Of a stretch of 64,000 nt of DNA, positions 1 through 64,000 are shown in pieces. Position 1 is the stretch's first letter; the number at the start of each line of letters is the position of its first letter. The position numbers and the translations under genes were made by a program. The notes under the pieces are model-generated. The model was not told the origin of the DNA. It saw only the letters and a list, made by a program, of their open reading frames with translations, and searched no databases. Origin of the DNA: Phycicoccus duodecadis. GTDB taxonomy: Bacteria; Actinomycetota; Actinomycetes; Actinomycetales; Dermatophilaceae. The stretch covers positions 1,550,001-1,614,000 of the forward strand of contig NZ_PJNE01000001.1 in assembly GCF_002846495.1 (NCBI RefSeq). Reading direction: 5' to 3'.

Positions 1-813
<813 letters not shown>

Positions 814-843
814 CCCAGCCCGCCGGCCCGACGACGTGGACGG

Positions 844-872
844 CGCCCCGGACGAGCACCTCGTCCGGGGCG
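844..872 (+). terminator. perfect 13-bp stem-loop after the ABC ATPase gene
   Basis: The arms CGCCCCGGACGAG and CTCGTCCGGGGCG pair perfectly around a 3-nt loop, 31 nt past the stop codon. There is no strong T-run, which is usual for high-GC actinobacterial terminators. It separates the transporter gene from the DUF4032 gene. Confidence 0.75.
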
Positions 873-941
873 TCGTCGCGTCGGCCCTCCCCCGACCTCC
901 CCTCCGCCCGTCCGCCCACGACCTCGCCCGCTGGAGCACCG

Positions 942-2192
942 ATGGCCCTCGAGCTCACCGCCGCCCGACCCGACCCGGCCCTGCTCGACCTGCCGTGGCG
1001 GGTCCCGCTCGAGGAGTGGCCCGAGGACATCCTCGCCGCCCTGCCCCGCGGCATCTCGCGGCACGTCGTCCGCTTCGTGCGGCTGTCGGGCCGGGTGCTC
1101 GCCATCAAGGAGATCAAGGACGACATCGCGCGCCGCGAGTACGAGATGCTGCGCAACCTGGGCCGCCTGCACCTCCCGGCGGTCGAGCCCTTCGCGGTGG
1201 TCAGCGGGCGCGTCGACCGTGACGGTGAGCCGCTGGACGCCTGCCTGGTCACCCGCCACCTGCAGTTCTCACTGCCGTACCGCGCTCTCTACAGCCAGTC
1301 GCTGCGCAAGGGCACGGCCACCCGCCTCATCGACGCCCTCGCCGTGCTCCTGGTGCGCCTGCACCTGGCCGGCTTCTGGTGGGGTGACGTCTCGCTGTCC
1401 AACACCCTGTTCCGGCGCGACGCAGGGGCATTCGCGGCTTACCTGGTCGATGCCGAGACCGGCGAGCTGCGCGAGCGGCTCAGCGACGGCCAGCGCGAGC
1501 ACGACCTCGACATCGCGCGGGTCAACATCGCCGGGGAGCTGATGGACCTCGAGGCCGGCGGCCTGCTCCAGGAGGAGCGCGACCCGGTCGAGGTCAGCGA
1601 GCGCATCGTCACCCGGTACCGCGAGCTCTGGGCGACCCTCACCGACGAGGAGACCATCGACGACTCCGAGCGCTGGCGGGTCGACGACCGCATCCGGCGC
1701 CTCAACGCCGTGGGGTTCGACGTCGACGAGCTGGAGATCACCACCGACATCGACGGCACCTCGATCCGGTTGCAGCCCAAGGTGGTCGACGCCGGCCACC
1801 ACTCGCGGCGGCTGCTGCGGCTCACCGGCCTCGACGTGCGCGAGAACCAGGCCCGCCGGCTGCTCAACGACCTCGACGCCTTCACGGCGGGCACCGGGCG
1901 CCAGGGTGACGACGAGGAGATCGTGGCGCACGACTGGCTGAACCGCATCTACGAGCCGGTGACCCGCCGGGTGCCGCGCGAGCTCACCGGCAAGCTCGAG
2001 CCGGCCGAGGTCTTCCACGAGGTGCTCGAGCACCGGTGGTACCTGGCCGAGCGGGCCCAGCACGACATCCCGATCGAGGAGGCCATCGACGACTACGTGG
2101 CGTCGGTGCTGCCCGCCAAGCCCGACGAGCGGGCGGTGCTGGGCGTCGACACGGCCGAGATGCCGGTCATCGACCTCCGCCCGGGGCGCTGA
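942..2192 (+). CDS. DUF4032 domain protein, kinase-like fold
   Basis: A 416-residue protein of the actinobacterial DUF4032 family, which is related to lipopolysaccharide-kinase/aminoglycoside-phosphotransferase folds. The N-terminal half shows kinase-like pieces: an invariant-lysine-like segment LAIKEIKDD, a catalytic-loop-like GDVSLSNTL and a metal-site-like VDAETGEL. The C-terminal half carries the conserved DUF4032 region. The ATG at 942 is chosen because homology begins there; the open frame runs further upstream through the terminator region. The substrate is unknown. It stands alone, convergent with the next gene, with 28 nt between stops. Confidence 0.82.
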   Translation: MALELTAARPDPALLDLPWRVPLEEWPEDILAALPRGISRHVVRFVRLSGRVLAIKEIKDDIARREYEMLRNLGRLHLPAVEPFAVVSGRVDRDGEPLDACLVTRHLQFSLPYRALYSQSLRKGTATRLIDALAVLLVRLHLAGFWWGDVSLSNTLFRRDAGAFAAYLVDAETGELRERLSDGQREHDLDIARVNIAGELMDLEAGGLLQEERDPVEVSERIVTRYRELWATLTDEETIDDSERWRVDDRIRRLNAVGFDVDELEITTDIDGTSIRLQPKVVDAGHHSRRLLRLTGLDVRENQARRLLNDLDAFTAGTGRQGDDEEIVAHDWLNRIYEPVTRRVPRELTGKLEPAEVFHEVLEHRWYLAERAQHDIPIEEAIDDYVASVLPAKPDERAVLGVDTAEMPVIDLRPGR

Positions 2193-2220
2193 GGGTCGCC
2201 GCCTGACGCGAGTGGCCGCC

Positions 2221-2664
2221 TCAGGAGGGCGAGAGCCAGGTCCAGCCGGGGATGTTGCGAGCGACCCAGAACGCCAGCACGGCCCAGAACAGCCCGTAGA
2301 GGAGCCAGGCCGGCGCCATCCGGGTGCGCTGGGCACCGGTCCACATCCGGTGGGTCCACACCACGAACCAGACCGCGAGGCCGGCCGACGCGACGACGGT
2401 GAACGGGTTGCGCGCCAGGGCGGTCGGGACGTCGCCGTGGGTGAGCGCGTGCAGCGCGCGCAGGGTGCCGCAGCCAGGGCACCAGGTGCCGGTGACGTAG
2501 AGCCACGGGCAGGTCGGGTAGTGACCGCTCTCGTTGGGGTCGACGGTGGCGACGACCGCCAGGACGCCCGCGGCCGCGGCGGCGACCGCGAGGGGTCGCA
2601 GGAGGCGGCGGCCCCTGCTCGAGGTGTCGAGCAGGGGCCGCACGCGCTCCTGGACGGACGTCAC
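2221..2664 (-). CDS. DUF2752 small membrane protein
   Basis: A 147-residue integral membrane protein with a GTG start. An N-terminal hydrophobic helix is followed by the DUF2752 core: a Cys-Pro pair, then TWCPGCGTLRAL, LTHGD and ALARNPF, then two more membrane helices. The cysteines and the CPGCG motif are the family hallmark; their role is unknown. It lies 7 nt downstream of the CD225-type gene and is probably co-transcribed with it. Such gene pairs are common in actinobacteria. Confidence 0.87.
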   Translation of the reverse strand: MTSVQERVRPLLDTSSRGRRLLRPLAVAAAAAGVLAVVATVDPNESGHYPTCPWLYVTGTWCPGCGTLRALHALTHGDVPTALARNPFTVVASAGLAVWFVVWTHRMWTGAQRTRMAPAWLLYGLFWAVLAFWVARNIPGWTWLSPS

Positions 2665-2671
2665 CCGTGGG

Positions 2672-3052
2672 TCACATACCGGAGCTGGACGAGCTGGCCC
2701 CCAGGACGCCGAGACCGACGACGAAGATGAGGTAGAGCACGATGACGATCACGCCGGCGATGGCGCCCCACTTGATCCACTTGCCGGCGTCGGCGGCCGA
2801 CTGCTGGGCGCCGACGTGGTCGCCGGAGGCCCACTTGCTGTTGACCTCGGCCGACTTGATGATGGCCACGATGCCGAAGGGCAGGCAGCAGAACAGGGTG
2901 ACGAGGATGGACCACACGAGCTTGTTGTCGGGTGGGCCCCCCATCGGGCCACCGGCCGGCGGCGGGGCGGAGTAGCTGCCGCCGCCGTACCCGGCGTCCC
3001 CCGAGCCGGGCGGGGGCGGGGGCGGGGGCGGGGTCGAGCCGTAGTCAGACAT
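2672..3052 (-). CDS. CD225/dispanin-like membrane protein
   Basis: A 126-residue protein with a proline/glycine-rich cytoplasmic N-terminus (residues 1-40, including a run of eight prolines). The CD225 core follows: a first hydrophobic segment with LFCCLPFGIVAI, a loop with SAEVNSKWASGD and AQQSAADAGKW, and a second transmembrane helix. A good ribosome site (GAGGGAA) precedes the ATG. Bacterial dispanins have no settled role. The double cysteine in the first hydrophobic segment matches eukaryotic IFITM palmitoylation-site spacing, but that function is not implied here. First gene of a two-gene unit with the DUF2752 gene. Confidence 0.88.
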   Translation of the reverse strand: MSDYGSTPPPPPPPPGSGDAGYGGGSYSAPPPAGGPMGGPPDNKLVWSILVTLFCCLPFGIVAIIKSAEVNSKWASGDHVGAQQSAADAGKWIKWGAIAGVIVIVLYLIFVVGLGVLGASSSSSGM

Positions 3053-3198
3053 GGGTTCCCTCTCTCACAGGCATGGGGGGCTGTCCACCCCCGCCGGGGC
3101 GTCCCGGCGGCGCCGATCCTTCCACAGCGCGGCCCGCGATTTCACGCATCCACGCCCGAAAGGGACCCGGTGGCCGGGGGAGCCCTCCCCGCGCCCGG

Positions 3199-4152
3199 TC
3201 AGCCGCGTCGGCGCCGCGCGACCTCGTAGAGCGTGACCCCGGTGGCGATCCCGGCGTTGAGGGACTCGACGGCCGAGCTCATCGGCACCGACACGATCTG
3301 GTCGCAGGTCTCGCGCACCAGGCGCGACAGGCCCTTGCCCTCGGACCCCACGACGACCACGATCGGCTCGGACGCGAGCTCGAGGTCGGGCAGCTCGACG
3401 TCGCCGTCCATGTCGAGGCCGATGACGAAGAAGCCGGCCTTGCGGAAGTCCTCGAGCGCCCGGGTCAGGTTGGCCGCCTGGGCCACCGGGATGCGCGCGG
3501 CCGCCCCGGCCGAGGACTTCCAGGCGCTGGCGGTCATCCCGGCCGAGCGGCGGGTGGGCACGACGACGCCGTGGCCGCCGAACGCCGCCACCGAGCGCAC
3601 GATGGCACCCAGGTTGCGGGGGTCGGTGATGCCGTCGAGGGCCACCACCAGGGGGATGCCGGGCATCTCGGGGTCGACCAGGTCGCGCGGGTGGGCGTAC
3701 TCGTAGGGCGGCACCTGCAGCGCCAGCCCCTGGTGCACGGCCCCGTCGGTGATGCGGTCGAGCTCGCCGCGCGGGGTCTCGAGCACGGGGATGCCGCGCT
3801 CGGTGGCCGTCTTGATGGCCTCGCGCACGCGGTCGTCGGAGTCGATGCGACCGGCGACGTACATCGTCGTCACCGGCACCCACGCGCGCAGCGCCTCGAC
3901 CACCGAGTTGCGCCCCGCCACGACCTCGCTGGAGGCGGGCGCCTTGCGCGAGCCGTTGGGGCGGCCGCCCGAGCCGCGCTTGTCGCCACCCTTGGCCGCG
4001 CTCTGGTGCGCCTTGTGGTTGGGGCGGTCGGCGGCCTTGGGTGTCGGCCCGCGGCCCTCGAGCCCGCGGCGGCGCTGCCCCCCGGAGCCGACGGTGGGGC
4101 CCTTCTTGCCGCCCTTGCGGATCGCTCCGCGGCGCTGTGAGTTACCGGGCAT
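3199..4152 (-). CDS. rlmB: 23S rRNA 2'-O-methyltransferase, RlmB/TrmH family
   Basis: A SPOUT-class (knotted) methyltransferase of 317 residues, predicted to methylate the 2'-OH of a 23S rRNA guanosine using SAM. A long basic, disordered N-terminus (about 75 residues) precedes the substrate-binding domain starting [13 protein letters not shown]. The catalytic domain shows the three family motifs: [30 protein letters not shown] and [13 protein letters not shown]. It follows cysS with a 2-nt gap, and its ribosome site AGGGAGA lies at the end of cysS. This order is conserved in actinobacteria. Confidence 0.93.
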
Positions 4153-4154
4153 CG

Positions 4155-5588
4155 TCAGTCTCCCTTGTGTCGGGCGAGGCTCCAGCGGGCACCGGCTGCG
4201 GTGTCCTCCAGAGCGATGCCGGCGGCGGTCAGCTCGTCGCGGATGGCGTCGGCGCTGTCGTAGTCACGGGCCGAGCGGGCCGCGGCGCGAGCGGCGATAC
4301 GGCCCTGGACGAGGGCGTCCAGGGCGCTCAGCGCGTCGTCGGCGCCGGAGCCTCCGGTGGACCACACCGGGTCGAGGGGGTTGACCCCCAGGACATCGGC
4401 CATGGCCACCACCTGGCGGGCGATGCCGGCGGCGTCGTCGGCGTCACCGTCGTCGAGGGCGGTGTTGCCGGCGCGGACGGCCTGGTGGATGACCGCGAGC
4501 GCGTCGGAGACTCCGAGGTCGTCGTCCATGGCCTCGCGGAAGTCGGCCGGGAGCTCGGCGGAGCCGTCGGGGACGAGGCTGTCGGTGCCGGGCAGCGCGC
4601 GGCGCAGGAACCCCTCGACCCGCTCGACGGCGGTGGCGGCCTCCTCGATCGAGCCCTCGTGGTACTCGATGGTGCTCCGGTAGTGGGCCGCGGTCAGGTA
4701 GTAGCGCACGGCCAGCGGGCGGTGCTCCCGCACGACCTCGCTGACCCGCAGCGAGTTGCCGAGGGACTTGCTCATCTTCTCGCCGCCCATCGTCACCCAG
4801 GCGTTGTGCAGCCAGTAGTTGGCGAAACCGAGCCCGGCGGCGCGCGACTGGGCGACCTCGTTCTCGTGGTGCGGGAAGCGCAGGTCGACCCCGCCGCCGT
4901 GGATGTCGAAGGTGTCGCCGAGGTACTTGCGCGCCATCGCCGAGCACTCGAGGTGCCAGCCGGGGCGACCGGCCCCGAACGGGGTGGGCCAGCTCGCGGT
5001 GGCGGGCTCGTCGACCTTGCGGCCCTTCCAGAGGGCGAAGTCGCGCGGGTCACGCTTGCCGCGGGGGTCGGCGTCCTCGGCGTCGTTCATGTCGTCGAGG
5101 CTCTGGTGGGTCAGCTCGCCGTAGCTCGGCCAGGACCGCACGTCGAAGTACACGTCGCCGGAGTCGTCGGCCGCCGGGTAGGCGTGGCCGGCCTCGACCA
5201 GGGTCTGCATCAGCTCGACCATCTCGGTGACGTGGCCGGTCGCCCGGGGCTCGTAGGTGGGCGGCAGGACCCCGAGGGCCTCGAGGGCATCCGCGGTCTC
5301 GAGCTCGTTGCGGTAGCTGAGCGCGAACCAGGGCTCGCCGGCCTCGGCCGACTTCCGCAGGATCTTGTCGTCGATGTCGGTGACGTTGCGGATCAGGGTG
5401 ACGTCGTAGCCGTGACCGCGCTCGAGCCACCGGCGCAGCACGTCGAACGCGACCGCGAACCGGACGTGGCCGATGTGCGGCGGCGCCTGGGTCGTGAGCC
5501 CACAGATGTAGATCCCCGCCTTGCCGGGCACGACGGGGACGAAGTCACGCTGCTCGCGCGTGAGGGAGTCGAAGAGCCGGAGGGTCAC
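4155..5588 (-). CDS. cysS: cysteinyl-tRNA synthetase
   Basis: Charges tRNA-Cys with cysteine in the cytoplasm. The protein has 477 residues from a GTG at 5588, chosen because homology begins at [12 protein letters not shown]; the open frame extends 5' through non-coding sequence. Visible class I synthetase features are the HIGH motif ([10 protein letters not shown]), zinc-site residues in GWHLECSAM and HHENE, and the KMSKS loop ([12 protein letters not shown]). The C-terminal helical anticodon domain is complete. The length fits CysS rather than the shorter paralogue MshC. ispF would normally lie next to it but is 3.5 kb away. Confidence 0.95.
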
Positions 5589-5645
5589 CCGCGACAGGCT
5601 ACCGGCGGCAGGGCGCAACCCCCGATTCGCCCGCTCGGAGGGCTG

Positions 5646-5745
5646 AGCTTCCGCGCCGTCACCGTGACGACGCGTTTGCGCGCCGCGGACGCGGATGCAT
5701 CCCCGCCCGGGCGGAGCTTCCGCGCCGTCACAGGGATGACGCGGT
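5646..5745. repeat. palindromic repeat family, copy 1 (upstream of the boxed gene)
   Basis: Two hairpin units with CCGCGCCGTCA surround a core containing GCCGCGGACGCGGATGCATCC. The inner inverted repeat is TGACGACGCG (5665-5674) against CGCGCCGTCA (5721-5730), one mismatch. The right unit CGCGCCGTCACAGGGATGAC is also present in both hairpins of the copy at 32012-32112. It lies between the divergent cysS and 5829 genes, so it is not simply a terminator. Confidence 0.8.
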
Positions 5746-5828
5746 TCGTCACGAGCGCTCAGCCGCGCCGGCCTCGACCCTGTGGATGACGCCACGGCCG
5801 GCTCTTCGAGAACGGGCACGATCGGTGG

Positions 5829-6773
5829 ATGTCCGATCGGCTCCTGACCCTGGCGGCGGTGCAGCAGGGCGTCGTCTCCATCCGCGACGCCACCCGGCTG
5901 GAGGTCGACCACAACGCCGTGGCCGACCTCGTCACCGCGGGCACCCTGGTCCGCGTCCGACGCGGCGCCTACGTGCTGGGCTCGTCCTGGGAGCCGGCCA
6001 CTCCCGAGCGCCGGCTGGCCTTGCGCACCCGCGCGGTGCTGCACGCCCGCGGCAGCTTGGTCGAGGCCGCCACCCACCAGAGCGCCCTGGCCCTGCACGG
6101 CCTGCCGCTCCACAACGCGCCCCTCGACGTGATCGACGTCTGCGGGAACGTCACCCGCGTGCGCCGGGCCGCCGACCTGCGCATCCATCCGACCGACGCC
6201 AGGCTCGCCGTGCAGGTGGTCGAGGGCGCTCGCACGGTCCCGGTCGACGTCGCCCTGGCCCAGGTCGCCCTGCGCGAGGGGCGCGGCGCCGCGGTGGTCG
6301 CCGCCGACGCCGCCCTCCACGCGGGCGCGGCCGACCTCGACCGGGCCGTCGATCTCGTCGGGCAGCTCGGGGAGTCACCCCGGCGGGCGGCCCGGGCCCA
6401 GCGGTGGCTGCGCCTCGCCGACCCGCTCTGCGAGTCGGTCGGCGAGACCCGGACCCGCCTGCTGCTCGGCGACCTCGGGTACGAGGCCACCAGCCAGGTG
6501 CGCATCCGGGACGAGGCCGGCTCCGTCGTCGCCCGCGTCGACCTGCTGGTGGGGGCGTGGGTGGTCGTCGAGTTCGACGGGCTCGTGAAGTACGAGGGCG
6601 CGCAGGGCCGGGCCGCGTTGGCCGCCGAGAAGGCGCGCGAGGACCGGCTGCGCGCCCTCGGGTACGAGGTGGTGCGCCTCACGTGGGCCGACCTGGCGAG
6701 ACCGCAGCGGGTCGCGGCGCTCGTCCGCGGCGCCGTCGAGCGGGCGGGCGCGCGTCACGTCCGGGCCGGCTGA
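5829..6773 (+). CDS. AbiEi-like HTH plus PD-(D/E)XK-like (DUF559/Vsr-type) protein
   Basis: A 314-residue protein of a large actinobacterial family usually annotated as AbiEi-family antitoxin domain proteins. The N-terminal winged-helix part includes a turn ending VRRGAYVLG; the middle is helical. The C-terminal part resembles the Vsr/DUF559 nuclease fold: an acidic residue in ARVDLLV, then [10 protein letters not shown], giving the D-x(n)-E-x-D-x-x-x-K pattern, and a terminal [11 protein letters not shown] strand. No AbiEii-like toxin gene is adjacent. Palindromic repeats lie on both sides, the downstream one beginning at the stop codon. It is a distant paralogue of the gene at 39862-40902. 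The ATG has no clear ribosome site. Confidence 0.72.
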
Positions 6774-6875
6774 CGTTCCGCGTCATCCCTGTGACGGCGC
6801 GGTTCCACGCCGCGGACGCGGATGCATCCGCGCCCTCCCGGAGGTTCCGCGCCGTCACAGCGGCGGCGCGGAAGC
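6774..6875. repeat. palindromic repeat family, copy 2 (downstream of the boxed gene)
   Basis: Fills the whole gap between two convergent stop codons. A perfect 14-bp inverted repeat, CTGTGACGGCGCGG (6789-6802) and CCGCGCCGTCACAG (6847-6860), encloses a core with GGTTCCACGCCGCGGACGC followed by the perfect palindrome GCGGATGCATCCGC. It could act as a bidirectional terminator here, but related copies sit in divergent and tandem contexts. Confidence 0.82.
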
Positions 6876-7541
6876 TCAGTGGCCGCGGTCGAGCCACTCC
6901 TGCAGGTGCGGGGCCTCGGCGCCGATCGTGGTCGGGTCGCCGTGCCCGGTGAGCACCACGGTGTCGGCCGGCAGCTCGAGCAGCCGGGTGCGGATGGACT
7001 CGACGATGGTCGGGAAGTCGCTGTACGAGCGCCCGGTGGCGCCCGGGCCGCCCTGGAACAGGGTGTCGCCGCTGAACAGCACCCCGAGTGCCGGCACCGA
7101 GAGGCAGCAGGCCCCGGGTGCATGCCCCGGGGTGTGCAGCACGGTGGCCTCGACGTCGCCGACGGTGAAGAACTGCCCGTCGGCGAGCTCGGCGCCCGGT
7201 GCGGCGTCCTGGCTCATGTCCCACAGCACCCGGTCGTCGGGGTGCAGGTACGCGGTGGCGCCGGTGGCCGCGACCACCTCGGACACGGCGTTCACGTGGT
7301 CGTTGTGGCCGTGCGTGCAGACCAGCGCCACGACCTCGCGGCCGGCCACGGCGTCGACGATGGCGCCGGCGTCGTGCGCGGCGTCGACGACGAGCACCTG
7401 GCGGTCGTCACCGAGCAGCCAGACGTTGTTGTCGACCTCCCACGACCCGCCGTCGAGCTCGAACACCCCGGAGGTCACGAGCCGCTCGACCCGCACCCCT
7501 GCCGGCGACGTCGGCACCGGCATCCCGATGTCGGTGCTCAC
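6876..7541 (-). CDS. metallo-beta-lactamase fold hydrolase paired with MscR
   Basis: A 221-residue metallo-hydrolase with the zinc motif THGHNDH, further ligand regions HTPGHAPGA and FSGDTLF, and a terminal [13 protein letters not shown]. It starts at GTG 7541, overlapping the stop of the upstream mscR gene by 4 nt (GTGA), so the two are translationally coupled. In mycobacteria a homologous hydrolase follows mscR, and a glyoxalase II-like role has been suggested: hydrolysis of the mycothiol thioester formed by MscR. That role is inference from context. Its 3' end abuts repeat copy 2. Confidence 0.87.
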
Positions 7542-8632
7542 GCGGGCCCGTCCATGACGACGACCGAGCGCAGGACCTCGCCGGCGTGCATCTTGTCGAA
7601 GGCGGCCTCGACGTCGGTGATGCCGATGCGCTCGGTGACGAAGGCGTCCAGGTCGAAGCGGCCCTGCCGGTAGAGCTCGACCAGCATCGGGAAGTCCCGC
7701 GAGGGCAGGCAGTCGCCGTACCAGCTCGACTTCAGGGCGCCGCCGCGACCGAAGATCTCGATCATCGGGAGGGTGACCTGCTTCTCGGGGGTCGGGACGC
7801 CGACGAGCACCACGGTGCCGGCGAGGTCGCGGGCGTAGAAGGCCTGCTCGTAGGTCTCGGGGCGGCCGACGGCCTCGACGACGACGTCGGCCCCGTGGCC
7901 GCCCGTGAGGGCGTGGATGGCCTCGACGGCGTCCTCGCTGGAGGAGTCGACGGTGTGGGTGGCGCCGAACCGCTTGGCCCCCTCGAGCTTCTTGGCGTCG
8001 ACGTCGACGGCGATGATCGTCGTGGCACCGGCGACCTGGGCCCCGGCGATGGCGGCGTTGCCGACCCCGCCGCAGCCGATGACGGCCACGGAGTCGCCGC
8101 GCCCGACGCCGCCGGTGTTGACGGCCGCGCCGAAGCCGGCCATCACGCCGCAGCCGAGCAGCCCGACGGCGGCCGCGTCGGCCTCGTCGACCTTGGTGCA
8201 CTGGCCCGCGGCCACGAGGGTCTTCTCGATGAAGGCGCCGATGCCGAGGGCCGGGCTGAGCTCGGTGCCGTCGGTGAGGGTCATCTTCTGGGTGGCGTTG
8301 TGGGTGGCGAAGCAGTACCAGGGCCGGCCCTTGCGGCAGGCGCGGCACTGCCCGCACACGGCGCGCCAGTTGAGGATGACGAAGTCGCCCGGTGCCACCT
8401 CGGTGACGCCCTCGCCGACGGACTCGACACGGCCCGCGGCTTCGTGGCCCAGCAGGAAGGGGAACTCGTCGTTGATGCCGCCCTCGCGGTAGTGCAGGTC
8501 GGTGTGGCAGACGCCGCAGGCCTCGACCCGGACGACGGCCTCGCCGGGGCCGGGATCGGGCACGACGACGTCGACGATCTCGACGGGCGCACCCTTGCTG
8601 CGGGCGATGACTCCCTGGACGGTCTGGGGCAC
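7538..8632 (-). CDS. mscR: S-(hydroxymethyl)mycothiol dehydrogenase / nitrosomycothiol reductase
   Basis: A zinc-dependent medium-chain dehydrogenase of 364 residues that oxidises the formaldehyde-mycothiol adduct with NAD and can reduce S-nitrosomycothiol. Catalytic zinc ligands include Cys42 in CGVCHTDLH and the GHEAAG histidine. The structural-zinc cysteine cluster is [15 protein letters not shown], and the Rossmann glycines are GCGGVGNAA. Start is GTG 8632 with ribosome site GAGGAGG; a TAGCGT -10 box lies near 8671-8676. It pairs with the downstream hydrolase, forming a detoxification operon that depends on the mycothiol made by MshA and MshD, both encoded in this window. Confidence 0.92.
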
Positions 8633-8756
8633 GGGGTCCTCCTCGGGGCGAGCGGCGGTGGTCTGCCTCCACGCTAGCCCGGCGCCCTCGGCCGGCCGCG
8701 CCCCGGCATCCGGCCGCGGACCGTCCGAACCGATGAACCCGCAGGTGGGAACGGCT

Positions 8757-8792
8757 GTTTCCGCTTTCCCGGCAGGAAACCCTGGGTACGCT
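8757..8792 (+). promoter_or_regulatory. promoter with overlapping dyad before the winged-helix gene
   Basis: A -10 box TACGCT (8787-8792) lies 7 nt before the ATG, implying a leaderless mRNA. A dyad GTTTCC...GGAAAC (8757-8762 and 8775-8780) covers the expected -35 area, as expected of an operator, possibly for the gene's own product. Confidence 0.5.
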
Positions 8793-8799
8793 CGGGGGC

Positions 8800-9123
8800 A
8801 TGCCCCACCCGGTCTTCGACGACGTCATCCACGAGCCGCACCGGCTGCGGATCTGCGCCTACCTGGTGCCCGTGGCGGGCCGGGAGTTCGGCGAGGTGCG
8901 CGACGCGATGGACCTCTCGGACTCCGCCCTGTCCAAGCACCTGAAGGCCCTGTCGGCGCGCGGCTACACCGCCCTCGAGCGCGGGGTGCGCAACGGCCGG
9001 CAGATGACGACGGTGGTGCTCACTCCCGCCGGGCGCGAGGCCCTGTGCGGGCACGTCGCCGAGCTGCAGCGGATGGCCCGCATCGTGGGGACCGACCGCC
9101 GCGTCGGGCCCCGCACCCGCTGA
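8800..9123 (+). CDS. winged-helix transcriptional regulator
   Basis: A 107-residue DNA-binding protein of the winged-helix type used by PadR/MarR-like regulators (HTH_34). Recognition-helix region: [20 protein letters not shown]; the wing is in [18 protein letters not shown]. It has no ligand domain. It is transcribed away from the mscR operon, from a leaderless promoter with a dyad symmetry element. Control of itself and possibly of mscR is plausible but unproven. It converges on ispF with 28 nt between stops. Confidence 0.8.
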
Positions 9124-9151
9124 GGCCGCCCCACCACGGACCCCAGCGCGG

Positions 9152-9640
9152 TCAGGCGGTCGGGATGACGAGGGCGGTCGCGACGGCGGCGACGCCCTCG
9201 CCCCGCCCGGTGAGACCCAGGCCGTCGGTGGTGGTGCCGCTGACCGACACCGGCGCCCCGGCGGCGGCTGACAGCGCGGCTTCGGCCTCGGCGCGCCGGG
9301 TGCCGATCTTCGGAGCGTTGCCCACGACCTGCACCGCCACGTTGCCCACCTCGAACCCCGCCGCCCGCACCAGGCGCGCCGCCTCGGCGAGCAGCGCGAC
9401 CCCGGAGGCGCCCGCGAGCTCGCGGCGCGCGGTGCCGAAGTGCGCCCCCAGGTCGCCGATCCCGGCCGCCGAGAACAGGGCGTCGCAGGCCGCGTGGGCA
9501 GCGACGTCGGCGTCGGAGTGCCCGTCGAGCCCCCGCTCCCCCGCCCACAGCAGCCCCGCGACCCAGAGCTCGCGCCCCGACCCGACCGGGGCGAGGGCGT
9601 GCACGTCGACGCCGACACCGACGCGGGGCAGGACCGTCAT
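9152..9640 (-). CDS. ispF: 2-C-methyl-D-erythritol 2,4-cyclodiphosphate synthase
   Basis: Catalyses cyclisation of CDP-methylerythritol phosphate in the MEP isoprenoid pathway. 162 residues. Metal ligands Asp12 and His14 lie in GVGVDVHAL, the third in the [16 protein letters not shown] segment; GDLGAHF and [14 protein letters not shown] are family motifs. Start ATG 9640, 10 nt after the ispD stop, so the two are co-transcribed. In many actinobacteria cysS follows directly; here the insert at 5.6-9.1 kb intervenes. Confidence 0.95.
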
Positions 9641-9650
9641 GGCGCCGATG

Positions 9651-10382
9651 CTATGACCCGCCGGTACGCGGCGGTGCGACCCGACCGTCGGCCACGAGCC
9701 CCTCGGCCCGCGCCAGGTCGTCGGGCGTCGTGACCTTGAAGGCCAGGGCGTCGCCCTCGACCACCAGCACCCGCTGCCCGGCCCGCTCGACCAGGGCCGC
9801 GTCGTCGGTGGCGTCCAGCCCGGAGGCGTGCGCGGCGTCGAGCACCGCCCGCCGGAAGCCCTGGGGCGTCTGCACCGCCCGGAGCGCTGCGCGGTCGGGG
9901 GTGCCGGTGACGAACCCGTCGGGGTCGACGCTCTTGACGGTGTCGACGACCGCGACCCCGGGCACGACCCCGTCGGCACCTGCCCGCACGGCGCCCACCA
10001 CGCGCTCGAAGACCGCCACCGGCGTGAGGCAGCGGGCGGCGTCGTGCACCAGGACGACGTCGCACGCGGGGTCGAGGGCGGCCAACCCCGCCGCGACCGA
10101 GGCGGTGCGCTCGGCCCCACCGGCCACCAGCACGGCCGACGCGGGCAGCCATCCCCCCTGCCAGGCCGGATGCCCGGGCGCCTCGTACCCCGGCGGGACG
10201 ACGACGACCAGCGACGTCAGGCTCTGGACGCGCAGCACCGACGCCAGGGCCCAGCGCAGCAGCGGCTGCCCCGCCAGCGGCACGAAGGCCTTGGGCATCT
10301 CGGCCCCCAGGCGCGACCCGGACCCGGCCGCGACGACGACGACGCCCACCCCGCGCGAGGCGGGATGGGCGTCGTTCGTCAC
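9651..10382 (-). CDS. ispD: 2-C-methyl-D-erythritol 4-phosphate cytidylyltransferase
   Basis: Transfers CMP from CTP to methylerythritol phosphate in the MEP pathway. 243 residues from GTG 10382. The nucleotide-binding loop is [16 protein letters not shown], with LVHDAARCL and [13 protein letters not shown] as further active-site motifs, and the C-terminus contains [13 protein letters not shown]. It follows carD by 26 nt, giving the order carD-ispD-ispF conserved in actinobacteria. The open frame extends upstream into carD but homology begins at the chosen start. Confidence 0.94.
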
Positions 10383-10408
10383 GTCGGTGCTGTCGCCGGA
10401 GCGAGATG

Positions 10409-10891
10409 TCAGGACGCGAGGACCTCGTCGAGGATGACTTCGGCCTTCTCCTCGTCGGTCTTCTCGGCGAGCGCGAGCTCGGAGACGAGGATCTGACGGG
10501 CCTTGGCCAGCATGCGCTTCTCGCCGGCCGAGAGGCCGCGGTCCTTGTCGCGGCGCCACAGGTCGCGCACGACCTCGGCGACCTTGATGACGTCGCCCGA
10601 GGCGAGCTTCTCGAGGTTGGCCTTGAAACGGCGCGACCAGTTGGTCGGCTCCTCGGCGTACGGGGTGCGCAGCACCTCGAACACCTTGTCGAGGCCGGCC
10701 TTGTCGACGACGTCACGGACGCCGACCAGGTCGCAGTTCTCCGCGGGTACCTCGATCACGAGGTCGCCCTGGGCGACCTTGAGCTTGAGGTACAGCTTCT
10801 CCACTCCGCGGATGGTGCGGTTGTTGATCTCTTCGATGCGGGCAGCCCCGTGGTGGGGGTACACGACCGTTTCGCCGACCTTGAAAACCAT
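10409..10891 (-). CDS. carD: CarD family RNA polymerase-binding regulator
   Basis: A 160-residue CarD protein: the N-terminal RNA-polymerase interaction domain ([15 protein letters not shown]...) is followed by a helical DNA-binding domain with the tryptophan motif [11 protein letters not shown], in which the Trp inserts at the upstream edge of the -10 element. In actinobacteria CarD stabilises open complexes at rRNA and many housekeeping promoters and is generally essential. It leads the carD-ispD-ispF operon. An untranslated leader of about 25-30 nt with GAAAGGGG precedes the ATG. Confidence 0.96.
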
Positions 10892-10919
10892 GTGTTGTTG
10901 GCCCCTTTCGCGAGGAGAA

Positions 10920-10949
10920 GTCTATCACGACACGCCGGTCCGGCCCAAT
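10920..10949 (-). promoter_or_regulatory. carD operon promoter
   Basis: On the minus strand TTGGGC (10949-10944) and TAGACT (10925-10920) are separated by 18 bp, matching a housekeeping sigma-A promoter about 30 nt before the carD start codon. The assignment rests on sequence only. Confidence 0.5.
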
Positions 10950-11123
10950 GCGAGCGAAGGGCATCTGTGCAGGTCAGAGGCCTGACGACGGCATCCCCAG
11001 ACCGAAATCGGGGGTTGACAGAACGCCGCCGGCCGTGCTTCGCGCGCGACGTGCGGGCGCCCCGCGCACCCCGGCGCGGGGACGGGTCGGCGCCCCCTCC
11101 TCGCCCCCCGCTATCCTGGCCCG

Positions 11124-11612
11124 GTGACGAACCGCGCCGCCTCCACCCTGCGCCTCACCGGCATCCTGGGCGCCACGCTGCTGGCCTCCGGATGCGCGGT
11201 GTTCTCGCCCGTGCAGACCGACTATCCCTACATCCCGGCCGACGGTGTGCGGCTGACCATCCCCGGGCTCGACCTGCGCAACCTCGTGGTCGTCGCGAGC
11301 GAGAAGGGCGGCCAGGGCGTCCTCGTGGGCCAGGCGGTCAACGAGACCCCCGACGCGGTCGACGTCGTGTTCGCGGTCGGCGACGCGCAGACCACCCCCA
11401 CCGCCGTCCCTGCCCTGAGCGGCAGCAGCCTCGGTGGCAACGGCTCGGCGGTCGGGGTCGGCGCCGTGCCGGTGGCCCCGGGCGAGATGGTCGAGCTCTC
11501 GGTGACCACCCGGGAGGCCGGGCGCAACGTCGTCCGCGTGCCGGTGCTGACGCCGAGCCGCTACTACTCCGAGGTCACGATCCCCAGCGCGAGCGCCGGC
11601 CCCTCCAGCTGA
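11124..11612 (+). CDS. small secreted lipoprotein of unknown function
   Basis: A 162-residue predicted lipoprotein. The signal peptide ends in the lipobox LLASGC with Cys24 as the lipidation site. The mature part is mostly beta-like with no catalytic motif I recognise, and ends in a Ser/Pro-rich tail. The GTG at 11124 lies 6 nt after a TATCCT -10 box (11112-11117), so the message is probably leaderless. It converges on regX3 with 10 nt between stops. Related proteins near regX3/senX3 occur in other actinobacteria, but I cannot assign a role. Confidence 0.75.
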   Translation: MTNRAASTLRLTGILGATLLASGCAVFSPVQTDYPYIPADGVRLTIPGLDLRNLVVVASEKGGQGVLVGQAVNETPDAVDVVFAVGDAQTTPTAVPALSGSSLGGNGSAVGVGAVPVAPGEMVELSVTTREAGRNVVRVPVLTPSRYYSEVTIPSASAGPSS

Positions 11613-11622
11613 GCGGCCGGGC

Positions 11623-12303
11623 TCAGGCCTCGTACTTGTAGCCCAGGCCGCGCACGGTGAGGATGTGCACGGGGTTGCCCGGGTCGGCCTCGACCTTGGC
11701 CCGCAGCCGCTTGATGTGCACGTCGAGGGTCTTGGTGTCGCCCACGTAGTCGCTGCCCCAGACCCGGTCGATGAGCTGCATCCGGGTGAGCACCCGGCCG
11801 GTGTTGCGCAGCAGCATCTCGAGCAGCTCGAACTCCTTGAGCGGGAACGACAGCTGCTCGCCGCGCACCGTCACCACGTGCCGCTCGACGTCCATCCGTA
11901 CCGGGCCGGCCTCGACGGTCGCCGGCATCAGGTCCTCGGGCTCGGCGCCGCGGCGCAGCACCGCCTTGATGCGGGCCAGCAGCTCCCGCGAGGAGTAGGG
12001 CTTGGTCACGTAGTCGTCGGCGCCGAGCTCGAGCCCCACGACCTTGTCGATCTCGCTGTCCTTGGCCGTGAGCATGATGACCGGCACGTTGGAGCGCTGG
12101 CGCAGGGCCCGGCAGACGTCGACGCCCGAGAGCCCGGGGAGCATCAGGTCGAGGAGCACCAGGTCGGCGCCGGTGGTGTCGAACGTCGTCAGCGCGTCGT
12201 GGCCGTTGTCGGCCACCGACACCTCGTACCCCTCCCTGCTCAGCAGGTACGACAGGGGGTCGGAGAACGACTCCTCGTCCTCGACGATCAGGATGCGCGT
12301 CAT
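11623..12303 (-). CDS. regX3: phosphate response regulator, RegX3/PhoP type
   Basis: A 226-residue OmpR/PhoB-class response regulator. Receiver: acidic pocket VEDEE, phospho-acceptor Asp52 in LLDLMLPG, and Lys101 in TKPYSS. The C-terminal winged helix has the recognition region YVGDTKTLDVHIKRLRAK. It overlaps the sensor gene by 4 nt (ATGA), so the pair is coupled. With phoU divergent and a PHO box between, it is the phosphate-starvation regulator of this genome, probably acting on the pst operon in the same window. Confidence 0.93.
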   Translation of the reverse strand: MTRILIVEDEESFSDPLSYLLSREGYEVSVADNGHDALTTFDTTGADLVLLDLMLPGLSGVDVCRALRQRSNVPVIMLTAKDSEIDKVVGLELGADDYVTKPYSSRELLARIKAVLRRGAEPEDLMPATVEAGPVRMDVERHVVTVRGEQLSFPLKEFELLEMLLRNTGRVLTRMQLIDRVWGSDYVGDTKTLDVHIKRLRAKVEADPGNPVHILTVRGLGYKYEA

Positions 12304-13496
12304 GCGGGGCTCTCTCCTCGGGCGGCGGCGGCCACGCCGGGCTCGGGGTCGGCCGCGAGGTCGTCGGCGGTCTGGTCGACCGCGACGGGAAGTCTCATCG
12401 TGAAGGTCGAGCCGCGCCCCTCCTCCGACCACACGGTGACCTCACCGCCGTGGTTGGCGCAGATGTGCTTGACGATGGCCAGGCCCAGCCCCGTGCCCCC
12501 CGTGGCCCGCGAGCGCGCGGCGTCGACGCGGTAGAACCGCTCGAAGATGCGCTCCTGCTCGCCGACCGGGATGCCCTGGCCCTGGTCGGTGACGGCGATC
12601 TCGACCGCGTCGCCGACCTGCCGGGCCCCCACCCCCACGCGGGTGCCCGCCTCGCTGTAGTTGACGGCGTTGGCCAGCAGGTTGGCCACGGCGGTGACCA
12701 GCAGCTCGAGGTCGCCGAAGACCCGCAGGCCCCGCTGAGCGGCGACCTGCACGTCGATCTGGCGGGCGTCGGCGGCCACCCGCACCCGGTCGTGCGCCTC
12801 GTGCAGCACGGCGTCGACCTCGACGAGGTCGGGCTCGTGCAGGGTGTCGGCCACCTGGAGCCGCGAGAGGTCGACGATCTCCTGGACCAGACGCCCGAGC
12901 CGGGTGGCCTCGATCGAGATGCGACGGGCGAAGCGGGTGACGGCCTCGGGGTCGTCCTTGGCGTCGAGCACGGCCTCCGCCAGCAGCGAGATGCCGCCGA
13001 CGGGGGTCTTCAGCTCGTGGCTGACGTTGGCCACGAAGTCGCGGCGGACCTCCTCGACCCGGCGCGCGTGGGTGTGGTCCTCGGCCAGCAGCAGCACGTG
13101 CGCGGCGCCCAGCGGGGCCACCCGCACCCGCATCACGACACTGGCGTCGGCCACCGGCCCGCGGGCGAGGTCGAGCTCGGCCTCGCGGATGACGCCGTCG
13201 CGGCGCACCTGGCGGGCGAGGTGACGCAGCTCGTGGTGCACGAGCTCGCCGTGGCGCACCAGCCCGTAGGTGACGGCCGAGGCGGAGGTGTTGACGACGG
13301 CGTCGGAGGCGTCGACGACCACGGCCACCGAGCGCAGCACCGACAGCACGTCACCGACCCCGCGGGGCAGGGGCGGCTCGGGCGCGACCGGCGCGGCCTC
13401 GAAGCTGCGCTCGGAGAACCGCCCGGCGAGCACGGCGACGGCCCCGATGACGAGGCCGACGGCCCCGCCGAGCGTCGCCGCGATCGTCGCATCCAC
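12300..13496 (-). CDS. senX3: phosphate-sensing histidine kinase, SenX3/PhoR type
   Basis: A membrane-bound histidine kinase of about 398 residues. One N-terminal transmembrane helix (about residues 5-24) is followed by a PAS-like region, the H-box VSHELKTPVGG, an N-box LLANAVNYSEAG, and G-boxes DQGQGIP and GGTGLGLAIVKH. GTG 13496 is chosen because it lies exactly 6 nt after a TACCCT -10 box (a leaderless start) and puts the membrane helix at the N-terminus. An upstream ATG-type start at 13574 would add 26 basic residues and is less likely. Partner of RegX3, probably held off by PhoU in high phosphate. Confidence 0.9.
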   Translation of the reverse strand: MDATIAATLGGAVGLVIGAVAVLAGRFSERSFEAAPVAPEPPLPRGVGDVLSVLRSVAVVVDASDAVVNTSASAVTYGLVRHGELVHHELRHLARQVRRDGVIREAELDLARGPVADASVVMRVRVAPLGAAHVLLLAEDHTHARRVEEVRRDFVANVSHELKTPVGGISLLAEAVLDAKDDPEAVTRFARRISIEATRLGRLVQEIVDLSRLQVADTLHEPDLVEVDAVLHEAHDRVRVAADARQIDVQVAAQRGLRVFGDLELLVTAVANLLANAVNYSEAGTRVGVGARQVGDAVEIAVTDQGQGIPVGEQERIFERFYRVDAARSRATGGTGLGLAIVKHICANHGGEVTVWSEEGRGSTFTMRLPVAVDQTADDLAADPEPGVAAAARGESPA

Positions 13497-13568
13497 GGCA
13501 TCAGGGTACGGCGAGCGACCGCCCCCGCCGTGCCGCGGACGGGCCGCGGGGCGGCGCCGACGCCCGAA

Positions 13569-13601
13569 GTTCACCTCGGGGGCGCCTCCGGTTCACCGCT
13601 A
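13569..13601. promoter_or_regulatory. PHO box between senX3 and phoU
   Basis: GTTCAC occurs at 13569-13574 and 13591-13596, 22 nt apart, i.e. two 11-nt PhoP/RegX3 direct-repeat units with a degenerate unit between. This fits autoregulation of the divergent senX3-regX3 and phoU transcripts. The spacing matches the site at pstS. Confidence 0.6.
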
Positions 13602-13684
13602 CCTGCAACAGTCGACCTCGCGAGCAGCGGCGCGTGCCCGACCGGTGCGCCCTGACACCCCCAGCGGAGGACCGACCCAGCGTG

Positions 13685-14389
13685 ATGCGCAAGGCCTACC
13701 ACGAGGAGCTCGACCGTATCGCCGAGAGCCTCGTCGAGATGACCCACCTCGCGGCGTCGGCGATGAGCCGGGCGACCACCGCCCTCCTCGACGCCGACGT
13801 CCACCTCGCCGACTCCGTCATCACGGCGGACGCCGAGATCGACGCCCGGCGCGAGCAGATCGACCTGCTCTCCTTCGACCTCCTGGCCCTCCAGCAGCCG
13901 GTCGCCACCGACCTGCGGGTCGTGGTCACGAGCATGCGGATGAGCAGCGACATCGAGCGGATGGGCGACCTCGCCCGCCACGTCGCCAAGGTCGCCCGCC
14001 TGCGCTACCCGGCCTCGGCGGTGCCCCCCGAGCTGCGCGGCACCTTCCGCGAGATGGGCCAGGTCGCCGAGCTCATCGTCGAGAAGGTGGGCTCGGTCAT
14101 CGCGGCCCGCGACATCGACGGCGCCCGCCAGATCGCCCGCGACGACGACGCCATGGACGCCCTGCACCGCGACCTCTTCGAGCACGTCACGGGCAAGGAC
14201 TGGCCGCACGACACCGAGACGGCGGTCGACATCACGCTGCTCGGGCGCTACTACGAGCGCTTCGCCGACCACGCGGTGTCGGTGGCCGAGCGCGTGGTGT
14301 GGATCGTCACCGGCGAGTGGGGCAACGAGGCCAACGGCAGCCACGAGGACGCCGAGGACGCGGCCGCCCCCGGCCGTCCCCCTGCCTGA
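13685..14389 (+). CDS. phoU: phosphate transport regulator PhoU
   Basis: A 234-residue helical-bundle protein made of two PhoU repeats, with the metal-binding signatures MSSDIERMGDLARH and LGRYYERFADHAVSVAERV. It links the PstSCAB transporter to the sensor kinase, silencing the phosphate response when phosphate is plentiful. Divergent from senX3-regX3 across a PHO box. GGAGG at 13666-13670 serves either GTG 13682 or ATG 13685; the ATG matches the family N-terminus (MRKAYHEEL). Confidence 0.95.
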   Translation: MRKAYHEELDRIAESLVEMTHLAASAMSRATTALLDADVHLADSVITADAEIDARREQIDLLSFDLLALQQPVATDLRVVVTSMRMSSDIERMGDLARHVAKVARLRYPASAVPPELRGTFREMGQVAELIVEKVGSVIAARDIDGARQIARDDDAMDALHRDLFEHVTGKDWPHDTETAVDITLLGRYYERFADHAVSVAERVVWIVTGEWGNEANGSHEDAEDAAAPGRPPA

Positions 14390-14472
14390 CCCGACGCGCA
14401 GGGCTCGACCGGCGGGGGGCCCGGTGCACCCGTGCGGTTCCCTCCGCCCGACCCCCGGGTGAGGATGGGGCC

Positions 14473-16368
14473 GTGACGCGCACCGTCGACGACGACTTCG
14501 AGGGATTCGTCGCGGCTCGGTGGCCCGAGCTCGAGACGGTGGCCCTGGTCGCGACCCTCGACCCCGAGCCGGCGCGCGCCCTGGTCACCGAGGCGCTGGC
14601 CGGGCTGCGCGGCCGCTGGAGCCAGGCCGTCGAACAGGGTGCCCCCACGGCCGCGGCGCGCTCCGCGGTGCTCGCCGCCGTCGCCGCCCTTCCCGACCGC
14701 CGCGAGCCGTCGGCGGTCCGTGGCGCACCCCTCGCGGACGACGCCTCGGCCGTGCCCGCCGCCCTGCTCGAGACCCTGGCCCGGGAGACGCCACTCGTGC
14801 GGGCGGTCTTGGCGGCCGGCAGCGTCTGGGAGCTCGACCCCCGTGAGCTGGCCCCGCTCCTCGGCCGTGGCCACCCCGCCGTCCTCGACGCCGCCCGGCA
14901 GGCCCGGGACCGGCTGCTGGCTGCCCACCGGGAGGCCCGTGCCACCGACGGCCTGGCGCCCGCCGACCACCACCTCGACGACGACCTGGCCGAGCTGGTC
15001 GACCGGCTCACCGCGGGCCGGCCCGAGCCTCCCGACCCCGCGGCCCTGGTCGCCGAGCGGTCGGCCGGCCTGCGCCGGCGCCAGCTGCTCCTGGGGGCAG
15101 GGGCCGTCGCGGTGACGGCCGCCGGAGCCACCTGGTTCGTCCGGGGCGCGGCCGGCGCCGGCGCCCCCCGCCCCGCCGCCACCACGCCGGCGCCGCCCGG
15201 GCCCCGCGACCCCGTGTGGGCCTTCACGAGCCGCTGGCCGGCGCGCGGCCCGCTGGCGAACGACGCCGGCATCCGGGCCCTGGTGACCCGGGCCGGTGGC
15301 CCGGGCACCCGGCTGGTGTACGCCGCCGACCTGCCGGGGGTGCGCGCCGCGGTCGCGGTGGTGCCCCAGGTCGACGACACGCCCGGCCTCGGCAGCACGG
15401 TCAAGCTCTGGAGCGGGGCGCCCGGCACCCCGGCCGAGCGGCTCGCCGAGGTCCCCCTCGCCCTGCAGGGGGTCTACGGGACCTCCGACCTGGTCGCCGT
15501 CGGGATCCCCGCGGGCGACACCGGGGTGCTGCTGGTGCTCACCCGGCCGACCGTGCGCAGTGTCGACTTCTCACCGGTCGTCACGCTCACCCAGGGAGGC
15601 TCGATCCAGCGGATCTACGCCCGGCTGGCCCTGAGCGCGGGCATCACCGCCTTCGTGCTGGACCAGCGGTTCGGCACCGGGGGCCGCGTGCGGGCCGTCG
15701 GCTACGACGGACCCGTCCCCGCACCGGAGCAGTGGGGCGGGGTCGACATGTACGGCGACGACCCGGCCCGCAGCCTCGTGCAGCAGGTCGCCTCGGCCAC
15801 CGGCCTCCCGCCGGCCCGCCTCGTGGCCCGCATCCTCGTCGACTCCCCCACCGACGGCAGCGTCCTCGACGCCACCGCCCTCTCGCCGCGGGGCGAGGAC
15901 GGGCGGGTGCGCGTGGCGCTGGTGCGGACGCCGGAGCGGGCGGTCGTGCGGCTGGCCGTGGTGAGCGACGACGGGCGCGGCTCGGGCGGCATCCTCTTCG
16001 ACGCGCCAAAGGTCGTGCCGGCCGAGCTGGCCGAGGACCCGCTGGTCATCCCCCTCGACACCCTCCCACCCAGCACGGGGCGCTACCTCGTCGTCGTCCC
16101 GGGGGGTGGCGCGACCTGCCAGTTCCTGCTTGCGGATACCCGGCGGGCGGTCTCCCCGCGCACACCGATGAAGGGGCGCACCGCCGTCCTCCTGGTCGAG
16201 AACGACGACGGTGCCGGCCCCTACCGGCTGGTGGTCCGCGACCGGAGCGGCGCGGTGGTCTACGACGCCGTCCCCACGCCGGGGCGCGACCTGCAGGGCG
16301 GCGACGCGGACGTCGTCGAGGAGCCGACGACCGGCTGGCTCGGGCTGCCCAGCGACCAGGTCCCCTAG
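14473..16368 (+). CDS. large membrane-anchored protein with sigma-factor-like N-terminus
   Basis: A 631-residue protein from a GTG start. Residues 1-60 (DFEGFVAARWPELETVALVA..., then ALVTEALAGLRGRWSQA) resemble the region-2 start of SigE-type ECF sigma factors, but no convincing -10 or -35 recognition motifs follow. A helical cytoplasmic stretch leads to one transmembrane helix (about 205-224, LLLGAGAVAVTAAGATWFV). A Pro/Ala linker and an exported domain of about 390 residues, beta-rich, follow. I do not recognise the exported domain. It is isolated, between phoU and gpmA. A transmembrane sensor or anti-sigma-like role is possible but speculative. Confidence 0.7.
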   Translation: MTRTVDDDFEGFVAARWPELETVALVATLDPEPARALVTEALAGLRGRWSQAVEQGAPTAAARSAVLAAVAALPDRREPSAVRGAPLADDASAVPAALLETLARETPLVRAVLAAGSVWELDPRELAPLLGRGHPAVLDAARQARDRLLAAHREARATDGLAPADHHLDDDLAELVDRLTAGRPEPPDPAALVAERSAGLRRRQLLLGAGAVAVTAAGATWFVRGAAGAGAPRPAATTPAPPGPRDPVWAFTSRWPARGPLANDAGIRALVTRAGGPGTRLVYAADLPGVRAAVAVVPQVDDTPGLGSTVKLWSGAPGTPAERLAEVPLALQGVYGTSDLVAVGIPAGDTGVLLVLTRPTVRSVDFSPVVTLTQGGSIQRIYARLALSAGITAFVLDQRFGTGGRVRAVGYDGPVPAPEQWGGVDMYGDDPARSLVQQVASATGLPPARLVARILVDSPTDGSVLDATALSPRGEDGRVRVALVRTPERAVVRLAVVSDDGRGSGGILFDAPKVVPAELAEDPLVIPLDTLPPSTGRYLVVVPGGGATCQFLLADTRRAVSPRTPMKGRTAVLLVENDDGAGPYRLVVRDRSGAVVYDAVPTPGRDLQGGDADVVEEPTTGWLGLPSDQVP

Positions 16369-16378
16369 AGGGCCGGGC

Positions 16379-17116
16379 TCACTTCCCTTGGTTGGCGACG
16401 GCGGCCGCGGCCGCGGCGGCGGCCTCCGGGTCGAGGTACTGACCCGGGCCGGTCGGCATGAAGTCGTCACCGAGCCGGTACACCAGGGGCATCCCGGTGG
16501 GGATGTTGAGGCCGGCGATGTCGTCGTCGCCGATGCCGTCGAGGTGCTTGACCAGGGCGCGCAGGCTGTTGCCGTGGGCCGTGACGAGCACCGTGTGGCC
16601 GGCGCTGAGGTCGGCCTGGATGTCGTTCTCCCAGTAAGGCATCATCCGCGGGATGACATCGGCGAGGCACTCGGTGAGCGGCACGTCCACCCCGGTGTAG
16701 CGCGGGTCGCCGGTCTGGTCGAACTCGCTGCGGCGCTCGATGGGCGGGGGCGGGGTGTCGAAGGAGCGGCGCCACAGCATGAACTGCTCGTCGCCGTAGG
16801 TCTCGCGGGTGGCCGCCTTGTCGAGCCCCTGGAGGGCGCCGTAGTGGCGCTCGTTGAGCCGCCAGCTGCGGCGCACCGGGATCCAGTGCCGGTCCGCCGC
16901 GTCGAGCGCGAGGTTGGCCGTGGTGATGGCGCGGCGCAGCACCGACGTGTGCACGACGTCGGGCAGCAGCCCGGCGTCCTTCATCAGCTCGCCGCCGCGC
17001 ACGGCCTCGGCCCGGCCCTTCTCGGTGAGGTCGACGTCGACCCATCCGGTGAAGAGGTTCTTCTGGTTCCAGTCGGACTCGCCGTGGCGCAGGAGGATCA
17101 GCGTGTGCTCCGTCAT
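16379..17116 (-). CDS. gpmA: 2,3-bisphosphoglycerate-dependent phosphoglycerate mutase
   Basis: Interconverts 3- and 2-phosphoglycerate in glycolysis. 245 residues. The phosphohistidine motif is LRHGESDWN; the partner motif [11 protein letters not shown] and second catalytic histidine in [10 protein letters not shown] are present. ATG 17116 follows a TAGGCT -10 box (17124-17129) by 7 nt, so it is probably leaderless. The C-terminus carries an alanine run (AAAAAAAA), a minor local oddity. It is convergent with the 14473 gene. Confidence 0.95.
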
Positions 17117-17204
17117 ACCCGCCAGCCTAGCGAGCGGCACGGTGCCGACCGCGGGGGTGCACCGGGGGTGAGACCCCGCCGGCGAGGGGTCTCGCAGCGG
17201 CGGC

Positions 17205-17720
17205 TCAGGCCTCGCGCGGCGGGTCGCCCGGGCGCGCCAGGAGGTGGCGGAAGGCCTCGAGGTTGCGCAGGCTCTCACCGCGCGACACCCGCCACTCCCA
17301 CTCCTTGCGCATCGAGGTGAGGAACCCCAGCACCAGCAGCTCGTTGAACGGCTCGTCGGCCGCGGTCAGCACCACCCCGAGCAGCCGGTCCAGCGACTCG
17401 GCGTCGACCGAGGCGGTGGGCAGCCGGCCGGTGACGAACACGTCGCCGGCCGCGTCGACCGAGTAGGCCAGCCCGGGCAGCCGCAGGTTGCGCCGCAGCA
17501 GGTAGCGGTAGACCTCGACGTGGTTCTCGTCGGGGTTGCGGATGACGAAGGCCGAGACCGAGACCCCCGCCTCGGAGCACACCAGCGACACCACGGTCCG
17601 GAGCTTCTTCTCGCCGGGGAGGGTCGCCACGACCTCCTCGGCGCGCGCGCCCTGCTCCCACTCGATGCCGGCGTCGTCGAGGACGCGCTGCACGGTGGCG
17701 GCGAGCTCGTGGGCGCTCAC
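17205..17720 (-). CDS. YbjN domain protein
   Basis: A 171-residue YbjN-family protein, a fold related to type III secretion chaperones with no fixed biochemical role. Family features include [26 protein letters not shown]. It starts at GTG 17720, overlapping the stop of mshA by 4 nt (GTGA), so it is co-translated with mycothiol glycosyltransferase. The mshA-YbjN order is conserved in many actinobacteria, suggesting a link to mycothiol or redox state, which is inference. Confidence 0.86.
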
Positions 17721-19024
17721 GGGATGACCGCCGTGGGGATGCCGGTGAGCCGCGGGGCCTCGTGGATCGAGACGTCCTTGGGGCGGCTGAGCGCCTCGCC
17801 GTACACGTCGAGCAGGCGCTGCGCGGTGTGCGCCCACCCGTAGCCCTGGGCGTGCTCGACGGCCCGCCGCGCGAGGGTGCCCCGCAGCGCCGGGTCGAGG
17901 ACGAGGCGCCCGAGGGCGGTGGCCCAGTCGGCGGTGTCGTGGCCGTCGACGAGCAGCCCGGCCTCGCCCACCGCGATGGGCAGCCCGCCCACGTCGGCGG
18001 CGACCACCGGCGTGCCACACGCCTGCGCCTCGACCGCCACCAGCCCGAAGGACTCGCTGTGCGACGGCACGGCCAGCACGTCGGCCGCGCGGTACCACTG
18101 CGCGAGCGTCGGCCGGTCGACCGGCGGGACGAAGCGCACGTTCTCGGCGATGCCGAGCCGCGCGGCGAGGTCGTCGAGACCCATCGGGGTCCGGGCCCCC
18201 GACCCGCTGGCCCCGCCGAGGACGCCCACGACGAGGCGGTCGCGCAGCCCGGGATGACGACGCACCAGCTCGGCCGCGGCCCGCACCAGCACGTCGGGCC
18301 CCTTGAGCGGCTGGATGCGCCCGACGAAGAGCAGCAGCACGGCATCCGCGGGGACGCCGAGGAGGGCCCGGGCCGCGGCCTGCGACCCGGGCGCGAAGGT
18401 CGTCAGGTCCACCCCGGGCTCGACGACGGCCACCCGGGCCGGGTCGGCGTCGTAGAGGTCGACCAGCTCCGAGGCCTCGCGGGCGGTGTTGGCCACGAGC
18501 CGGTCGGCGGCCTCGACGACCTGGGCCTCACCGATCTCGCGGCCGCGCGGCTCGGGCTCGTCGCCGTCGGCCAGGTGCAGGTTCTTGACCCGCGCCATGG
18601 TGTGCATGGTGTGCACCAGGGGCACCGCCCACCGGTCGGCCGCGAGCCAGCCGACCTGTCCGGAGAGCCAGTAGTGCGAGTGCACGAGGTCGTAGTAGCC
18701 GGGGGGCGCGTGGGCCGCGACGCGCATCATCCCGGCCGCGAAGGCGCACAGCTGGCCCGGCAGGTCCTCCTTGGAGAGGCCCTCGTACGGGCCGGCCGGC
18801 ACGTAGCGCACGACGACACCGGGCTCGACCTCGACGACCTCCGGCTGCGACGCGGTGGTGGTGCGGGTGAAGACGTCGACGGCCGTCCCCATCCGCGCCA
18901 GGTGCCGCGAGACCTCGAGGACGTAGACGTTCATGCCGCCCGCGTCGCCCACCCCAGGCTGCGCCAGCGGCGAGGTGTGCACGCTGACCATCGCGACCCG
19001 GGCCGGCCGGGCGCCGGCGCTCAT
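17717..19024 (-). CDS. mshA: D-inositol-3-phosphate glycosyltransferase
   Basis: A GT4-family glycosyltransferase of 435 residues catalysing the first step of mycothiol synthesis, transfer of GlcNAc from UDP-GlcNAc to 1L-myo-inositol 3-phosphate. Family features: N-terminal [24 protein letters not shown], acceptor-binding VHSHYWLSG, and the donor-site segments VGRIQPLKG and [19 protein letters not shown] 19024 overlaps the stop of the upstream membrane-protein gene by 4 nt. mshD is encoded 12 kb downstream. Confidence 0.94.
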
Positions 19025-19821
19025 GCGGACGGCTCCGTGGGCAGCGGGCGCGGGGTGTCGGTGACGGTGACGACGGCCCGGGCCGACCAGACGTGGATGG
19101 CGATGCGGCCGTCCTGGCGCAGGTCGACGGCCCGCGGCACCCGGACCGGGCCGACCGAGACGTCGGTGCCGAGCACCCACGTGAAGGTGGGCTGCACGAC
19201 GACGCTGGGGTCGACCCAGTAGGCCTTGGCCTTGAGGTTGCGCGCCGGTAGGGCGGGCTCGATGCCCACCGTCGCCGGGCGCCAGTCGAGGTTGACGATG
19301 ACGGCGGAGGCACCGGGCACCGCGACGTCCATGCGGATGCGGCCGTCGGTGGGCTCGAAGCTGATGCGCAGGGGGCGGCTGGTCGTCTCGTCGTGCACGA
19401 CCCCGCTGTAGGTGACGGTCTGCTCGTCGCGGTTGACAGCGTCGATGGTGACGGCGGTCAGCGCCGAGCGCACCTCCTCGCGGGGGTGCTCGCCGGTGCG
19501 GTCGACCGAGCCCACGACCGCCACGACGGGCGCGCCCTTGGTGACGGTGTCGGCCAGGATGGTGCTGCCGCGGGAGAGCCGGAAGCCGCGGTCGTAGAGC
19601 GCCACGGTGAGGCCGGCCCCGAGGGACTGCACCCCGAAGGCGTTCTCCGAGACCTGCAGCAGCCCGGGCTCGACGTCGGTGATGCCGATGTCGCGCGAGA
19701 GGACCTTGGGGACCCACGACATCATCCCGAGGACCAGGGCGGCGCTGAGCGAGAGCATCAGCGAGACCATCGAGAGGCTGATCGCTCCCTCTCGGCTCCG
19801 CGCGCGCATCCGGTCCAGCAC
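19021..19821 (-). CDS. membrane-anchored protein of unknown function upstream of mshA
   Basis: A protein of about 266 residues with a short basic N-terminus, one transmembrane helix ([21 protein letters not shown], about residues 17-36) and an exported domain of about 220 residues. No family recognised. GTG 19821 is favoured because a TACGCT box ends exactly 6 nt upstream; an open frame reaching 19992 lacks family-like sequence. It overlaps mshA by 4 nt and shares a divergent leaderless promoter region with the methyltransferase gene. Confidence 0.66.
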
Positions 19822-19939
19822 GAGGTCAGCGTATGTCCGCGCGCTGGGAGCGTCGCGCCCGGTGCGAGGGGCGCCCGCGGCACCGCGGGTGCGCGCGGCG
19901 CGGGACGGGGCGGAGCGCAGCGGTCCGTAGGCTGGCGCC
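19822..19939. promoter_or_regulatory. divergent leaderless promoters
   Basis: TACGCT (minus strand, 19833-19828) lies 6 nt before GTG 19821, and TAGGCT (plus strand, 19928-19933) lies 6 nt before GTG 19940. Both match leaderless -10 spacing. Confidence 0.55.
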
Positions 19940-20737
19940 GTGGCCGGCCAGCGACCCGTGGGCGTCATCACCCGGGGCACGACGAACCCCAACCGGCTGC
20001 GTCGCTGCGACCGTTGGCTGGCGGGTCCGCAGGCGTGGCGGCTGCGGCGGGCCGAGGGCGCACCGGTGGTGGTCGACCTCGGCTACGGGGCCTCGCCGGT
20101 GACCGCGGTCGAGCTGCACGAGCGGCTGCGCCGGGTGCGGCCCGACGTCGAGGTGGTCGGCATCGAGATCGACCCCGCGCGGGTCGCCGCCGCCCGCCCG
20201 CTGGCCCGCCCGGGGCTGCGCTTCGCGGTCGGCGGCTTCGAGGTGCCGCTGCCCGACGCGCGCCGGCCGGTGGTCGTGCGGGCCTTCAACGTGCTGCGGC
20301 AGTACGACGAGCAGGCCGTGGCGGACGCCTGGGCCACCACGGTCGCGCGCCTGGCCCCGGACGGGCTGCTGGTCGACGGCACCTGTGACGAGCTCGGACG
20401 GCTGGCGGCCTGGGTGGCGGTGACCGCCCACGGCCCGCGGACGCTGACCCTGTCGTGGCGGCTGCGCGGCCTGGAGCGGCCCGGCCTGGTGGCCGAGCGC
20501 CTGCCCAAGGCCCTCATCCACCGCAACGTGCCGGGCGAGGGCGTGCACGCCCTCCTGGAGGCGCTCGACGACACCTGGCGGCGGCAGGCGCCGCTGGCGT
20601 CCTACGGGGTGCGGCAGCGGTTCGTGGGGGCGGCGGCGGCGCTGCGCGAGGCGGGCTGGCCGGTGCTGGGCGGCCCGACGCGGTGGCGCCTCGGTGAGCT
20701 GACGGTGGCCTGGGACGCGGTGGCGCCGCGCCGCTGA
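19940..20737 (+). CDS. SAM-dependent methyltransferase-like protein
   Basis: A 265-residue class I methyltransferase fold. The SAM-binding glycine motif is VVDLGYGASPVTAVEL, followed by the acidic VVGIEIDPARV and a later VRAFNVLRQY strand. Substrate unknown. The glycine motif (DLGYG) is a variant of the usual DxGxG. It begins at GTG 19940 from a leaderless-type promoter and converges on the DUF2516 gene with 10 nt between stops. Confidence 0.8.
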   Translation: MAGQRPVGVITRGTTNPNRLRRCDRWLAGPQAWRLRRAEGAPVVVDLGYGASPVTAVELHERLRRVRPDVEVVGIEIDPARVAAARPLARPGLRFAVGGFEVPLPDARRPVVVRAFNVLRQYDEQAVADAWATTVARLAPDGLLVDGTCDELGRLAAWVAVTAHGPRTLTLSWRLRGLERPGLVAERLPKALIHRNVPGEGVHALLEALDDTWRRQAPLASYGVRQRFVGAAAALREAGWPVLGGPTRWRLGELTVAWDAVAPRR

Positions 20738-20747
20738 GGCCGGGCGG

Positions 20748-21068
20748 TCACCAGGGGCCGTAGGGGCCCTGGTTGTTGCCGCCGCGGCCCATGACCTGGT
20801 CGAGCGCGGGCTTGACGTCGGCGAGGTAGACCCCGGCCGCCACGATGGCGACGATGGCCAGCAGCCCGAGCCCACCGAGGGCGACGACGCCGAGCAGCAC
20901 GGCCACGCCGGTGACCGCGAGCCAGAAGCCCTTCGACCGCTTGCCGGCCGCGGTGAAGGCGTCGGGGCGACGGCGGAGGCAGTCGACGAGGGCGTAGACC
21001 TCGACGCCGAGCGCCGCGATGGACAGGGCCAGGACGATGTAGCCCTGCACGGTGCCGAGGAAGCTCAT
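20748..21068 (-). CDS. DUF2516 family membrane protein
   Basis: A 106-residue protein with two to three membrane helices: a first near residues 8-28 (YIVLALSIAALGVEVYALVDCL) and one or two between about 48 and 85. The motif YALVDCLRRRPDAF is the DUF2516 signature. The family occurs near hbhA in mycobacteria; here the HbhA-like gene is 1.7 kb upstream with dtd and asparaginase between. Function unknown. Confidence 0.85.
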   Translation of the reverse strand: MSFLGTVQGYIVLALSIAALGVEVYALVDCLRRRPDAFTAAGKRSKGFWLAVTGVAVLLGVVALGGLGLLAIVAIVAAGVYLADVKPALDQVMGRGGNNQGPYGPW

Positions 21069-21096
21069 GGCGTCCAGGGTATGGGGTCGGCCCGGG

Positions 21097-21522
21097 TCAG
21101 GCGTCGAGGACGATGGTGACCGGCCCGTCGGCCACCAGCTCGATGTCCATGTGCGCGCCGAAGACCCCCGTCGCGACCTCGAGCCCGCGCCCGCGCAGGT
21201 CGTCGACGACCGCCTGCACCAGCGGCTCGGCGACGGGGCCGGGCGCGGCGGCGTTCCACGAGGGGCGCCGGCCCTTGCGGACGTCGGCGTGCAGGGTGAA
21301 CTGGCTGACGACCAGTACGGGGGCGCCGACATCGAGCACGGAACGCTCGCCGTGCAGGAGGCGCAGCTCGGCGATCTTGCGGGCGGTGAGCGCGACCTGC
21401 TCGGGGCCGTCGTCGTGGGTGACCCCGACCAGGGCGAGCAGCCCGGGTCGGGTGAGCGACCCGACCACCTCGCCCTCGACGGCGACCGCCGCGCGCGAGA
21501 CCCGCTGGATGACCGTTCTCAC
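21097..21522 (-). CDS. dtd: D-aminoacyl-tRNA deacylase
   Basis: Hydrolyses D-amino acids mischarged to tRNA. 141 residues, the usual family length. Both active-site segments are seen: [12 protein letters not shown] and the Gly-cisPro loop GRRPSW. GTG 21522 overlaps the stop of the asparaginase gene by 4 nt (GTGA), so the genes are coupled. Confidence 0.94.
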
Positions 21523-22553
21523 GCCCGGAGCGTGGCCGCGCCGTCGCCGTGGGCCTCCCGGCGGGTGAGGTCGGACCCGTGCTCGATCCCGACCGCCACC
21601 ACCGCGCCCACCGGCTCGCCGTGGCCGAGCACCGGCGAGTGCTGGAGGACGTCGTAGGCGGCCGACTCGACCCCGAGGCGGCGCAGGACGGCGGCCAGCA
21701 CCACGGCGCGGGCGCGCGGGCCGCCGTCGGCGACCTTGACGGCCACCCCGCGGCCGTCGGCGAGCCCCACGGCGTAGACCGACTCGGCGCCGTCCTTGGC
21801 GATGACGCCTTCCGTGCCACGGATGAGGGCGGTGACGTCGCGCCGCGTCCCGCCGAGGAGCTCGGGGTGGGCCCGGACGGCATCGCGCACGGCGCGCTCG
21901 GGGGTGCCGGTCTCGGCGATGGCGATGCGGCCGAAGGCGCGCGCCAGCCCGGCGAGCGAGATGGCCATCACCGGCGCGCCGCACCCGTCGACGACGGTGG
22001 CGGCCACCGGCTCGCCCGCGAGGTCCTCGAGGGCGACGTCGATGGCGCGCTGCAGCGGGTGGGCCGGGTCGAGGTAGCCGGCGAGGTCCCAGCCGTTGAC
22101 GCGGCAGGTGGCGAGCATCGCGGCGTGCTTGCCGGAGCAGTTCTGGGCGACCGAGACCGGGCCTCGACCCGCGGCGACCCAGGCGTCGCGCTCGGCCGGG
22201 TCGTAGGGCAGGTCGGGGGTGTTGCGCAGGTCGGCCTCGGTGAGCCCGGCGCCGGCCAGGATCTCGCGCACGCCGGCGAGGTGGAAGGGCTCGCCGCTGT
22301 GGCTGGCACAGGCGAGCGCCAGGTGGGGGGCGGGCAGGCGCAGACCGGCGCGCAGCATCCCGACGGCCTGGAGCGGTTTGTTGGACGAGCGCGGCAGGAT
22401 CGGGTCGAGGGGGTCGCCCCAGGCCTCGTGGACGGTGCCGTCGGGGCGGGTGACGGCGACGCTCGCGCGGTGGGCGGACTCCACGAAACCTCCCCGGACC
22501 ACGTGGGCGAGGACGGGGGCTGCGGCCAGGGCCGGCGGGGTGGAGGGGCTCAC
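21519..22553 (-). CDS. asparaginase, Rhizobium-etli type
   Basis: A 344-residue protein of the thermolabile asparaginase II family (PF06089), which is unrelated in sequence to the E. coli enzymes and predicted to hydrolyse L-asparagine. Family segments: [44 protein letters not shown] and [13 protein letters not shown]. The serine, lysine and cysteine residues of these segments are intact. It heads a short operon with dtd. Confidence 0.9.
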
Positions 22554-22611
22554 CGCCCGACCCTATCCGCCCTGGTGGGGCGCCCCGGTCGCCGCGCGCG
22601 CAGACGGACGG

Positions 22612-22696
22612 GCGCCGTCACAGGTCGCGCACATCGACGACGGAGGTCGCGCGCCCCGGGCACCGGCGAAGCGGTGCTGCGGAGGCGCGCGACCTC
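22612..22696 (-). terminator. stem-loop region after the HbhA-like gene
   Basis: Perfect 13-bp arms GAGGTCGCGCGCC (22643-22655) and GGCGCGCGACCTC (22684-22696) with a nested GCACCG/CGGTGC hairpin in the loop. It lies downstream of the HbhA-like gene and upstream of asparaginase. The adjacent GCGCCGTCACAGG (22612-22624) is identical to part of the palindromic repeat family, so this may be a decayed copy. Confidence 0.6.
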
Positions 22697-22734
22697 GGCT
22701 GCGGCCCGGTGGCCGCAGATGTCGCGGGAGGAGG

Positions 22735-23424
22735 TCAGCCGACCTTCTCGGCGGCCTTCTCGGTGGCCTTGGTGGTGGCCTTGGCCGCCTTGCGGGCGCT
22801 GGTGCCGGCGGCCTTGGTGGAGGCCGTGGTGCGCTTGGTGGCCTTCTTGGCCGTGGTGGAGGTGCGCTTGGCGGCGGTGCGGGTGCGCTGGGCGGAGGTG
22901 GTGACCTCGGCCTGGGCCACCTTGGCCTCGTCGGTCAGGGCGGAGGCGACCCGGGTGGCCTCGTGGCGGCCGGTGGTGACGGTGGCCTTGGCGGAGCGCT
23001 CGATGTCGGCCGCGGCCTTGCGGGCGGTGGTGACGGCCCCCTTGGCCTGGGCGACGGTGGTCCCGGCCTGGGCGACGAGGTCCTGGGTGGCCCTCTGCTT
23101 GCGGATGCGGGTGACGACGTCCTTGCCACGGCTCGCGAAGGACTCGTAGCCCTCGGTGACCTTGCCGCCGACGGCGAGGCCCTGGTTCAGGGCGAGGGCC
23201 GGCAGCTCGAGGACCTGGCCGGCGACCTGGGTGGCGCGGGCCTGGACGGCCGCGGGGGCGAGGTCGGCCCGGGCGGCGTCGGCGCGGCGGGCCATCTCGG
23301 CGCGACGGGTGTCGGCGCGCTTCTGGGCGTCGCGGACCTTCTCGACGGCGAGGTCGGTGACGCCGGCGAGGGCGTAGAGGGGGGTGGTGTCGATGGACTT
23401 GCGGAGGTCGTCGATGACGGCCAT
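22735..23424 (-). CDS. HbhA-like lysine-rich protein
   Basis: A 229-residue protein resembling mycobacterial heparin-binding haemagglutinin: an N-terminal segment (SIDTTPLYALAGVTDLAVEKV), a long alanine-rich coiled coil (about residues 30-160), and a C-terminal tail of Lys/Ala/Thr repeats such as KRTTASTKAAGTSARKAAKA. The tail also resembles histone-H1-like nucleoid proteins, so surface adhesion should not be assumed. An XRE regulator gene lies 75 nt upstream, the arrangement seen at mycobacterial hbhA. Confidence 0.78.
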   Translation of the reverse strand: MAVIDDLRKSIDTTPLYALAGVTDLAVEKVRDAQKRADTRRAEMARRADAARADLAPAAVQARATQVAGQVLELPALALNQGLAVGGKVTEGYESFASRGKDVVTRIRKQRATQDLVAQAGTTVAQAKGAVTTARKAAADIERSAKATVTTGRHEATRVASALTDEAKVAQAEVTTSAQRTRTAAKRTSTTAKKATKRTTASTKAAGTSARKAAKATTKATEKAAEKVG

Positions 23425-23499
23425 GGCGGGCTCCTTCGGGGAGGGTGAACGGTGTGGTCGGGCATCCCGTCGGCGACGCTGCCGGGGGGCGGTGCGGCG

Positions 23500-23874
23500 T
23501 CAGCGCCGGGTGTCGTCCTCGACGTAGGACTCGTAGATGTCGAGGAGGGTCTTCTTCTGCCGGGCCGTGAGCAGCGGGTCCTGCGCGATGGCCCGGCGGA
23601 CGTCCGGGGAGTCGGGCGGGGGGGCCGCGGTCTCGGCGTCGAGGATGCCGGCGCGGACGTAGAGGGACTCGGCGGAGACCTCCAGGCCCTTGGCCAGCTG
23701 CTGGAGGATCTCGGCGCTGGGCCGCTTGAGCCCCCGCTCGATCTGGGACAGGTAGGGGTTGGACACCCCGGCGAGCTCGGACAGCTGACGCAGGGAGAGC
23801 TTGGCGGCCGTGCGCTGGTCGCGCAGGTACTCGCCGAGGCTCTCGCCCAGGTCGTTCAGCGGGTTCTTGCTCAC
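23500..23874 (-). CDS. XRE-family regulator upstream of the HbhA-like gene
   Basis: A 124-residue protein with a Cro/C1-type helix-turn-helix (LRDQRTAAKLSLRQLSELAG, then NPYLSQIERGLKRPS) and a C-terminal helical part. GTG 23874 is chosen because it gives a standard N-terminus (SKNPLNDLGESLGEYL); an upstream TTG at 23910 lies inside the dyad operator and is unlikely. It is homologous in position and type to the regulator preceding hbhA in mycobacteria. Autoregulation through the 35-bp dyad is likely. Confidence 0.85.
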   Translation of the reverse strand: MSKNPLNDLGESLGEYLRDQRTAAKLSLRQLSELAGVSNPYLSQIERGLKRPSAEILQQLAKGLEVSAESLYVRAGILDAETAAPPPDSPDVRRAIAQDPLLTARQKKTLLDIYESYVEDDTRR

Positions 23875-23886
23875 GGATACATTGTG

Positions 23887-23921
23887 CTTGCTGGAGTTAG
23901 CAGAATGCAAACCAGAGCAAG
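23887..23921. promoter_or_regulatory. 35-bp dyad operator before the XRE gene
   Basis: The plus strand reads CTTGCT-nnn-GTT-n-GCA-gaa-TGC-n-AAC-nnn-AGCAAG: every block pairs with its mirror block. A TTGCAT/CACAAT promoter with an 18-bp spacer reading toward the XRE gene is embedded, with CACAAT 6 nt before GTG 23874. This is a strong candidate autorepression site. Confidence 0.65.
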
Positions 23922-23981
23922 CGTGAGCGTGGCCACACCGCGAACGGCGCGCGGCGACCGAAGGACCGGAGTGCGCTGGGA

Positions 23982-24040
23982 GACGTCCGGATGCTCCGGA
24001 TGCCGGGCCGTGGGCTCACGGCTCGGAGTGTCCGGACGTC
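23982..24040 (-). terminator. nested stem-loop after the DUF4395 gene
   Basis: Outer arms GACGTCCGGA (23982-23991) and TCCGGACGTC (24031-24040) with inner CTCCG/CGGAG and GCCGTG/CACGGC pairing. It lies downstream of the DUF4395 gene. The rest of 23922-24110 shows no gene. Confidence 0.55.
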
Positions 24041-24110
24041 AACGGGCGGGGCCTCTCGTGTTGCCGGGGCCAGGGCCCCGACCCGGCTCGCCGCCGCCCG
24101 CCGCCCGGCG

Positions 24111-24620
24111 TCAGCCGGCGACCGGCTCGCGCCGCACCCTGCGCAGGCTGATGTCCGCGCACTCGGCGCAGGTGTCGTCCGCGACGAGACCGAGGCGGAT
24201 CAGCTTCCCGAACACGAAGCAGCCGGCGCAGAAGCCCAGGAACGCCTCCAGCGAGGCGAAGACCAGCAGCACGGAGAGCAGCACCACGGTGACGACGGGC
24301 GCGCCCAGGACCAGGGCCACGGTGGCGGCGAGGGTGAAGACCAGCCCGACCCCCTGGGCGAACTGCTTGGGGGCTCCGGCTACGATCCTGGGCTCACCGA
24401 GCCGGGGAGCCACCGTGCCGGAGGCGAGGCGCCCGAGCGGGCTGTAGCGGGGGCCGGCCGCCACGCGGAGGGCGAACCCGACCGCGAGCAGCGCGCTCAG
24501 CCACAGCCAGCCGGTGGCCAGCGTGAACGCCGTGATGACGACGACGCCGGCCGCGACCACGCGGGCGGCCTTCTCGTTGACGACGGCCGGGAAACCGATA
24601 AGTGAAGCCATGCTCGCCAT
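24111..24620 (-). CDS. DUF4395 membrane protein
   Basis: A 169-residue integral membrane protein of the DUF4395 family, often found near thioredoxin or rhodanese genes. Four hydrophobic segments are apparent: two in the first 55 residues and two around VGLVFTLAATVALVLGA and VVTVVLLSVLLVFASLEAFL. A FLGFCAGCFVFGKLIRLG motif with two cysteines, and a later Cys pair in CAECADI, may be redox-active. The start is chosen at ATG 24620; ATG 24611 is also possible. Confidence 0.82.
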   Translation of the reverse strand: MASMASLIGFPAVVNEKAARVVAAGVVVITAFTLATGWLWLSALLAVGFALRVAAGPRYSPLGRLASGTVAPRLGEPRIVAGAPKQFAQGVGLVFTLAATVALVLGAPVVTVVLLSVLLVFASLEAFLGFCAGCFVFGKLIRLGLVADDTCAECADISLRRVRREPVAG

Positions 24621-24696
24621 AACCACCGATTATGGACAGGCATTCCGCCCGGCCCCAGCACCGTCCGCCCCCCGGACAGCCGGGGCCCCGCGGCAC

Positions 24697-25551
24697 TCAG
24701 CCGCGGCGGCGGTCCTTGATGCCGAGCAGGGCCCGCGCCTCGTCGGTCGACATCGCCGGTCGCTGCATCAGCGCGGCGAGCTCGGCCGCGCGGGCGACCA
24801 GCTCGTCGTTGTGCCCGACCACCTGTCCGCGCCGGAACACCACGTTGTCCTCCATGCCCACCCGCAGGTGCCCGCCGGCCGACAGGGCCGCCGCCATCAT
24901 CGGCAGGTGACCGCGGCCGATGCCGGTCGCCGACCACGAGGTGACCTCGGGCGGCAGCATCCCGACCCCCGCCATCAGCGCGGCCGTCGTCGCCGGCATC
25001 CCCCCGGGCACCCCGGTCACGAAGTCGACGTGCACCCGGCCGCCGAACGGCAGCCCGTGGGTGTCGAGCAGCCGCCGCAGCGCGTGCACGTGCCCGAGGT
25101 CGAACAGCTCGAACTCGGGCACGATCTCGCGCTCCTGGGCCTGCACGTACAGCTCGCTCATGAACGGCCACGGGTTGAGGAAGACGTCGTCGCCGAAGTT
25201 CGTCGTGCCGCACGTGAGCGAGCACGAGTCGGGCTCGGCGTCGAGCACCGTGAGGCGCTGCTCCAGCGGGTCGTGCACCGACCCCCCGGTCGACAGCTGC
25301 ACCACCAGGTCGCCCGCCTCGCGCACGGCCTCGACCGCGGCCCGCAGGTAGCCGGCGTCCAGCGTCGGCGCGTGCTCGCCGTCGCGGATGTGGAGGTGGA
25401 TGAGGGAGGCCCCGGCCGCCTCGCAGCGCCGCGCGGTGTCGACCAGCTCGTCGAGGGTGGTCGGCAGCTGCGGCAGGTCGGCCTTGGCGTGCTCGGCGCC
25501 GGTGGGGGCGACGGTGATGAGGGTGCCAGTGGCGGCGGACGGCGTCGTCAT
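24697..25551 (-). CDS. BKACE-family beta-keto acid cleavage enzyme
   Basis: A 284-residue TIM-barrel enzyme of the 3-keto-5-aminohexanoate cleavage (Kce/BKACE, formerly DUF849) family, which condenses beta-keto acids with acetyl-CoA. Zinc ligands are visible in LIHLHIRDGEH and near the end in GHLRVGMEDNV; the substrate-loop region is FVTGVPGGMPAT. BKACE substrates vary widely, so the true substrate is not predictable. It stands alone; no lysine-fermentation genes are nearby. Confidence 0.9.
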   Translation of the reverse strand: MTTPSAATGTLITVAPTGAEHAKADLPQLPTTLDELVDTARRCEAAGASLIHLHIRDGEHAPTLDAGYLRAAVEAVREAGDLVVQLSTGGSVHDPLEQRLTVLDAEPDSCSLTCGTTNFGDDVFLNPWPFMSELYVQAQEREIVPEFELFDLGHVHALRRLLDTHGLPFGGRVHVDFVTGVPGGMPATTAALMAGVGMLPPEVTSWSATGIGRGHLPMMAAALSAGGHLRVGMEDNVVFRRGQVVGHNDELVARAAELAALMQRPAMSTDEARALLGIKDRRRG

Positions 25552-25601
25552 CCGCCCATCATGGCAGGCCCGCGCCCAGCTCCGCCGCAGGATCTACGGC
25601 G

Positions 25602-26630
25602 TCAGCCGGTGACGACGACCGTCTGTGCGGCCGAGACCCCGCCGACCACAAGATCGACGTCCGTCGGCACCGACCGCTTGACGACGGCCAGTGCCACCGG
25701 CCCGTCCTCGTGGTGGCGCGCCACGCTCGTCAGCCGCCCGACCTCGCGCCCGTCGTGCACGAGCGCCGCCCCCGCGTCGGGCAGGACGTGCCCGGAGCCG
25801 TCGAGGTGCAGGAACACCAGCCGCCGGGGCGGCCGCCCCAGGTTGTGCACCCGCGCGACGGTCTCCTGGCCGCGATAGCAGCCCTTGTGCAGGTGCACCG
25901 CGGTGCGCAGCCAGTCGACCTCGTGGGGGATGGTGCGATGGTCGGTCTCGGCGCCGAGTCGTGGGCGCCAGGCCGCCACCCGCAGTGCCTCCGCGGCCCA
26001 GGTGCCGGCCATCGGGCGGTCGCCCACGGTCTCCTCGAGCGACGCCCGGGGCACCAGCAGCTCGCGCCAGGCGCGACCGGCCGCGGGGTGCCCCTCGAGC
26101 GGCCCGTACGCGACGGTGTCGCCGACCAGCCCGGGCCACGGGTCGACCCAGGCCAACGGCTCGCCCTCGACCGACTCGGTGCCGATGGGCTCGCCGAGCA
26201 CCGCCCAGTCGGCGGTGACGTCAGCCACCTCGACCTGCAGCATGAACCGCATCGACTCCAGCCACGCGACCAGGGCCGGGGCCGTGCCGGGCTCGAGCGA
26301 GAGCCAGGTGGTGGTGCCGTCGTCGACCAGGTGCAGCGCGTGCTCGACGTGCCCCTTCGGCGAGAGCACCAGGGTCTCGCGGGACTGCCGCGGCTCCAGG
26401 CCGGTGAGGTCCTGGGTCGTCATCGAGTGCAGCCAGCCGAGGCGGTCGGGCCCGGTGACGGTGACGACGTCGCGGTGCGAGAGGTCGACCACGGCCAGGC
26501 CCTCCGCCAGCAGGCGCTGCTCGCGCATCGGGTCGCCGTAGTGCGAGGCCACGCCGGCATCGGCGGCATCCGCCTGGACGGCGCCGTGGCGCGCGAGCAG
26601 GGGCGAGGGGTTGTCGAGCGAGATGGTCAC
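25602..26630 (-). CDS. ygfZ: YgfZ/GcvT-like folate-binding protein
   Basis: A 342-residue tetrahydrofolate-binding protein of the YgfZ family, which supports Fe-S cluster enzymes. The signature KGCYRGQETVAR, with its single conserved cysteine, is present. GTG 26630 overlaps the fur stop by 4 nt (GTGA), coupling it to the Fur-type regulator. A role in iron-sulfur maintenance under metal or redox control fits this pairing but is inference. Confidence 0.9.
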   Translation of the reverse strand: MTISLDNPSPLLARHGAVQADAADAGVASHYGDPMREQRLLAEGLAVVDLSHRDVVTVTGPDRLGWLHSMTTQDLTGLEPRQSRETLVLSPKGHVEHALHLVDDGTTTWLSLEPGTAPALVAWLESMRFMLQVEVADVTADWAVLGEPIGTESVEGEPLAWVDPWPGLVGDTVAYGPLEGHPAAGRAWRELLVPRASLEETVGDRPMAGTWAAEALRVAAWRPRLGAETDHRTIPHEVDWLRTAVHLHKGCYRGQETVARVHNLGRPPRRLVFLHLDGSGHVLPDAGAALVHDGREVGRLTSVARHHEDGPVALAVVKRSVPTDVDLVVGGVSAAQTVVVTG

Positions 26631-27046
26631 AATGCCTCCCGGCAGGTTCGGCACAGGCCGTGCACGGCGGCATGGCTCACGTCGGCGGCGAAGCCCAGCT
26701 GGTCGTCGACGCGCGCGACGAGCTCGTCGGCCATCTGGAGCGGCACCTCGCCGACCCAGCCGCAGCCGCGGCAGACCACGTGCAGGTGGGTGGCGTGCTC
26801 GGCCAGGTGGTAGCTCGGCGACCGGTGGTCGACGTGGGTGTGACCGACCAGCCCGAGCTCCTGGAGGGCGTCGAGCGAGCGGTAGACGGTCGACACCGGC
26901 AGCGCTGCACCGCCGTCGTCACCCACCGAATCGGTGATCTCGTCGGGGGTGGCGTGGCCGAGCCGGCCCACGGCGGCCAGCACCCGCTCGCGCTGCGTCG
27001 TGAGCCGCTTGCCCCGCGCACGCAGCTGCGCTCCGAGATCGCTCAC
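26627..27046 (-). CDS. Fur-family metal-responsive regulator
   Basis: A 139-residue Fur-family repressor with a winged helix (TTQRERVLAAVGRLGHATPDE, then PVSTVYRSLDALQELGLV), a metal-site histidine stretch HLAEHATHLHVVCRGCG, and a C-terminal CRTC, giving two CxxC pairs for the structural zinc. Whether it senses iron, zinc or peroxide cannot be decided. GTG 27046 follows TACATT by 6 nt (leaderless). First gene of an operon with ygfZ. Confidence 0.91.
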   Translation of the reverse strand: MSDLGAQLRARGKRLTTQRERVLAAVGRLGHATPDEITDSVGDDGGAALPVSTVYRSLDALQELGLVGHTHVDHRSPSYHLAEHATHLHVVCRGCGWVGEVPLQMADELVARVDDQLGFAADVSHAAVHGLCRTCREAL

Positions 27047-27103
27047 GACTCCAATGTAGGCCGGACGCCGGTGGCCGGCCGCATCGCTTCCTACACTGAG
27101 GTG
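27047..27103. promoter_or_regulatory. divergent leaderless promoters of fur and the LCP gene
   Basis: TACATT (minus strand, 27058-27053) lies 6 nt before fur GTG 27046, and TACACT (plus strand, 27092-27097) lies 6 nt before GTG 27104. The 57-bp gap thus has both start sites at the start codons. Confidence 0.58.
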
Positions 27104-28207
27104 GTGACGGACTCGCGAACGGACTCGACGCTCGACGCCCTGGGCTTCGACGCCGACGACGACCCGAGTGCCGGCGACCCCTCCGGGCCGGGCGGGACAC
27201 CGCCCGAGTCGCCGGGCCGGCACGGGCGCGGTCGCCGGGGCCGCCGCATCCTCACCGTGCTGCTGGTCGCGGTGCTGTTGGTCGTGGCCGGGGTGGTCGG
27301 CTTCGCCGGGTACCTGGGCGTCACCGTCGACCGCAACGTGACCCAGCAGGCGCTGCTGCCCGGGCCCCAGGACAACCCCACCACCGCCCCCGACGGCAGC
27401 ACCATCCCCACGAAGGGCGTCGGCACCAACTTCCTGGTGATCGGTACGGACGGGCGCAGCAAGACCGACCGCGGTCGCTCCGACGTCATCGTCATCGTCC
27501 ACGTCCCGGCCGACCCCACGGCCATCCAGATGATCCACTTCCCCCGCGACCTGTACGTGTCGATCCCCGGGCACGGCAAGAACAAGATCAACGCCGCCTA
27601 CGCCTTCGGCGGCGAGCCGCTGCTGGTCCGCACGCTGCAGGACCTGCTCGGCATCCGCATCGACCACGTGGCCCGCACCGACTTCGGCGGCTTCAAGGCC
27701 ATGACCGACGCGGTCGGCGGCGTGCGCGTGTATGCCGAGGAGGCCAACAACGCCTCGGGCAACGGCGGCACCGTGGTCAAGAAGGGCTGGAACGACTTCG
27801 ACGGCGCCGAGGCCCTGGGCTTCGTCCGCGAGCGCTACGAGCTGAGCGAGGGGGACATCTCGCGTGGCCGCCGCCAGCTGGCGTTCATCAAGGCCCTGCT
27901 GCTCAAGGCCACGAGTGCCGAGACCCTGCGGAACCCGCTCACGGTCGCCCGGTTCACCGACGCCGCGACGACCAACCTGGTGGTCGACCAGAACCTCGGC
28001 GTCAGCCAGATGAAGGACTACGCCCTGGCGCTCAAGGGCATCCGCGGCAACGACGTCGTGTTCGCGACCGCGCCCTTCACCGGGTTCACGATGGACCCGG
28101 TGGCCGGCAGCATCGACGTCGTCGACCCCGCGAAGATGGCCCTACTCGGCAAGGCCCTGCGCACGGACACCATGGACACCTACCTGGACGTCTTCCAGAC
28201 GCCCTGA
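27104..28207 (+). CDS. LytR-CpsA-Psr family cell-wall ligase
   Basis: A 367-residue LCP protein, predicted to attach glycopolymers to peptidoglycan from lipid-linked precursors outside the membrane. An acidic cytoplasmic N-terminus and an arginine patch precede one membrane helix (residues 49-71). The LCP domain has VIGTDGRSKTDRGRSDVIVI, the phosphate-binding arginine in HFPRDLYVSIPGHG, NKINAAYAFGG, and the late FVRERYELSEGDISRGRRQ. GTG 27104 rather than 27101 is chosen for the 6-nt distance to TACACT. Confidence 0.92.
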   Translation: MTDSRTDSTLDALGFDADDDPSAGDPSGPGGTPPESPGRHGRGRRGRRILTVLLVAVLLVVAGVVGFAGYLGVTVDRNVTQQALLPGPQDNPTTAPDGSTIPTKGVGTNFLVIGTDGRSKTDRGRSDVIVIVHVPADPTAIQMIHFPRDLYVSIPGHGKNKINAAYAFGGEPLLVRTLQDLLGIRIDHVARTDFGGFKAMTDAVGGVRVYAEEANNASGNGGTVVKKGWNDFDGAEALGFVRERYELSEGDISRGRRQLAFIKALLLKATSAETLRNPLTVARFTDAATTNLVVDQNLGVSQMKDYALALKGIRGNDVVFATAPFTGFTMDPVAGSIDVVDPAKMALLGKALRTDTMDTYLDVFQTP

Positions 28208-28247
28208 CCCGCCCCGATGCCCGGAGGCGAGCCCCCCGGGCGGGTCA
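28205..28247. terminator. bidirectional terminator built on both stop codons
   Basis: TGACCCGCCC (28205-28214) pairs perfectly with GGGCGGGTCA (28238-28247). The TGA of the LCP gene and the TGA of the converging nitrobindin gene are the two ends of the stem. Confidence 0.62.
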
Positions 28248-28754
28248 CTCGACGCGCTTGAGCTCGGCCGAGACGTGCGACTGCAGCGGCTGGTCGACCG
28301 CGGCCATGTCCATGACCCACATCAGCCCGCTGTCGACGTAGCCGTAGAGCCGGTGGGCCGCGGTGTACTCCTTGGCCTCGGGGCTGCGCATGACGCCGTC
28401 GGTGCGCAGCTCGACCTTGGCGGGCTCGGCGTGGCCGGCGTACATCTCGACGAAGCCCGTGGGATGCGCCAGCAGCAGCTCGACGTTGGTGCCGTCGGTG
28501 GCCTCGGTGACCGGGCGCCAGAAGCCGAGCTCGGTCGCCAGCGGGCGCACCTGGTTGCCGTCCTCGTCGAGGAGCCAGGTGCGTGACTCCCAGCGCAGGA
28601 AGCGGCGGCCGTCGTGGCTGCACACGATCTCCTGCCCGAACCGGGCCGACTCGATGGTGGGGTAGCCCACGAGCCCGGCGCCCGCCCAGCGGCCCACGAG
28701 CCAGGCGAGGGGGGCGAGGTCGGCGTGCAGGGTGGTGTCGAGCTGGAAGACCAT
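28245..28754 (-). CDS. nitrobindin-type FABP-like haem protein
   Basis: A 169-residue beta-barrel protein of the THAP4/nitrobindin family. The opening motif GRWAGAGLVGYPTI matches the family GxWxGxGxxxYPTI signature. Bacterial members bind ferric haem and can isomerise peroxynitrite. A homologue lies in the same region near glnR and mshD in mycobacteria. ATG 28754 is 7 nt after TAGACT, so it is leaderless and shares a 12-bp divergent region with the next gene. Confidence 0.88.
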   Translation of the reverse strand: MVFQLDTTLHADLAPLAWLVGRWAGAGLVGYPTIESARFGQEIVCSHDGRRFLRWESRTWLLDEDGNQVRPLATELGFWRPVTEATDGTNVELLLAHPTGFVEMYAGHAEPAKVELRTDGVMRSPEAKEYTAAHRLYGYVDSGLMWVMDMAAVDQPLQSHVSAELKRVE

Positions 28755-28767
28755 ACGCTCCAGTCTA
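28754..28767. promoter_or_regulatory. ultra-compact divergent leaderless promoter
   Basis: Only 12 bp separate the two start codons. TACGCT on the plus strand (28754-28759) lies 7 nt before ATG 28767, while TAGACT on the minus strand (28767-28762) lies 7 nt before ATG 28754. Each -10 box contains a base of the opposite start codon. Confidence 0.6.
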
Positions 28768-29138
28768 TGGACTCCTCCGCGAGCAGCCTCGTCGTCAAGG
28801 TCACCTGCGGCCCCGAGGCCCTCGAACGGCTCAACCAGGGCTTCACGGTGGCCGCCACGGCGCTGGCCTCCGGGCTCGCGGTCAGCCTCTGGCTCACGGG
28901 CGAGGCCACCTGGATGGCGGTGCCGGGGCGGGCCGAGGAGCTCCTCCTGCCGCACGCGGCCGCGCTGGCCGAGCTGCGCGACGCGGTGCTCGAGGGTGGC
29001 CGCCTGACCGTGTGCGGGCAGTGCGCGGCCCGCCGCGGCCTGGTCGAGGCCGACCTGGTCGCGGGGGCGGTCATCCGGGGGGCGGCGGCCTTCGTCGAGG
29101 AGGTCGTGGCGCCCCGGGCGCGCGCCCTCGTCTACTGA
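28767..29138 (+). CDS. DsrE-like small protein
   Basis: A 123-residue alpha/beta protein with a DsrE/DsrF-like fold: VVKVTCGPEALERLNQGFTVA, a GLAVSLWLTGEATWM strand-turn and a single cysteine pair in TVCGQCAARRGL. DsrE-fold proteins take part in sulfur relay, but this group is uncharacterised. Transcribed divergently from the nitrobindin gene. Confidence 0.78.
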   Translation: MDSSASSLVVKVTCGPEALERLNQGFTVAATALASGLAVSLWLTGEATWMAVPGRAEELLLPHAAALAELRDAVLEGGRLTVCGQCAARRGLVEADLVAGAVIRGAAAFVEEVVAPRARALVY

Positions 29139-29147
29139 CGCCCGGTC

Positions 29148-29186
29148 TCAGCCGACGAGCGCGAGGCCTCAGCCGACGAGCGCGAG
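29148..29186. repeat. 21-bp tandem duplication spanning a stop codon
   Basis: A 21-bp unit starting TCAGCCGACGAGCGCGAG occurs twice in a row (29148 and 29169). It duplicates the last codons and TGA of the following minus-strand gene, leaving a spare copy just past the stop. Confidence 0.8.
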
Positions 29187-30011
29187 CGCGACGCCGTACG
29201 CCACGACGCCGGGGACGAGGACGCCGGCCGCCGCCGAGGCCAGCTGCCCGCGCATCGAGGTGACCGGCGGCAGCACCGAGAGCACCCGGCGCAGCGCGTG
29301 CGAGACGGCGGCCGACAGGAGGCCCACCAGCGCGGCCGCCGACGCCGACGGCGCGCCCAGGACGCTCGCGCAGACCAGCCCGGTGGCACCACCCAGCACC
29401 ATCGCCAGCGGCAGCAGCCACGGCCGCAGCCGCACGTAGCCGACGACGAGGTCGACCAGCGAGGAGACCGCCACGGCGGCGAAGGCCGCGATGGCGAGGT
29501 CGGCCCGGCGGACGTCGCCCGTGAGCGGCAGCCACGTCGTGCCCACCGCGACCAGGGCGAGCCCGAAGGCGGTGATGCCGATCGACTCGGTGAGACGCGG
29601 GCGGCCGTCGCGACGCAGGATCTGGTGCACGAACATCAGGCCCAGGCCCACCGCGAGCGCCACCGGGACCAGGCGCAGGCCGGGGACCCCGTCGGGCAGC
29701 ACGGCCGACACCGGGGCCAGGACGGCGGTGACCCCGACCGCCAGGGACGCGCCGAACCGGCTCGAGCTGCCCAGCAGCCGCGGCCAGCCCCACGACAGGA
29801 CCAGCCCGCACCACGCCAGGGCGGCAGCCACCAGCACCGGGTCGGTCCGCACCGCCGGGATGACCAGGGTGCACAGCACGATGCTCGCGACGACGACGAC
29901 CGGCCGCGGCACCGTGGCCATGGCCGGCAGCAGCGGTGCCCTCAGGGACGCCTCGCGCCGGGCCCGGCGACTGGCGCGGGTCTCGGCCGTCTGCTGGTCC
30001 ACGTCGGGCAT
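29169..30011 (-). CDS. polytopic membrane protein of unknown function
   Basis: A 280-residue protein with a charged N-terminus (about 30 residues, arginine-rich) and about eight hydrophobic helices, for example [17 protein letters not shown] and [19 protein letters not shown]. No family assignment is possible by eye. Similar proteins occur beside the MoaD/GlnR/MshD cluster in related actinobacteria. It starts 7 nt after the MoaD-like gene ends and is co-transcribed with it. The C-terminal codons lie in a tandem duplication. Confidence 0.72.
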
Positions 30012-30018
30012 CCTCGCA

Positions 30019-30315
30019 TCACCCACCGGCGAAGGGCGGGAGCACCTCGACCAGCGCACCGGGCGCCAGCGCGGCGTCGGGGCCGGAGGCGGCGAGGCCG
30101 TCGACCAGGAGCGTGCAGACCGGCAGGACCGCCTCCAGGGCCGGATGTGCCGCGACCAGGGCCGCCTGGAGGCCGCCGACCGTGGGCGGCGCCTCCACCT
30201 CTGCGGCGTCGATCCCGGTGGCCGCGCGAGCGCCCGCCCAGAAGCGGACGGTGACCGTGGCCGTCGCCACGGACGCCGTCCCACGGGTGTGTGCGTCCTG
30301 CTGCCCTGGTTCCAT
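30019..30315 (-). CDS. MoaD/ThiS-like sulfur carrier protein
   Basis: A 98-residue beta-grasp protein ending in Gly-Gly (PPFAGG), the C-terminal tail needed for adenylation and thiocarboxylation in MoaD/ThiS carriers. The fold begins near [15 protein letters not shown] dozen extra N-terminal residues suggest the true start could be internal. A comparable thiX-type gene lies near glnR in mycobacteria. The sulfur pathway served is unknown. Confidence 0.8.
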
Positions 30316-30336
30316 GACCGCCTATCCTGGGGGGCG

Positions 30337-31044
30337 ATGGCCCACCTGTTGCTGCTGACGAACACCTTGGCGCCCAGCGCCGAGGTCCTTCCGGCGCTCG
30401 GGCTCCTCAGCCACCATGTTCGCATCCTTCCGGCCGAGGCGTCCGCCCTGGTCGACGCCCCGGACGCCGACGCCGTGGTGGTCGACGCCCGCCGGGAGCT
30501 GGCCATGGCCAGGTCGCTGTGCCGGGTGCTCACCACCACGGGGGTCGCGGCTCCGCTCGTCGTGGTCGTCACCGAGGGCGGGCTCGCGGGCCTCACCAGC
30601 GAGTGGGGGGTCGACGACGTCATCCTCGACACCGCCGGCCCCGCCGAGGTCGAGGCCCGGCTGCGGCTGGCCATCGGGCGCCGGGCGGAGACCGACCCCC
30701 AGGAGGGTGGCCCCATCACCGCCGGGTCGCTGGTCATCGACGAGACGACCTACTCCGTGCGGCTGCGCGGGCGCCTGCTCGACCTCACCTACAAGGAGTT
30801 CGAGCTGCTGAAGTACCTGGCGCAGCATCCGGGCCGGGTGTTCACGCGCTCGCAGCTGCTCCAGGAGGTGTGGGGCTACGACTACTTCGGCGGCACCCGC
30901 ACCGTCGACGTCCACGTGCGGCGGCTGCGGGCCAAGCTCGGCATCGAGCACGAGCTGCTCATCGGCACCGTGCGCAACGTCGGCTACCGGTTCGTCCCCG
31001 AGGCGGCCGCCGAGCTCGACGAGCTCCAGCAGGTCGACGGCTGA
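30337..31044 (+). CDS. glnR: nitrogen regulator GlnR (orphan response regulator)
   Basis: A 235-residue OmpR-type regulator with no partner kinase. The receiver is atypical: it lacks the usual acidic pocket at the N-terminus and has Asp50 in [10 protein letters not shown], as expected of GlnR, which works without canonical phosphorylation. DNA-binding domain: [15 protein letters not shown] and [19 protein letters not shown]. In actinobacteria GlnR controls glnA, amtB and other nitrogen genes. The ATG is 8 nt after TATCCT (30323-30328). mshD follows with a 1-nt gap, a conserved pair. Confidence 0.88.
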
Positions 31045-31045
31045 C

Positions 31046-31978
31046 GTGGCGGCGACCGAGCGGCTCGACGCCGTCGACGACTCGGGTACGGCCGAGGTGC
31101 TCGCGCTCGCGTCGCGGGCGGCCGACGTCGACGGGGTCGGCGCGGTGTCCGAGGCCTTCCGCCTGGCCCTGGGCCCGTCGCGTGACGGCGTGGTGCACCT
31201 GCTGCGCCGCGCCGACGACGGCGTGCTGGTCGGGTACGCGCAGGTGGCCGCGGCCGGGACCCCCGACGCCGCCGCCGAGCTCGTGGTCGACCAGTCCGCC
31301 CGCCGGGTGGGCCACGGGCGGGCGCTGCTGGACGCCGCGGTCGGTGCCGGGGCGCGCAGCGTCTGGGCCCACGGCGACCTCGAGGGCGCGCGGGCCCTGG
31401 CGGCCTCCGCCGGGCTGGCCCGCAGCCGTGAGCTGTATCGGATGGAGCGCCCGCTCGCCGACGCCGATGCCGCCGACCCGGTTCTGCCGCAGGGGTACTC
31501 GGTACGTGCGTTCCAGCCGGGGCGCGACGACCACGACTGGGTGCGCCTCAACGCCGCCGCCTTCGCCCATCACCGCGAGCAGGGCCGGCTCACCCTCGAC
31601 GACCTGCACGAGCGGATGGCGCAGCCCTGGTTCGACGCCGCCGGCTTCCTCCTGGTCGAGCGCGAGGGCCGGCTCGTGGCGTTCCACTGGACCAAGGTCG
31701 AGCCCGGCTCCACGGCAGGGCGGGCCCACGGTTCCGATCCGAGCGCAGCGAGGAGCGGGACCGGGGAGGTCTATGTGGTGGGGGTCGACCCGGCCGAGCA
31801 GGGCCGTGGGCTCGGTGGGCCCCTGACCGGGCTGGGCCTGGCCCACCTCGCACGCCGGGGGCTGGCCACGGTCGACCTCTACGTCGATGGCGACAACACC
31901 GCAGCCCGCCGCACGTACGGCCGCCTCGGCTTCGAGGACGTCGCGCTCGACGTGCAGTACACCGTCGCCGCCACCTGA
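31046..31978 (+). CDS. mshD: mycothiol synthase
   Basis: Acetylates Cys-GlcN-Ins with acetyl-CoA to give mycothiol, the last step. 310 residues with two tandem GNAT domains; the C-terminal one has the acetyl-CoA loop VVGVDPAEQGRGLGGPL and VDLYVDGDNTAARRTYGRLG. GTG 31046 is one base after the glnR stop. A low-complexity stretch around residues 226-245 (PGSTAGRAHGSDPSAARSG) sits before the loop. Downstream lies a palindromic repeat copy. Confidence 0.92.
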   Translation: MAATERLDAVDDSGTAEVLALASRAADVDGVGAVSEAFRLALGPSRDGVVHLLRRADDGVLVGYAQVAAAGTPDAAAELVVDQSARRVGHGRALLDAAVGAGARSVWAHGDLEGARALAASAGLARSRELYRMERPLADADAADPVLPQGYSVRAFQPGRDDHDWVRLNAAAFAHHREQGRLTLDDLHERMAQPWFDAAGFLLVEREGRLVAFHWTKVEPGSTAGRAHGSDPSAARSGTGEVYVVGVDPAEQGRGLGGPLTGLGLAHLARRGLATVDLYVDGDNTAARRTYGRLGFEDVALDVQYTVAAT

Positions 31979-32011
31979 CCGGGCCGGCCCCGACGCCGCA
32001 CCGCTCGCCCA

Positions 32012-32112
32012 TTTCCCCGCCGTCACAGGGATGACGCGGATCCTCCGGCGACCCGCGGATGCATCCGCGTCCTGGGCCGGTTTCCGCGCCGTCACAGGGA
32101 TGACGCGGATCC
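32012..32112. repeat. palindromic repeat family, copy 3 (solo, mshD-ppk gap)
   Basis: Two nearly identical 32-bp units with CGCCGTCACAGGGATGACGC lie 69 bp apart (starting near 32012 and 32081), around the perfect palindrome GCGGATGCATCCGC. In minus orientation the core reads GGACGCGGATGCATCC, as in copies 1 and 2. No AbiEi-like gene is next to it. Confidence 0.8.
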
Positions 32113-32147
32113 TGACCCGCCCGGGCCCGACCTGACAGGATGGAGGC

Positions 32148-34466
32148 ATGACGGCCGAGCCCCGAGTCACCCCGGACAGGCCGGGCACCAGCGCCCGCGA
32201 CACCGCTGCCGACGCCTCCGCCGAGGCGGCCATCGTCAGCGAGGTCTCGATCGCGAGCGCCTCCGCCAGCGAGACCCGCCACCAGGCCCAGCCCCGCAGC
32301 GCCAACGGCCGCTTCAGCCGGGCCGCGCAGCAGCCCCCGTCCGAGGTGGACCACGGCCTGCCGGCCGACCGCTTCCTCGACCGTGAGATCTCGTGGCTCC
32401 AGTTCAACGAGCGGGTGCTCCAGCTGGCCGCCGACGAGCACGTGCCGCTCCTCGAGCGGGCGCGCTTCCTCGCGATCTTCGCCCAGAACCTCGACGAGTT
32501 CTTCATGGTGCGCGTCGCGGGGCTGAAGCGCCGCATCGCCACCGGCATCGCGGTCCGCTCGGCCTCGGGGCTCGAGCCGCGCGAGGTGCTCGAGCAGATC
32601 TCGCACGTGGCCCACGAGCTGATGACGATGCACGCGCGCGTCTACGCCGAGCAGGTCCGGCCGGCGCTCGAGGACCAGGGCGTCACCATCGTGCGCTGGG
32701 ACGAGCTCTCCGACGACGAGCACGCCCGGCTGGCCTCGGTCTTCACCGACCGGCTGTTCCCCGTGCTCACCCCGCTGGCGGTCGACCCCGCGCACCCCTT
32801 CCCGTACATCTCGGGGCTCTCGCTCAACCTCGCCGTCATCCTGGTCAACCCCAAGACCGGCAAGGAGCACTTCGCCCGCGTCAAGGTGCCCCCGATGCTG
32901 CCGCGCCTGGTGCGGGTCGAGCCGGGCCCCGACGAGTCGCCGCTGGCCGACATGTACGACACCCGGTTCGTGCCGCTCGAGGACGTCATCGCGGCGCACC
33001 TCGACCACCTCTTCCCCGGGATGGACGTCGTCGAGCAGTTCACCTTCCGGGTCACCCGCAACGAGGACCTCGAGGTCGAGGAGGACGACGCCGAGAACCT
33101 GCTGACGGCGCTCGAGCGCGAGCTCACCCGCCGGCGCTTCGGGCCGCCGGTGCGCCTCGAGGTCGAGGAGGAGATGGACGACCACGTCCTCGACCTCATC
33201 GTGCGCGAGCTCGGCGTGGCCGGGTCCGAGGTCTACCGACTGCCGGCGCCCCTCGACCTGCGCGCGCTCAACGTCATCGCCGACCTCGAGCGCTCGGAGC
33301 TGCACTACGAGCCGTTCGTGGCCCGGACCAACCCCGACCTCGCGCCCACCGAGTCGGCCAAGGCGCGTGACATCTTCGCCTCCATCCGCAAGCAGGACGT
33401 CCTGCTCCAGCACCCCTACGACTCGTTCTCCACGTCGGTGCAGGCCTTCCTCGAGCAGGCCGCGTCCGACCCGCACGTGCTGGCCATCAAGCAGACGCTC
33501 TACCGCACCAGCGGTGACAGCCCGATCATCGACGCCCTCATCGACGCCGCCGAGGCGGGCAAGCAGGTCCTCGCGGTCGTCGAGATCAAGGCGCGCTTCG
33601 ACGAGGAGAACAACATCTCGTGGGCCCGCAAGCTCGAGCACTCGGGCGTGCACGTGGTCTACGGCATCGTCGGGCTCAAGACCCACGCCAAGCTGTGCCT
33701 GGTCATCCGCCAGGAGGCCGAGGGGCTGCGCCGCTACTGCCACGTCGGCACCGGCAACTACAACCCCAAGACGGCGCGGCTCTACGAGGACCTCGGCCTG
33801 CTCACCGACGACCAGCAGGTGGGTGAGGACCTCGGGCGGCTGTTCAACCAGCTCTCGGGCATCGCGCCCCGCAGCCGGTTCAAGCGCCTCCTCGTGGCGC
33901 CGCGCTCGGTGCGGGCCGGGCTGATCGCCCACATCCAGCAGGAGATCGAGCAGGAGCGGGCCACCCCGGGCAGCGGCCTGATCCTGTGGAAGGTCAACTC
34001 GATCGTCGACGAGCAGACCATCGACGCCCTCTACCGCGCCTCGCGGGCCGGCGTCCGGGTCGTGCTGTGGGTGCGCGGCATCTGCTCGCTGCGCCCGGGC
34101 GTGCCGGGGCTGTCCGAGACCATCGAGGTGCACTCGGTGCTGGGCCGGTTCCTCGAGCACTCGCGGGTCTTCTACTTCGGCGGCGGCGGCGACCCGGTCG
34201 TCTACATCGGCAGCGCCGACATGATGCACCGCAACCTCGACCGCCGCGTCGAGGCCCTCATCCGGCTCACCGACGAGCGCCACCTCGAGGACCTGCGATC
34301 GCTGCTCGAGCGCGGCGCCTCCGAGCGCTACGCCCGCTGGGTGCTGAGCGGCGACGGCCGCTGGACCCGCCACCACCTGGGCCCCGACGGCACCCCGCTC
34401 GACGACCTCCAGACCGCCATGGTCGAGATGCACGCCAAGCGCCGCCGCAAGGCGCGGCGCCGCTGA
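32148..34466 (+). CDS. ppk: polyphosphate kinase
   Basis: Makes long-chain polyphosphate from ATP, reversibly. 772 residues: an extra low-complexity N-terminus (about 75 residues), then the PPK1 domains from [19 protein letters not shown]. The autophosphorylated histidine lies in [11 protein letters not shown] and the second active-site histidine in [18 protein letters not shown]. Asp/Arg-rich motifs near the C-terminus ([17 protein letters not shown]) are intact. Its place beside a NUDIX/phosphatase gene and pst genes makes a phosphate-storage neighbourhood. Confidence 0.95.
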
Positions 34467-34477
34467 CCGGCGCCTCC

Positions 34478-35422
34478 ATGCCGACGTCGATCCCCGCGGC
34501 CGGGACGCTCCCGTGGCGCGTGTCCGAGCACGGGCTCCAGGTGGCGATGGTGCACCGACCGCGCTACGACGACTGGTCGTGGGCCAAGGGCAAGCTCGAC
34601 CCGGACGAGGAGTGGGCCCCGGCCGCGGCCCGCGAGACGCACGAGGAGACCGGGCTGGTGGTCCGCCTGGGCGTGCCCCTGCCGGAGGCCCGCTACACGG
34701 TGCTGGCCCGCGACGGCAGCCCGGCCGAGAAGGTCGTGCGGTACTGGGCGGCCGAGGTCACCGGCGGCGACGGGCGCCTGGTCAACGAGATCGACGACGT
34801 CGCGTGGCTGGACCCCCGCACGGCCCACGACCGCCTCGACTACGCCCGCGACCGTGACCAGCTGCGCGCGCTGGTGCGCCACCACCAGGCGGGGACCCTC
34901 ACGACCTGGCCGCTGGCGCTGGTGCGGCACGCCCACGCCGTCCCACGAGGAGCCTGGAAGGGGGATGACGACCGCCTGCGTCCGCTCGACGACAGCGGCC
35001 GCGCCCGGGCCCGCACCCTCGCCCCGGTCCTGGAGGCCTTCGGTGTGCGCCGGCTGGTCAGCTCGCCGTCCGAGCGCTGCACCGCGACCCTCGCCCCCTA
35101 CGCCGCGGCGACCGGCCGGCGGCTGCGCCGGCACGACGAGCTCTCCGAGGAGGGCTACGCCGCCGACCCCACCGGCGCCGTGCTCCGCCTGCAGAAGATC
35201 CTCGACCGGGGCCGCCCCGTGGCCGTGTGCTCGCACGGGCCGGTGCTGCCCGCCCTGGTCGACGTGCTCGTCGGGCTGACCGGCGATGCCGCCGGACCCC
35301 ACCGGGGCCGGCTGGTCGAGGCCGGCGCCGACCGGCTGGCCAAGGGCGAGGCGCTCGTCTGCCACGTCGCCGGCGCCGGCGCCGACGCCCGGGTCGTCGC
35401 CGTCGAGCGCCACCTGCCCTGA
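34478..35422 (+). CDS. NUDIX hydrolase fused to histidine phosphatase (MutT1 type)
   Basis: A 314-residue two-domain protein. The N-terminal NUDIX box includes GKLDPDEEW and RETHEETGLVV; the C-terminal histidine phosphatase has LVRHAHA and a second histidine in CSHGPVLPALVD. Mycobacterial MutT1 of the same architecture hydrolyses 8-oxo-dGTP and diadenosine polyphosphates. It begins 11 nt after ppk, a common actinobacterial gene pair, and is probably co-transcribed. Confidence 0.9.
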   Translation: MPTSIPAAGTLPWRVSEHGLQVAMVHRPRYDDWSWAKGKLDPDEEWAPAAARETHEETGLVVRLGVPLPEARYTVLARDGSPAEKVVRYWAAEVTGGDGRLVNEIDDVAWLDPRTAHDRLDYARDRDQLRALVRHHQAGTLTTWPLALVRHAHAVPRGAWKGDDDRLRPLDDSGRARARTLAPVLEAFGVRRLVSSPSERCTATLAPYAAATGRRLRRHDELSEEGYAADPTGAVLRLQKILDRGRPVAVCSHGPVLPALVDVLVGLTGDAAGPHRGRLVEAGADRLAKGEALVCHVAGAGADARVVAVERHLP

Positions 35423-35552
35423 CGCCGCATCCCGCGCCCCGTCCGCCCACCCGGTCCCGGCCGCGGCATAGCGGACCGGCCGTCCTTCCGCGCTCGAGCA
35501 CACCCGGGCGTCCCCGACACCTGACCATCCCGTCGGCAAGTGCTCGGGTGGC

Positions 35553-35573
35553 GTTCACGAGCCGTTCACCCAC
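35553..35573 (+). promoter_or_regulatory. PHO box upstream of pstS
   Basis: GTTCACGAGCC and GTTCACCCACG form two exact-phase 11-nt direct repeats, the binding pattern of PhoP/RegX3-class regulators. A TACCGT -10-like box at 35602-35607 and the GTG of pstS at 35670 follow. The parallel site at 13569 lies beside senX3. Confidence 0.7.
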
Positions 35574-35669
35574 GACGGGCCGCGCCGTCATCCGGTGTCC
35601 CTACCGTCCAGGACGTCGGGCGATGCCGCCCGGCCCCACGTCCCCTTGACACCTCCGAGAGGTACATCA

Positions 35670-36803
35670 GTGAAGACGCTTCGACTCGGCCAGATGGCGA
35701 GCCTCGCCCTGGTCGGTTCCATCGCCCTCGCCGGCTGCGGCTCCGACAACAACGCGAGCGGTGGCGGTTCCGCCTCCGCCAGCGGCTCCACCGGAGCCTC
35801 GTCGGCCCCCGCCGCCGACTGCTTCGAGGGCACCCTGAACGCCGAGGGCTCGTCCGCGCAGAAGAACGCCATCGAGGAGGCCGCCGCCTCCTACAGCGCC
35901 GCCTGCCCCGGGGCGACGGTGAACTACAACCCCAGCGGCTCCGGCACCGGTATCAAGCAGTTCATCGCCGGGCAGGTCGACTTCGCCGGCTCCGACTCGG
36001 CGCTGAAGACCGAGCCCAAGGACGGCAAGGTCGAGGCCGACGAGGCCGCCAAGGCCTGCGGCTCGCCCGCGTGGAACATCCCGATGGTCACCGGCCCGAT
36101 CGCGATCGCCTACAACGTCAAGGGCGTCGACTCGCTGACCCTGACCCCCGACGTCGCGGCGCAGATCTTCGACGGCAAGATCACCACCTGGAACGACCCG
36201 AAGATCGCCGCGGTCAACTCGGGTGTGACCCTGCCCAGCACCGCCATCAAGGTCTTCTTCCGCTCCGACGAGTCGGGCACGACCGAGAACTTCACCAAGT
36301 ACCTCAAGGCCGCCGCTCCGAACGCGTGGAGCTACGACCCCGCCAAGTCCTGGCCGGCCGCCGGTGAGGGCAAGGAGAAGTCGGCCGGTGTCTCCGAGGG
36401 CGTGAAGTCCACCGACGGTGGCATCACCTACGTCGAGTGGAGCTACGCCAAGGACAACAACCTCGGCGTCGCCAAGGTCGACAACGGCGGCGGCGCCGTC
36501 GAGCTGACCGGCGAGAGCGTCGGCAAGGCCGTCGAGGCCGCGAAGCAGGACGGCCAGGGCAACGACCTGCGCCTCAAGCTCGACTACGCCACCAAGCAGG
36601 CCGGCGCCTACCCGATCCTGCTCGTCACCTACGAGATCGTCTGCTCGAAGTACAAGGATGGTGCCACGGCCACCAAGGTCAAGAGCTTCCTGAAGCACTT
36701 CGCCGACCCGGCCACCCAGAAGAGCCTCGAGGACATCGGCTACGCGCCGCTGCCCAGCTCCATCGAGGAGAAGGTCCAGACCGCCATCGCGGCCATCTCC
36801 TGA
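35670..36803 (+). CDS. pstS: phosphate-binding lipoprotein PstS
   Basis: The high-affinity phosphate-binding protein of the Pst importer, tethered outside the membrane. 377 residues from GTG 35670. The lipobox is IALAGC with Cys23, followed by a Ser/Gly-rich linker. Phosphate-binding segments include EGSSAQKNAIEEA, NPSGSGTGIKQF, FAGSDSAL and FFRSDESGTTENFTKYL. Downstream hairpins probably let pstS be expressed above pstCAB. Confidence 0.96.
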   Translation: MKTLRLGQMASLALVGSIALAGCGSDNNASGGGSASASGSTGASSAPAADCFEGTLNAEGSSAQKNAIEEAAASYSAACPGATVNYNPSGSGTGIKQFIAGQVDFAGSDSALKTEPKDGKVEADEAAKACGSPAWNIPMVTGPIAIAYNVKGVDSLTLTPDVAAQIFDGKITTWNDPKIAAVNSGVTLPSTAIKVFFRSDESGTTENFTKYLKAAAPNAWSYDPAKSWPAAGEGKEKSAGVSEGVKSTDGGITYVEWSYAKDNNLGVAKVDNGGGAVELTGESVGKAVEAAKQDGQGNDLRLKLDYATKQAGAYPILLVTYEIVCSKYKDGATATKVKSFLKHFADPATQKSLEDIGYAPLPSSIEEKVQTAIAAIS

Positions 36804-36831
36804 TCCACCGGCGCTCCGGCGCCAGCCCGGC

Positions 36832-36892
36832 CGGCCCCGCGAGGGGCCGACCGGAACCGCCACGGGGGCGGGCCGCGAACCGGCCCGCCCCC
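36832..36892 (+). terminator. two tandem hairpins between pstS and pstC
   Basis: CGGCCCC/GGGGCCG (36832-36849) and the perfect 11-bp GGGGGCGGGCC/GGCCCGCCCCC (36864-36892). They sit inside the operon and are likely to attenuate or stabilise transcripts so that the binding protein outnumbers the permease. Confidence 0.65.
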
Positions 36893-36939
36893 ATCGGCAC
36901 GAGAACGACCAGCCCCGCACAGGAAGTCGTGAGGACCCC

Positions 36940-37938
36940 GTGACCACCTCCATCACCGGCCGCTCGGCCGTGGACGACGACCCCTCCGGACCCGTCGGCG
37001 ACCGCGCCTCCACCGGCCGGCTCGGCGACCGGATCTTCGGCGGCCTGGCCCTGGGCTCCGGCCTGCTCGTCGTGGGCATCGTGACCCTGGTCGGTCTGTT
37101 CCTGCTGTGGCAGGCGGTCCCGTCGCTGATGAAGAACGAGGCGAACTTCCTCCTCTCCCGCGAGTGGAACCCCAGCGGCGAGCACCCGCGCTTCGGCATC
37201 GTCGACCTGGTGTGGGGCACGCTGGTCACGTCGGTCATCGCGATGCTGATCGCGGTCCCGCTGGGGGTGGCGGTGGCCCTGTTCATCACCCAGTACGCGC
37301 CCCGGTGGCTGTCGCGGCCCGCGGCCTCCACCATCGACCTGCTGGCGGCCGTCCCGTCGATCGTCTACGGCTTCTGGGGGCTGAAGATCGCCGGCGACTA
37401 CTTCCAGCCCGTGGCCGACGTCCTGCAGCGGACCCTGGGCTGGATCCCGCTGTTCACCAACGAGAACATCAGCGCCAAGAGCACGTTGGCGTTCGCCGGC
37501 GTGGTCCTGGCGATCATGATCCTGCCGATCGTCACCGCCATCTCGCGTGAGGTCTTCGCGCAGGTGCCGACGACCCACAAGGAGGGCGCCCTCGCCCTGG
37601 GCGCGACCCAGTGGGAGATGATCCGCGTCGCCGTCCTGCCCTACGGCCGGCCCGGGGTCATCAGCGCCGCCATGCTGGGACTGGGCCGAGCGCTCGGTGA
37701 GACGCTCGCGGTGCTCATCCTGCTGTCCACCCTCAACCCCAACGCCGACTGGACCTTCTCGATCTTCAACGGCGGCTCGACCTTCGCGTCGCGGATCGCC
37801 CAGGGCGCCGGCGAGTTCGACACGCCGCAGAAGACCGGTGCCTACATCGCCGCCGGTCTCGTCCTCTTCATCGTGACCTTCGTCGTCAACGCCGCGGCCC
37901 GCGTGGTCATCGAGCGCAGGAAGGCCTTCACCGAATGA
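36940..37938 (+). CDS. pstC: phosphate ABC transporter permease PstC
   Basis: Inner-membrane permease subunit of the Pst importer, 332 residues, six predicted helices, with the ATPase-coupling EAA-like loop HKEGALALGATQWEMIRVAVLP. A GTG start follows the pstS hairpins, and the stop overlaps the pstA ATG by 4 nt. Confidence 0.95.
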   Translation: MTTSITGRSAVDDDPSGPVGDRASTGRLGDRIFGGLALGSGLLVVGIVTLVGLFLLWQAVPSLMKNEANFLLSREWNPSGEHPRFGIVDLVWGTLVTSVIAMLIAVPLGVAVALFITQYAPRWLSRPAASTIDLLAAVPSIVYGFWGLKIAGDYFQPVADVLQRTLGWIPLFTNENISAKSTLAFAGVVLAIMILPIVTAISREVFAQVPTTHKEGALALGATQWEMIRVAVLPYGRPGVISAAMLGLGRALGETLAVLILLSTLNPNADWTFSIFNGGSTFASRIAQGAGEFDTPQKTGAYIAAGLVLFIVTFVVNAAARVVIERRKAFTE

Positions 37939-38861
37939 GCACCGTGCAGCTCGACCACGCCGCCGCCCCTCCGGCGGCCGGGGCGTCCCCCGGGGGCGGC
38001 CTCGGCGAGAAGTCCGGCGGCCGCGCAGCCAAGGACCTCACCGCCCGCGTCCTGATGTGGCTGGCGTTCGCCGTGGCCGTCCTCCCGCTGGCCTGGATCC
38101 TGGGCGCCACGCTCGTCAAGGGCGGCCACATGCTCCTCGACGCCACGTGGTGGACCAACAGCCAGGCTGGCATCACCTCGCGTCGGGTCGGCGGCGGGGC
38201 CGTGCACGCCATCCAGGGCACGCTCGTGCAGGCCCTGGTGACGGCGCTGATGTCGGTACCGGTCGGGGTGCTGACCGCCGTCTACCTCGTCGAGTACGGG
38301 CGCGGGCGCCTGGCCCGGGTCATCTCCTTCATGGTCGACATCCTGACCGGGGTGCCCTCGATCGTGGCCGGCCTCTTCATCTACGCGCTGTGGGTGACCA
38401 CCTTCGGGTTCCAGCGGGTGGCGTTCGCCGTCTGCCTGGCCCTGACGCTGCTGATGATCCCCACGATCGTGCGCTCCACCGAGGAGATGCTCAAGCTGGT
38501 CCCCAGCGAGCTGCGCGAGGCGTCGTACGCGCTCGGCGTGCCGAAGTGGAAGACCATCATGCGCGTCGTGGTGCCCACGGCGTTCTCCGGCATCGTCACG
38601 GGGATCCTGCTCGGTCTGGCCCGGGTCATGGGCGAGACCGCGCCGCTGATCATCCTGGGGCCGTACACGAAGGTCATCGCCACCGACCTCTTCAACGGCC
38701 TGATGGCGACGCTGCCCACGATGATCAACCAGGACCGCACCGAGGCCCTCCAGCCGGCCGTCGACCGCGTGTGGGGCGCGTCCCTGACCCTCATCCTCAT
38801 CGTCTTCCTCCTCAACCTGCTGGGCCGCGTCATCGGCCGGTTCAGCAAGGTCAAGGGCTGA
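37935..38861 (+). CDS. pstA: phosphate ABC transporter permease PstA
   Basis: Second permease subunit, 308 residues, with an extended Ala/Pro/Gly N-terminus and six predicted helices. The coupling loop is [22 protein letters not shown]. It overlaps pstC by 4 nt and precedes pstB by 46 nt. Confidence 0.95.
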
Positions 38862-38907
38862 CCGCCTCACCGACCCCCCACCCCGGGACGAAAGAGACAC
38901 CGACACC

Positions 38908-39684
38908 ATGGCCAAGCGCATCGACGTCAAGGACCTCGACATCTACTACGGCGACTTCAAGGCCGTCGAGGGGGTGACGATGACGGTGGAGCCCCGCTCC
39001 GTCACCTCGTTCATCGGCCCCTCCGGCTGCGGCAAGTCGACCGTGCTCCGCACCCTGAACCGGATGCACGAGGTCATCCCCGGTGGCCGCGTCGACGGCT
39101 CGGTCATGCTCGACGACGAGGACCTCTACGCCTCCACGGTCGACCCGGTGGCGGTGCGTCGCACGGTCGGGATGGTCTTCCAGCGGCCGAACCCGTTCCC
39201 GACCATGTCCATCCGCGACAACGTCGCCGCCGGACTGAGGCTCAACGGGATGAAGAACAAGAAGAAGCTCGACGAGGTCGTCGAGCGCTCCCTCCAGGGC
39301 GCCAACCTCTGGAACGAGGTCAAGGACCGGCTCGACAAGCCGGGCGCGGGCCTCTCGGGCGGCCAGCAGCAGCGGCTGTGCATCGCGCGCGCCATCGCCG
39401 TGAACCCGCAGGTGCTGCTGATGGACGAGCCGTGCTCGGCCCTCGACCCCATCTCGACCCTGGCCATCGAGGACCTCATCAACGACCTGAAGTCCGACTT
39501 CACCATCGTCATCGTCACGCACAACATGCAGCAGGCGGCCCGCGTCTCGGACCAGACCGCGTTCTTCAACCTCAAGGCCACCGGTGAGCCCGGGCGGCTG
39601 GTCGAGGTCGGCGACACCCAGCGCATCTTCTCCAACCCCACCGAGAAGGCCACCGAGGACTACATCAGCGGCCGCTTCGGCTGA
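38908..39684 (+). CDS. pstB: phosphate ABC transporter ATPase PstB
   Basis: ATP-binding subunit of the Pst system, 258 residues. Walker [10 protein letters not shown], signature [14 protein letters not shown], Walker [14 protein letters not shown] and switch [11 protein letters not shown] are complete. [18 protein letters not shown] is the PstB-type Q-loop. Last gene of the operon; a large inverted repeat lies 17 nt after the stop. Confidence 0.96.
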
Positions 39685-39701
39685 CCGCCCCCCCACCCCG
39701 A

Positions 39702-39768
39702 CTTCGTGCGACTTACACACGTTCTCGCCGGCGAGGGGCTGCGAGAACCGTGTGTAAGTCGCACGAAG
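39702..39768. repeat. 67-bp palindromic element, upstream member of the second boxed pair
   Basis: Outer arms CTTCGTGCGACTTACACACG and its complement (ending 39768), with an inner TTCTCGC/GCGAGAA stem and one bulged base. It is exactly as long as the element at 40859-40925, and both share TCGTGCGAC at the ends and CGGTTCT (minus strand) inside. It could also serve as the pst operon terminator. Confidence 0.82.
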
Positions 39769-39861
39769 CCGTCATCCACAGGGGCGGCCGGAGCGGGGCG
39801 TCGTCCACAGGCGCGCCATGGGCCGTTGCCGCCCCTCCGCTCGTGTGGCGAGCATCGGGCG

Positions 39862-40902
39862 ATGCACCTCGACCTCGGCGCCCTTCCCGCCGTCTTCCTC
39901 GCCCGAGAGGCGGCGGACCTCCGGCTCGACGCCCGGCGGCTGTCCACCGGGGTGGGCAACGGGCAGCTGCTCCGCCTCGCTCGCGGCCTCTACGCCGATC
40001 CCGCCCGCTGGCCGACGGATGCCGTCTCCCGGCACACGTTGATGGCGGCGGCCGCCCAGCGCGCGGTCACGGGCTGCGCCGTGAGCCACGTTAGCGCGGC
40101 GTTGTCCCTCGCGCTGCCGAACCCGCGTGGCCCTTTCCCCAGGCCCGCCGTCACGGTCGACGACCATCTCCGCTCGCGGTCACCCGGCGCGTGGGCCACC
40201 CTCCTGCGCGGCGAGCTCCCCGCCGAGCACACGGAGACCGTCGACGGGCTACGACGCACGGTGCCCGCCCGCACGGTCGTCGACTGCGCGCGGCACCTCT
40301 CGGTCGGTGACGCTCTCGCCATCGCGGATGCCGCGGTGCGCGCCGGCGTGACCTCGCCGGCGGCCCTCCGGTCGATGCGCGACACCCAGCGCCACTGGCC
40401 CGGGGTCACCCGCGCCGACCAGGTGCTCCGGCTGCTCGACCCCCGGCGTGAGGGCTGGCTGGAGTCGTGGTCCGCCGCCGCCTTCGAGCGCCTCGAGCTG
40501 CCCCGGTGGATGCCCCAGGTCGTCGTCCGCGACGAGCACGACCGCTTCCTCGGTCGGGTCGACGGCTTCTGGCCCGAGCTCGGCGTCGTGGCCGAGGCCG
40601 ACGGCCGCGGCAAGTATCTGGGCGATGTCGACCCTGCCCTGGACCGCAGCCCGGAGGCCATGGCCGGCCGCGTCCTCTCCGCCGGCGAGCGCGAGGTGGG
40701 GCTGCGCTCGTGCGGGGTCGGGGTGGTGCGGTGGACCACGACGGAGATCACGCGCCAGCAGCTGCTGGTCACCGCGCGGTGGCGCTCCGAGGTGCAGCGC
40801 ACCGACCCGCGCCGCATCCGCGCCACCTTCACCTGCTCCTGCTGCGGGGCGCCCGTGACCTCGTGCGACATCGGTACGGATTTCTGGGCGTCCGCCGCGT
40901 AG
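39862..40902 (+). CDS. AbiEi-like HTH plus PD-(D/E)XK-like protein, second copy
   Basis: A 346-residue distant paralogue of the protein at 5829-6773. The winged-helix N-terminus includes LLRLARGLYADP; the helical middle has VPARTVVDCARHLSVGDALAIADAAVR. The nuclease-like part LGRVDGFWPELGVVAEADGRGKYLG keeps the D...E-x-D-G-x-x-K pattern. The C-terminus CSCCGAPVTSCDIGTDFW is partly encoded by the left arm of the palindrome at 40859-40925, so the repeat has probably replaced the original 3' end. No toxin partner is adjacent. CTGTGGAT-like words lie upstream of both paralogues. Confidence 0.72.
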   Translation: MHLDLGALPAVFLAREAADLRLDARRLSTGVGNGQLLRLARGLYADPARWPTDAVSRHTLMAAAAQRAVTGCAVSHVSAALSLALPNPRGPFPRPAVTVDDHLRSRSPGAWATLLRGELPAEHTETVDGLRRTVPARTVVDCARHLSVGDALAIADAAVRAGVTSPAALRSMRDTQRHWPGVTRADQVLRLLDPRREGWLESWSAAAFERLELPRWMPQVVVRDEHDRFLGRVDGFWPELGVVAEADGRGKYLGDVDPALDRSPEAMAGRVLSAGEREVGLRSCGVGVVRWTTTEITRQQLLVTARWRSEVQRTDPRRIRATFTCSCCGAPVTSCDIGTDFWASAA

Positions 40903-40925
40903 AACCGCACCGATGTCGCACGAGG
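40859..40925. repeat. 67-bp palindromic element, downstream member of the second boxed pair
   Basis: Arms CCTCGTGCGACATCGGT and its complement enclose a core that on the minus strand reads GGTTCTACGCGGCGGACGC, matching GGTTCCACGCCGCGGACGC of copy 2. The left arm lies inside the 39862 gene, including its last codons. It links the two repeat groups. Confidence 0.82.
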
Positions 40926-40969
40926 TCGTGGATGGGGCCGGGCGGATGAGGGCGGAGCGGGCGGCCCGC

Positions 40970-41965
40970 TCAGGTGAGGGGCGAGAGCAGCCCGTAGACG
41001 AGCGCCGCGGCCAGCCCGGCCCCGGGGAAGGTGAGCACCCAGGCCAGCACGATCGAGCGCGCCACGCCCCACCGCACGGCCTTGGCCGACCGCGTCGCGC
41101 CCACCCCGGTGATGGCTGCGGTGATGGCGTGCGTCGTCGAGATGGGCGCGCCGGTGGCCGTCGCCACGTACAGCACCGAGGCCGCCGTGGCCTCGGCCGC
41201 GAAGCCCTGCGGCGGGTCGAGGTGGATGATGCCGCGCCCGAGCGTGCGCATGATCCGCCATCCCCCGGCCGCCGAGCCCAGGCTGAGCACCACCGCCGAC
41301 AGCGCGATCACCCACAGCGGCACCGAGGGGTCGTCCGCCGGCTGGTGCCCGGCCGCCACCAGGGCGAGCGCCACCACGCCGGCCGTCTTGGTCGCGTCCT
41401 GCATCCCGTGCCCGAACGCCATCGCCGCGGCCGAGACCGTCTGGGCGTACCGGAAGCCCCGCGCCGTGGGCCCCGGCGAGGCCCGCCGGAAGATCCACAG
41501 GATGGCGGTCATCACCAGGAAGCCGCCCACGACGCCCACCACCGGCGACACCACCATCGGGATCGCGACCTTGTCGCGCACGCTCCCCCACTGCACGCTC
41601 GCCCCGGCCGCCAGCGCCGCGCCCCCGAGCCCGCCCACCAGGGCGTGCGTCGACGACGAGGGCAGCCCCCGCCACCAGGTCAGCAGGTTCCACCCGGTGG
41701 CCCCCACGAGGGCCCCGACGCACAGCACGATCCCGGTGGCCCCGGTGGGCACCACCACGATGTCGGAGCCGATGGTCTCGGCGACGCGCATCCCGGCGAA
41801 CGCGCCGAGGAGGTTCATCACGGCCCCGAGACCCAGCGCGATGCGCGGGGTGAGGGCCCGCGTCGTCACCGAGGTCGCGATGGCGTTCGCCGCGTCGTGG
41901 AAGCCGTTGGTGTAGGTGAAGCCCATCGCGAGGACGACGACGAGCGCGACGGGCCACCAGTCCAC
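40970..41965 (-). CDS. pit: low-affinity inorganic phosphate transporter, Pit family
   Basis: A 331-residue membrane carrier with the two PiT signatures: GFTYTNGFHDAANAIAT at the start and GAPISTTHAITAAITGVGA near the end, about ten helices in all. It moves metal-phosphate complexes driven by the proton gradient. GTG 41965 lies 5 nt after the stop of the DUF47 gene, so they are co-transcribed. Confidence 0.94.
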   Translation of the reverse strand: MDWWPVALVVVLAMGFTYTNGFHDAANAIATSVTTRALTPRIALGLGAVMNLLGAFAGMRVAETIGSDIVVVPTGATGIVLCVGALVGATGWNLLTWWRGLPSSSTHALVGGLGGAALAAGASVQWGSVRDKVAIPMVVSPVVGVVGGFLVMTAILWIFRRASPGPTARGFRYAQTVSAAAMAFGHGMQDATKTAGVVALALVAAGHQPADDPSVPLWVIALSAVVLSLGSAAGGWRIMRTLGRGIIHLDPPQGFAAEATAASVLYVATATGAPISTTHAITAAITGVGATRSAKAVRWGVARSIVLAWVLTFPGAGLAAALVYGLLSPLT

Positions 41966-41970
41966 GACGG

Positions 41971-42594
41971 TCAGGACTCCCGGACCGCGATCGCCTCGAG
42001 CGTGAGCGCCACGTGCTCGAAGCCGTTGGCGGTGGCCTCGAGCGCGTCGATGATGTCCTTGTGCTTCATCACCGTCAGGGGGTCGGCCTTCTTGACGTTG
42101 AAGAGGTCGGCCAGCATCCGGCGGTACTGCTTGTTGGCGCGGTTCTCGAGCCGGTTCACCTCGACCCAGTAGTCGCCGAGCTCCTTCAGCGAGCGCATCC
42201 TGGGCATCGCGTCGACCGTCAGCTCGGCCATCCGCGAGATGATCTCGACCTGCTTGGCGACCCGCGGCAGCACCTCGTCGACCTGGTAGAGCACGATCAG
42301 GTCGACCGCGGCCTCCATCAGGTCGACGCACTGCTCGAGCGCGATCGCCAGCGTGTGCATGTCGGCCCGGTCGAACGGGGTGACGAACGAGCCGGCGACG
42401 CGGCGGATGATCTCGTGCGTGGCCTCGTCGGACGCGGCCTCGATGTCGTGCATCCGGCGCAGGATGTCCTCGCGCTCGTCGGCGTCGGCCCCCAGCAGCA
42501 GGGTCAGCTCGCGGGCACCCTCGACCAGCTGCTGGGCCGAGGTGGCGAACAGCGCGTAGAACGTCGGGTCCTGCGGGGTGAGGCGAAAGCCCAC
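41971..42594 (-). CDS. DUF47/PhoU-like accessory protein of Pit
   Basis: A 207-residue helical protein related to PhoU (DUF47, YkaA type). Segments include FTPFDRADMHTLAIAL-like TPFDRADMHTLAIALEQCVD and WVEVNRLENRANKQYRRMLADLF. Such proteins almost always precede pit genes and probably regulate or assemble the carrier. Starts with GTG. Confidence 0.92.
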   Translation of the reverse strand: MGFRLTPQDPTFYALFATSAQQLVEGARELTLLLGADADEREDILRRMHDIEAASDEATHEIIRRVAGSFVTPFDRADMHTLAIALEQCVDLMEAAVDLIVLYQVDEVLPRVAKQVEIISRMAELTVDAMPRMRSLKELGDYWVEVNRLENRANKQYRRMLADLFNVKKADPLTVMKHKDIIDALEATANGFEHVALTLEAIAVRES

Positions 42595-42714
42595 GGTTCG
42601 GTCTCCGGATGGTCGGCCCAGTGCTGGCTACAGGCTAGAGCCAGCGCGGGCCGCTCACGAACAGGGTCCGCGGATCCTGGGTGCCGGTGTGGACGGTGGG
42701 GTGGGGCGACGCGC

Positions 42715-42939
42715 CTAGCGCGGGGCGTCGTCGGGGCCGGGATCGGCCACGACGCCCTCGGCCGGGGGCTCGGCCGCCTCCGCCCCGCCGGGCTGCTCGA
42801 GGCCGTCGACGCCCAGCACCTCGTCGATGGTCGACTGGCTCATCGGCCCGTCGGCGTCGGCCGCGGCCAGCACGAGGGCACCGACGAGGTCGATCTCGCC
42901 CTGGAGATCGTCGTCGGTCAAGGAAGGGTCACCCTGCAT
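42715..42939 (-). CDS. small acidic protein of unknown function
   Basis: A 74-residue acidic protein (MQGDPSLTDDDLQGEIDLVG...) with helix-forming repeats and a Pro/Glu/Ala-rich tail. ATG 42939 is 6 nt after TACCGT (42951-42946 on the minus strand), so leaderless expression is likely; an ATG two codons upstream overlaps that box spacing and is less likely. Similar small proteins occur across actinobacteria without known function. Confidence 0.62.
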   Translation of the reverse strand: MQGDPSLTDDDLQGEIDLVGALVLAAADADGPMSQSTIDEVLGVDGLEQPGGAEAAEPPAEGVVADPGPDDAPR

Positions 42940-43032
42940 CCTCATACGGTAGGTCCGACCCGACCACCCCCGCTCGTTGTCCACAGGGCAATGTCGCATC
43001 GGCCGGGTCGCGGCGCCGAACGGAGGAGGGGT

Positions 43033-43121
43033 GTGGGTGCAGGACCGGGAGCACCTCTCGGTGCGAGGCCGCTCGTAGCGGCTGATGTTGGGACCCGGGG
43101 CTGCCGCGGTCCTGCACCCAC
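43033..43121. repeat. 89-bp inverted-repeat element
   Basis: Perfect 15-bp arms GTGGGTGCAGGACCG (43033-43047) and CGGTCCTGCACCCAC (43107-43121) enclose 59 bp with smaller stems. It lies between two minus-strand genes, downstream of the 43234 gene, so it can serve as a terminator. Its arms differ from the other palindromic elements. Confidence 0.65.
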
Positions 43122-43233
43122 GACAGACCCTAACGCCCCACCCCGGCGGATGTGTTCCGCCCGTCGAACCCGGGAGGGCGGCATCCGGAGGGCCGCGGGT
43201 CCACCAGCGGGACGAAGGGCCGACCAGCCGGGG

Positions 43234-43878
43234 TCAGTCGAGGTCGCCGGCCCGCCAGAGGGCGGCGCTCTTGCGCAGGTCCTCGCCGGTGGTGAGCAGC
43301 GCGGCCCCGCTGCGGGTCAGGCCGCTGGCGCCGGCGGGGTCGAGGGCGTCCTGGTCGTGGGCGAGCTCGGCGCGGCCGGCGGCGATGACGGCGCAGAAGG
43401 CCGCGGCCCGCTCGAGCGCCACGGCGAGGTCGCCGTCGAAGACGCCGGCCAGGATCTGGTCGGCCACCCGCTGCAGCTCCTCGGGGCGCGGCGGCTCGGC
43501 GATGCCGGCCACGGCGTGCGCCACGTCGGTGAAGCGGATGCCGGCGGCGTACTCGCGGCTGGCCTCCTCGGGGCTGCGGCGGACCCACTCGCGCAGCGCG
43601 TAGAGGCGCCACAGCGCACCGGGGAGGGACCGGGCCGGGCGCGCCGCCCACAGGTCGGCCACCGTGGGCAGCCCGAGGTCGTCGACCAGGCCCACGAGGC
43701 GAGAGGTGACCTCGGGGTCGCGGGCCGCCCGGCCGGTGCCGACGAGGATGGCGGCCGTCTCGTGCGCGACCTCGGTCACCTCGGCCGGCCCCGGCAGCAG
43801 GCCGCCATGGGCCTCGAGGTTCTCGGGGCCGAACTGGAGCGGTCGCCGCGGGAGCGGGCGGCCTCCGTCGCTGGTCAT
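43234..43878 (-). CDS. conserved actinobacterial protein of unknown function
   Basis: A 214-residue, mostly helical, soluble protein: early VTEVAHETAAILVGTGRAA, a middle ALWRLYALREWVRRSPEEASREY and a C-terminal ALLTTGEDLRKSAALWRAGDLD. No catalytic or DNA-binding motif is recognised. The ATG is 6 nt after CAGACT. It is divergent from the YihY/BrkB gene. Confidence 0.7.
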   Translation of the reverse strand: MTSDGGRPLPRRPLQFGPENLEAHGGLLPGPAEVTEVAHETAAILVGTGRAARDPEVTSRLVGLVDDLGLPTVADLWAARPARSLPGALWRLYALREWVRRSPEEASREYAAGIRFTDVAHAVAGIAEPPRPEELQRVADQILAGVFDGDLAVALERAAAFCAVIAAGRAELAHDQDALDPAGASGLTRSGAALLTTGEDLRKSAALWRAGDLD

Positions 43879-44006
43879 CGAGCCAGTCTGACAGGTGGCC
43901 CTGCCCGGGGCTTGCGGACCCGTCACCTGCGACGTCGTGCCACCGGCGGCTAGGTTGGACCGGACCCGAGGCGCACCCACGCCGTCCGCTCAGCCCAGGA
44001 GGACCG

Positions 44007-45152
44007 ATGCCCGACGAGGGTTCGGCCGCAGCCAAGGCCGCTCACGCACCCGCCCCCGACGCCGACGTGAAGGCCGACTCCCCCACCGACGTGACCCAGC
44101 GGGGGTGGCGCGTCGTGCTGCGCTCGAGCGTCGCCGAGTTCCAGCGCGACCAGTGCACCGACCTGGCCGCCGCGCTCACCTACTACTCGGTGCTCTCGGT
44201 CGCCCCCGGGCTGCTGGCGCTGGTCTCGCTGCTCGGGCTCGTCGGCCAGGGGCAGAGCACCGTCGACACCATGCTCGGGCTGCTCGGGCAGCTCGGCCAG
44301 GGCGACGTCGCCGACACCCTGCGGGGGCCCATCGCGGACATGGTCAAGAGCCAGGCGGCTGGCTTCACCTTCGTCATCGGCCTGCTCACGGCCCTGTCGT
44401 CGGCGTCCGGCTACGTCGGGGCGTTCGGCCGGGCCCTGAACCGCGTGTACGGGGTCGACGAGGGGCGCCCGATCTGGAAGCTGCGCCCGCTCAACCTCGG
44501 CGTCACCCTGGGCCTCGTGCTGCTCGGCGGTCTCGTGCTCGTGGGGCTGGTCGTCACCGGGCCGGTCACCCGCGCGATCGGGGGCGTGATCGGTCTCGGC
44601 GACCAGGCGGCCTCCGTCTGGGACATCGCCAAGTGGCCGGTCATCCTGCTGGTGGTCATGGTGATGGTCGCGCTGCTCTACTACTTCACGCCCAACGTGC
44701 GGCAGCCGAGCTTCCGCTGGGTCTCGCCCGGCGCGGTGCTGGCCATCCTGGTGTGGGTGCTGGCGTCGGTCGGGTTCGGCTTCTACGTCGCGAACTTCGG
44801 CAAGTACGACGCCACCTACGGCTCCCTCGGCGGCGTCATCGTCTTCCTGCTGTGGCTGTGGATCACGAACATCGCGCTGCTGCTCGGGGCCGAGGTCGAC
44901 GCCGAGCTCGAACGGGTGCGCGAGCTCGAGGCCGGCATCCCGGCGGAGCGCTCCCTGCAGCTGCCGCCGCGCGACACCAGCGGGTCGGTGAAGGCCAAGG
45001 AGAAGCTCGAGGAGCGCGTGGCCGCCGGCCGCGAGCTACGCCTGGCGTCGGCCGGCGGCGGGCCGCGCGAGGAGCAGACGCCGGAGGCCGGGCGGCCCGT
45101 CCACCTCGAGCCCCTCCCGTCCCAGGGGGCACGTGCGCGTACGCGGGCCTGA
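44007..45152 (+). CDS. YihY/BrkB-family membrane protein
   Basis: A 381-residue integral membrane protein of the YihY/virulence-factor-BrkB family. The family opening CTDLAAALTYYSVLSVAPGLLAL and the motif GKYDATYGSLGGVIVFLLWLW are clear; six helices, with charged cytoplasmic tails at both ends (C-terminal tail about 75 residues). The transported or modified substrate is unknown despite the old RNase BN label. AGGAGG precedes the ATG, and TAGGTT at 43951-43956 may be its -10. Confidence 0.9.
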   Translation: MPDEGSAAAKAAHAPAPDADVKADSPTDVTQRGWRVVLRSSVAEFQRDQCTDLAAALTYYSVLSVAPGLLALVSLLGLVGQGQSTVDTMLGLLGQLGQGDVADTLRGPIADMVKSQAAGFTFVIGLLTALSSASGYVGAFGRALNRVYGVDEGRPIWKLRPLNLGVTLGLVLLGGLVLVGLVVTGPVTRAIGGVIGLGDQAASVWDIAKWPVILLVVMVMVALLYYFTPNVRQPSFRWVSPGAVLAILVWVLASVGFGFYVANFGKYDATYGSLGGVIVFLLWLWITNIALLLGAEVDAELERVRELEAGIPAERSLQLPPRDTSGSVKAKEKLEERVAAGRELRLASAGGGPREEQTPEAGRPVHLEPLPSQGARARTRA

Positions 45153-45241
45153 GCCCTACCCCCGAATGCATTTCACAAACCCTCAACATTGCAGGTCAGC
45201 ACCGGCGTGATGGCGCCTGTCGCCGCACTACCCTGGTCGAC

Positions 45242-45265
45242 GTGAGCACAGGACGACGCCGGTGA
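45242..45265 (+). CDS. seven-codon leaderless leader peptide overlapping the kinase start
   Basis: TACCCT (45229-45234) ends 7 nt before GTG 45242, which opens a frame of seven codons (M-S-T-G-R-R-R) and stops at TGA 45263-45265. The stop overlaps the kinase GTG 45262 by 4 nt. A ribosome starting at the mRNA 5' end would therefore terminate on the kinase start. Three arginine codons precede the stop. Confidence 0.45.
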   Translation: MSTGRRR

Positions 45266-46380
45266 ACCGGCTCCAGCAGGACTACTGTCTGGGCGGTCGC
45301 TACCTGCTCGACACCCGGATCGCGTCCGGGGGGATGGGTGACGTCTGGGCCGCCCACGACGGCACCCTCGACCGCACGGTCGCCGTCAAGGTGCTGCGCC
45401 CCCTCACCGACGGGGAGCCCGTCTTCGCGCGCCGCTTCCGCGACGAGGCCCTCTTCACCGCCGGGCTGCGCCACCCGAACATCGCGCAGATCTACGACTA
45501 CGGCGAGGAGGACTCGCTCGCGTACCTGGTGATGGAGCTCGTGCCGGGTGAGCCGTTGTCGACCACCGTGCAGCGTGAAGGCGCCCAGTCGCCCGAGTTC
45601 GTCCGGTCGGTGATGGCGCAGGCCGCCCTCGCTCTCGGCGCCGCGCACGAGGCCGGGGTCGTGCACCGTGACGTCAAGCCCGGCAACATCCTGGTGAGCC
45701 CCGACGGCACGGTGAAGCTCACTGACTTCGGCATCGCCCGAGCCCTCGACGGCTCCGGGCACACGCGCACGGGTGAGGTGCTGGGCACCCCGCACTATCT
45801 CTCTCCCGAGCAGGCGATGGGCGAGGCCGCGACCGGCGCCTCCGACCTCTACGCCCTCGGCATCGTGGCCCACGAGCTGCTCACCGGGCGAAGGCCTTTC
45901 GAGAAGCTGACGCCCGTGGCCACCGCCCTCGCCCAGGTGAACGACCCGCCCCCGCCGCTGCCGGCCCACGTGCCCCCGGCGCTGCGGCTGCTCGTCGAGC
46001 AGTGCCTGGCCAAGGCCCCCAGTGCGCGGCCGGCCAGCGCCCGCGAGCTCGGGGAGCGGCTGGGGTCCCTCGACGATGTCGCCGTCAGCGGGGATGCCGT
46101 CCCCGCGGTGGAGGTCCTGGGTGCCGCCGCCGAGGCGGAGGCCATCGCTGTAGAGGCCGCCGAGGCGCCCGGAGGTCCCGCGGGCACGATGTTCGGGCCC
46201 GGGCCGGTGCACACCCCCGTGCCGCACCGGCCGGCCGGTGCCCACCGGCCTGCCGCGGCGACGCCGATCGTGCGCCGCGTGCGCGGCCCGCGAAGCACCC
46301 GGGTGCACTGGGCATGGATCCCGGCGACCGGCGTCCTCACCGTGCTGGCCACCGCCCTGGTGCTGGCGGCCCTGCGGTGA
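45262..46380 (+). CDS. Ser/Thr protein kinase, PknB-like, C-terminal membrane anchor
   Basis: A 372-residue Hanks-type kinase. ATP-site lysine in VAVKVLRP, catalytic loop VHRDVKPGNIL, DFGIARAL, and APE-like GTPHYLSPEQAMGE. After the kinase domain (about residues 12-270) come an Ala/Pro-rich juxtamembrane stretch and a single helix at the extreme C-terminus (PATGVLTVLATALVLAAL) with no PASTA or other sensor domain, so it senses through partners or not at all. Translation seems coupled to a seven-codon leader. Confidence 0.9.
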   Translation: MNRLQQDYCLGGRYLLDTRIASGGMGDVWAAHDGTLDRTVAVKVLRPLTDGEPVFARRFRDEALFTAGLRHPNIAQIYDYGEEDSLAYLVMELVPGEPLSTTVQREGAQSPEFVRSVMAQAALALGAAHEAGVVHRDVKPGNILVSPDGTVKLTDFGIARALDGSGHTRTGEVLGTPHYLSPEQAMGEAATGASDLYALGIVAHELLTGRRPFEKLTPVATALAQVNDPPPPLPAHVPPALRLLVEQCLAKAPSARPASARELGERLGSLDDVAVSGDAVPAVEVLGAAAEAEAIAVEAAEAPGGPAGTMFGPGPVHTPVPHRPAGAHRPAAATPIVRRVRGPRSTRVHWAWIPATGVLTVLATALVLAALR

Positions 46381-46577
46381 CGAGCATCCGGGCGACGTCG
46401 TCGGGCACGGCGCCCTGCGGCCCGGGAATCTCCGAGGCAGCTCACAGCGTTCCCCCAGCCCGATCGGGCACAACTGGACGCGTCCGGGCGTTGACCCTCA
46501 CAACTGGAGCACGGGACCTGACGCAGTCCGGCCGCGGCCCACGGCCCCACGAATGCACAAAAGATGAGACAAACCTT

Positions 46578-46606
46578 TGACGGACCCCGCTGACCTGGGC
46601 ATACTC
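46578..46606 (+). promoter_or_regulatory. sigma-A promoter of the DUF4193 gene
   Basis: TTGACG (46578-46583) and CATACT (46601-46606) with a 17-bp spacer, giving a leader of about 45 nt with a GGAAGG ribosome site. The rest of 46381-46577 shows nothing recognisable. Confidence 0.6.
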
Positions 46607-46658
46607 AACACCCCCGGGATCGACGACGGACCCTCATCACGACGGAAGGTGCACGACG

Positions 46659-46952
46659 ATGGCCACTGACTACGACGCTCCCCGGGTACGCGAGGGCGAG
46701 GACGAGAAGAACGACACCCTCGTCGAGCTCGATGCCGCCCGCTCCCGCACGACCACCGACCTCCTCGAGGAGGACACCGAGGCGACCGACGGCCTGACGC
46801 TGCCGGGTGCCGACCTCTCCGACCTCTCGCTCGAGGTCCACGTCATCCCCCAGCAGGCCGACGAGTTCTCCTGCATCGGGTGCTTCCTCCTGGTGCACCG
46901 CTCGCAGGAGTCCAAGCCCGGCACGCACCTCTGCCGCGACTGCGCTGCCTGA
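46659..46952 (+). CDS. DUF4193 family protein
   Basis: A 97-residue actinobacterial protein. An acidic N-terminus (MATDYDAPRVREGEDEKNDT) is followed by a C-terminal zinc-ribbon-like set of cysteines: FSCIGCFLLVHRS and HLCRDCAA (two CxxC pairs). The family is widely conserved and well expressed; function unknown. It has its own strong promoter and terminator. Confidence 0.9.
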   Translation: MATDYDAPRVREGEDEKNDTLVELDAARSRTTTDLLEEDTEATDGLTLPGADLSDLSLEVHVIPQQADEFSCIGCFLLVHRSQESKPGTHLCRDCAA

Positions 46953-46975
46953 CACACCCTCAACACCTTCCGCCC

Positions 46976-47020
46976 ACGGGCGGGGTGCCGGCCCCTCCTC
47001 CAGACCGGCACCCCGCCCGT
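46976..47020 (+). terminator. strong stem-loop after the DUF4193 gene
   Basis: A 16-bp perfect stem, arms ACGGGCGGGGTGCCGG and its complement, with a 13-nt loop, then TTG. Confidence 0.8.
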
Positions 47021-47107
47021 TGTCGTCGGATGAGGCGGCGGATGCGTCGCCACAGGGTCAGCGCGCTACTGTCGGTCGCGCGTTCGGTCGGTATCGGTCG
47101 GCGCAGC

Positions 47108-47182
47108 GGGCCTCTAGCTCAATGGTAGAGCTGCGGACTTTTAATCCGTAGGTTGTGGGTTCGAGCCCCACGGGGCCCACCA
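47108..47182 (+). tRNA. tRNA-Lys (anticodon TTT)
   Basis: Acceptor stem GGGCCTC/GGGGCCC, D-arm GCTC...GAGC, anticodon arm GCGGA-CTTTTAA-TCCGT, T-arm GTGGG-TTCGAGC-CCCAC, discriminator A, with CCA encoded. Its 3' half is the probable attachment site of the integrated element; the integrase gene ends 82 bp away. Confidence 0.95.
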
Positions 47183-47264
47183 TCACTGCACGTCAGCGAC
47201 GTGCTGGTCGTTAGAATGCCGACCCAACACGGGGCGGCAGGACACATGACAGGACACGTGTCGC

Positions 47265-48440
47265 TCATTGCCCGTCCCGACGACGGGGTTGCGGCCGCTG
47301 ATGGTCATCCAGGGACTCGAGCGCCTCGGCGAGCTCGGCCGACACCGCGCGCCTACCCATGTAGACGTCCTGGGTCATCGAGACCCTCGAGTGGCCTAGC
47401 TGGTCGGCGATCATCCGGGCGCTGGCTCCCTTGCTGTCGAGTAGCGTCGCGACTGTCTTCCGGAATGTGTGCGGCGTGACCCACTCAAAGCCCGTGCCGG
47501 TGCGAACTCGCCGGAATGCGGCTCCCACGTTGTTGCGGTCGCGGTAGCCACCGAGCGAATCGGCGAAGACCGGGCCTCCTACTACGCCGAGCCGGGCCCG
47601 GCGGGCCTGGAGCATCGTGAGGCACCACCCCGGCAGCACGAGCACTCTCTGCGAGGAGCGCGTCTTGGGCCGCGACGCGACGAGACCCTTTCCCTTGACG
47701 CGGACGATGGTGCGCTGCACGCGCAGAGACCCTCGATCGGGGTCAATGTCGCTCCACCTCACTCCAAGCGCCTCGCCGAGGCGGAGGCCCGTGGCGAGGA
47801 TGAAGCGGGCCAGCTCAGGTAGGTCGTGGCGGCGAGCGAACTCGTCAGCGTCGAGGATGTCGAGCCATTCTCGGATCTGGGCCGGCGTCATGGCTCGAGC
47901 CGTCCGATCTCGGTCGAGCTCGAGGGGCGCTGTGTCGCGCACCGGGTTGAACGGAAGGCCCCCTTGCCGCACGAGCCACCGAGAGATGCCGGACAGTACG
48001 GTCCGGCAAAGCTTCGCGGTCGAGTAGCCCTTGGTCCGGAGTACGCGTTGAAGGAAGCGGTCGACCCTGGGAACAGTCAGCTCACCGAGGCGCAATTCAC
48101 CGATCCCGGGGCGGATGTGCTTCTGGACGGCGTGCCGGTAGAGGTCGAGCGTCGTGGCGCTACGCGTGCCCCGTTCGACTCGCTCCTCGAGAACCTCCAG
48201 CCACGCATCGGCCGCCTTGGCGAGGGACGACGAGGCCGTGAACCCGGGCTCGTCCCCGACGGTCAATGCGAGTTGGAGAGCCGTCATAACCTCCCGCCGG
48301 GCAGTAGCTCGCGTCGGCGCGTTCCGCCGAATCCGACGTCGCCTGCCGGAGTAGTCCCGGTAGTAGAGCATCGCGACGACGCTGCGGCCCTCCTTGGAGT
48401 AGGTGACGTCGCCGTACTCCCCCAGCCCCAGGCGCCTCAT
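47265..48440 (-). CDS. int: tyrosine recombinase (integrase) of the AICE
   Basis: A 391-residue phage-type integrase. N-terminal arm-binding region, core-binding domain (about 80-160) and catalytic domain with Arg in TGLRLGEALGVRW, HTFRKTVATL, LGHSRVSMTQDVYMG, the last providing His and the nucleophilic Tyr. Its stop is 82 bp from tRNA-Lys. The ATG overlaps the xis stop by 4 nt. Confidence 0.93.
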   Translation of the reverse strand: MRRLGLGEYGDVTYSKEGRSVVAMLYYRDYSGRRRRIRRNAPTRATARREVMTALQLALTVGDEPGFTASSSLAKAADAWLEVLEERVERGTRSATTLDLYRHAVQKHIRPGIGELRLGELTVPRVDRFLQRVLRTKGYSTAKLCRTVLSGISRWLVRQGGLPFNPVRDTAPLELDRDRTARAMTPAQIREWLDILDADEFARRHDLPELARFILATGLRLGEALGVRWSDIDPDRGSLRVQRTIVRVKGKGLVASRPKTRSSQRVLVLPGWCLTMLQARRARLGVVGGPVFADSLGGYRDRNNVGAAFRRVRTGTGFEWVTPHTFRKTVATLLDSKGASARMIADQLGHSRVSMTQDVYMGRRAVSAELAEALESLDDHQRPQPRRRDGQ

Positions 48441-48640
48441 GACGCGACGTCGGTCGAAAGCCCAGCCACCCAGGCCTTAACGTCCTCCGGGCGGTACCGG
48501 AGCCGACGGCCGACCCGGCGCCCCGGAGGGCCGACGCCCTGTCCACGCCACGAGTAAAGGGTCTGCACCGGGACACCGAGGAAGTAGCTGGCGTCCTCGA
48601 CACTCCACAGGCGATCCTCTGCCAGTGCCCAGTCGGTCAT
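48437..48640 (-). CDS. xis: excisionase/AlpA-type helix-turn-helix protein
   Basis: A 67-residue MerR/AlpA-like protein (LWSVEDASYFLGVPVQTLYSWRGQG, then RRVGRRLRYRPEDVKAWVAG), as found between rep and int in pSAM2-type elements where it promotes excision. Overlaps both neighbours by 4 nt. Confidence 0.88.
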   Translation of the reverse strand: MTDWALAEDRLWSVEDASYFLGVPVQTLYSWRGQGVGPPGRRVGRRLRYRPEDVKAWVAGLSTDVAS

Positions 48641-50154
48641 CCTGCTCGCCTCCTCATGCTCGTAGCCGCCGTTGCCGAATGGTTGTCCACAGGTGGATCT
48701 GCGCCCGCAAGCGCCTTGACGTACTCGTACTGCTCCCGCCAACGGCGCCGCTCGAGAACCGTCTCCATCAGAACGGTCGCCGACGTCCCCCCAGAGCTCA
48801 CGACCGCGGCCCACACGAACCGCCCTGTGCCGTCCGGCGTTTCGACCTCAGCCGCCATGCGACGAGCCGACTCGACCTCGATCCCCGCAGCCTCCAGTGC
48901 CTCGCGGACCACCGCGGCCCGGTCTGCCCTGTGATCGGCGAGTGTCTTTCCGGACCAGCCGCGCGAGACCAAAACGCGACGCCCGCCAACCCCGAGGTGC
49001 TCCCGGTCATGTGCCTTGCTGAGGCATCGACCCGGCACCAGTCCGGGGCCGGCCTTCCTGGGCTGGACGCCGAAGCGGAGCCAGTTCGCGCAGTCCGGAG
49101 AGCACGGAAGCCAGCGCACCTCGTCATGGAGTCGGTCGATGTGCGCTTCGTAGCTCGAGTCCCGGGACTGATCGACATAGGTCTCGCCGACGGCCTTGGT
49201 GAGGTACTTGGTGAGGTAGCGGACCGACCGATCGGCGTCGGGAGTGCCGGCAAGCAACCCCTGCACGTCGAGCTGGCGGCCGAACCGCATCACGTGCGCA
49301 GGCTGCGCATCTTCGTCCTCCGCCAGCTCTGTCAGCGCGTCGGCCCAAGTCTGGAGCGGGTCGCCGGTGTGCGGGTCCAGATAGTCGAGGCCGTCCCACA
49401 CAGGGAGTACGTCCCCGTATACCGGGCTGCTCATCTGGGGCCACCAAACCTGATGGTAGGTAGCGCGCGTCACCTGCGTGATCACGGCCCGGGGGATCGC
49501 GCCGCGGACCGCGACATGGAAATGGGGCGCTAGCCGACGCTGCCCCTCCACCGCCCCGAAGTACTGCACCTTAAAGCCGGCGCAACGCCGGAGGTTCTGG
49601 AACCACCGGTCCAGGAGCCGGGGGAAGTGCAGTGCGTCTAGAGCTGCCCGTCGGTAGTCGTAGTCGCTCCAGTTCTGCGGCGTACCGGTGCCAGGCGCGA
49701 TCCGTCCGTAGCCAGGCAGTGTGAGCGTGATGAACATGGATGGTCGGTACGTCTTGCCGTCACCAGCGTGGAATACCTGGCCAATGGTGCGGTCTTCCTG
49801 AGGCCGTCGAGGCAGATCCGCAGCATCATTACGTCGACGGGTCGTTCGACCCTGACGTGTCGTCGCCGCGTCATCGACGGCCTCGGACTCACGGGGTGGT
49901 TCCTTGGGGCGGACAGGAATGTCGGGTTCGTCCTCGAGGTGCCACCCAGCGATGCACTGATGCATGCGCAGGGTCCGCGCTCGCGCGGCGCATGAGGGAC
50001 ATCGGGACTCGCGCGTCGACTGGCAGGGCAGGGCGACGAGCGCTGCCTCGCCTGTCTCCCGGTCGATCACCCGACGCAGGAGAGGGCGGATACAGACTCG
50101 CTCCTTGACCGCGTACTCCTGCACGGCATCGAGCGGGACGTCAGACGGCCTCAT
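48637..50154 (-). CDS. repSA: rolling-circle replication initiator, RepSA type
   Basis: A protein of about 505 residues. Rep motifs in order: FITLTLPGYG, the HUH motif in LAPHFHVAVRG, and VRYLTKYLTKAVGE supplying the catalytic tyrosine region. A zinc-finger-like CPSCAARARTLRMHQC precedes them. pSAM2 and relatives replicate by rolling circle with such proteins. ATG 50154 has GGGGA upstream; ATG 50166 is possible. The start overlaps the WhiB gene. Confidence 0.9.
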   Translation of the reverse strand: MRPSDVPLDAVQEYAVKERVCIRPLLRRVIDRETGEAALVALPCQSTRESRCPSCAARARTLRMHQCIAGWHLEDEPDIPVRPKEPPRESEAVDDAATTRQGRTTRRRNDAADLPRRPQEDRTIGQVFHAGDGKTYRPSMFITLTLPGYGRIAPGTGTPQNWSDYDYRRAALDALHFPRLLDRWFQNLRRCAGFKVQYFGAVEGQRRLAPHFHVAVRGAIPRAVITQVTRATYHQVWWPQMSSPVYGDVLPVWDGLDYLDPHTGDPLQTWADALTELAEDEDAQPAHVMRFGRQLDVQGLLAGTPDADRSVRYLTKYLTKAVGETYVDQSRDSSYEAHIDRLHDEVRWLPCSPDCANWLRFGVQPRKAGPGLVPGRCLSKAHDREHLGVGGRRVLVSRGWSGKTLADHRADRAAVVREALEAAGIEVESARRMAAEVETPDGTGRFVWAAVVSSGGTSATVLMETVLERRRWREQYEYVKALAGADPPVDNHSATAATSMRRRAG

Positions 50155-50539
50155 CGAGATCCCCATCCACTCGCTGGGCGAACGCGGACGTCACCACCGC
50201 ACGCAGCGTCTCCCCTCGTTGCAGACGGCCATCGAGAGCAGCACGCTGCTCGGTGTCGAGACCGCCCCAGATGCCGTACTCCTCGCCGTACAGCAACGCG
50301 GCGGACAGGCAGCGCGCTCGAACCGGGCACGAGGCGCAGACCGAACGGGCCGACCGAGCCGCCGGCGTTCGGGGGTCCATGAACCAGGCGCCGCTCTCGT
50401 CGTTGGAGCACCGGCCGCGCAGACGCCAGCGGAGTCCGTCGAGTTCTCTGACCGCGGCCGCTGTTGCGCGCACGTGCGCAAGCGGGATGCCGAACGATCG
50501 AAACGCGACCCTGTGTGCCTGAATGGCGACGTTGTTCAT
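50141..50539 (-). CDS. WhiB-like (Wbl) iron-sulfur regulator on the element
   Basis: A 132-residue Wbl protein. Four cluster-binding cysteines: one in RGRCSND and three in SVCASCPVRARC, followed by the family turn EEYGIWGGLDTEQR. An extra N-terminal stretch of about 35 residues precedes the usual start. Wbl proteins bind the primary sigma factor and respond to oxygen or NO. Here it is embedded between tra and rep, overlapping tra by 4 nt. Confidence 0.92.
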   Translation of the reverse strand: MNNVAIQAHRVAFRSFGIPLAHVRATAAAVRELDGLRWRLRGRCSNDESGAWFMDPRTPAARSARSVCASCPVRARCLSAALLYGEEYGIWGGLDTEQRAALDGRLQRGETLRAVVTSAFAQRVDGDLDEAV

Positions 50540-51987
50540 GCCGCCTCCCCCTCCCTATCTCTGATCTGTTGCTCTCTCTCGTTCTGGTCCTTTGAGGCGC
50601 TCAGGGACGTGGAGAGGGCCAGTACGTCCTCGTCCGTGAGGTACGCGGAGCGGACCCTGCGCACGTCGCGGCTGCCCTCGATGCGCACGTAGGCCACGCC
50701 CGGAGTCAGCTCGGAGATGTGGTCGGCGCGAGCGCCTCGCTCCCGGGCACCGTCGCCGAGGACCATGTCGACCTGGATCGGGTTGTCGAGGCGCATAGCA
50801 ATGCGCGTGGGGAACAGGTCACGCCAACTCACGACGTCCTTGCCAGGGTCCTGCACGGCGGCGATGACGGTGATGCCGACGGCCCGACCCTGAGTGAGCA
50901 GCAGGCCCAATGCGTGTTCGATGCGACGCACGACTGTGCGCTCGGCGAAGGCGCTGAGCGTCGCCAGCTCGTCGATGACGATGACCAGGTGCGGGCTCTC
51001 GGCAGAGGGTTGGTGGACGCGCTTGCCGTGAGTGGCGAGGTTAAGGCTTCGCCGGGTCTTGAGGTCGACCGCCTCCTCCAGCAGGTCACACATCGCCTCC
51101 GGTGACCCGCCTTCGAATCTGGCGAAGGCGCCGCGGCCGAGTCCGAGCTCCATCCCGCCCTTGGGGTCGAGAGCCCACACCTGCACCCAGCCGTCGCTAA
51201 TCGCCGGCGCGAGCCCGTGTACCAGGCTCCACAGCACCGAGCCCTTTCCTGCGCCGGTCGCCCCGGCGATAAGCGCGTGGGTCGCCTGCACTCGAAAGCG
51301 CCAGATTCGGCCGTCGTCACCCAAACCCACGGGAATGCCGGCCAGCGCCACGTCCTTGGCGGGTTCGGGGCGGATCGCGTGGCGGAGCGGGTCGCATCGG
51401 CGCAGCTCGAGCCAGGCCCGACCCGGTCGCGCCGTGACGACCTGCGTGCCGTCGACGCCGAAGGCGTGCCCGACCGCATCTGAGTGGGCGGCAACGTCAT
51501 CCGGTGTCATCCCAACCGGTAGGCGCAGGAGCAGCCGGTCGCGGCCGGAGCGGTCGACGACGACGCGCAAGATGTGGGGGACGAGCTGCTTCTTCGACCG
51601 GTCAAGGGCCGCCATTCCGTGCGGCTGGATTACGAGCCCACAGCGAGTCGCGACGTGTCGCCAGCGCACCCGGTACAACGGGGCACGCCAGAGCAGGATG
51701 AGCCGTGGCGCAGCCTGCCGCGTGAACGACGCGCGGTGCGCAAACCGCCATGTCGTGAGTGCTGCGGCGACTATGACCACCAGACCGCCGGCAGCGTAGA
51801 GGTTGAGCAGCCATACGGTCGCCGCGACAACCACCAAAATGGTCGCAGTGCCGACGTTGCGAGCCGCTGCCTTCACGACTGCGGCGACGAGGCGCAGGAG
51901 GAGCCACGTCGCGCGTACAACGGCCTCGAGGACGATCGACAACGGGTCGTCGGGTGCGACGTAGATGTCGTCACTGCGCGTTCTCAT
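50536..51987 (-). CDS. FtsK/SpoIIIE-type conjugal DNA translocase (TraB/TraSA-like)
   Basis: A 483-residue ATPase. N-terminal membrane helices (about residues 40-75), then Walker A GATGAGKGSVLWSL and Walker B LVIVIDELATLS, with AVQDPGKD and TRIAMRLDN as further FtsK motifs. Such single proteins move double-stranded DNA between mycelial cells in actinomycete elements. Overlaps the upstream small gene by 4 nt and wbl by 4 nt. Confidence 0.91.
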   Translation of the reverse strand: MRTRSDDIYVAPDDPLSIVLEAVVRATWLLLRLVAAVVKAAARNVGTATILVVVAATVWLLNLYAAGGLVVIVAAALTTWRFAHRASFTRQAAPRLILLWRAPLYRVRWRHVATRCGLVIQPHGMAALDRSKKQLVPHILRVVVDRSGRDRLLLRLPVGMTPDDVAAHSDAVGHAFGVDGTQVVTARPGRAWLELRRCDPLRHAIRPEPAKDVALAGIPVGLGDDGRIWRFRVQATHALIAGATGAGKGSVLWSLVHGLAPAISDGWVQVWALDPKGGMELGLGRGAFARFEGGSPEAMCDLLEEAVDLKTRRSLNLATHGKRVHQPSAESPHLVIVIDELATLSAFAERTVVRRIEHALGLLLTQGRAVGITVIAAVQDPGKDVVSWRDLFPTRIAMRLDNPIQVDMVLGDGARERGARADHISELTPGVAYVRIEGSRDVRRVRSAYLTDEDVLALSTSLSASKDQNEREQQIRDREGEAA

Positions 51988-52235
51988 GACAGCTCCCGCA
52001 CGACGTCCTGGTGCACCTCTCGGAGCAGACCCGCCACCTCTGCGACCTGACGCTCGAGCTGCATGACGGCCCGGTCCAGCTCGCGGTCGGGGCAGGTGTG
52101 CAGCATCGCGCGGAGAGCGACGATGGCCTCGTCGAGGATGTCGACACCCCGCACTAGGGCTCGGGTCTGGGCAGGGAGGTCGTCGGGCCCGACGCCCAGG
52201 AGCTGCGCCCACTCCAGCAGGCTCCCGGTGCGCAT
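51984..52235 (-). CDS. small helical AICE protein A
   Basis: 83 residues, all-helical, beginning MRTGSLLEWAQLLGVGPDDLP. It resembles protein B at 52329-52577: both have W-x-x-x-LGVG-x-x-x-LP near the start, then a basic/aliphatic helix and an A-x-L...PD-x-EL segment. ATG 52235 has GGGAG 9 nt upstream and shares a base with the preceding stop. Function unknown; possibly a partner of Tra. Confidence 0.75.
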   Translation of the reverse strand: MRTGSLLEWAQLLGVGPDDLPAQTRALVRGVDILDEAIVALRAMLHTCPDRELDRAVMQLERQVAEVAGLLREVHQDVVRELS

Positions 52236-52327
52236 CAGGAACGCTCCCGCTTGGGCGCCGCGCACACGGGCCCCATGAGCCGAAGCACCTCGTCGTCTGA
52301 GGCCGAGTTGGCAGCATGGCGTCGCAT
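52235..52327 (-). CDS. 30-residue micro-gene in the AICE operon
   Basis: ATG 52327 lies one base after the stop of protein B, and its TGA shares the A of the ATG of protein A (TGATG). It encodes 30 residues with a basic start, an acidic middle (SASDDEVLRLMG) and a basic end. The exact fit between two coupled genes argues for real translation, at least as a ribosome bridge. Confidence 0.5.
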   Translation of the reverse strand: MRRHAANSASDDEVLRLMGPVCAAPKRERS

Positions 52328-52328
52328 G

Positions 52329-52577
52329 TCAAGCCGTCCTATTGACGTCGCCGAGGGTCTCGGCGATCCGGGTGCCGGCTGCAGCCAACGAGCGCGTGGC
52401 AGCGGTGAGCATCATCACGAGCTCCTCGTCCGGCCCATGTGCGAGCGTCGCCCGGATGCGGTTGACGTCCTCGTACAGATCGGCGACCTGACGCGCCTTG
52501 GCCTTCAGTGCCCAAGGAAGCTCCTTGCGGCCGACGCCGAGAGTCTCCGTCCAGGCGACAGTGTCGATGGCACGCAC
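52329..52577 (-). CDS. small helical AICE protein B
   Basis: 82 residues from GTG 52577, one base after the pra stop. Sequence opens AIDTVAWTETLGVGRKELPW and continues with helical segments (VNRIRATLAHGPDEELVMML). It appears to be a diverged duplicate of protein A. The longer upstream open frame is arginine-rich shadow. Confidence 0.7.
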   Translation of the reverse strand: MRAIDTVAWTETLGVGRKELPWALKAKARQVADLYEDVNRIRATLAHGPDEELVMMLTAATRSLAAAGTRIAETLGDVNRTA

Positions 52578-52578
52578 G

Positions 52579-53007
52579 TCACGCCGCCCGACCCTCGCCG
52601 GACGCCGTCGCCTTCGGGGCGGCCTTGCCAGGTGCGTGCATGGAGTCCGCGCGGAACGACCACGCGATCCGGGGACGGTTGCCGTTGTCATCGATGTACG
52701 CCAGGGCTGTAAGGCCGGAGAACTCCACGGGCGTGAACGGCGAGGTGCTGTCGTTCGCCGGCGGCACCGGCTGCACCTTGGCGAGGAACTTGATGCTCAC
52801 GGTCTTGGACTTCTTGGGCGCCTCCGGATCGGCATCGAGCACGTCGACGGACCAGATGAGCTCACCCGTTTCCTTGTCGACCTGCTGCACCTTGGCGTCA
52901 CGTGTTGACTGGTCGAAGTCCAGCACCGCCGTTACGGGCGAGACGATGAACGCACCATGAGGGAACACCTCGTGGTGCGAGATCTTGAAGCGTCGTGCGA
53001 TGGCCAT
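52579..53007 (-). CDS. pra: Pra-like replication/integration/excision activator
   Basis: A 142-residue protein matching the family annotated in actinomycete elements as plasmid replication, integration and excision activator: HHEVFPHGAFIVSPVTAVLDF, DKETGELIWSVDVLDADP, and FTPVEFSGLTALAYI ... WSFRADSMHAP. pSAM2 Pra switches on the rep-xis-int operon. Here it is the first gene of that chain, so it may act partly in cis. A dyad operator lies upstream. Confidence 0.8.
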   Translation of the reverse strand: MAIARRFKISHHEVFPHGAFIVSPVTAVLDFDQSTRDAKVQQVDKETGELIWSVDVLDADPEAPKKSKTVSIKFLAKVQPVPPANDSTSPFTPVEFSGLTALAYIDDNGNRPRIAWSFRADSMHAPGKAAPKATASGEGRAA

Positions 53008-53034
53008 GGTCGTTTCCCCTCTTAGGAATCTGGA

Positions 53035-53049
53035 TAGCCGAATCGGCTA
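53035..53049. promoter_or_regulatory. palindromic operator at the pra promoter
   Basis: TAGCCGA-A-TCGGCTA is a perfect 15-bp palindrome 28 bp before the pra ATG, a likely repressor site controlling the whole operon. Confidence 0.55.
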
Positions 53050-53092
53050 CGACCAGCAGACCGTTATCCACAGCACGCCGGTACCGCCTCGC

Positions 53093-53140
53093 GGGACGTC
53101 TCGGGACGTCCTACATTCGAGGAGACGTCCGAAACGTCCG
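53093..53140. promoter_or_regulatory. helically phased ACGTC repeats between divergent AICE genes
   Basis: GGGACGTC at 53093 and 53103, then GACGTCCG and AACGTCCG about 53124-53140: two pairs of direct repeats, each with 10-bp spacing, around a TACATT box (53112-53117). They look like operator iterons for the neighbouring HTH protein, or origin elements. Confidence 0.55.
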
Positions 53141-53151
53141 GGGGAGGGGTC

Positions 53152-53895
53152 ATGACCAACGACAGGCTCAGGAGCGCTCTCGCGTCTGCGTCGATAACGA
53201 CGGCCGAGCTCGGCGAGCGCCTCCAGGTCGACGCCAAGACCGTTGATCGCTGGATCGCGAACGGGCGCATCCCGCATCGTTCGAACCGGCAGCGAGTCGC
53301 CGCGGTGTTGGCGCAGGACGAGGACTACTTGTGGCCGGACGCAGTGAGCGACTCGCAGGCCTCAGCAGCGAGCCGCGCTGAGGTGGTCACCGTATATCCG
53401 ACTCGGGGGTCAATCCCTACTTCGTTGTGGCACAGCCTATTTGACAACGCCTCCGAATCCATCGATGTCTTGGCGTTCGCTGCCAGCTTCTTGCACGACA
53501 CGATGCCGGACGTCGACGAACTACTTGTCGCCAAGGCTCGCTCTGGAGTTCGAGTACGCCTGGCCTTCGGCGACCCCAACTGCGAAGCCGTCCGCATTCG
53601 TGGCATCGAAGAGGGCATTGGCGAGTCACTCGCAGAACGGTGCCGACTGACTTGGAAGTACCTCGATCCAATCCTCGCTGAGCCGGAAGTCTCGGTGCGA
53701 GCTCACTCGACGACGCTCTACTGCTCGATGTTCCGCTTCGACAACGACCTCTTGGCAAACCACCACCTCTTAGGCGCGCCCGCGAATCACTCGCCGGTTG
53801 TGCACATGCGCCGACTCGTGGGTGGTCGGCTCTTCGACCATCACGTCAAGTCCTTCGAACGCGTCTGGTCGGAGGCGTCCGAGGCGCCACGCTGA
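53152..53895 (+). CDS. HTH protein with PLD-like C-terminal domain
   Basis: A 247-residue protein. N-terminal helix-turn-helix (TTAELGERLQVDAKTVDRWI) followed by a phospholipase-D-like half: SESIDVLAFAASFLHD, RSGVRVRLAFGDPN, and SVRAHSTTLYCSMFRFDNDLLANHH, with a histidine in RAHSTTLY but no intact HxK motif, so it is probably non-catalytic. Such proteins are common in streptomycete elements. It is divergent from the pra operon and is a candidate repressor of it, in place of KorSA. Confidence 0.78.
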   Translation: MTNDRLRSALASASITTAELGERLQVDAKTVDRWIANGRIPHRSNRQRVAAVLAQDEDYLWPDAVSDSQASAASRAEVVTVYPTRGSIPTSLWHSLFDNASESIDVLAFAASFLHDTMPDVDELLVAKARSGVRVRLAFGDPNCEAVRIRGIEEGIGESLAERCRLTWKYLDPILAEPEVSVRAHSTTLYCSMFRFDNDLLANHHLLGAPANHSPVVHMRRLVGGRLFDHHVKSFERVWSEASEAPR

Positions 53896-54187
53896 TGGTC
53901 GCGCTGCGGCGCCCAACGGTGCCGCCGATCTTCGCTATCGGACTGCGGCAAATCCGGACGTTTCCCTGGCAGTGACCAATTGGGTCAGGAGTCGTAGAGA
54001 ACCACGAAGGCCTCGCCTCCATGCGCCTGGATCTGGCCGGCCAACCGCTGCCCCGCTCGGTCCTCTCTGTAGGGAGGTAGTCTCCGCGCTTCATCCGCGG
54101 CCCCTCGGAGTGGTTGCGGTGACGTTCGGTGCGGCGCGCTTGGGTGAACGGGCTGAAGGCGAGTCAGTCCCAGGTCTCGCCAGTTGC
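53896..54187. other. gap with gene remnant left of the IS256 element
   Basis: No complete gene is evident. The last part, just before the IS, holds (on the minus strand) the severed 3' end of the small gene at 55529-55750. Further left a minus-strand frame ending near 53985 (...QRLAGQIQAHGGEAFVVLYDS) looks protein-like but lacks a start codon. Confidence 0.5.
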
Positions 54188-54197
54188 CTGCTCGTAG

Positions 54198-55582
54198 TAA
54201 GAGTCCCGTGGAGTGGTGGGCTTTGAGGTCGTCGATGCCTACCGGTCGCCTTCGGTGAGGGCGACGGTTCCAGTGTCGTCCTTTGCGCCGATCTTGGCCA
54301 TGGATTCTTCGGAGAGGTAGCGGCGTTCGTCGGTGGCCCATTCGTCGTGGGTGTCGGCCAGGACGGCTCCGATGAGGCGGATGACGGCGGCTTCGTTGGG
54401 GAAGATGCCCACGACGCGGGAGCGGCGTTTGATCTCCTTGTTCAGCCGCTCCAGGGGGTTGGTGGACCAGATCTTGCGCCAGTGCTCGCGGGGGAACGCG
54501 GCGAAGGCGAGGACCTCGGCTTTGGCGTCGTCCATCAAGGGGCCGATCTTGGGGTAGCGGGCGGCGAGCTCGTCGCGGACCTTGTCCCACTGCTTGCTCA
54601 TCGGTGCGAGGCTGGGTTGGGCGAAGATCGTGCGGAAGACCGCGGCGACCATCTCGGACTCGCCCTTGGCCACGTGGGCCAGGACGTTGCGGATGAAGTG
54701 GACCCGGCACCGCTGATGCGAGCTGCCCTGCAGGGCACGGGAGATGGCCGCGGTCAGGCCGGCGTGCTGGTCGGAGATCACGAGCTTGACCCCGGTCAGG
54801 CCGCGCTTCTTCAGCGAGGTCAGGAAACCGCGCCAGAAGACCTCGTCCTCGCTGTCGCCGACGTCCAGGCCCAGGATCTCCCGCCGGCCCTCGCTGGTGA
54901 CGCCGGTGGCCACGACGACGGCCTTGGAGGTGACCATGGCCTGCTCGGTGCGCACGTGCAGGTACGTCGCGTCGAGGTACACATAGGGGAACTCGACATG
55001 GTCCAGGCGGCGGGTGCGGAACGCCCGGACCGTCTCATCCAGCCCGGCACAGATGCGGGACACCTCGCTCTTGGAGATCCCCGACCCACCGAGAGCGACC
55101 ACCAGGTCGTCCACGGAGCGGGTCGAGACGCCGTGGACGTAGGCCTCCATGACCACCGCGTACAACGCCTGGTCGATCCGCCGGCGTGGCTCCAGGATGC
55201 TCGGGAAGAACGAGCCCGCGCGCAGCTTGGGGATCGCCAGCTGGACGTCCCCGGCATGGGTGGTCAACAGCCGCGGCCGGGACCCGTTGCGTTCGGTGGT
55301 GCGGGACTCGGACCGTTCGTAGCGGCCGGCGCCGACCGCGGCCGCCGCCTCGGTCTCGATCAGCTCCTGCATCGCCACCCGGACGCATTCACGGATGAAA
55401 TCGGTGCCCTCGCCGGTGCGGAACACCTCGAACAGCTCGGACACGGCAGACTGGGACAAGGCCATCGGTGAGGTCTCCTTCGATGCGTGCTTGGCGGTAC
55501 ACATCGAGAATCTCGCCGGTGGCCCCCTTCACTCAGGACGCCGCGCCGTCACCCCAAACCCCACCACTCCACGGGGCGCTGT
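54198..55582 (-). mobile_element. IS256-family insertion sequence with flanking direct repeats
   Basis: About 1385 bp. The terminal inverted repeats share CCCGTGGAGTGGTGGG followed by TTTG and GGT (26 positions, two mismatches). The 10-bp sequence CTGCTCGTAG occurs on both sides (54188-54197 and 55583-55592), an 8- to 9-bp target duplication plus chance matches. Removing the IS and one repeat restores the interrupted gene. Confidence 0.88.
54239..55465 (-). CDS. IS256-family transposase
   Basis: A 408-residue mutator-type DDE transposase: first Asp in VYLDATYLHV, second in LVISDQHAGLTAA, and the C-terminal NPLERLNKEIKRRSRVVGIF region near the catalytic Glu. Full length with no visible defect. 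ATG 55465 matches the family start (MALSQSAVSELFEVFRTG). Confidence 0.93.
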   Translation of the reverse strand: MALSQSAVSELFEVFRTGEGTDFIRECVRVAMQELIETEAAAAVGAGRYERSESRTTERNGSRPRLLTTHAGDVQLAIPKLRAGSFFPSILEPRRRIDQALYAVVMEAYVHGVSTRSVDDLVVALGGSGISKSEVSRICAGLDETVRAFRTRRLDHVEFPYVYLDATYLHVRTEQAMVTSKAVVVATGVTSEGRREILGLDVGDSEDEVFWRGFLTSLKKRGLTGVKLVISDQHAGLTAAISRALQGSSHQRCRVHFIRNVLAHVAKGESEMVAAVFRTIFAQPSLAPMSKQWDKVRDELAARYPKIGPLMDDAKAEVLAFAAFPREHWRKIWSTNPLERLNKEIKRRSRVVGIFPNEAAVIRLIGAVLADTHDEWATDERRYLSEESMAKIGAKDDTGTVALTEGDR

Positions 55583-55750
55583 CTGCTCGTAGCTCTCACG
55601 GAACGTGTCGAGCTTCTGCTGGTCCTCGTCGTCTTCGACTCCGTGCTCCTGAAGCCACTTGAGATCCACCATGTCCTCCACCGAGAGGCTGTTGAGCCAT
55701 AGCGCCCCCTCCTCGGTCCATCCCTCGTCGGGGATGTTCCTCCTTCCCAT
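55529..55750 (-). pseudogene. small gene truncated at its 3' end by IS256
   Basis: Codes for 73 residues, starting MGRRNIPDEGWTEEGALWLN and containing an acidic helical core. After residue 56 (RESYEQ) the frame runs into the IS terminus and adds 17 foreign residues (TAPRGVVGF...). The severed end lies left of the IS, and the reconstructed original ended RESYEQATGETWD (63 residues). Function unknown; it may still be active, since only seven residues are lost. Confidence 0.8.
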
Positions 55751-55832
55751 GTGCTTAGCTCCCCGCCGTCGAATGTGCTTGCCAGTCCGCTACTCGGACC
55801 TCCGAGCACCTGAATGTCCGCCGCATGCCCGG

Positions 55833-55955
55833 CTACTTCTTTTCGCTCTTGAGCTTCTGGATCTTCTCGAGAAGGCTGGCCTTCTCGTTCAGCCGCTTGG
55901 CCTCCGCGCGAAGTTCCCGGGGTGTCTTGTTCTTTGCACCAGGTGTACGTGCCAT
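55833..55955 (-). CDS. 40-residue basic coiled-coil protein
   Basis: MARTPGAKNKTPRELRAEAK, then heptad-like KRLNEKASLLEKIQKLKSEKK. It has AGGAG 7 nt before the ATG and clean stops, so it is likely a real small gene. Locally AT-rich. It may bind DNA or another element protein. Confidence 0.62.
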   Translation of the reverse strand: MARTPGAKNKTPRELRAEAKRLNEKASLLEKIQKLKSEKK

Positions 55956-55968
55956 GCTCGGCTCCTAA

Positions 55969-55995
55969 AAGATTGATTTGGGTTAGATCAATCTT
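55969..55995. promoter_or_regulatory. 27-bp dyad upstream of the small basic gene
   Basis: AAGATTGAT (55969-55977) and ATCAATCTT (55987-55995), perfect 9-bp arms 9 bp apart, just before the ribosome site. The rest of 55996-56163 shows no gene. Confidence 0.5.
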
Positions 55996-56163
55996 ATCCA
56001 AGCCGCCTGGGGGGCGTCTGGTGAACGATGAAGCTGGGCAGGCGTGCTCATGGTGGTGGCGGCCACCATTGCGTGCGACAGTCCCACATCCGTGTGTTCC
56101 GTCATCAGCGGTGGTCAGTCACCGCGGCGCGCGATGCGCTCGGCCCCAACCGACTGCTGCTAG

Positions 56164-56619
56164 CTACTGCGCCCGGTTCCAAAGCCCAGTACCAGCGAGC
56201 GTCGAGATGGTCTGGCGCTCCAAAGCCGCCGCTGCCGCCTTGTCCGTGCAGGTTGCCCAGCGGATTTCAAGGTCAGCGCGGGTCAGCGCGCGCGATGCCC
56301 AGGCCCGGGTTCGAGCGGGGCTCCCGGCTCGTACCTCCGCGAGCCTTTGGTCCAACCAGTTTGCATCGGCCAGAGCACGGTCCATGGCTGCCTCGCCAAG
56401 GCCGGAAACAGCTGCCTTGCCGGACAGGTAGACGCGCAAACGACCGCGTAGCCCGCGGCCGCTGCGCTCACCGGCCATTCCCACGTAGACGACCTGACCG
56501 CTGTGCTTCTCACGAGCCATGTACACACCTGGAACCGTTGGCGCGCCAGCCACCGACTCGATGAGCGGGGCCCACGCAGACCAGTCGGCCAAGTCGTCGG
56601 TCATCTTCGGCAGAGTCAC
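56164..56619 (-). CDS. GIY-YIG-like nuclease domain protein
   Basis: A 151-residue protein with a GIY-YIG core: PGVYMAREKHSGQ, VVYVGMAGE, then a basic LRGRLRVYLSGKAA segment supplying the expected arginine. GTG 56619 overlaps the stop of the DUF262 gene by 4 nt (GTGA), so the two are one translational unit, suggesting a nuclease partner of the defence protein. The catalytic Glu cannot be placed with certainty. Confidence 0.78.
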   Translation of the reverse strand: MTLPKMTDDLADWSAWAPLIESVAGAPTVPGVYMAREKHSGQVVYVGMAGERSGRGLRGRLRVYLSGKAAVSGLGEAAMDRALADANWLDQRLAEVRAGSPARTRAWASRALTRADLEIRWATCTDKAAAAALERQTISTLAGTGLWNRAQ

Positions 56620-58478
56620 GAGGTCGGCCGCGGCCAGACCTCGCACAGCACCTCGGCGAGTTTCACCGAGCGCAGCGCGATGTCGTCCTCGGACCAGGCA
56701 TCGACGTGATTATCAACAATGTCGCGGCTTAGGAGCAGGACGCTGTACTTGTTGAGGAGGGAACGCTTCCCGAGGCCCTTGTTCTCGCCGGTCGTCTTCA
56801 GCGGGGCCGTATCGGAGTCGGTCCACGGACGGTGCGACAGGGTGCCGTTGAGGTCCGAGGTGACGAGCGTGAGGTTGCCAAGGGTGTTGACAAGCCTGTC
56901 ACGGTCCGCGGCCTCTTCGGGCGAGAGTTTGGGCTCGGGATCCCAGTGGCTCCGCCATCCCTGTGGCATGACGTGCTCGACCGAGAGCTTCGGGGGGACC
57001 GTGACTGCCTCGTGGCGATGGGTCCGCATCTGCAGCTCGAGGGCCTCAAGGACGACCCGGAGCCGTGCTTGGCGCACATTCCCGTACAGCTTGATGCCGG
57101 GAAGACCTGTGATCATGTCGTCGTCGCTGGGCCACGTTCGGGCGTCCGAGGTTTGGTTGGCAAGGTAGTCCCTGACCGTAGCGCCGACCTCTTCGACTGA
57201 GACTGGGTCGAGGGCCGCCAGAATAGCGACCATCATCTTGTTGACGTCCTTCATCGTGCTGCGTAGCAGGGTGCGGCGGATAACCCAACTCTCCAGGGCC
57301 CCCAGTGCAACAGCGATCTGGTCGTCGGGGACCTTGTGATTCTCCGAGAGCATCCACAGAAGAAGCGGGGTCGTGGATGCCAGCTCCAGTGACTCGACCA
57401 CTCGGCCGTAGAACCTGCCTTGGACCGTGTCACGGGAGAGTTGGGCGAAGCCGCGGAACGTGTTCGCGTCTCGCCGCAGCTCGGCGAGGAGCCCCTCGGC
57501 GTCCCCCGCGGTCGTCATCAGCGGCTTGGCGTAGGCGACGAACTCGCGAAACACCTCATCGGTCAGTACGTCGTCACGGCGGCGCATGGTGAGCCAGTAC
57601 TGCAAGAAGATGTCGATACGGGACCGCAGGTGACGGCCTTGAGTGATCTCGTCCCGCCACCAGGTGTCGTCAAAATCGGCCCAGTACTTCTCTGGCCAGG
57701 AGTCGACGTCGGCGTGGACCCTCTCGCCCACCTGGAAGATCCAGTTCTTGATGAGGTCTGCCTTGAGCAGCGGGGTGCCGCGGTCGTTGAGGGTCTCGAA
57801 GATGACCTGGTCGTCGTCGTGGCCGGTCAGGTTGATCGCGACTACGTAAAGCCGAGACTGAACGACGTCGGCCAGGGCTACAACGCGGTCCTTCTCGTCG
57901 CCGGCCGCTTCCTCGCCCTCCTCGACGACGCCGGCGAGCCATTCATCGACCTCGGTCCGGAAGTACTCGTGGGCTTCCACGATCAGGTGGTCACCGGTAT
58001 GCGAACCGGTGTTGTCCATGGCGAGCTCGAAGGCGGCTCGGTCAGATCGTGACGGCCACAACTTGAACCGCTCCGGCCGTCCAGCGAAGCGCTTGGCTTG
58101 GTTGAGGATCAGCTCCTCGATCGCTTCGGCCTCGACCTCGTGCCCCCGGCTCAGTATCGCCTCGTGAACGGCGTCGAGCATGATCTGCAGCGTTGTGCTG
58201 CGCTGTTGGCCATCGATCACGGACTGCCTCGTGACGTCACCCGCAGTCGCGGACTTCAGTTTGAACACCACGGCACCGAGGAAGTGACCGCCGACCGCCT
58301 CCAAAGCGGCCTCGTCCCCTCCCGCGCCGATGACCTTCTCGGCCACTCGACGAATGTCCTGCCACAGCGGTTGCCACTGGTCCTCAAGCGTCCAGACGTA
58401 TGGCCGTTGGAACGCCGGGATCTCGTAGTGCACGGTCGTACCGAACAGTTCACGCGGGTTGAGCGCGTCCGCCTTCAT
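56616..58478 (-). CDS. DUF262/DUF1524 protein (GmrSD-like defence nuclease)
   Basis: A 620-residue fusion of DUF262 (ParB-like; IPAFQRPYVW and IDGQQRSTTLQI) and a C-terminal DUF1524 HNH region (SVEHVMPQGW and NTLGNLTLV). The same fold set forms GmrSD, which cleaves glucosyl-hydroxymethylcytosine phage DNA, and related type IV systems. Nucleotide-dependent cleavage of modified phage DNA is therefore likely, but the target is unknown. Ribosome site AAGGGAA precedes the ATG. Confidence 0.9.
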   Translation of the reverse strand: MKADALNPRELFGTTVHYEIPAFQRPYVWTLEDQWQPLWQDIRRVAEKVIGAGGDEAALEAVGGHFLGAVVFKLKSATAGDVTRQSVIDGQQRSTTLQIMLDAVHEAILSRGHEVEAEAIEELILNQAKRFAGRPERFKLWPSRSDRAAFELAMDNTGSHTGDHLIVEAHEYFRTEVDEWLAGVVEEGEEAAGDEKDRVVALADVVQSRLYVVAINLTGHDDDQVIFETLNDRGTPLLKADLIKNWIFQVGERVHADVDSWPEKYWADFDDTWWRDEITQGRHLRSRIDIFLQYWLTMRRRDDVLTDEVFREFVAYAKPLMTTAGDAEGLLAELRRDANTFRGFAQLSRDTVQGRFYGRVVESLELASTTPLLLWMLSENHKVPDDQIAVALGALESWVIRRTLLRSTMKDVNKMMVAILAALDPVSVEEVGATVRDYLANQTSDARTWPSDDDMITGLPGIKLYGNVRQARLRVVLEALELQMRTHRHEAVTVPPKLSVEHVMPQGWRSHWDPEPKLSPEEAADRDRLVNTLGNLTLVTSDLNGTLSHRPWTDSDTAPLKTTGENKGLGKRSLLNKYSVLLLSRDIVDNHVDAWSEDDIALRSVKLAEVLCEVWPRPTS

Positions 58479-58831
58479 GGGTTCCCTTCGGGTTCGTCTC
58501 CGAATGCAGACTAGATGCCCGCGTGCCGCCCCTAGTCGCTCAACTGCGGGACTGGGGTGAACATCTCACACGTCTCACTCGGTTGAAATTCAGTTCGAGG
58601 ACGCCCAGGGCCGAGTGGGAGCCTGAGCTCACTCGGCGAGTCTGAGCGGATCGAGGTGAACGCCTCCTCGAGTTCTTTCGCTCCCGGTGGGCTGGCTGCG
58701 TTCAAGAGCCACCGGCCTTCAAAGGTATCGCCGCACCCGTTGACCGTTTCGTCGACGGCATCCTCGCCCCTCGGCGCTCGGCAGATGAGGCCGCCACCCG
58801 TCCGGGGTTGCGCCTCCAGAGCAGGCTCCCA
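58479..58831. other. gap without a recognisable gene
   Basis: Contains the DUF262 promoter region and a hairpin-like CCGAGT...ACTCGG (58611-58636) downstream of the next gene. Open frames here are short and not protein-like. Confidence 0.5.
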
Positions 58832-59482
58832 CTATGAGCCACTGGCTGTCGCGGAAGGGGTTGGCTTTGCCGGCATTGGATCAATGTCCGAGTGGCTTCC
58901 GGTAAGCACCCCGATCTGAAGCGCGATCGCGGCCAGCGCGAGAGCGAGGCCGCCGATTGAGTAGAACCAGGTGAGCTTGTCATCTGAGTGCATCTCCTTC
59001 CGACGGCTGATCAATCTCACGAAACCGGCCGTCTCGTACTCGCTGCCTGCGGTGATGGCGGCGGTCATGCCGGCGCGGGGGAGCGCCTTCTTGATCTCGT
59101 TCTCGATCTCCGTTCCGTGGGCGACGGACGCCTTGAGAAGAGGGTGATACCAGACTCGATCGACAAAATAGAACGCGTACCAGAGGAGGAGTCCGATCAT
59201 GATGACGAGGGCACCGAGGGAGAACCACCCCACTCGCGTGCCGTCCTTCGCGGCAACACCAGCCGCTCCGATTGCGAAGGTGGCAACGGTCAGGGCTAGG
59301 CCACGGATTCGCCATTCGATGTCGTTGAAGTGCATCTGTACATCGACGCTCTGCTTCCACATGTCGACGTAGTAGCCCACTTGCTGGTCGAGGGTGAGGC
59401 TAGTTGCCGGTTCCGTTGTGGCGTCTCCCTTGTCTGGCGGAGGTGTTCCGCCCCCGTCAACCCTGGGCTCCGAGGCACTCAT
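58832..59482 (-). CDS. three-helix membrane protein paired with HAD hydrolase
   Basis: A 216-residue protein: disordered N-terminus, amphipathic YYVDMWKQSVDVQMHFNDIEW, then two helices (RGLALTVATFAIGAAGVAA and WFSLGALVIMIGLLLWYAF), a soluble loop and a last helix LTWFYSIGGLALALAAIA. The layout recalls small membrane effectors of anti-phage systems, but no family is certain. ATG 59482 overlaps the HAD stop by 4 nt. Confidence 0.68.
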   Translation of the reverse strand: MSASEPRVDGGGTPPPDKGDATTEPATSLTLDQQVGYYVDMWKQSVDVQMHFNDIEWRIRGLALTVATFAIGAAGVAAKDGTRVGWFSLGALVIMIGLLLWYAFYFVDRVWYHPLLKASVAHGTEIENEIKKALPRAGMTAAITAGSEYETAGFVRLISRRKEMHSDDKLTWFYSIGGLALALAAIALQIGVLTGSHSDIDPMPAKPTPSATASGS

Positions 59483-60363
59483 CGACTGCCGACCAGAGGC
59501 CAACCGAAAACGGGGAGGACCTCGGAGATGCCATCACGCAACACCAGCGTCGGTACGACGACGCCGTTCGACCTCGCCAGGGCTGCTTCAGCCGCCACGT
59601 CTGCGTCGCTCCAATGCGTGAGCCTTCTCAAGAGGTCGTACTCCGGACGATTCTGTACCTGCCCGTAAGCTGCGTGGATATCAAGCACTCCAGCACCCTG
59701 CGCCATAGCGATGTCCTTCATAAGACTGTCGCCCAAGTAGGCCGCGTCAACGGGACTGCACCGCTGGCCATGAAGGATGGTGTTCAAGACCTCACGATTG
59801 GGCTTGAGGACGCCGAGATCGACGTGCAGGTGCTCCGTCTTCTGCAGACCGTACCCCCCTTGATACCGCCCGGTTCTGAGACCAGCGATGTCGACGCCCG
59901 CGGCGATGTCGTGGTCAGGTGACGAGTAGAGCGTGTCGATGACCCCGTCCAGGCCAGTGTGCCGAATCCGCCACTCGCTCCAGTACGCCCCGGACTCGGT
60001 GTAGGCCACGATCCTGACGCCGGCCCGCTTGAGCGCGCGAAGTGTCTCGTCGACTCCTGGATAGAGAGAAGTGGCGGCCTTCCGACGCGAGTTCTGGGCG
60101 TGAAGCGCGGCATCGAACACATCGAACGGATCGCGCCCAGAGGCGAACTCGACCAGCGCCGGGACCTCACGCACGAGATTGGAGTACTCGGTGGTGCCGC
60201 GACCCTGATGCACCGCTTTGATCTGCTCTTCGAGGAGCGAGCGGTCGATACCGCTGATTGCGACAAGACCGTCAACGAGTGCCGTGAACGACTGGTACCA
60301 CGCCTCGAACCAGTCCCACAGTGTGTTGTCGAGGTCGGTGATGAGCAACCGACGTGCGTCCAT
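59479..60363 (-). CDS. HAD-superfamily hydrolase
   Basis: A 294-residue phosphatase-like protein. Motif I DLDNTLWDW, motif II VAYTESG, Lys in VLKPNREVLN, motif IV YLGDSLMKDIAMAQGAGV: all catalytic residues are present, with an alpha-helical cap. ATG 60363 is 7 nt after TACGGT (minus strand), so the 93-nt longer frame upstream is not used. It is coupled by a 4-nt overlap to the membrane protein. Substrate unknown. Confidence 0.85.
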   Translation of the reverse strand: MDARRLLITDLDNTLWDWFEAWYQSFTALVDGLVAISGIDRSLLEEQIKAVHQGRGTTEYSNLVREVPALVEFASGRDPFDVFDAALHAQNSRRKAATSLYPGVDETLRALKRAGVRIVAYTESGAYWSEWRIRHTGLDGVIDTLYSSPDHDIAAGVDIAGLRTGRYQGGYGLQKTEHLHVDLGVLKPNREVLNTILHGQRCSPVDAAYLGDSLMKDIAMAQGAGVLDIHAAYGQVQNRPEYDLLRRLTHWSDADVAAEAALARSNGVVVPTLVLRDGISEVLPVFGWPLVGSR

Positions 60364-60493
60364 GTTGTTCACCGTAGAGGGTGGGACCGACATCAGGTGG
60401 CCGGCGGCGTCTCCCATACCCAGATGCGACCCGGGGGCCAACGTTCCCCGTCGCACAAGAGGATGACCCTAGGTGGTACGGCTCTGGGGGCGG

Positions 60494-62104
60494 CTACAGG
60501 CCGTACAGCTTCAGCGCGACGTGGTTGACGATGAGGCGGCCGCCGGCCTTGTCGAAGGCGAAGTGGATTCGCCCGACCTCGTTTGGCTTCACGGCGTCAG
60601 CCACCTTTACGTGGGGGGTCTGGTCTCGGCGCTGACCTTCGTAGTCGAAGTAGCGCAACGCCTTCGACTTCTCGATGGTGTCGTCGGCGGTGGAGACGTT
60701 GAGGCCGAATGCCGTCTTGAACCACTCATCCACGTAGCCCATTTTGACTGGTTCACCCCCGTAGAGCTCATGTGCTGCCTGTGCAAGTGAGGTGAGCGCC
60801 TCCGTCATGTCATCAGGGTGGGGGTAGGAGATCTTCTTCCAAGAACGTTCGGCGGCCTCCGTGAAAACAATCCGCGACTCGCTGGCGTCGGTGAGAGCGA
60901 GGAAGGTGTCCGTTGGGTCGCCTCCTGCGACGAGGTCTGGGATCTTCTCCCAGAGGTCGACTTCGCCCTCGGTCTCGCTCTCGCCCTCGTACTGCCCCAG
61001 ATATTGCCCCTTCCAGTAGTCCAGCTGCAGCTGAAGGTCCTCAACGGAGCGAGACCGATCCTGCAGTTCAGTGACTTCGGTGGCGAAAGCCTCGGCCAGA
61101 GCGTTGGTTTGCTCGACTTCGGCCTCGAGCAGGTCGACCTTCATCTCCAGGGCGTCGCGTTGACCAGCAATGTCTGCTGCCTCTTGGGCAAGGCGAAGGC
61201 GCTCGTCCGCGTCCCTTCGGGCCGAGCCTTGCGCTGCCTTCCGCGCCTGTCGCCAACCATTGTCGATGCCGCGAGCCAAGGCCGAGACAGGCGCTAGTCG
61301 CGGCATAAGTGCGTCACGCAGCACCTCTCGGTCAGAACTCTCGATCTGGGTAGAAGGAACCGACGGCCCAGGGACGTCCAGTTCCGACCAGACGAGTCGA
61401 GCGCCCCCGAACGGCACGACCAGTCCCGGAACCGCGCGCGTGAGCGCCTCCCTCGAAGCGTGGTTGAGCGTCACTACATGGGTGAGGCCGATGAGCTTGC
61501 GGGACGCGATGTAGGCCGCATCCCTTGAGGCGAGACTGCGCATATGGACCAGAAGCACGGGCAGCCTCCCTGGTGACCGGAGGGTCAAGACCAGATCGTT
61601 GACCTCCTCGAGGTCACGCACTGTGGCAAACCGCGGCTCGATGCGCTGCCCAGCGATGCTGAGTACTAGGCCACCGTCCTCTGCTACGTCCCGAACGATG
61701 CCTGGCTGGAACACTGGCGTGGCGCGGACTGGACTCAGTGCCCCCGATGGGTATTCGCGGCTCATCCCTACGCGGAGCGCAGCTCTATTTGCCTGTTCAC
61801 AGACCGTGATTCTGGTGGTCAGCTCAACCCCTGAGTCCAAAGGGTGCTGCACAGAGACCCGAAGCGCGCGATCGGCCTGCACACCCAGGACCTCCCACGA
61901 GGCGGAGCGCTCGATGTCTGAGGGTGACCCAGAACCGGCCGGGGGCAGAACAGCTGCACCTGAAGACGCAAGCTCCGCTTCGCTGACCGTGGCGGTCGAT
62001 CCACGGCTCAACCATCGAGCGACGTGCCCAAGGAGGGACTCGTACGCCGACCGCCCCGCCGTTGCCTGCTCGACATCGAACTCGACAACGTAGAGAAGAT
62101 GCAC
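60494..62104 (-). CDS. coiled-coil protein of unknown function
   Basis: A 536-residue protein from GTG 62104. An N-terminal alpha/beta part (LLYVVEFDVEQATAGRSAYE...; then RLPVLLVHMRSLASRDAAYI) is followed by a long coiled coil (about 290-370) and a C-terminal globular part (DLWEKIPDLVAGGDPTDTFL ... VGRIHFAFDKAGGRLIVNHV). No enzymatic motif identified. The domain order (globular-coil-globular), lone gene status and place on a defence-bearing element suggest a defence or nucleic-acid role, unproven. Confidence 0.7.
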   Translation of the reverse strand: MHLLYVVEFDVEQATAGRSAYESLLGHVARWLSRGSTATVSEAELASSGAAVLPPAGSGSPSDIERSASWEVLGVQADRALRVSVQHPLDSGVELTTRITVCEQANRAALRVGMSREYPSGALSPVRATPVFQPGIVRDVAEDGGLVLSIAGQRIEPRFATVRDLEEVNDLVLTLRSPGRLPVLLVHMRSLASRDAAYIASRKLIGLTHVVTLNHASREALTRAVPGLVVPFGGARLVWSELDVPGPSVPSTQIESSDREVLRDALMPRLAPVSALARGIDNGWRQARKAAQGSARRDADERLRLAQEAADIAGQRDALEMKVDLLEAEVEQTNALAEAFATEVTELQDRSRSVEDLQLQLDYWKGQYLGQYEGESETEGEVDLWEKIPDLVAGGDPTDTFLALTDASESRIVFTEAAERSWKKISYPHPDDMTEALTSLAQAAHELYGGEPVKMGYVDEWFKTAFGLNVSTADDTIEKSKALRYFDYEGQRRDQTPHVKVADAVKPNEVGRIHFAFDKAGGRLIVNHVALKLYGL

Positions 62105-62294
62105 CGCCCACCCCCACCTCGTAGTGACTCTGCCCCAGTGTGTCAGCCTGAAGTGACGGCAGGAGCCCTTCGACTGCGATTCGGCGTAAGGCCCCTGCAC
62201 GCCGAGGCACAATCATCCGCTCTGGGCGAGCCTCGGCAGCCAGCCATCCGCGCCAGCATCGAGGCTCGCGGACATGGCGCGCTAAGGTCGCCGC

Positions 62295-62765
62295 ATGGGG
62301 AGAATCGACTACGTCGACGACCCGGGAGCACCTGACGCCAACAGCGTCGTGCCCTCTGTGGTGGCCATCGTGCGTGACGACGTTGGTCGAGTCTTGCTGA
62401 TTCACAAGACGGATAACAACTTGTGGGCGCTGCCCGGTGGTGGTCATGAGATCGGGGAGTCGATCGTCGACACCGTCGTTCGCGAGGTCAAGGAAGAGAC
62501 TGGCTACGACGTCGAGGTGGAGAGCATCACCGGGACCTACACGAATCCCCGCCATGTCATGGCGTACGAGGACGGCGAGGTGCGTCAGCAATTCTCGATC
62601 GCGTTTCGCGCCCGACTCGTCGGCGGCGAGGCTCAAACCAGCAGTGAGAGCAGTGAGGTTGTGTGGGTGCGCCCTCAGGAGATCGGCGCCCTGGACATGC
62701 ACCCGTCGATGCGGATGCGGATCGAACACGCTCTCGAGAAGCGCAGCACGCCGTACCTAGGCTGA
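62295..62765 (+). CDS. NUDIX hydrolase, possible Pif-like immunity factor
   Basis: A 156-residue NUDIX protein with a complete box from GGGHEIGESIVDTVVREV to KEETG. ATG 62295 is 6 nt after TAAGGT (leaderless). pSAM2 encodes Pif, a NUDIX-box protein that blocks redundant transfer between donors, and NUDIX genes are typical of this element class, so Pif-like function is plausible. It could also be an ordinary nucleotide-pool enzyme. Its 3' end overlaps the converging HD gene by 9 nt. Confidence 0.85.
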   Translation: MGRIDYVDDPGAPDANSVVPSVVAIVRDDVGRVLLIHKTDNNLWALPGGGHEIGESIVDTVVREVKEETGYDVEVESITGTYTNPRHVMAYEDGEVRQQFSIAFRARLVGGEAQTSSESSEVVWVRPQEIGALDMHPSMRMRIEHALEKRSTPYLG

Positions 62766-63320
62766 CAGCACGCTCTGTGCGCGTTCGCAGCAGGCCTCGA
62801 GGTACGCCCGCGACCTGAGCACCGCGCGATGCACTGGGTCACCACCGGGGTACCGAGCCACGATCTCGTCCAATCGCGCGCTCACGGCCACCAACTCACC
62901 TGTCGGCGAGACGGTCAGGTCGGCCAGGATCAATGCATCCAACAGCCCCTGCTCGGGCCGGGGAATGGCTGCCAGCTCACGCGCCAGGCCTCGCTCTTCC
63001 GCCTCGTACTCAGCCCCAGTGTGGAAGGCGACAAGCGACACCACCACGGCGTCAGCTCCAAGACCGGCGAGGTACGTCGCCCCGTCGAGGGCGTGCAGAC
63101 CCGAATCGCGTGCCATCGGTGCGTAGCCAACGTCGTGCAGCCAGGCCGCGCTCACCACCGGGTCGTCATCCACTCCCGACGGTGAGACCGCGATGGCTCG
63201 CGCGGCCACCCCCTGAACATGGCGCCACCGGTCGGGGTGAGACCTCGCCAGGCACCCCTCAGCGAGCCGCTTAGCGTCTTCTGTCCTCACGAGGCTCAAC
63301 GGTACGTGCCGGATCGTCAC
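62757..63320 (-). CDS. HD-domain phosphohydrolase-like protein
   Basis: A 187-residue HD protein with VSAAWLHDVGYAP (HD pair), an earlier histidine in RWRHVQGVAARA, SLVAFHTGAE, and LILADLTVSP providing the last metal Asp. Activity on nucleotides or phosphoesters is expected. Such genes accompany the NUDIX gene on many actinomycete elements. GTG start. Confidence 0.84.
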   Translation of the reverse strand: MTIRHVPLSLVRTEDAKRLAEGCLARSHPDRWRHVQGVAARAIAVSPSGVDDDPVVSAAWLHDVGYAPMARDSGLHALDGATYLAGLGADAVVVSLVAFHTGAEYEAEERGLARELAAIPRPEQGLLDALILADLTVSPTGELVAVSARLDEIVARYPGGDPVHRAVLRSRAYLEACCERAQSVLSA

Positions 63321-63349
63321 TCACGCCGCCGTAGGCCTGTGCTCATCGC

Positions 63350-64000
63350 TCACGACGCGGGAGCCGGGCGGCCAGCCACGACTGAGTCGCCCCAGGGGCG
63401 AGCCACAGTCAGGTCGATGGGCTTCACCTCGACGGTTCGGCCGGTCGTGGGCGCGTGGATGATGTTGCCTTCCCCGTCGTAGAGGCCGACGTGGTGGAAG
63501 AAGCCTGGCCGATCACGAGGGTCGTGGAAGAACAGGAGGTCTCCGGCCCGGAGCTGGCTGAGCGGCACCCGAGTCACCGCCGCGGCCTGGTCGCTGGCCA
63601 CGCGAGGCAGCGTGACTCCCGTGGCTTGGAACCAGACGTACCGCGTAAAGCTCGAGCAGTCGAACCCAACCGTGGACGCCCCCTTGCCGAACCCCATCCC
63701 TGGACCGTTCAACGTGCCGCCGCCCCACGAGTACGGAATGCCCAACTGGGTCAGGGCGACCTCAACCACCTTCGAGCCCTCGCCGGCGCCAACGGCGGCC
63801 GCGCACTCAGCGCCGGAGACGCTGGGGCTCCCCGCCAGCTGACGAGCGAGACCTTCCCACTTGGCGTAGGCATCGGGGAACGCACTCACCTGCACCGCTT
63901 GGGCGGCCCGAGTCACGGACAGGTTGAGATAGTCCGGAATGGATAGCAGACCCGGCTGCCCTCCTCGCCCGCCGGTGAAGAACATCTCGGACGAGGTCGC
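63350..64000 (-). CDS. NlpC/P60 (C40) peptidase, 5' truncated
   Basis: The C-terminal 216 or more residues of a cell-wall peptidase; the frame stays open through 64000, so the N-terminus is missing (the ATG at 63985 is probably internal). The catalytic Cys is in TVGFDCSSFTRYVW, His in GFFHHVGLYDG, with HAPTTGRTV supplying the third position. The preceding AYAKWEGLARQLAG region is typical of AICE-type lysozyme/peptidase proteins used for cell-wall passage during transfer. Confidence 0.88.
   Translation of the reverse strand, partial: ATSSEMFFTGGRGGQPGLLSIPDYLNLSVTRAAQAVQVSAFPDAYAKWEGLARQLAGSPSVSGAECAAAVGAGEGSKVVEVALTQLGIPYSWGGGTLNGPGMGFGKGASTVGFDCSSFTRYVWFQATGVTLPRVASDQAAAVTRVPLSQLRAGDLLFFHDPRDRPGFFHHVGLYDGEGNIIHAPTTGRTVEVKPIDLTVARPWGDSVVAGRPAPAS

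Follow-up and report, generated by a model that had tools for sequence, protein, structure and literature searches.

A fast-evolving gene for a predicted nuclease, in which an AbiEi-type DNA-binding half is fused to a Vsr-like domain, is boxed by two long palindromes in the 64-kb stretch of DNA from a soil-type actinobacterium analysed here (the window), and our analysis confirms this arrangement as real and general across the gene's family. Between the left palindrome and the gene lies a tandem TCCACAG box, a new feature that the original prediction of a boxed gene had missed. The explanation that we favour, with somewhat less than even confidence, is a competence-induced, homing-type selfish nuclease unit that would bias recombination at its own site during transformation, by a mechanism that we infer. 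Coordinates are collected in Table 1.

Table 1. Features of the boxed locus and related sites; positions are those of the window unless a contig or genome (G000, the window's own) is named.
Feature	Position	Strand	Remark
pstB	38908..39684	+	left neighbour
Left palindrome	39702..39768	n/a	67 bp; arms CTTCGTGCGACTTACACACG(G)TTCTCGC
Tandem TCCACAG box	39775-39781 and 39804-39810	+	copies 29 bp apart
Nuclease gene	39862..40902	+	346 aa; in-frame upstream start 39706 also open
Right palindrome	40857..40927	n/a	71 bp; 67-bp core 40859-40925
pit phosphate permease gene	40970..42331	-	right neighbour, convergent
Paralogous AbiEi-Vsr gene	5829..6773	+	sole other such gene found in the window
Palindromic repeats flanking the paralogue	about 5641-5751 and 6758-6891		
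TCCACAG box of the paralogue	5780	-	single copy
Tandem-box example sites	G000:C1 628972, 734944, 1430110, 3223570		
Dispersed palindrome family in G000	882866, 2215136, 2257342		

The two palindromes give the top two hairpin scores in the window. Folded as single-stranded DNA they reach -34.6 kcal/mol (left, z -11.4) and -33.7 kcal/mol (right, z -8.6), values equalled by 0/200 shuffles in either case, and the right one takes in the stop codon of the nuclease gene (TAG, 40900-40902). Both had been described as exactly 67 bp long, which is true of the left; on the right this is the length of the core, and complementarity reaches further. The shared ends and inner CGGTTCT claimed for the pair are borne out: the outer TCGTGCGAC is common to both palindromes, as is AGAACCG in the 3' arm at equal distance, so that the two match in register, while the middle block is unlike (TTACACA versus ATCGGTG). 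Sites of the form TCGTGCGAC...GTCGCACGA with 30-60 bases between occur at only three places in the 3.5-Mb genome (one for the backwards-pattern control), namely the two palindromes and one solo copy 153 kb distant. The pair's own flank-to-flank alignment score, 32, coincides with the 95% level of the cross-locus control, so it is not counted as exceeding it. By flank-matching score this pair is thus among the weaker ones in the family, and the case for it is made by in-register identity, by how rare the pattern is in the genome and by how the family behaves.

In the encoded protein, residues 1-193 are predicted to form an AbiEi-type winged helix and the domain that follows it, and residues 197-316 a Vsr/I-Bth0305I-type nuclease domain, in which D234 and E245 are predicted catalytic residues. 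The AbiEi antitoxin match of the N-terminal half is one of fold and profile, the Pfam score of this member alone being weak (E 0.04), and families missing from the fold lists are not thereby ruled out. The boxed gene is thus of AbiEi/Vsr type and only its paralogue was found besides, in agreement with the claim that the window holds just one other AbiEi/DUF559-like gene. Comparison of G000 with G003 or G008 gives about 43% identity for the gene and 83-84% for pit. Across seven pairs read as intact, dN/dS is 0.18-0.43 (dS up to 0.98), so the family proteins are under constraint, that is, purifying selection. One query for plasmid or phage carriage returned no match.

AbiEi_4 matches occur in 33/39 genomes searched (the window's own included), and the closest named relatives belong to Phycicoccus, Knoellia, Janibacter and other Intrasporangiaceae/Dermatophilaceae, a list from which the window's own record may be omitted. 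Of 89 loci with a family match, 46 are full-length core loci and 38 others, the rest being partial or short-flanked. Against 2070 cross-locus pairs as control, the flanks of the 46 core loci match above the 95% level in 39 (the pair under study falls outside these) and above the 99% level in 29. A second set of 80 named loci, 70 of them usable and 17 of those repeating the first set, takes in loci of Kribbella, Propioniciclava, Curtobacterium and Ornithinimicrobium; 45/53 and 39/53 exceed its own 95% and 99% levels. Together with 49 loci from the first set (under a looser flank rule) these 53 new ones make 102 full-length relatives, of which 71 have a flank match score above 45, compared with 1/479 ordinary genes drawn from 864 kb of the window's genome alone. 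Most scored family members are boxed and ordinary genes are not; the 102 loci are not independent, because many are orthologues in eight syntenic groups (two to nine loci each, some joined through one flank only; 12 loci ungrouped). The sole control above 45 adjoins a cassette judged by eye to be an HTH plus nucleotidyltransferase-like one with a 40-bp direct repeat; this cassette, at G000:C1:1121331, carries the repeat on both sides. Boxing is weaker among low-scoring AbiEi relatives, of which 19/38 exceed the 95% control and 12/38 the 99% control. When 864 kb were scanned without a target, one hairpin pair rose above the random maximum; it boxes the family member L010, and the scan missed the five other members in that stretch (L006, L007, L009, L011 and L014).

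Eight family members were found in the window's genome (a single contig). By eye, five of them (L006, L008, L010, L011, L014) have palindromes on both sides, with a different palindrome for each member. L005 and L009 show no palindromes by eye and L007 has one on one side only, which counts against the selfish-unit explanation. L007 (G000:C1:1160418-1163561) is frameshifted, its left palindrome intact and its right end degenerate; L049, at the same place in G006, has an open reading frame. A more distant AbiEi-type gene in another family, L045 (G026:C1:1873657-1879291), is boxed by two near-identical 72-bp palindromes.

The original prediction called the two palindromes a second pair, related to the repeats around the paralogue. 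This is right in a weak sense only: the palindrome sequence is private to each locus, and since palindromes differ from locus to locus we dropped the idea of one repeat group common to all. Left and right palindromes match within the locus in 81/102 cases, and between loci a normalised similarity above 0.4 is reached by 5/3193 pairs whose proteins are less than 60% identical and by 18/47 above that identity. Each locus has a palindrome of its own, drifting between species and remaining matched within the locus. At the pstB-pit site most of the outer part (CGACTTATTGC or CGACTTCGTGC) is conserved by eye, and the inner block is unlike among G003/G005/G008, G002, G010 and G000. Orientation of the two copies varies (41 symmetric, 22 inverted, 18 direct), which also counts against the selfish-unit explanation.

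The geometry of the palindromes bears on two rival explanations that retain some standing, each of which we consider unlikely. According to one, the palindromes would insulate a fast-evolving foreign gene or act as its bidirectional terminators, their two copies kept alike by gene conversion and imperfect-palindrome correction, with the protein uninvolved. The right palindrome does begin a median 9 nt past the stop codon and overlaps it in 22/81 loci; the one studied here lies between convergent genes, as does a solo copy whose arms are almost those of the left palindrome (1498-1567 of L001, G000:C1:1436458-1436527). The original prediction had named ordinary terminators as a way in which it might fail; a hairpin-then-T-run scan (loops 3-8, at most 20 pairs) found no T-run terminator in 39600-41050, a result in its favour and against termination. 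Moreover, hairpins scoring at least 16 on both sides flank 15.7% of the 102 core genes and 0/479 ordinary genes, and a terminator role requires no matching upstream copy. The other rival, to which we give similarly modest credence, makes the palindromes operators: the AbiEi-type half would bind the four arms and repress the gene by looping, arms and protein co-evolving. AbiEi antitoxins bind inverted repeats at their own promoter, the N-terminal half matches this family, and the arms turn over along with the protein. However, the left palindrome, which ends a median 90 nt before the gene start, lies upstream of the TCCACAG box in 69/72 boxed loci that have one, leaving the box within the unit, and ordinary autoregulation needs no downstream copy.

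The box itself is a family feature. TCCACAG occurs on either strand within about 200 bp upstream of 88/102 core genes, compared with 6/480 controls and 0/102 downstream flanks. Two sense copies are found at 32 loci, 28-30 bp apart in 30 of them. Sense copies occur at 52 loci, and in 37 of these the last one is 57-59 or 65-69 bp upstream of the estimated start; at the locus studied here it precedes the ATG by 58 bp. Tandem boxes are present in 12/12 genomes of the genus, with 15 in the window's genome and no reversed-control match. Three of the 15 genes that follow are AbiEi-Vsr genes, one is recA and two are ssb. Another three are yraN, which passes the NCBI cut-off, and a comEA-like gene (E 4e-26) and a gene for a CpaE homologue (E 5e-35), which do not reach it; the others encode DUF4244, DUF4192, SprT-like, M23 peptidase and HTH proteins and one protein without a Pfam match. 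In G008 tandem boxes also stand ahead of a yraN-like gene, behind which lies a ComM-type gene, and of ComF-like and CpaB-like genes (both below cut-off). Pfam was run on 55 of the 77 candidate frames that follow tandem boxes, the box loci being a sample of at most 30 per search. The 29 genus frames, one site being counted in two of them, comprise at least five AbiEi_4, four SSB, two RecA, two ComEA-type, two DUF222 and two DUF4192 genes. Order-wide, 29/39 genomes have a match to the tandem box, only six of them with more than five copies, and several of the 26 frames scanned at this level are unrelated genes.

Because the tandem box precedes recA, ssb, comEA-like, yraN and tad-pilus-like genes, we predict that it is a competence-type promoter element, a reading that draws on gene content. 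The SprT-like, M23, DUF4192 and HTH genes after the same box count against it, and the presence of the box at HNH-DUF222 genes counts against the selfish-unit explanation; the one HNH-DUF222 gene tested, an example of a different type of nuclease behind this box, is not boxed by palindromes. TCCACAG resembles a DnaA box, and replication control may be an alternative to competence. The letters CCACAG are absent from the main text of two Micrococcus competence papers, and the Discussion of PMC12849477 calls the M. luteus competence regulon currently unknown. Whatever the mechanism, tandem TCCACAG is a testable candidate signal for a competence regulon in Actinomycetota.

Members of the family are present in some genomes and absent from others at fixed syntenic places. 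Between pstB and pit the gene is present in 6/12 genomes (G000, G002, G003, G005, G008 and G010; in G002 and G005 the sequence piece ends before pstB). In G006, whose Pit is 92% identical, and in G011 the two neighbours are 38 and 27 bp apart with neither gene nor hairpin, and in G009 the spacing is 135 bp, the gene being absent and a hairpin of other sequence present; in G001, G004 and G007 pit adjoins a different gene (pstS-like by eye). Gene and palindromes are therefore both gone in two of the three comparable empty sites. Comparison of G000 with G006/G011 by eye showed neither an exact junction nor a target duplication at this one place, which counts against the selfish-unit explanation. 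The pit gene of G010 appears frameshift-broken in the record (G010:C1:2853969-2855040; L116, L123).

The second place, between cysS and MBL, has the gene in 4/12 genomes. Five of the eight gene-less alleles (G005, G007, G008, G010 and G011) show a hairpin of other sequence no more than 100 bp from the stop codon of MBL; G002 and G004 have no hairpin in 400 bp and G009 one only within the neighbouring gene. The idea that gene and repeats insert as a unit thus describes many cases, and in its strict form it is weakened by how common gene-less palindromes are at cysS-MBL, where the finding of repeats without the gene, named beforehand as a refutation, is partly realised.

Some of these solo palindromes have a separate origin. 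The cysS-MBL hairpin of G008 is an exact member of, and that of G010 by eye resembles, a dispersed 42-44 bp palindrome family, CGTGTGTGAAC-N-GTTCACACACG, found in 7/12 genus genomes (G008 22 copies, G009 12, G004 7, G011 6, G010 5, G000 3, G006 2; reversed control 0). None of 24 examined loci of the CGTGTGTGAAC...GTTCACACACG family, some of which cover the same copy, has an AbiEi-Vsr gene, and we rejected such a gene as its parent; this family is unrelated to the AbiEi-Vsr units and explains some solo palindromes. At the kbl place a palindrome stands without a gene in 3/12 genomes; like the gene-less palindromes at cysS-MBL (5/8) and pstB-pit (1/3), this is a point against the selfish-unit explanation. 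A reading of L001 as the relic of a lost gene is not supported, because no family member lies beside kbl in 12/12 genomes (about 1.5 kb of flank per genome; 307 bp in G002).

How might such a locus persist? In the explanation that we favour, left palindrome, TCCACAG box, the gene for AbiEi-type half and Vsr-like nuclease, and right palindrome would form a small chromosomal selfish unit, one of a family of such units. The box would place the nuclease in the predicted natural-competence regulon, and the protein would therefore be made during uptake of single-stranded DNA. If the locus then paired with incoming DNA and one strand lacked the unit, the unit would be looped out, and its two palindromes would fold into hairpins where the loop begins and ends. 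There the nuclease would nick the partner strand, so that repair would keep or copy the unit, which would in this way spread or persist as homing endonuclease genes do and withstand deletion by transformation. The anatomy, predicted fold, family-wide boxing and shared upstream box are observed, as are the joint absences at two empty sites, the fixed places and the purifying selection; induction in competence, recognition of hairpins, choice of strand and selfish spread we infer. A competence-made nuclease and a palindrome-ended polymorphic insert would fit a local recombination bias favouring the insert. A wider version is possible but doubtful: a new class of actinobacterial selfish elements, competence-timed drive nucleases whose private palindrome pair marks their ends in the heteroduplex, which transformation copies or keeps, and in which protein specificity and the four arms change together, giving many independent families per genome.

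The nuclease could instead serve the host, restricting or processing incoming DNA in competence with the palindromes as self-markers. The box in common with recA, ssb and comEA-like genes and the purifying selection are consistent with such a role, but patchy presence (6/12 and 4/12), about eight diverging copies and the frameshifted L007 suit a selfish cycle better, and we think it quite improbable. We regard as very unlikely a transposable unit that resembles IS200/IS605 or REP/RAYT, uses its palindromic ends to move and has a Vsr-type nuclease: matching palindromes around the gene and a solo left copy elsewhere speak for it, whereas different genomes have members at shared syntenic places (eight groups), the palindrome has three copies in the genome, no HUH transposase was found and no target duplication was seen at the one place compared.

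Several known systems resemble the family in part. The favoured homing-type reading has a close parallel in EDxHD/Vsr-like homing endonuclease genes (I-Bth0305I), which share the nuclease fold (predicted here), polymorphic presence at fixed sites and a decayed copy. In contrast with the I-Bth0305I group, the genes here are intergenic, encode a fusion with an AbiEi-type half, have a full palindrome on either side and are preceded by a box common to recA, ssb and comEA-like genes. The AbiE type IV toxin-antitoxin system has the AbiEi-type wHTH and following domain (by fold and profile); here no gene for the AbiEii nucleotidyltransferase toxin adjoins the locus, its neighbours being pstB and pit, and a fused nuclease domain is present in its stead. 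REP/RAYT (TnpA-REP) and IS200/IS605 elements likewise have a nuclease gene between matching palindromes and solo palindromes elsewhere, but their nuclease is HUH Y1 and not Vsr-type (HUH Y1 is absent among the six Pfam families found at E<=0.01 in 47 members), and the present palindromes are private, at fixed sites and with few solo copies, the high copy number typical of REP/RAYT contrasting with three places in 3.5 Mb for TCGTGCGAC...GTCGCACGA.

Transformation preferentially deletes insertions and elements evolve countermeasures, as argued in PMC4774983. The unit here would face the same conflict as the anti-deletion mobile elements treated there, in which transformation favours the shorter, element-free allele; those elements break competence genes, whereas the unit here would act locally through a competence-timed nuclease. 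Among the titles and abstracts of the open-access matches listed, no paper describes palindrome-boxed AbiEi/DUF559/Vsr genes. If the proposal is true, the unit would be a drive-like element exploiting natural transformation, and would offer a direct test of transformation as a battleground over element deletion. The palindromes are in any case a simple handle for annotating the large AbiEi/DUF559/MTES_1575-type gene class.

A further structure in the window deserves mention. At the Rfam gathering threshold a tRNA is the sole match in the window, and a long hairpin at 43033-43121, without a match at that threshold, is possibly a structured RNA; by eye its sequence recurs in several genomes of the genus.
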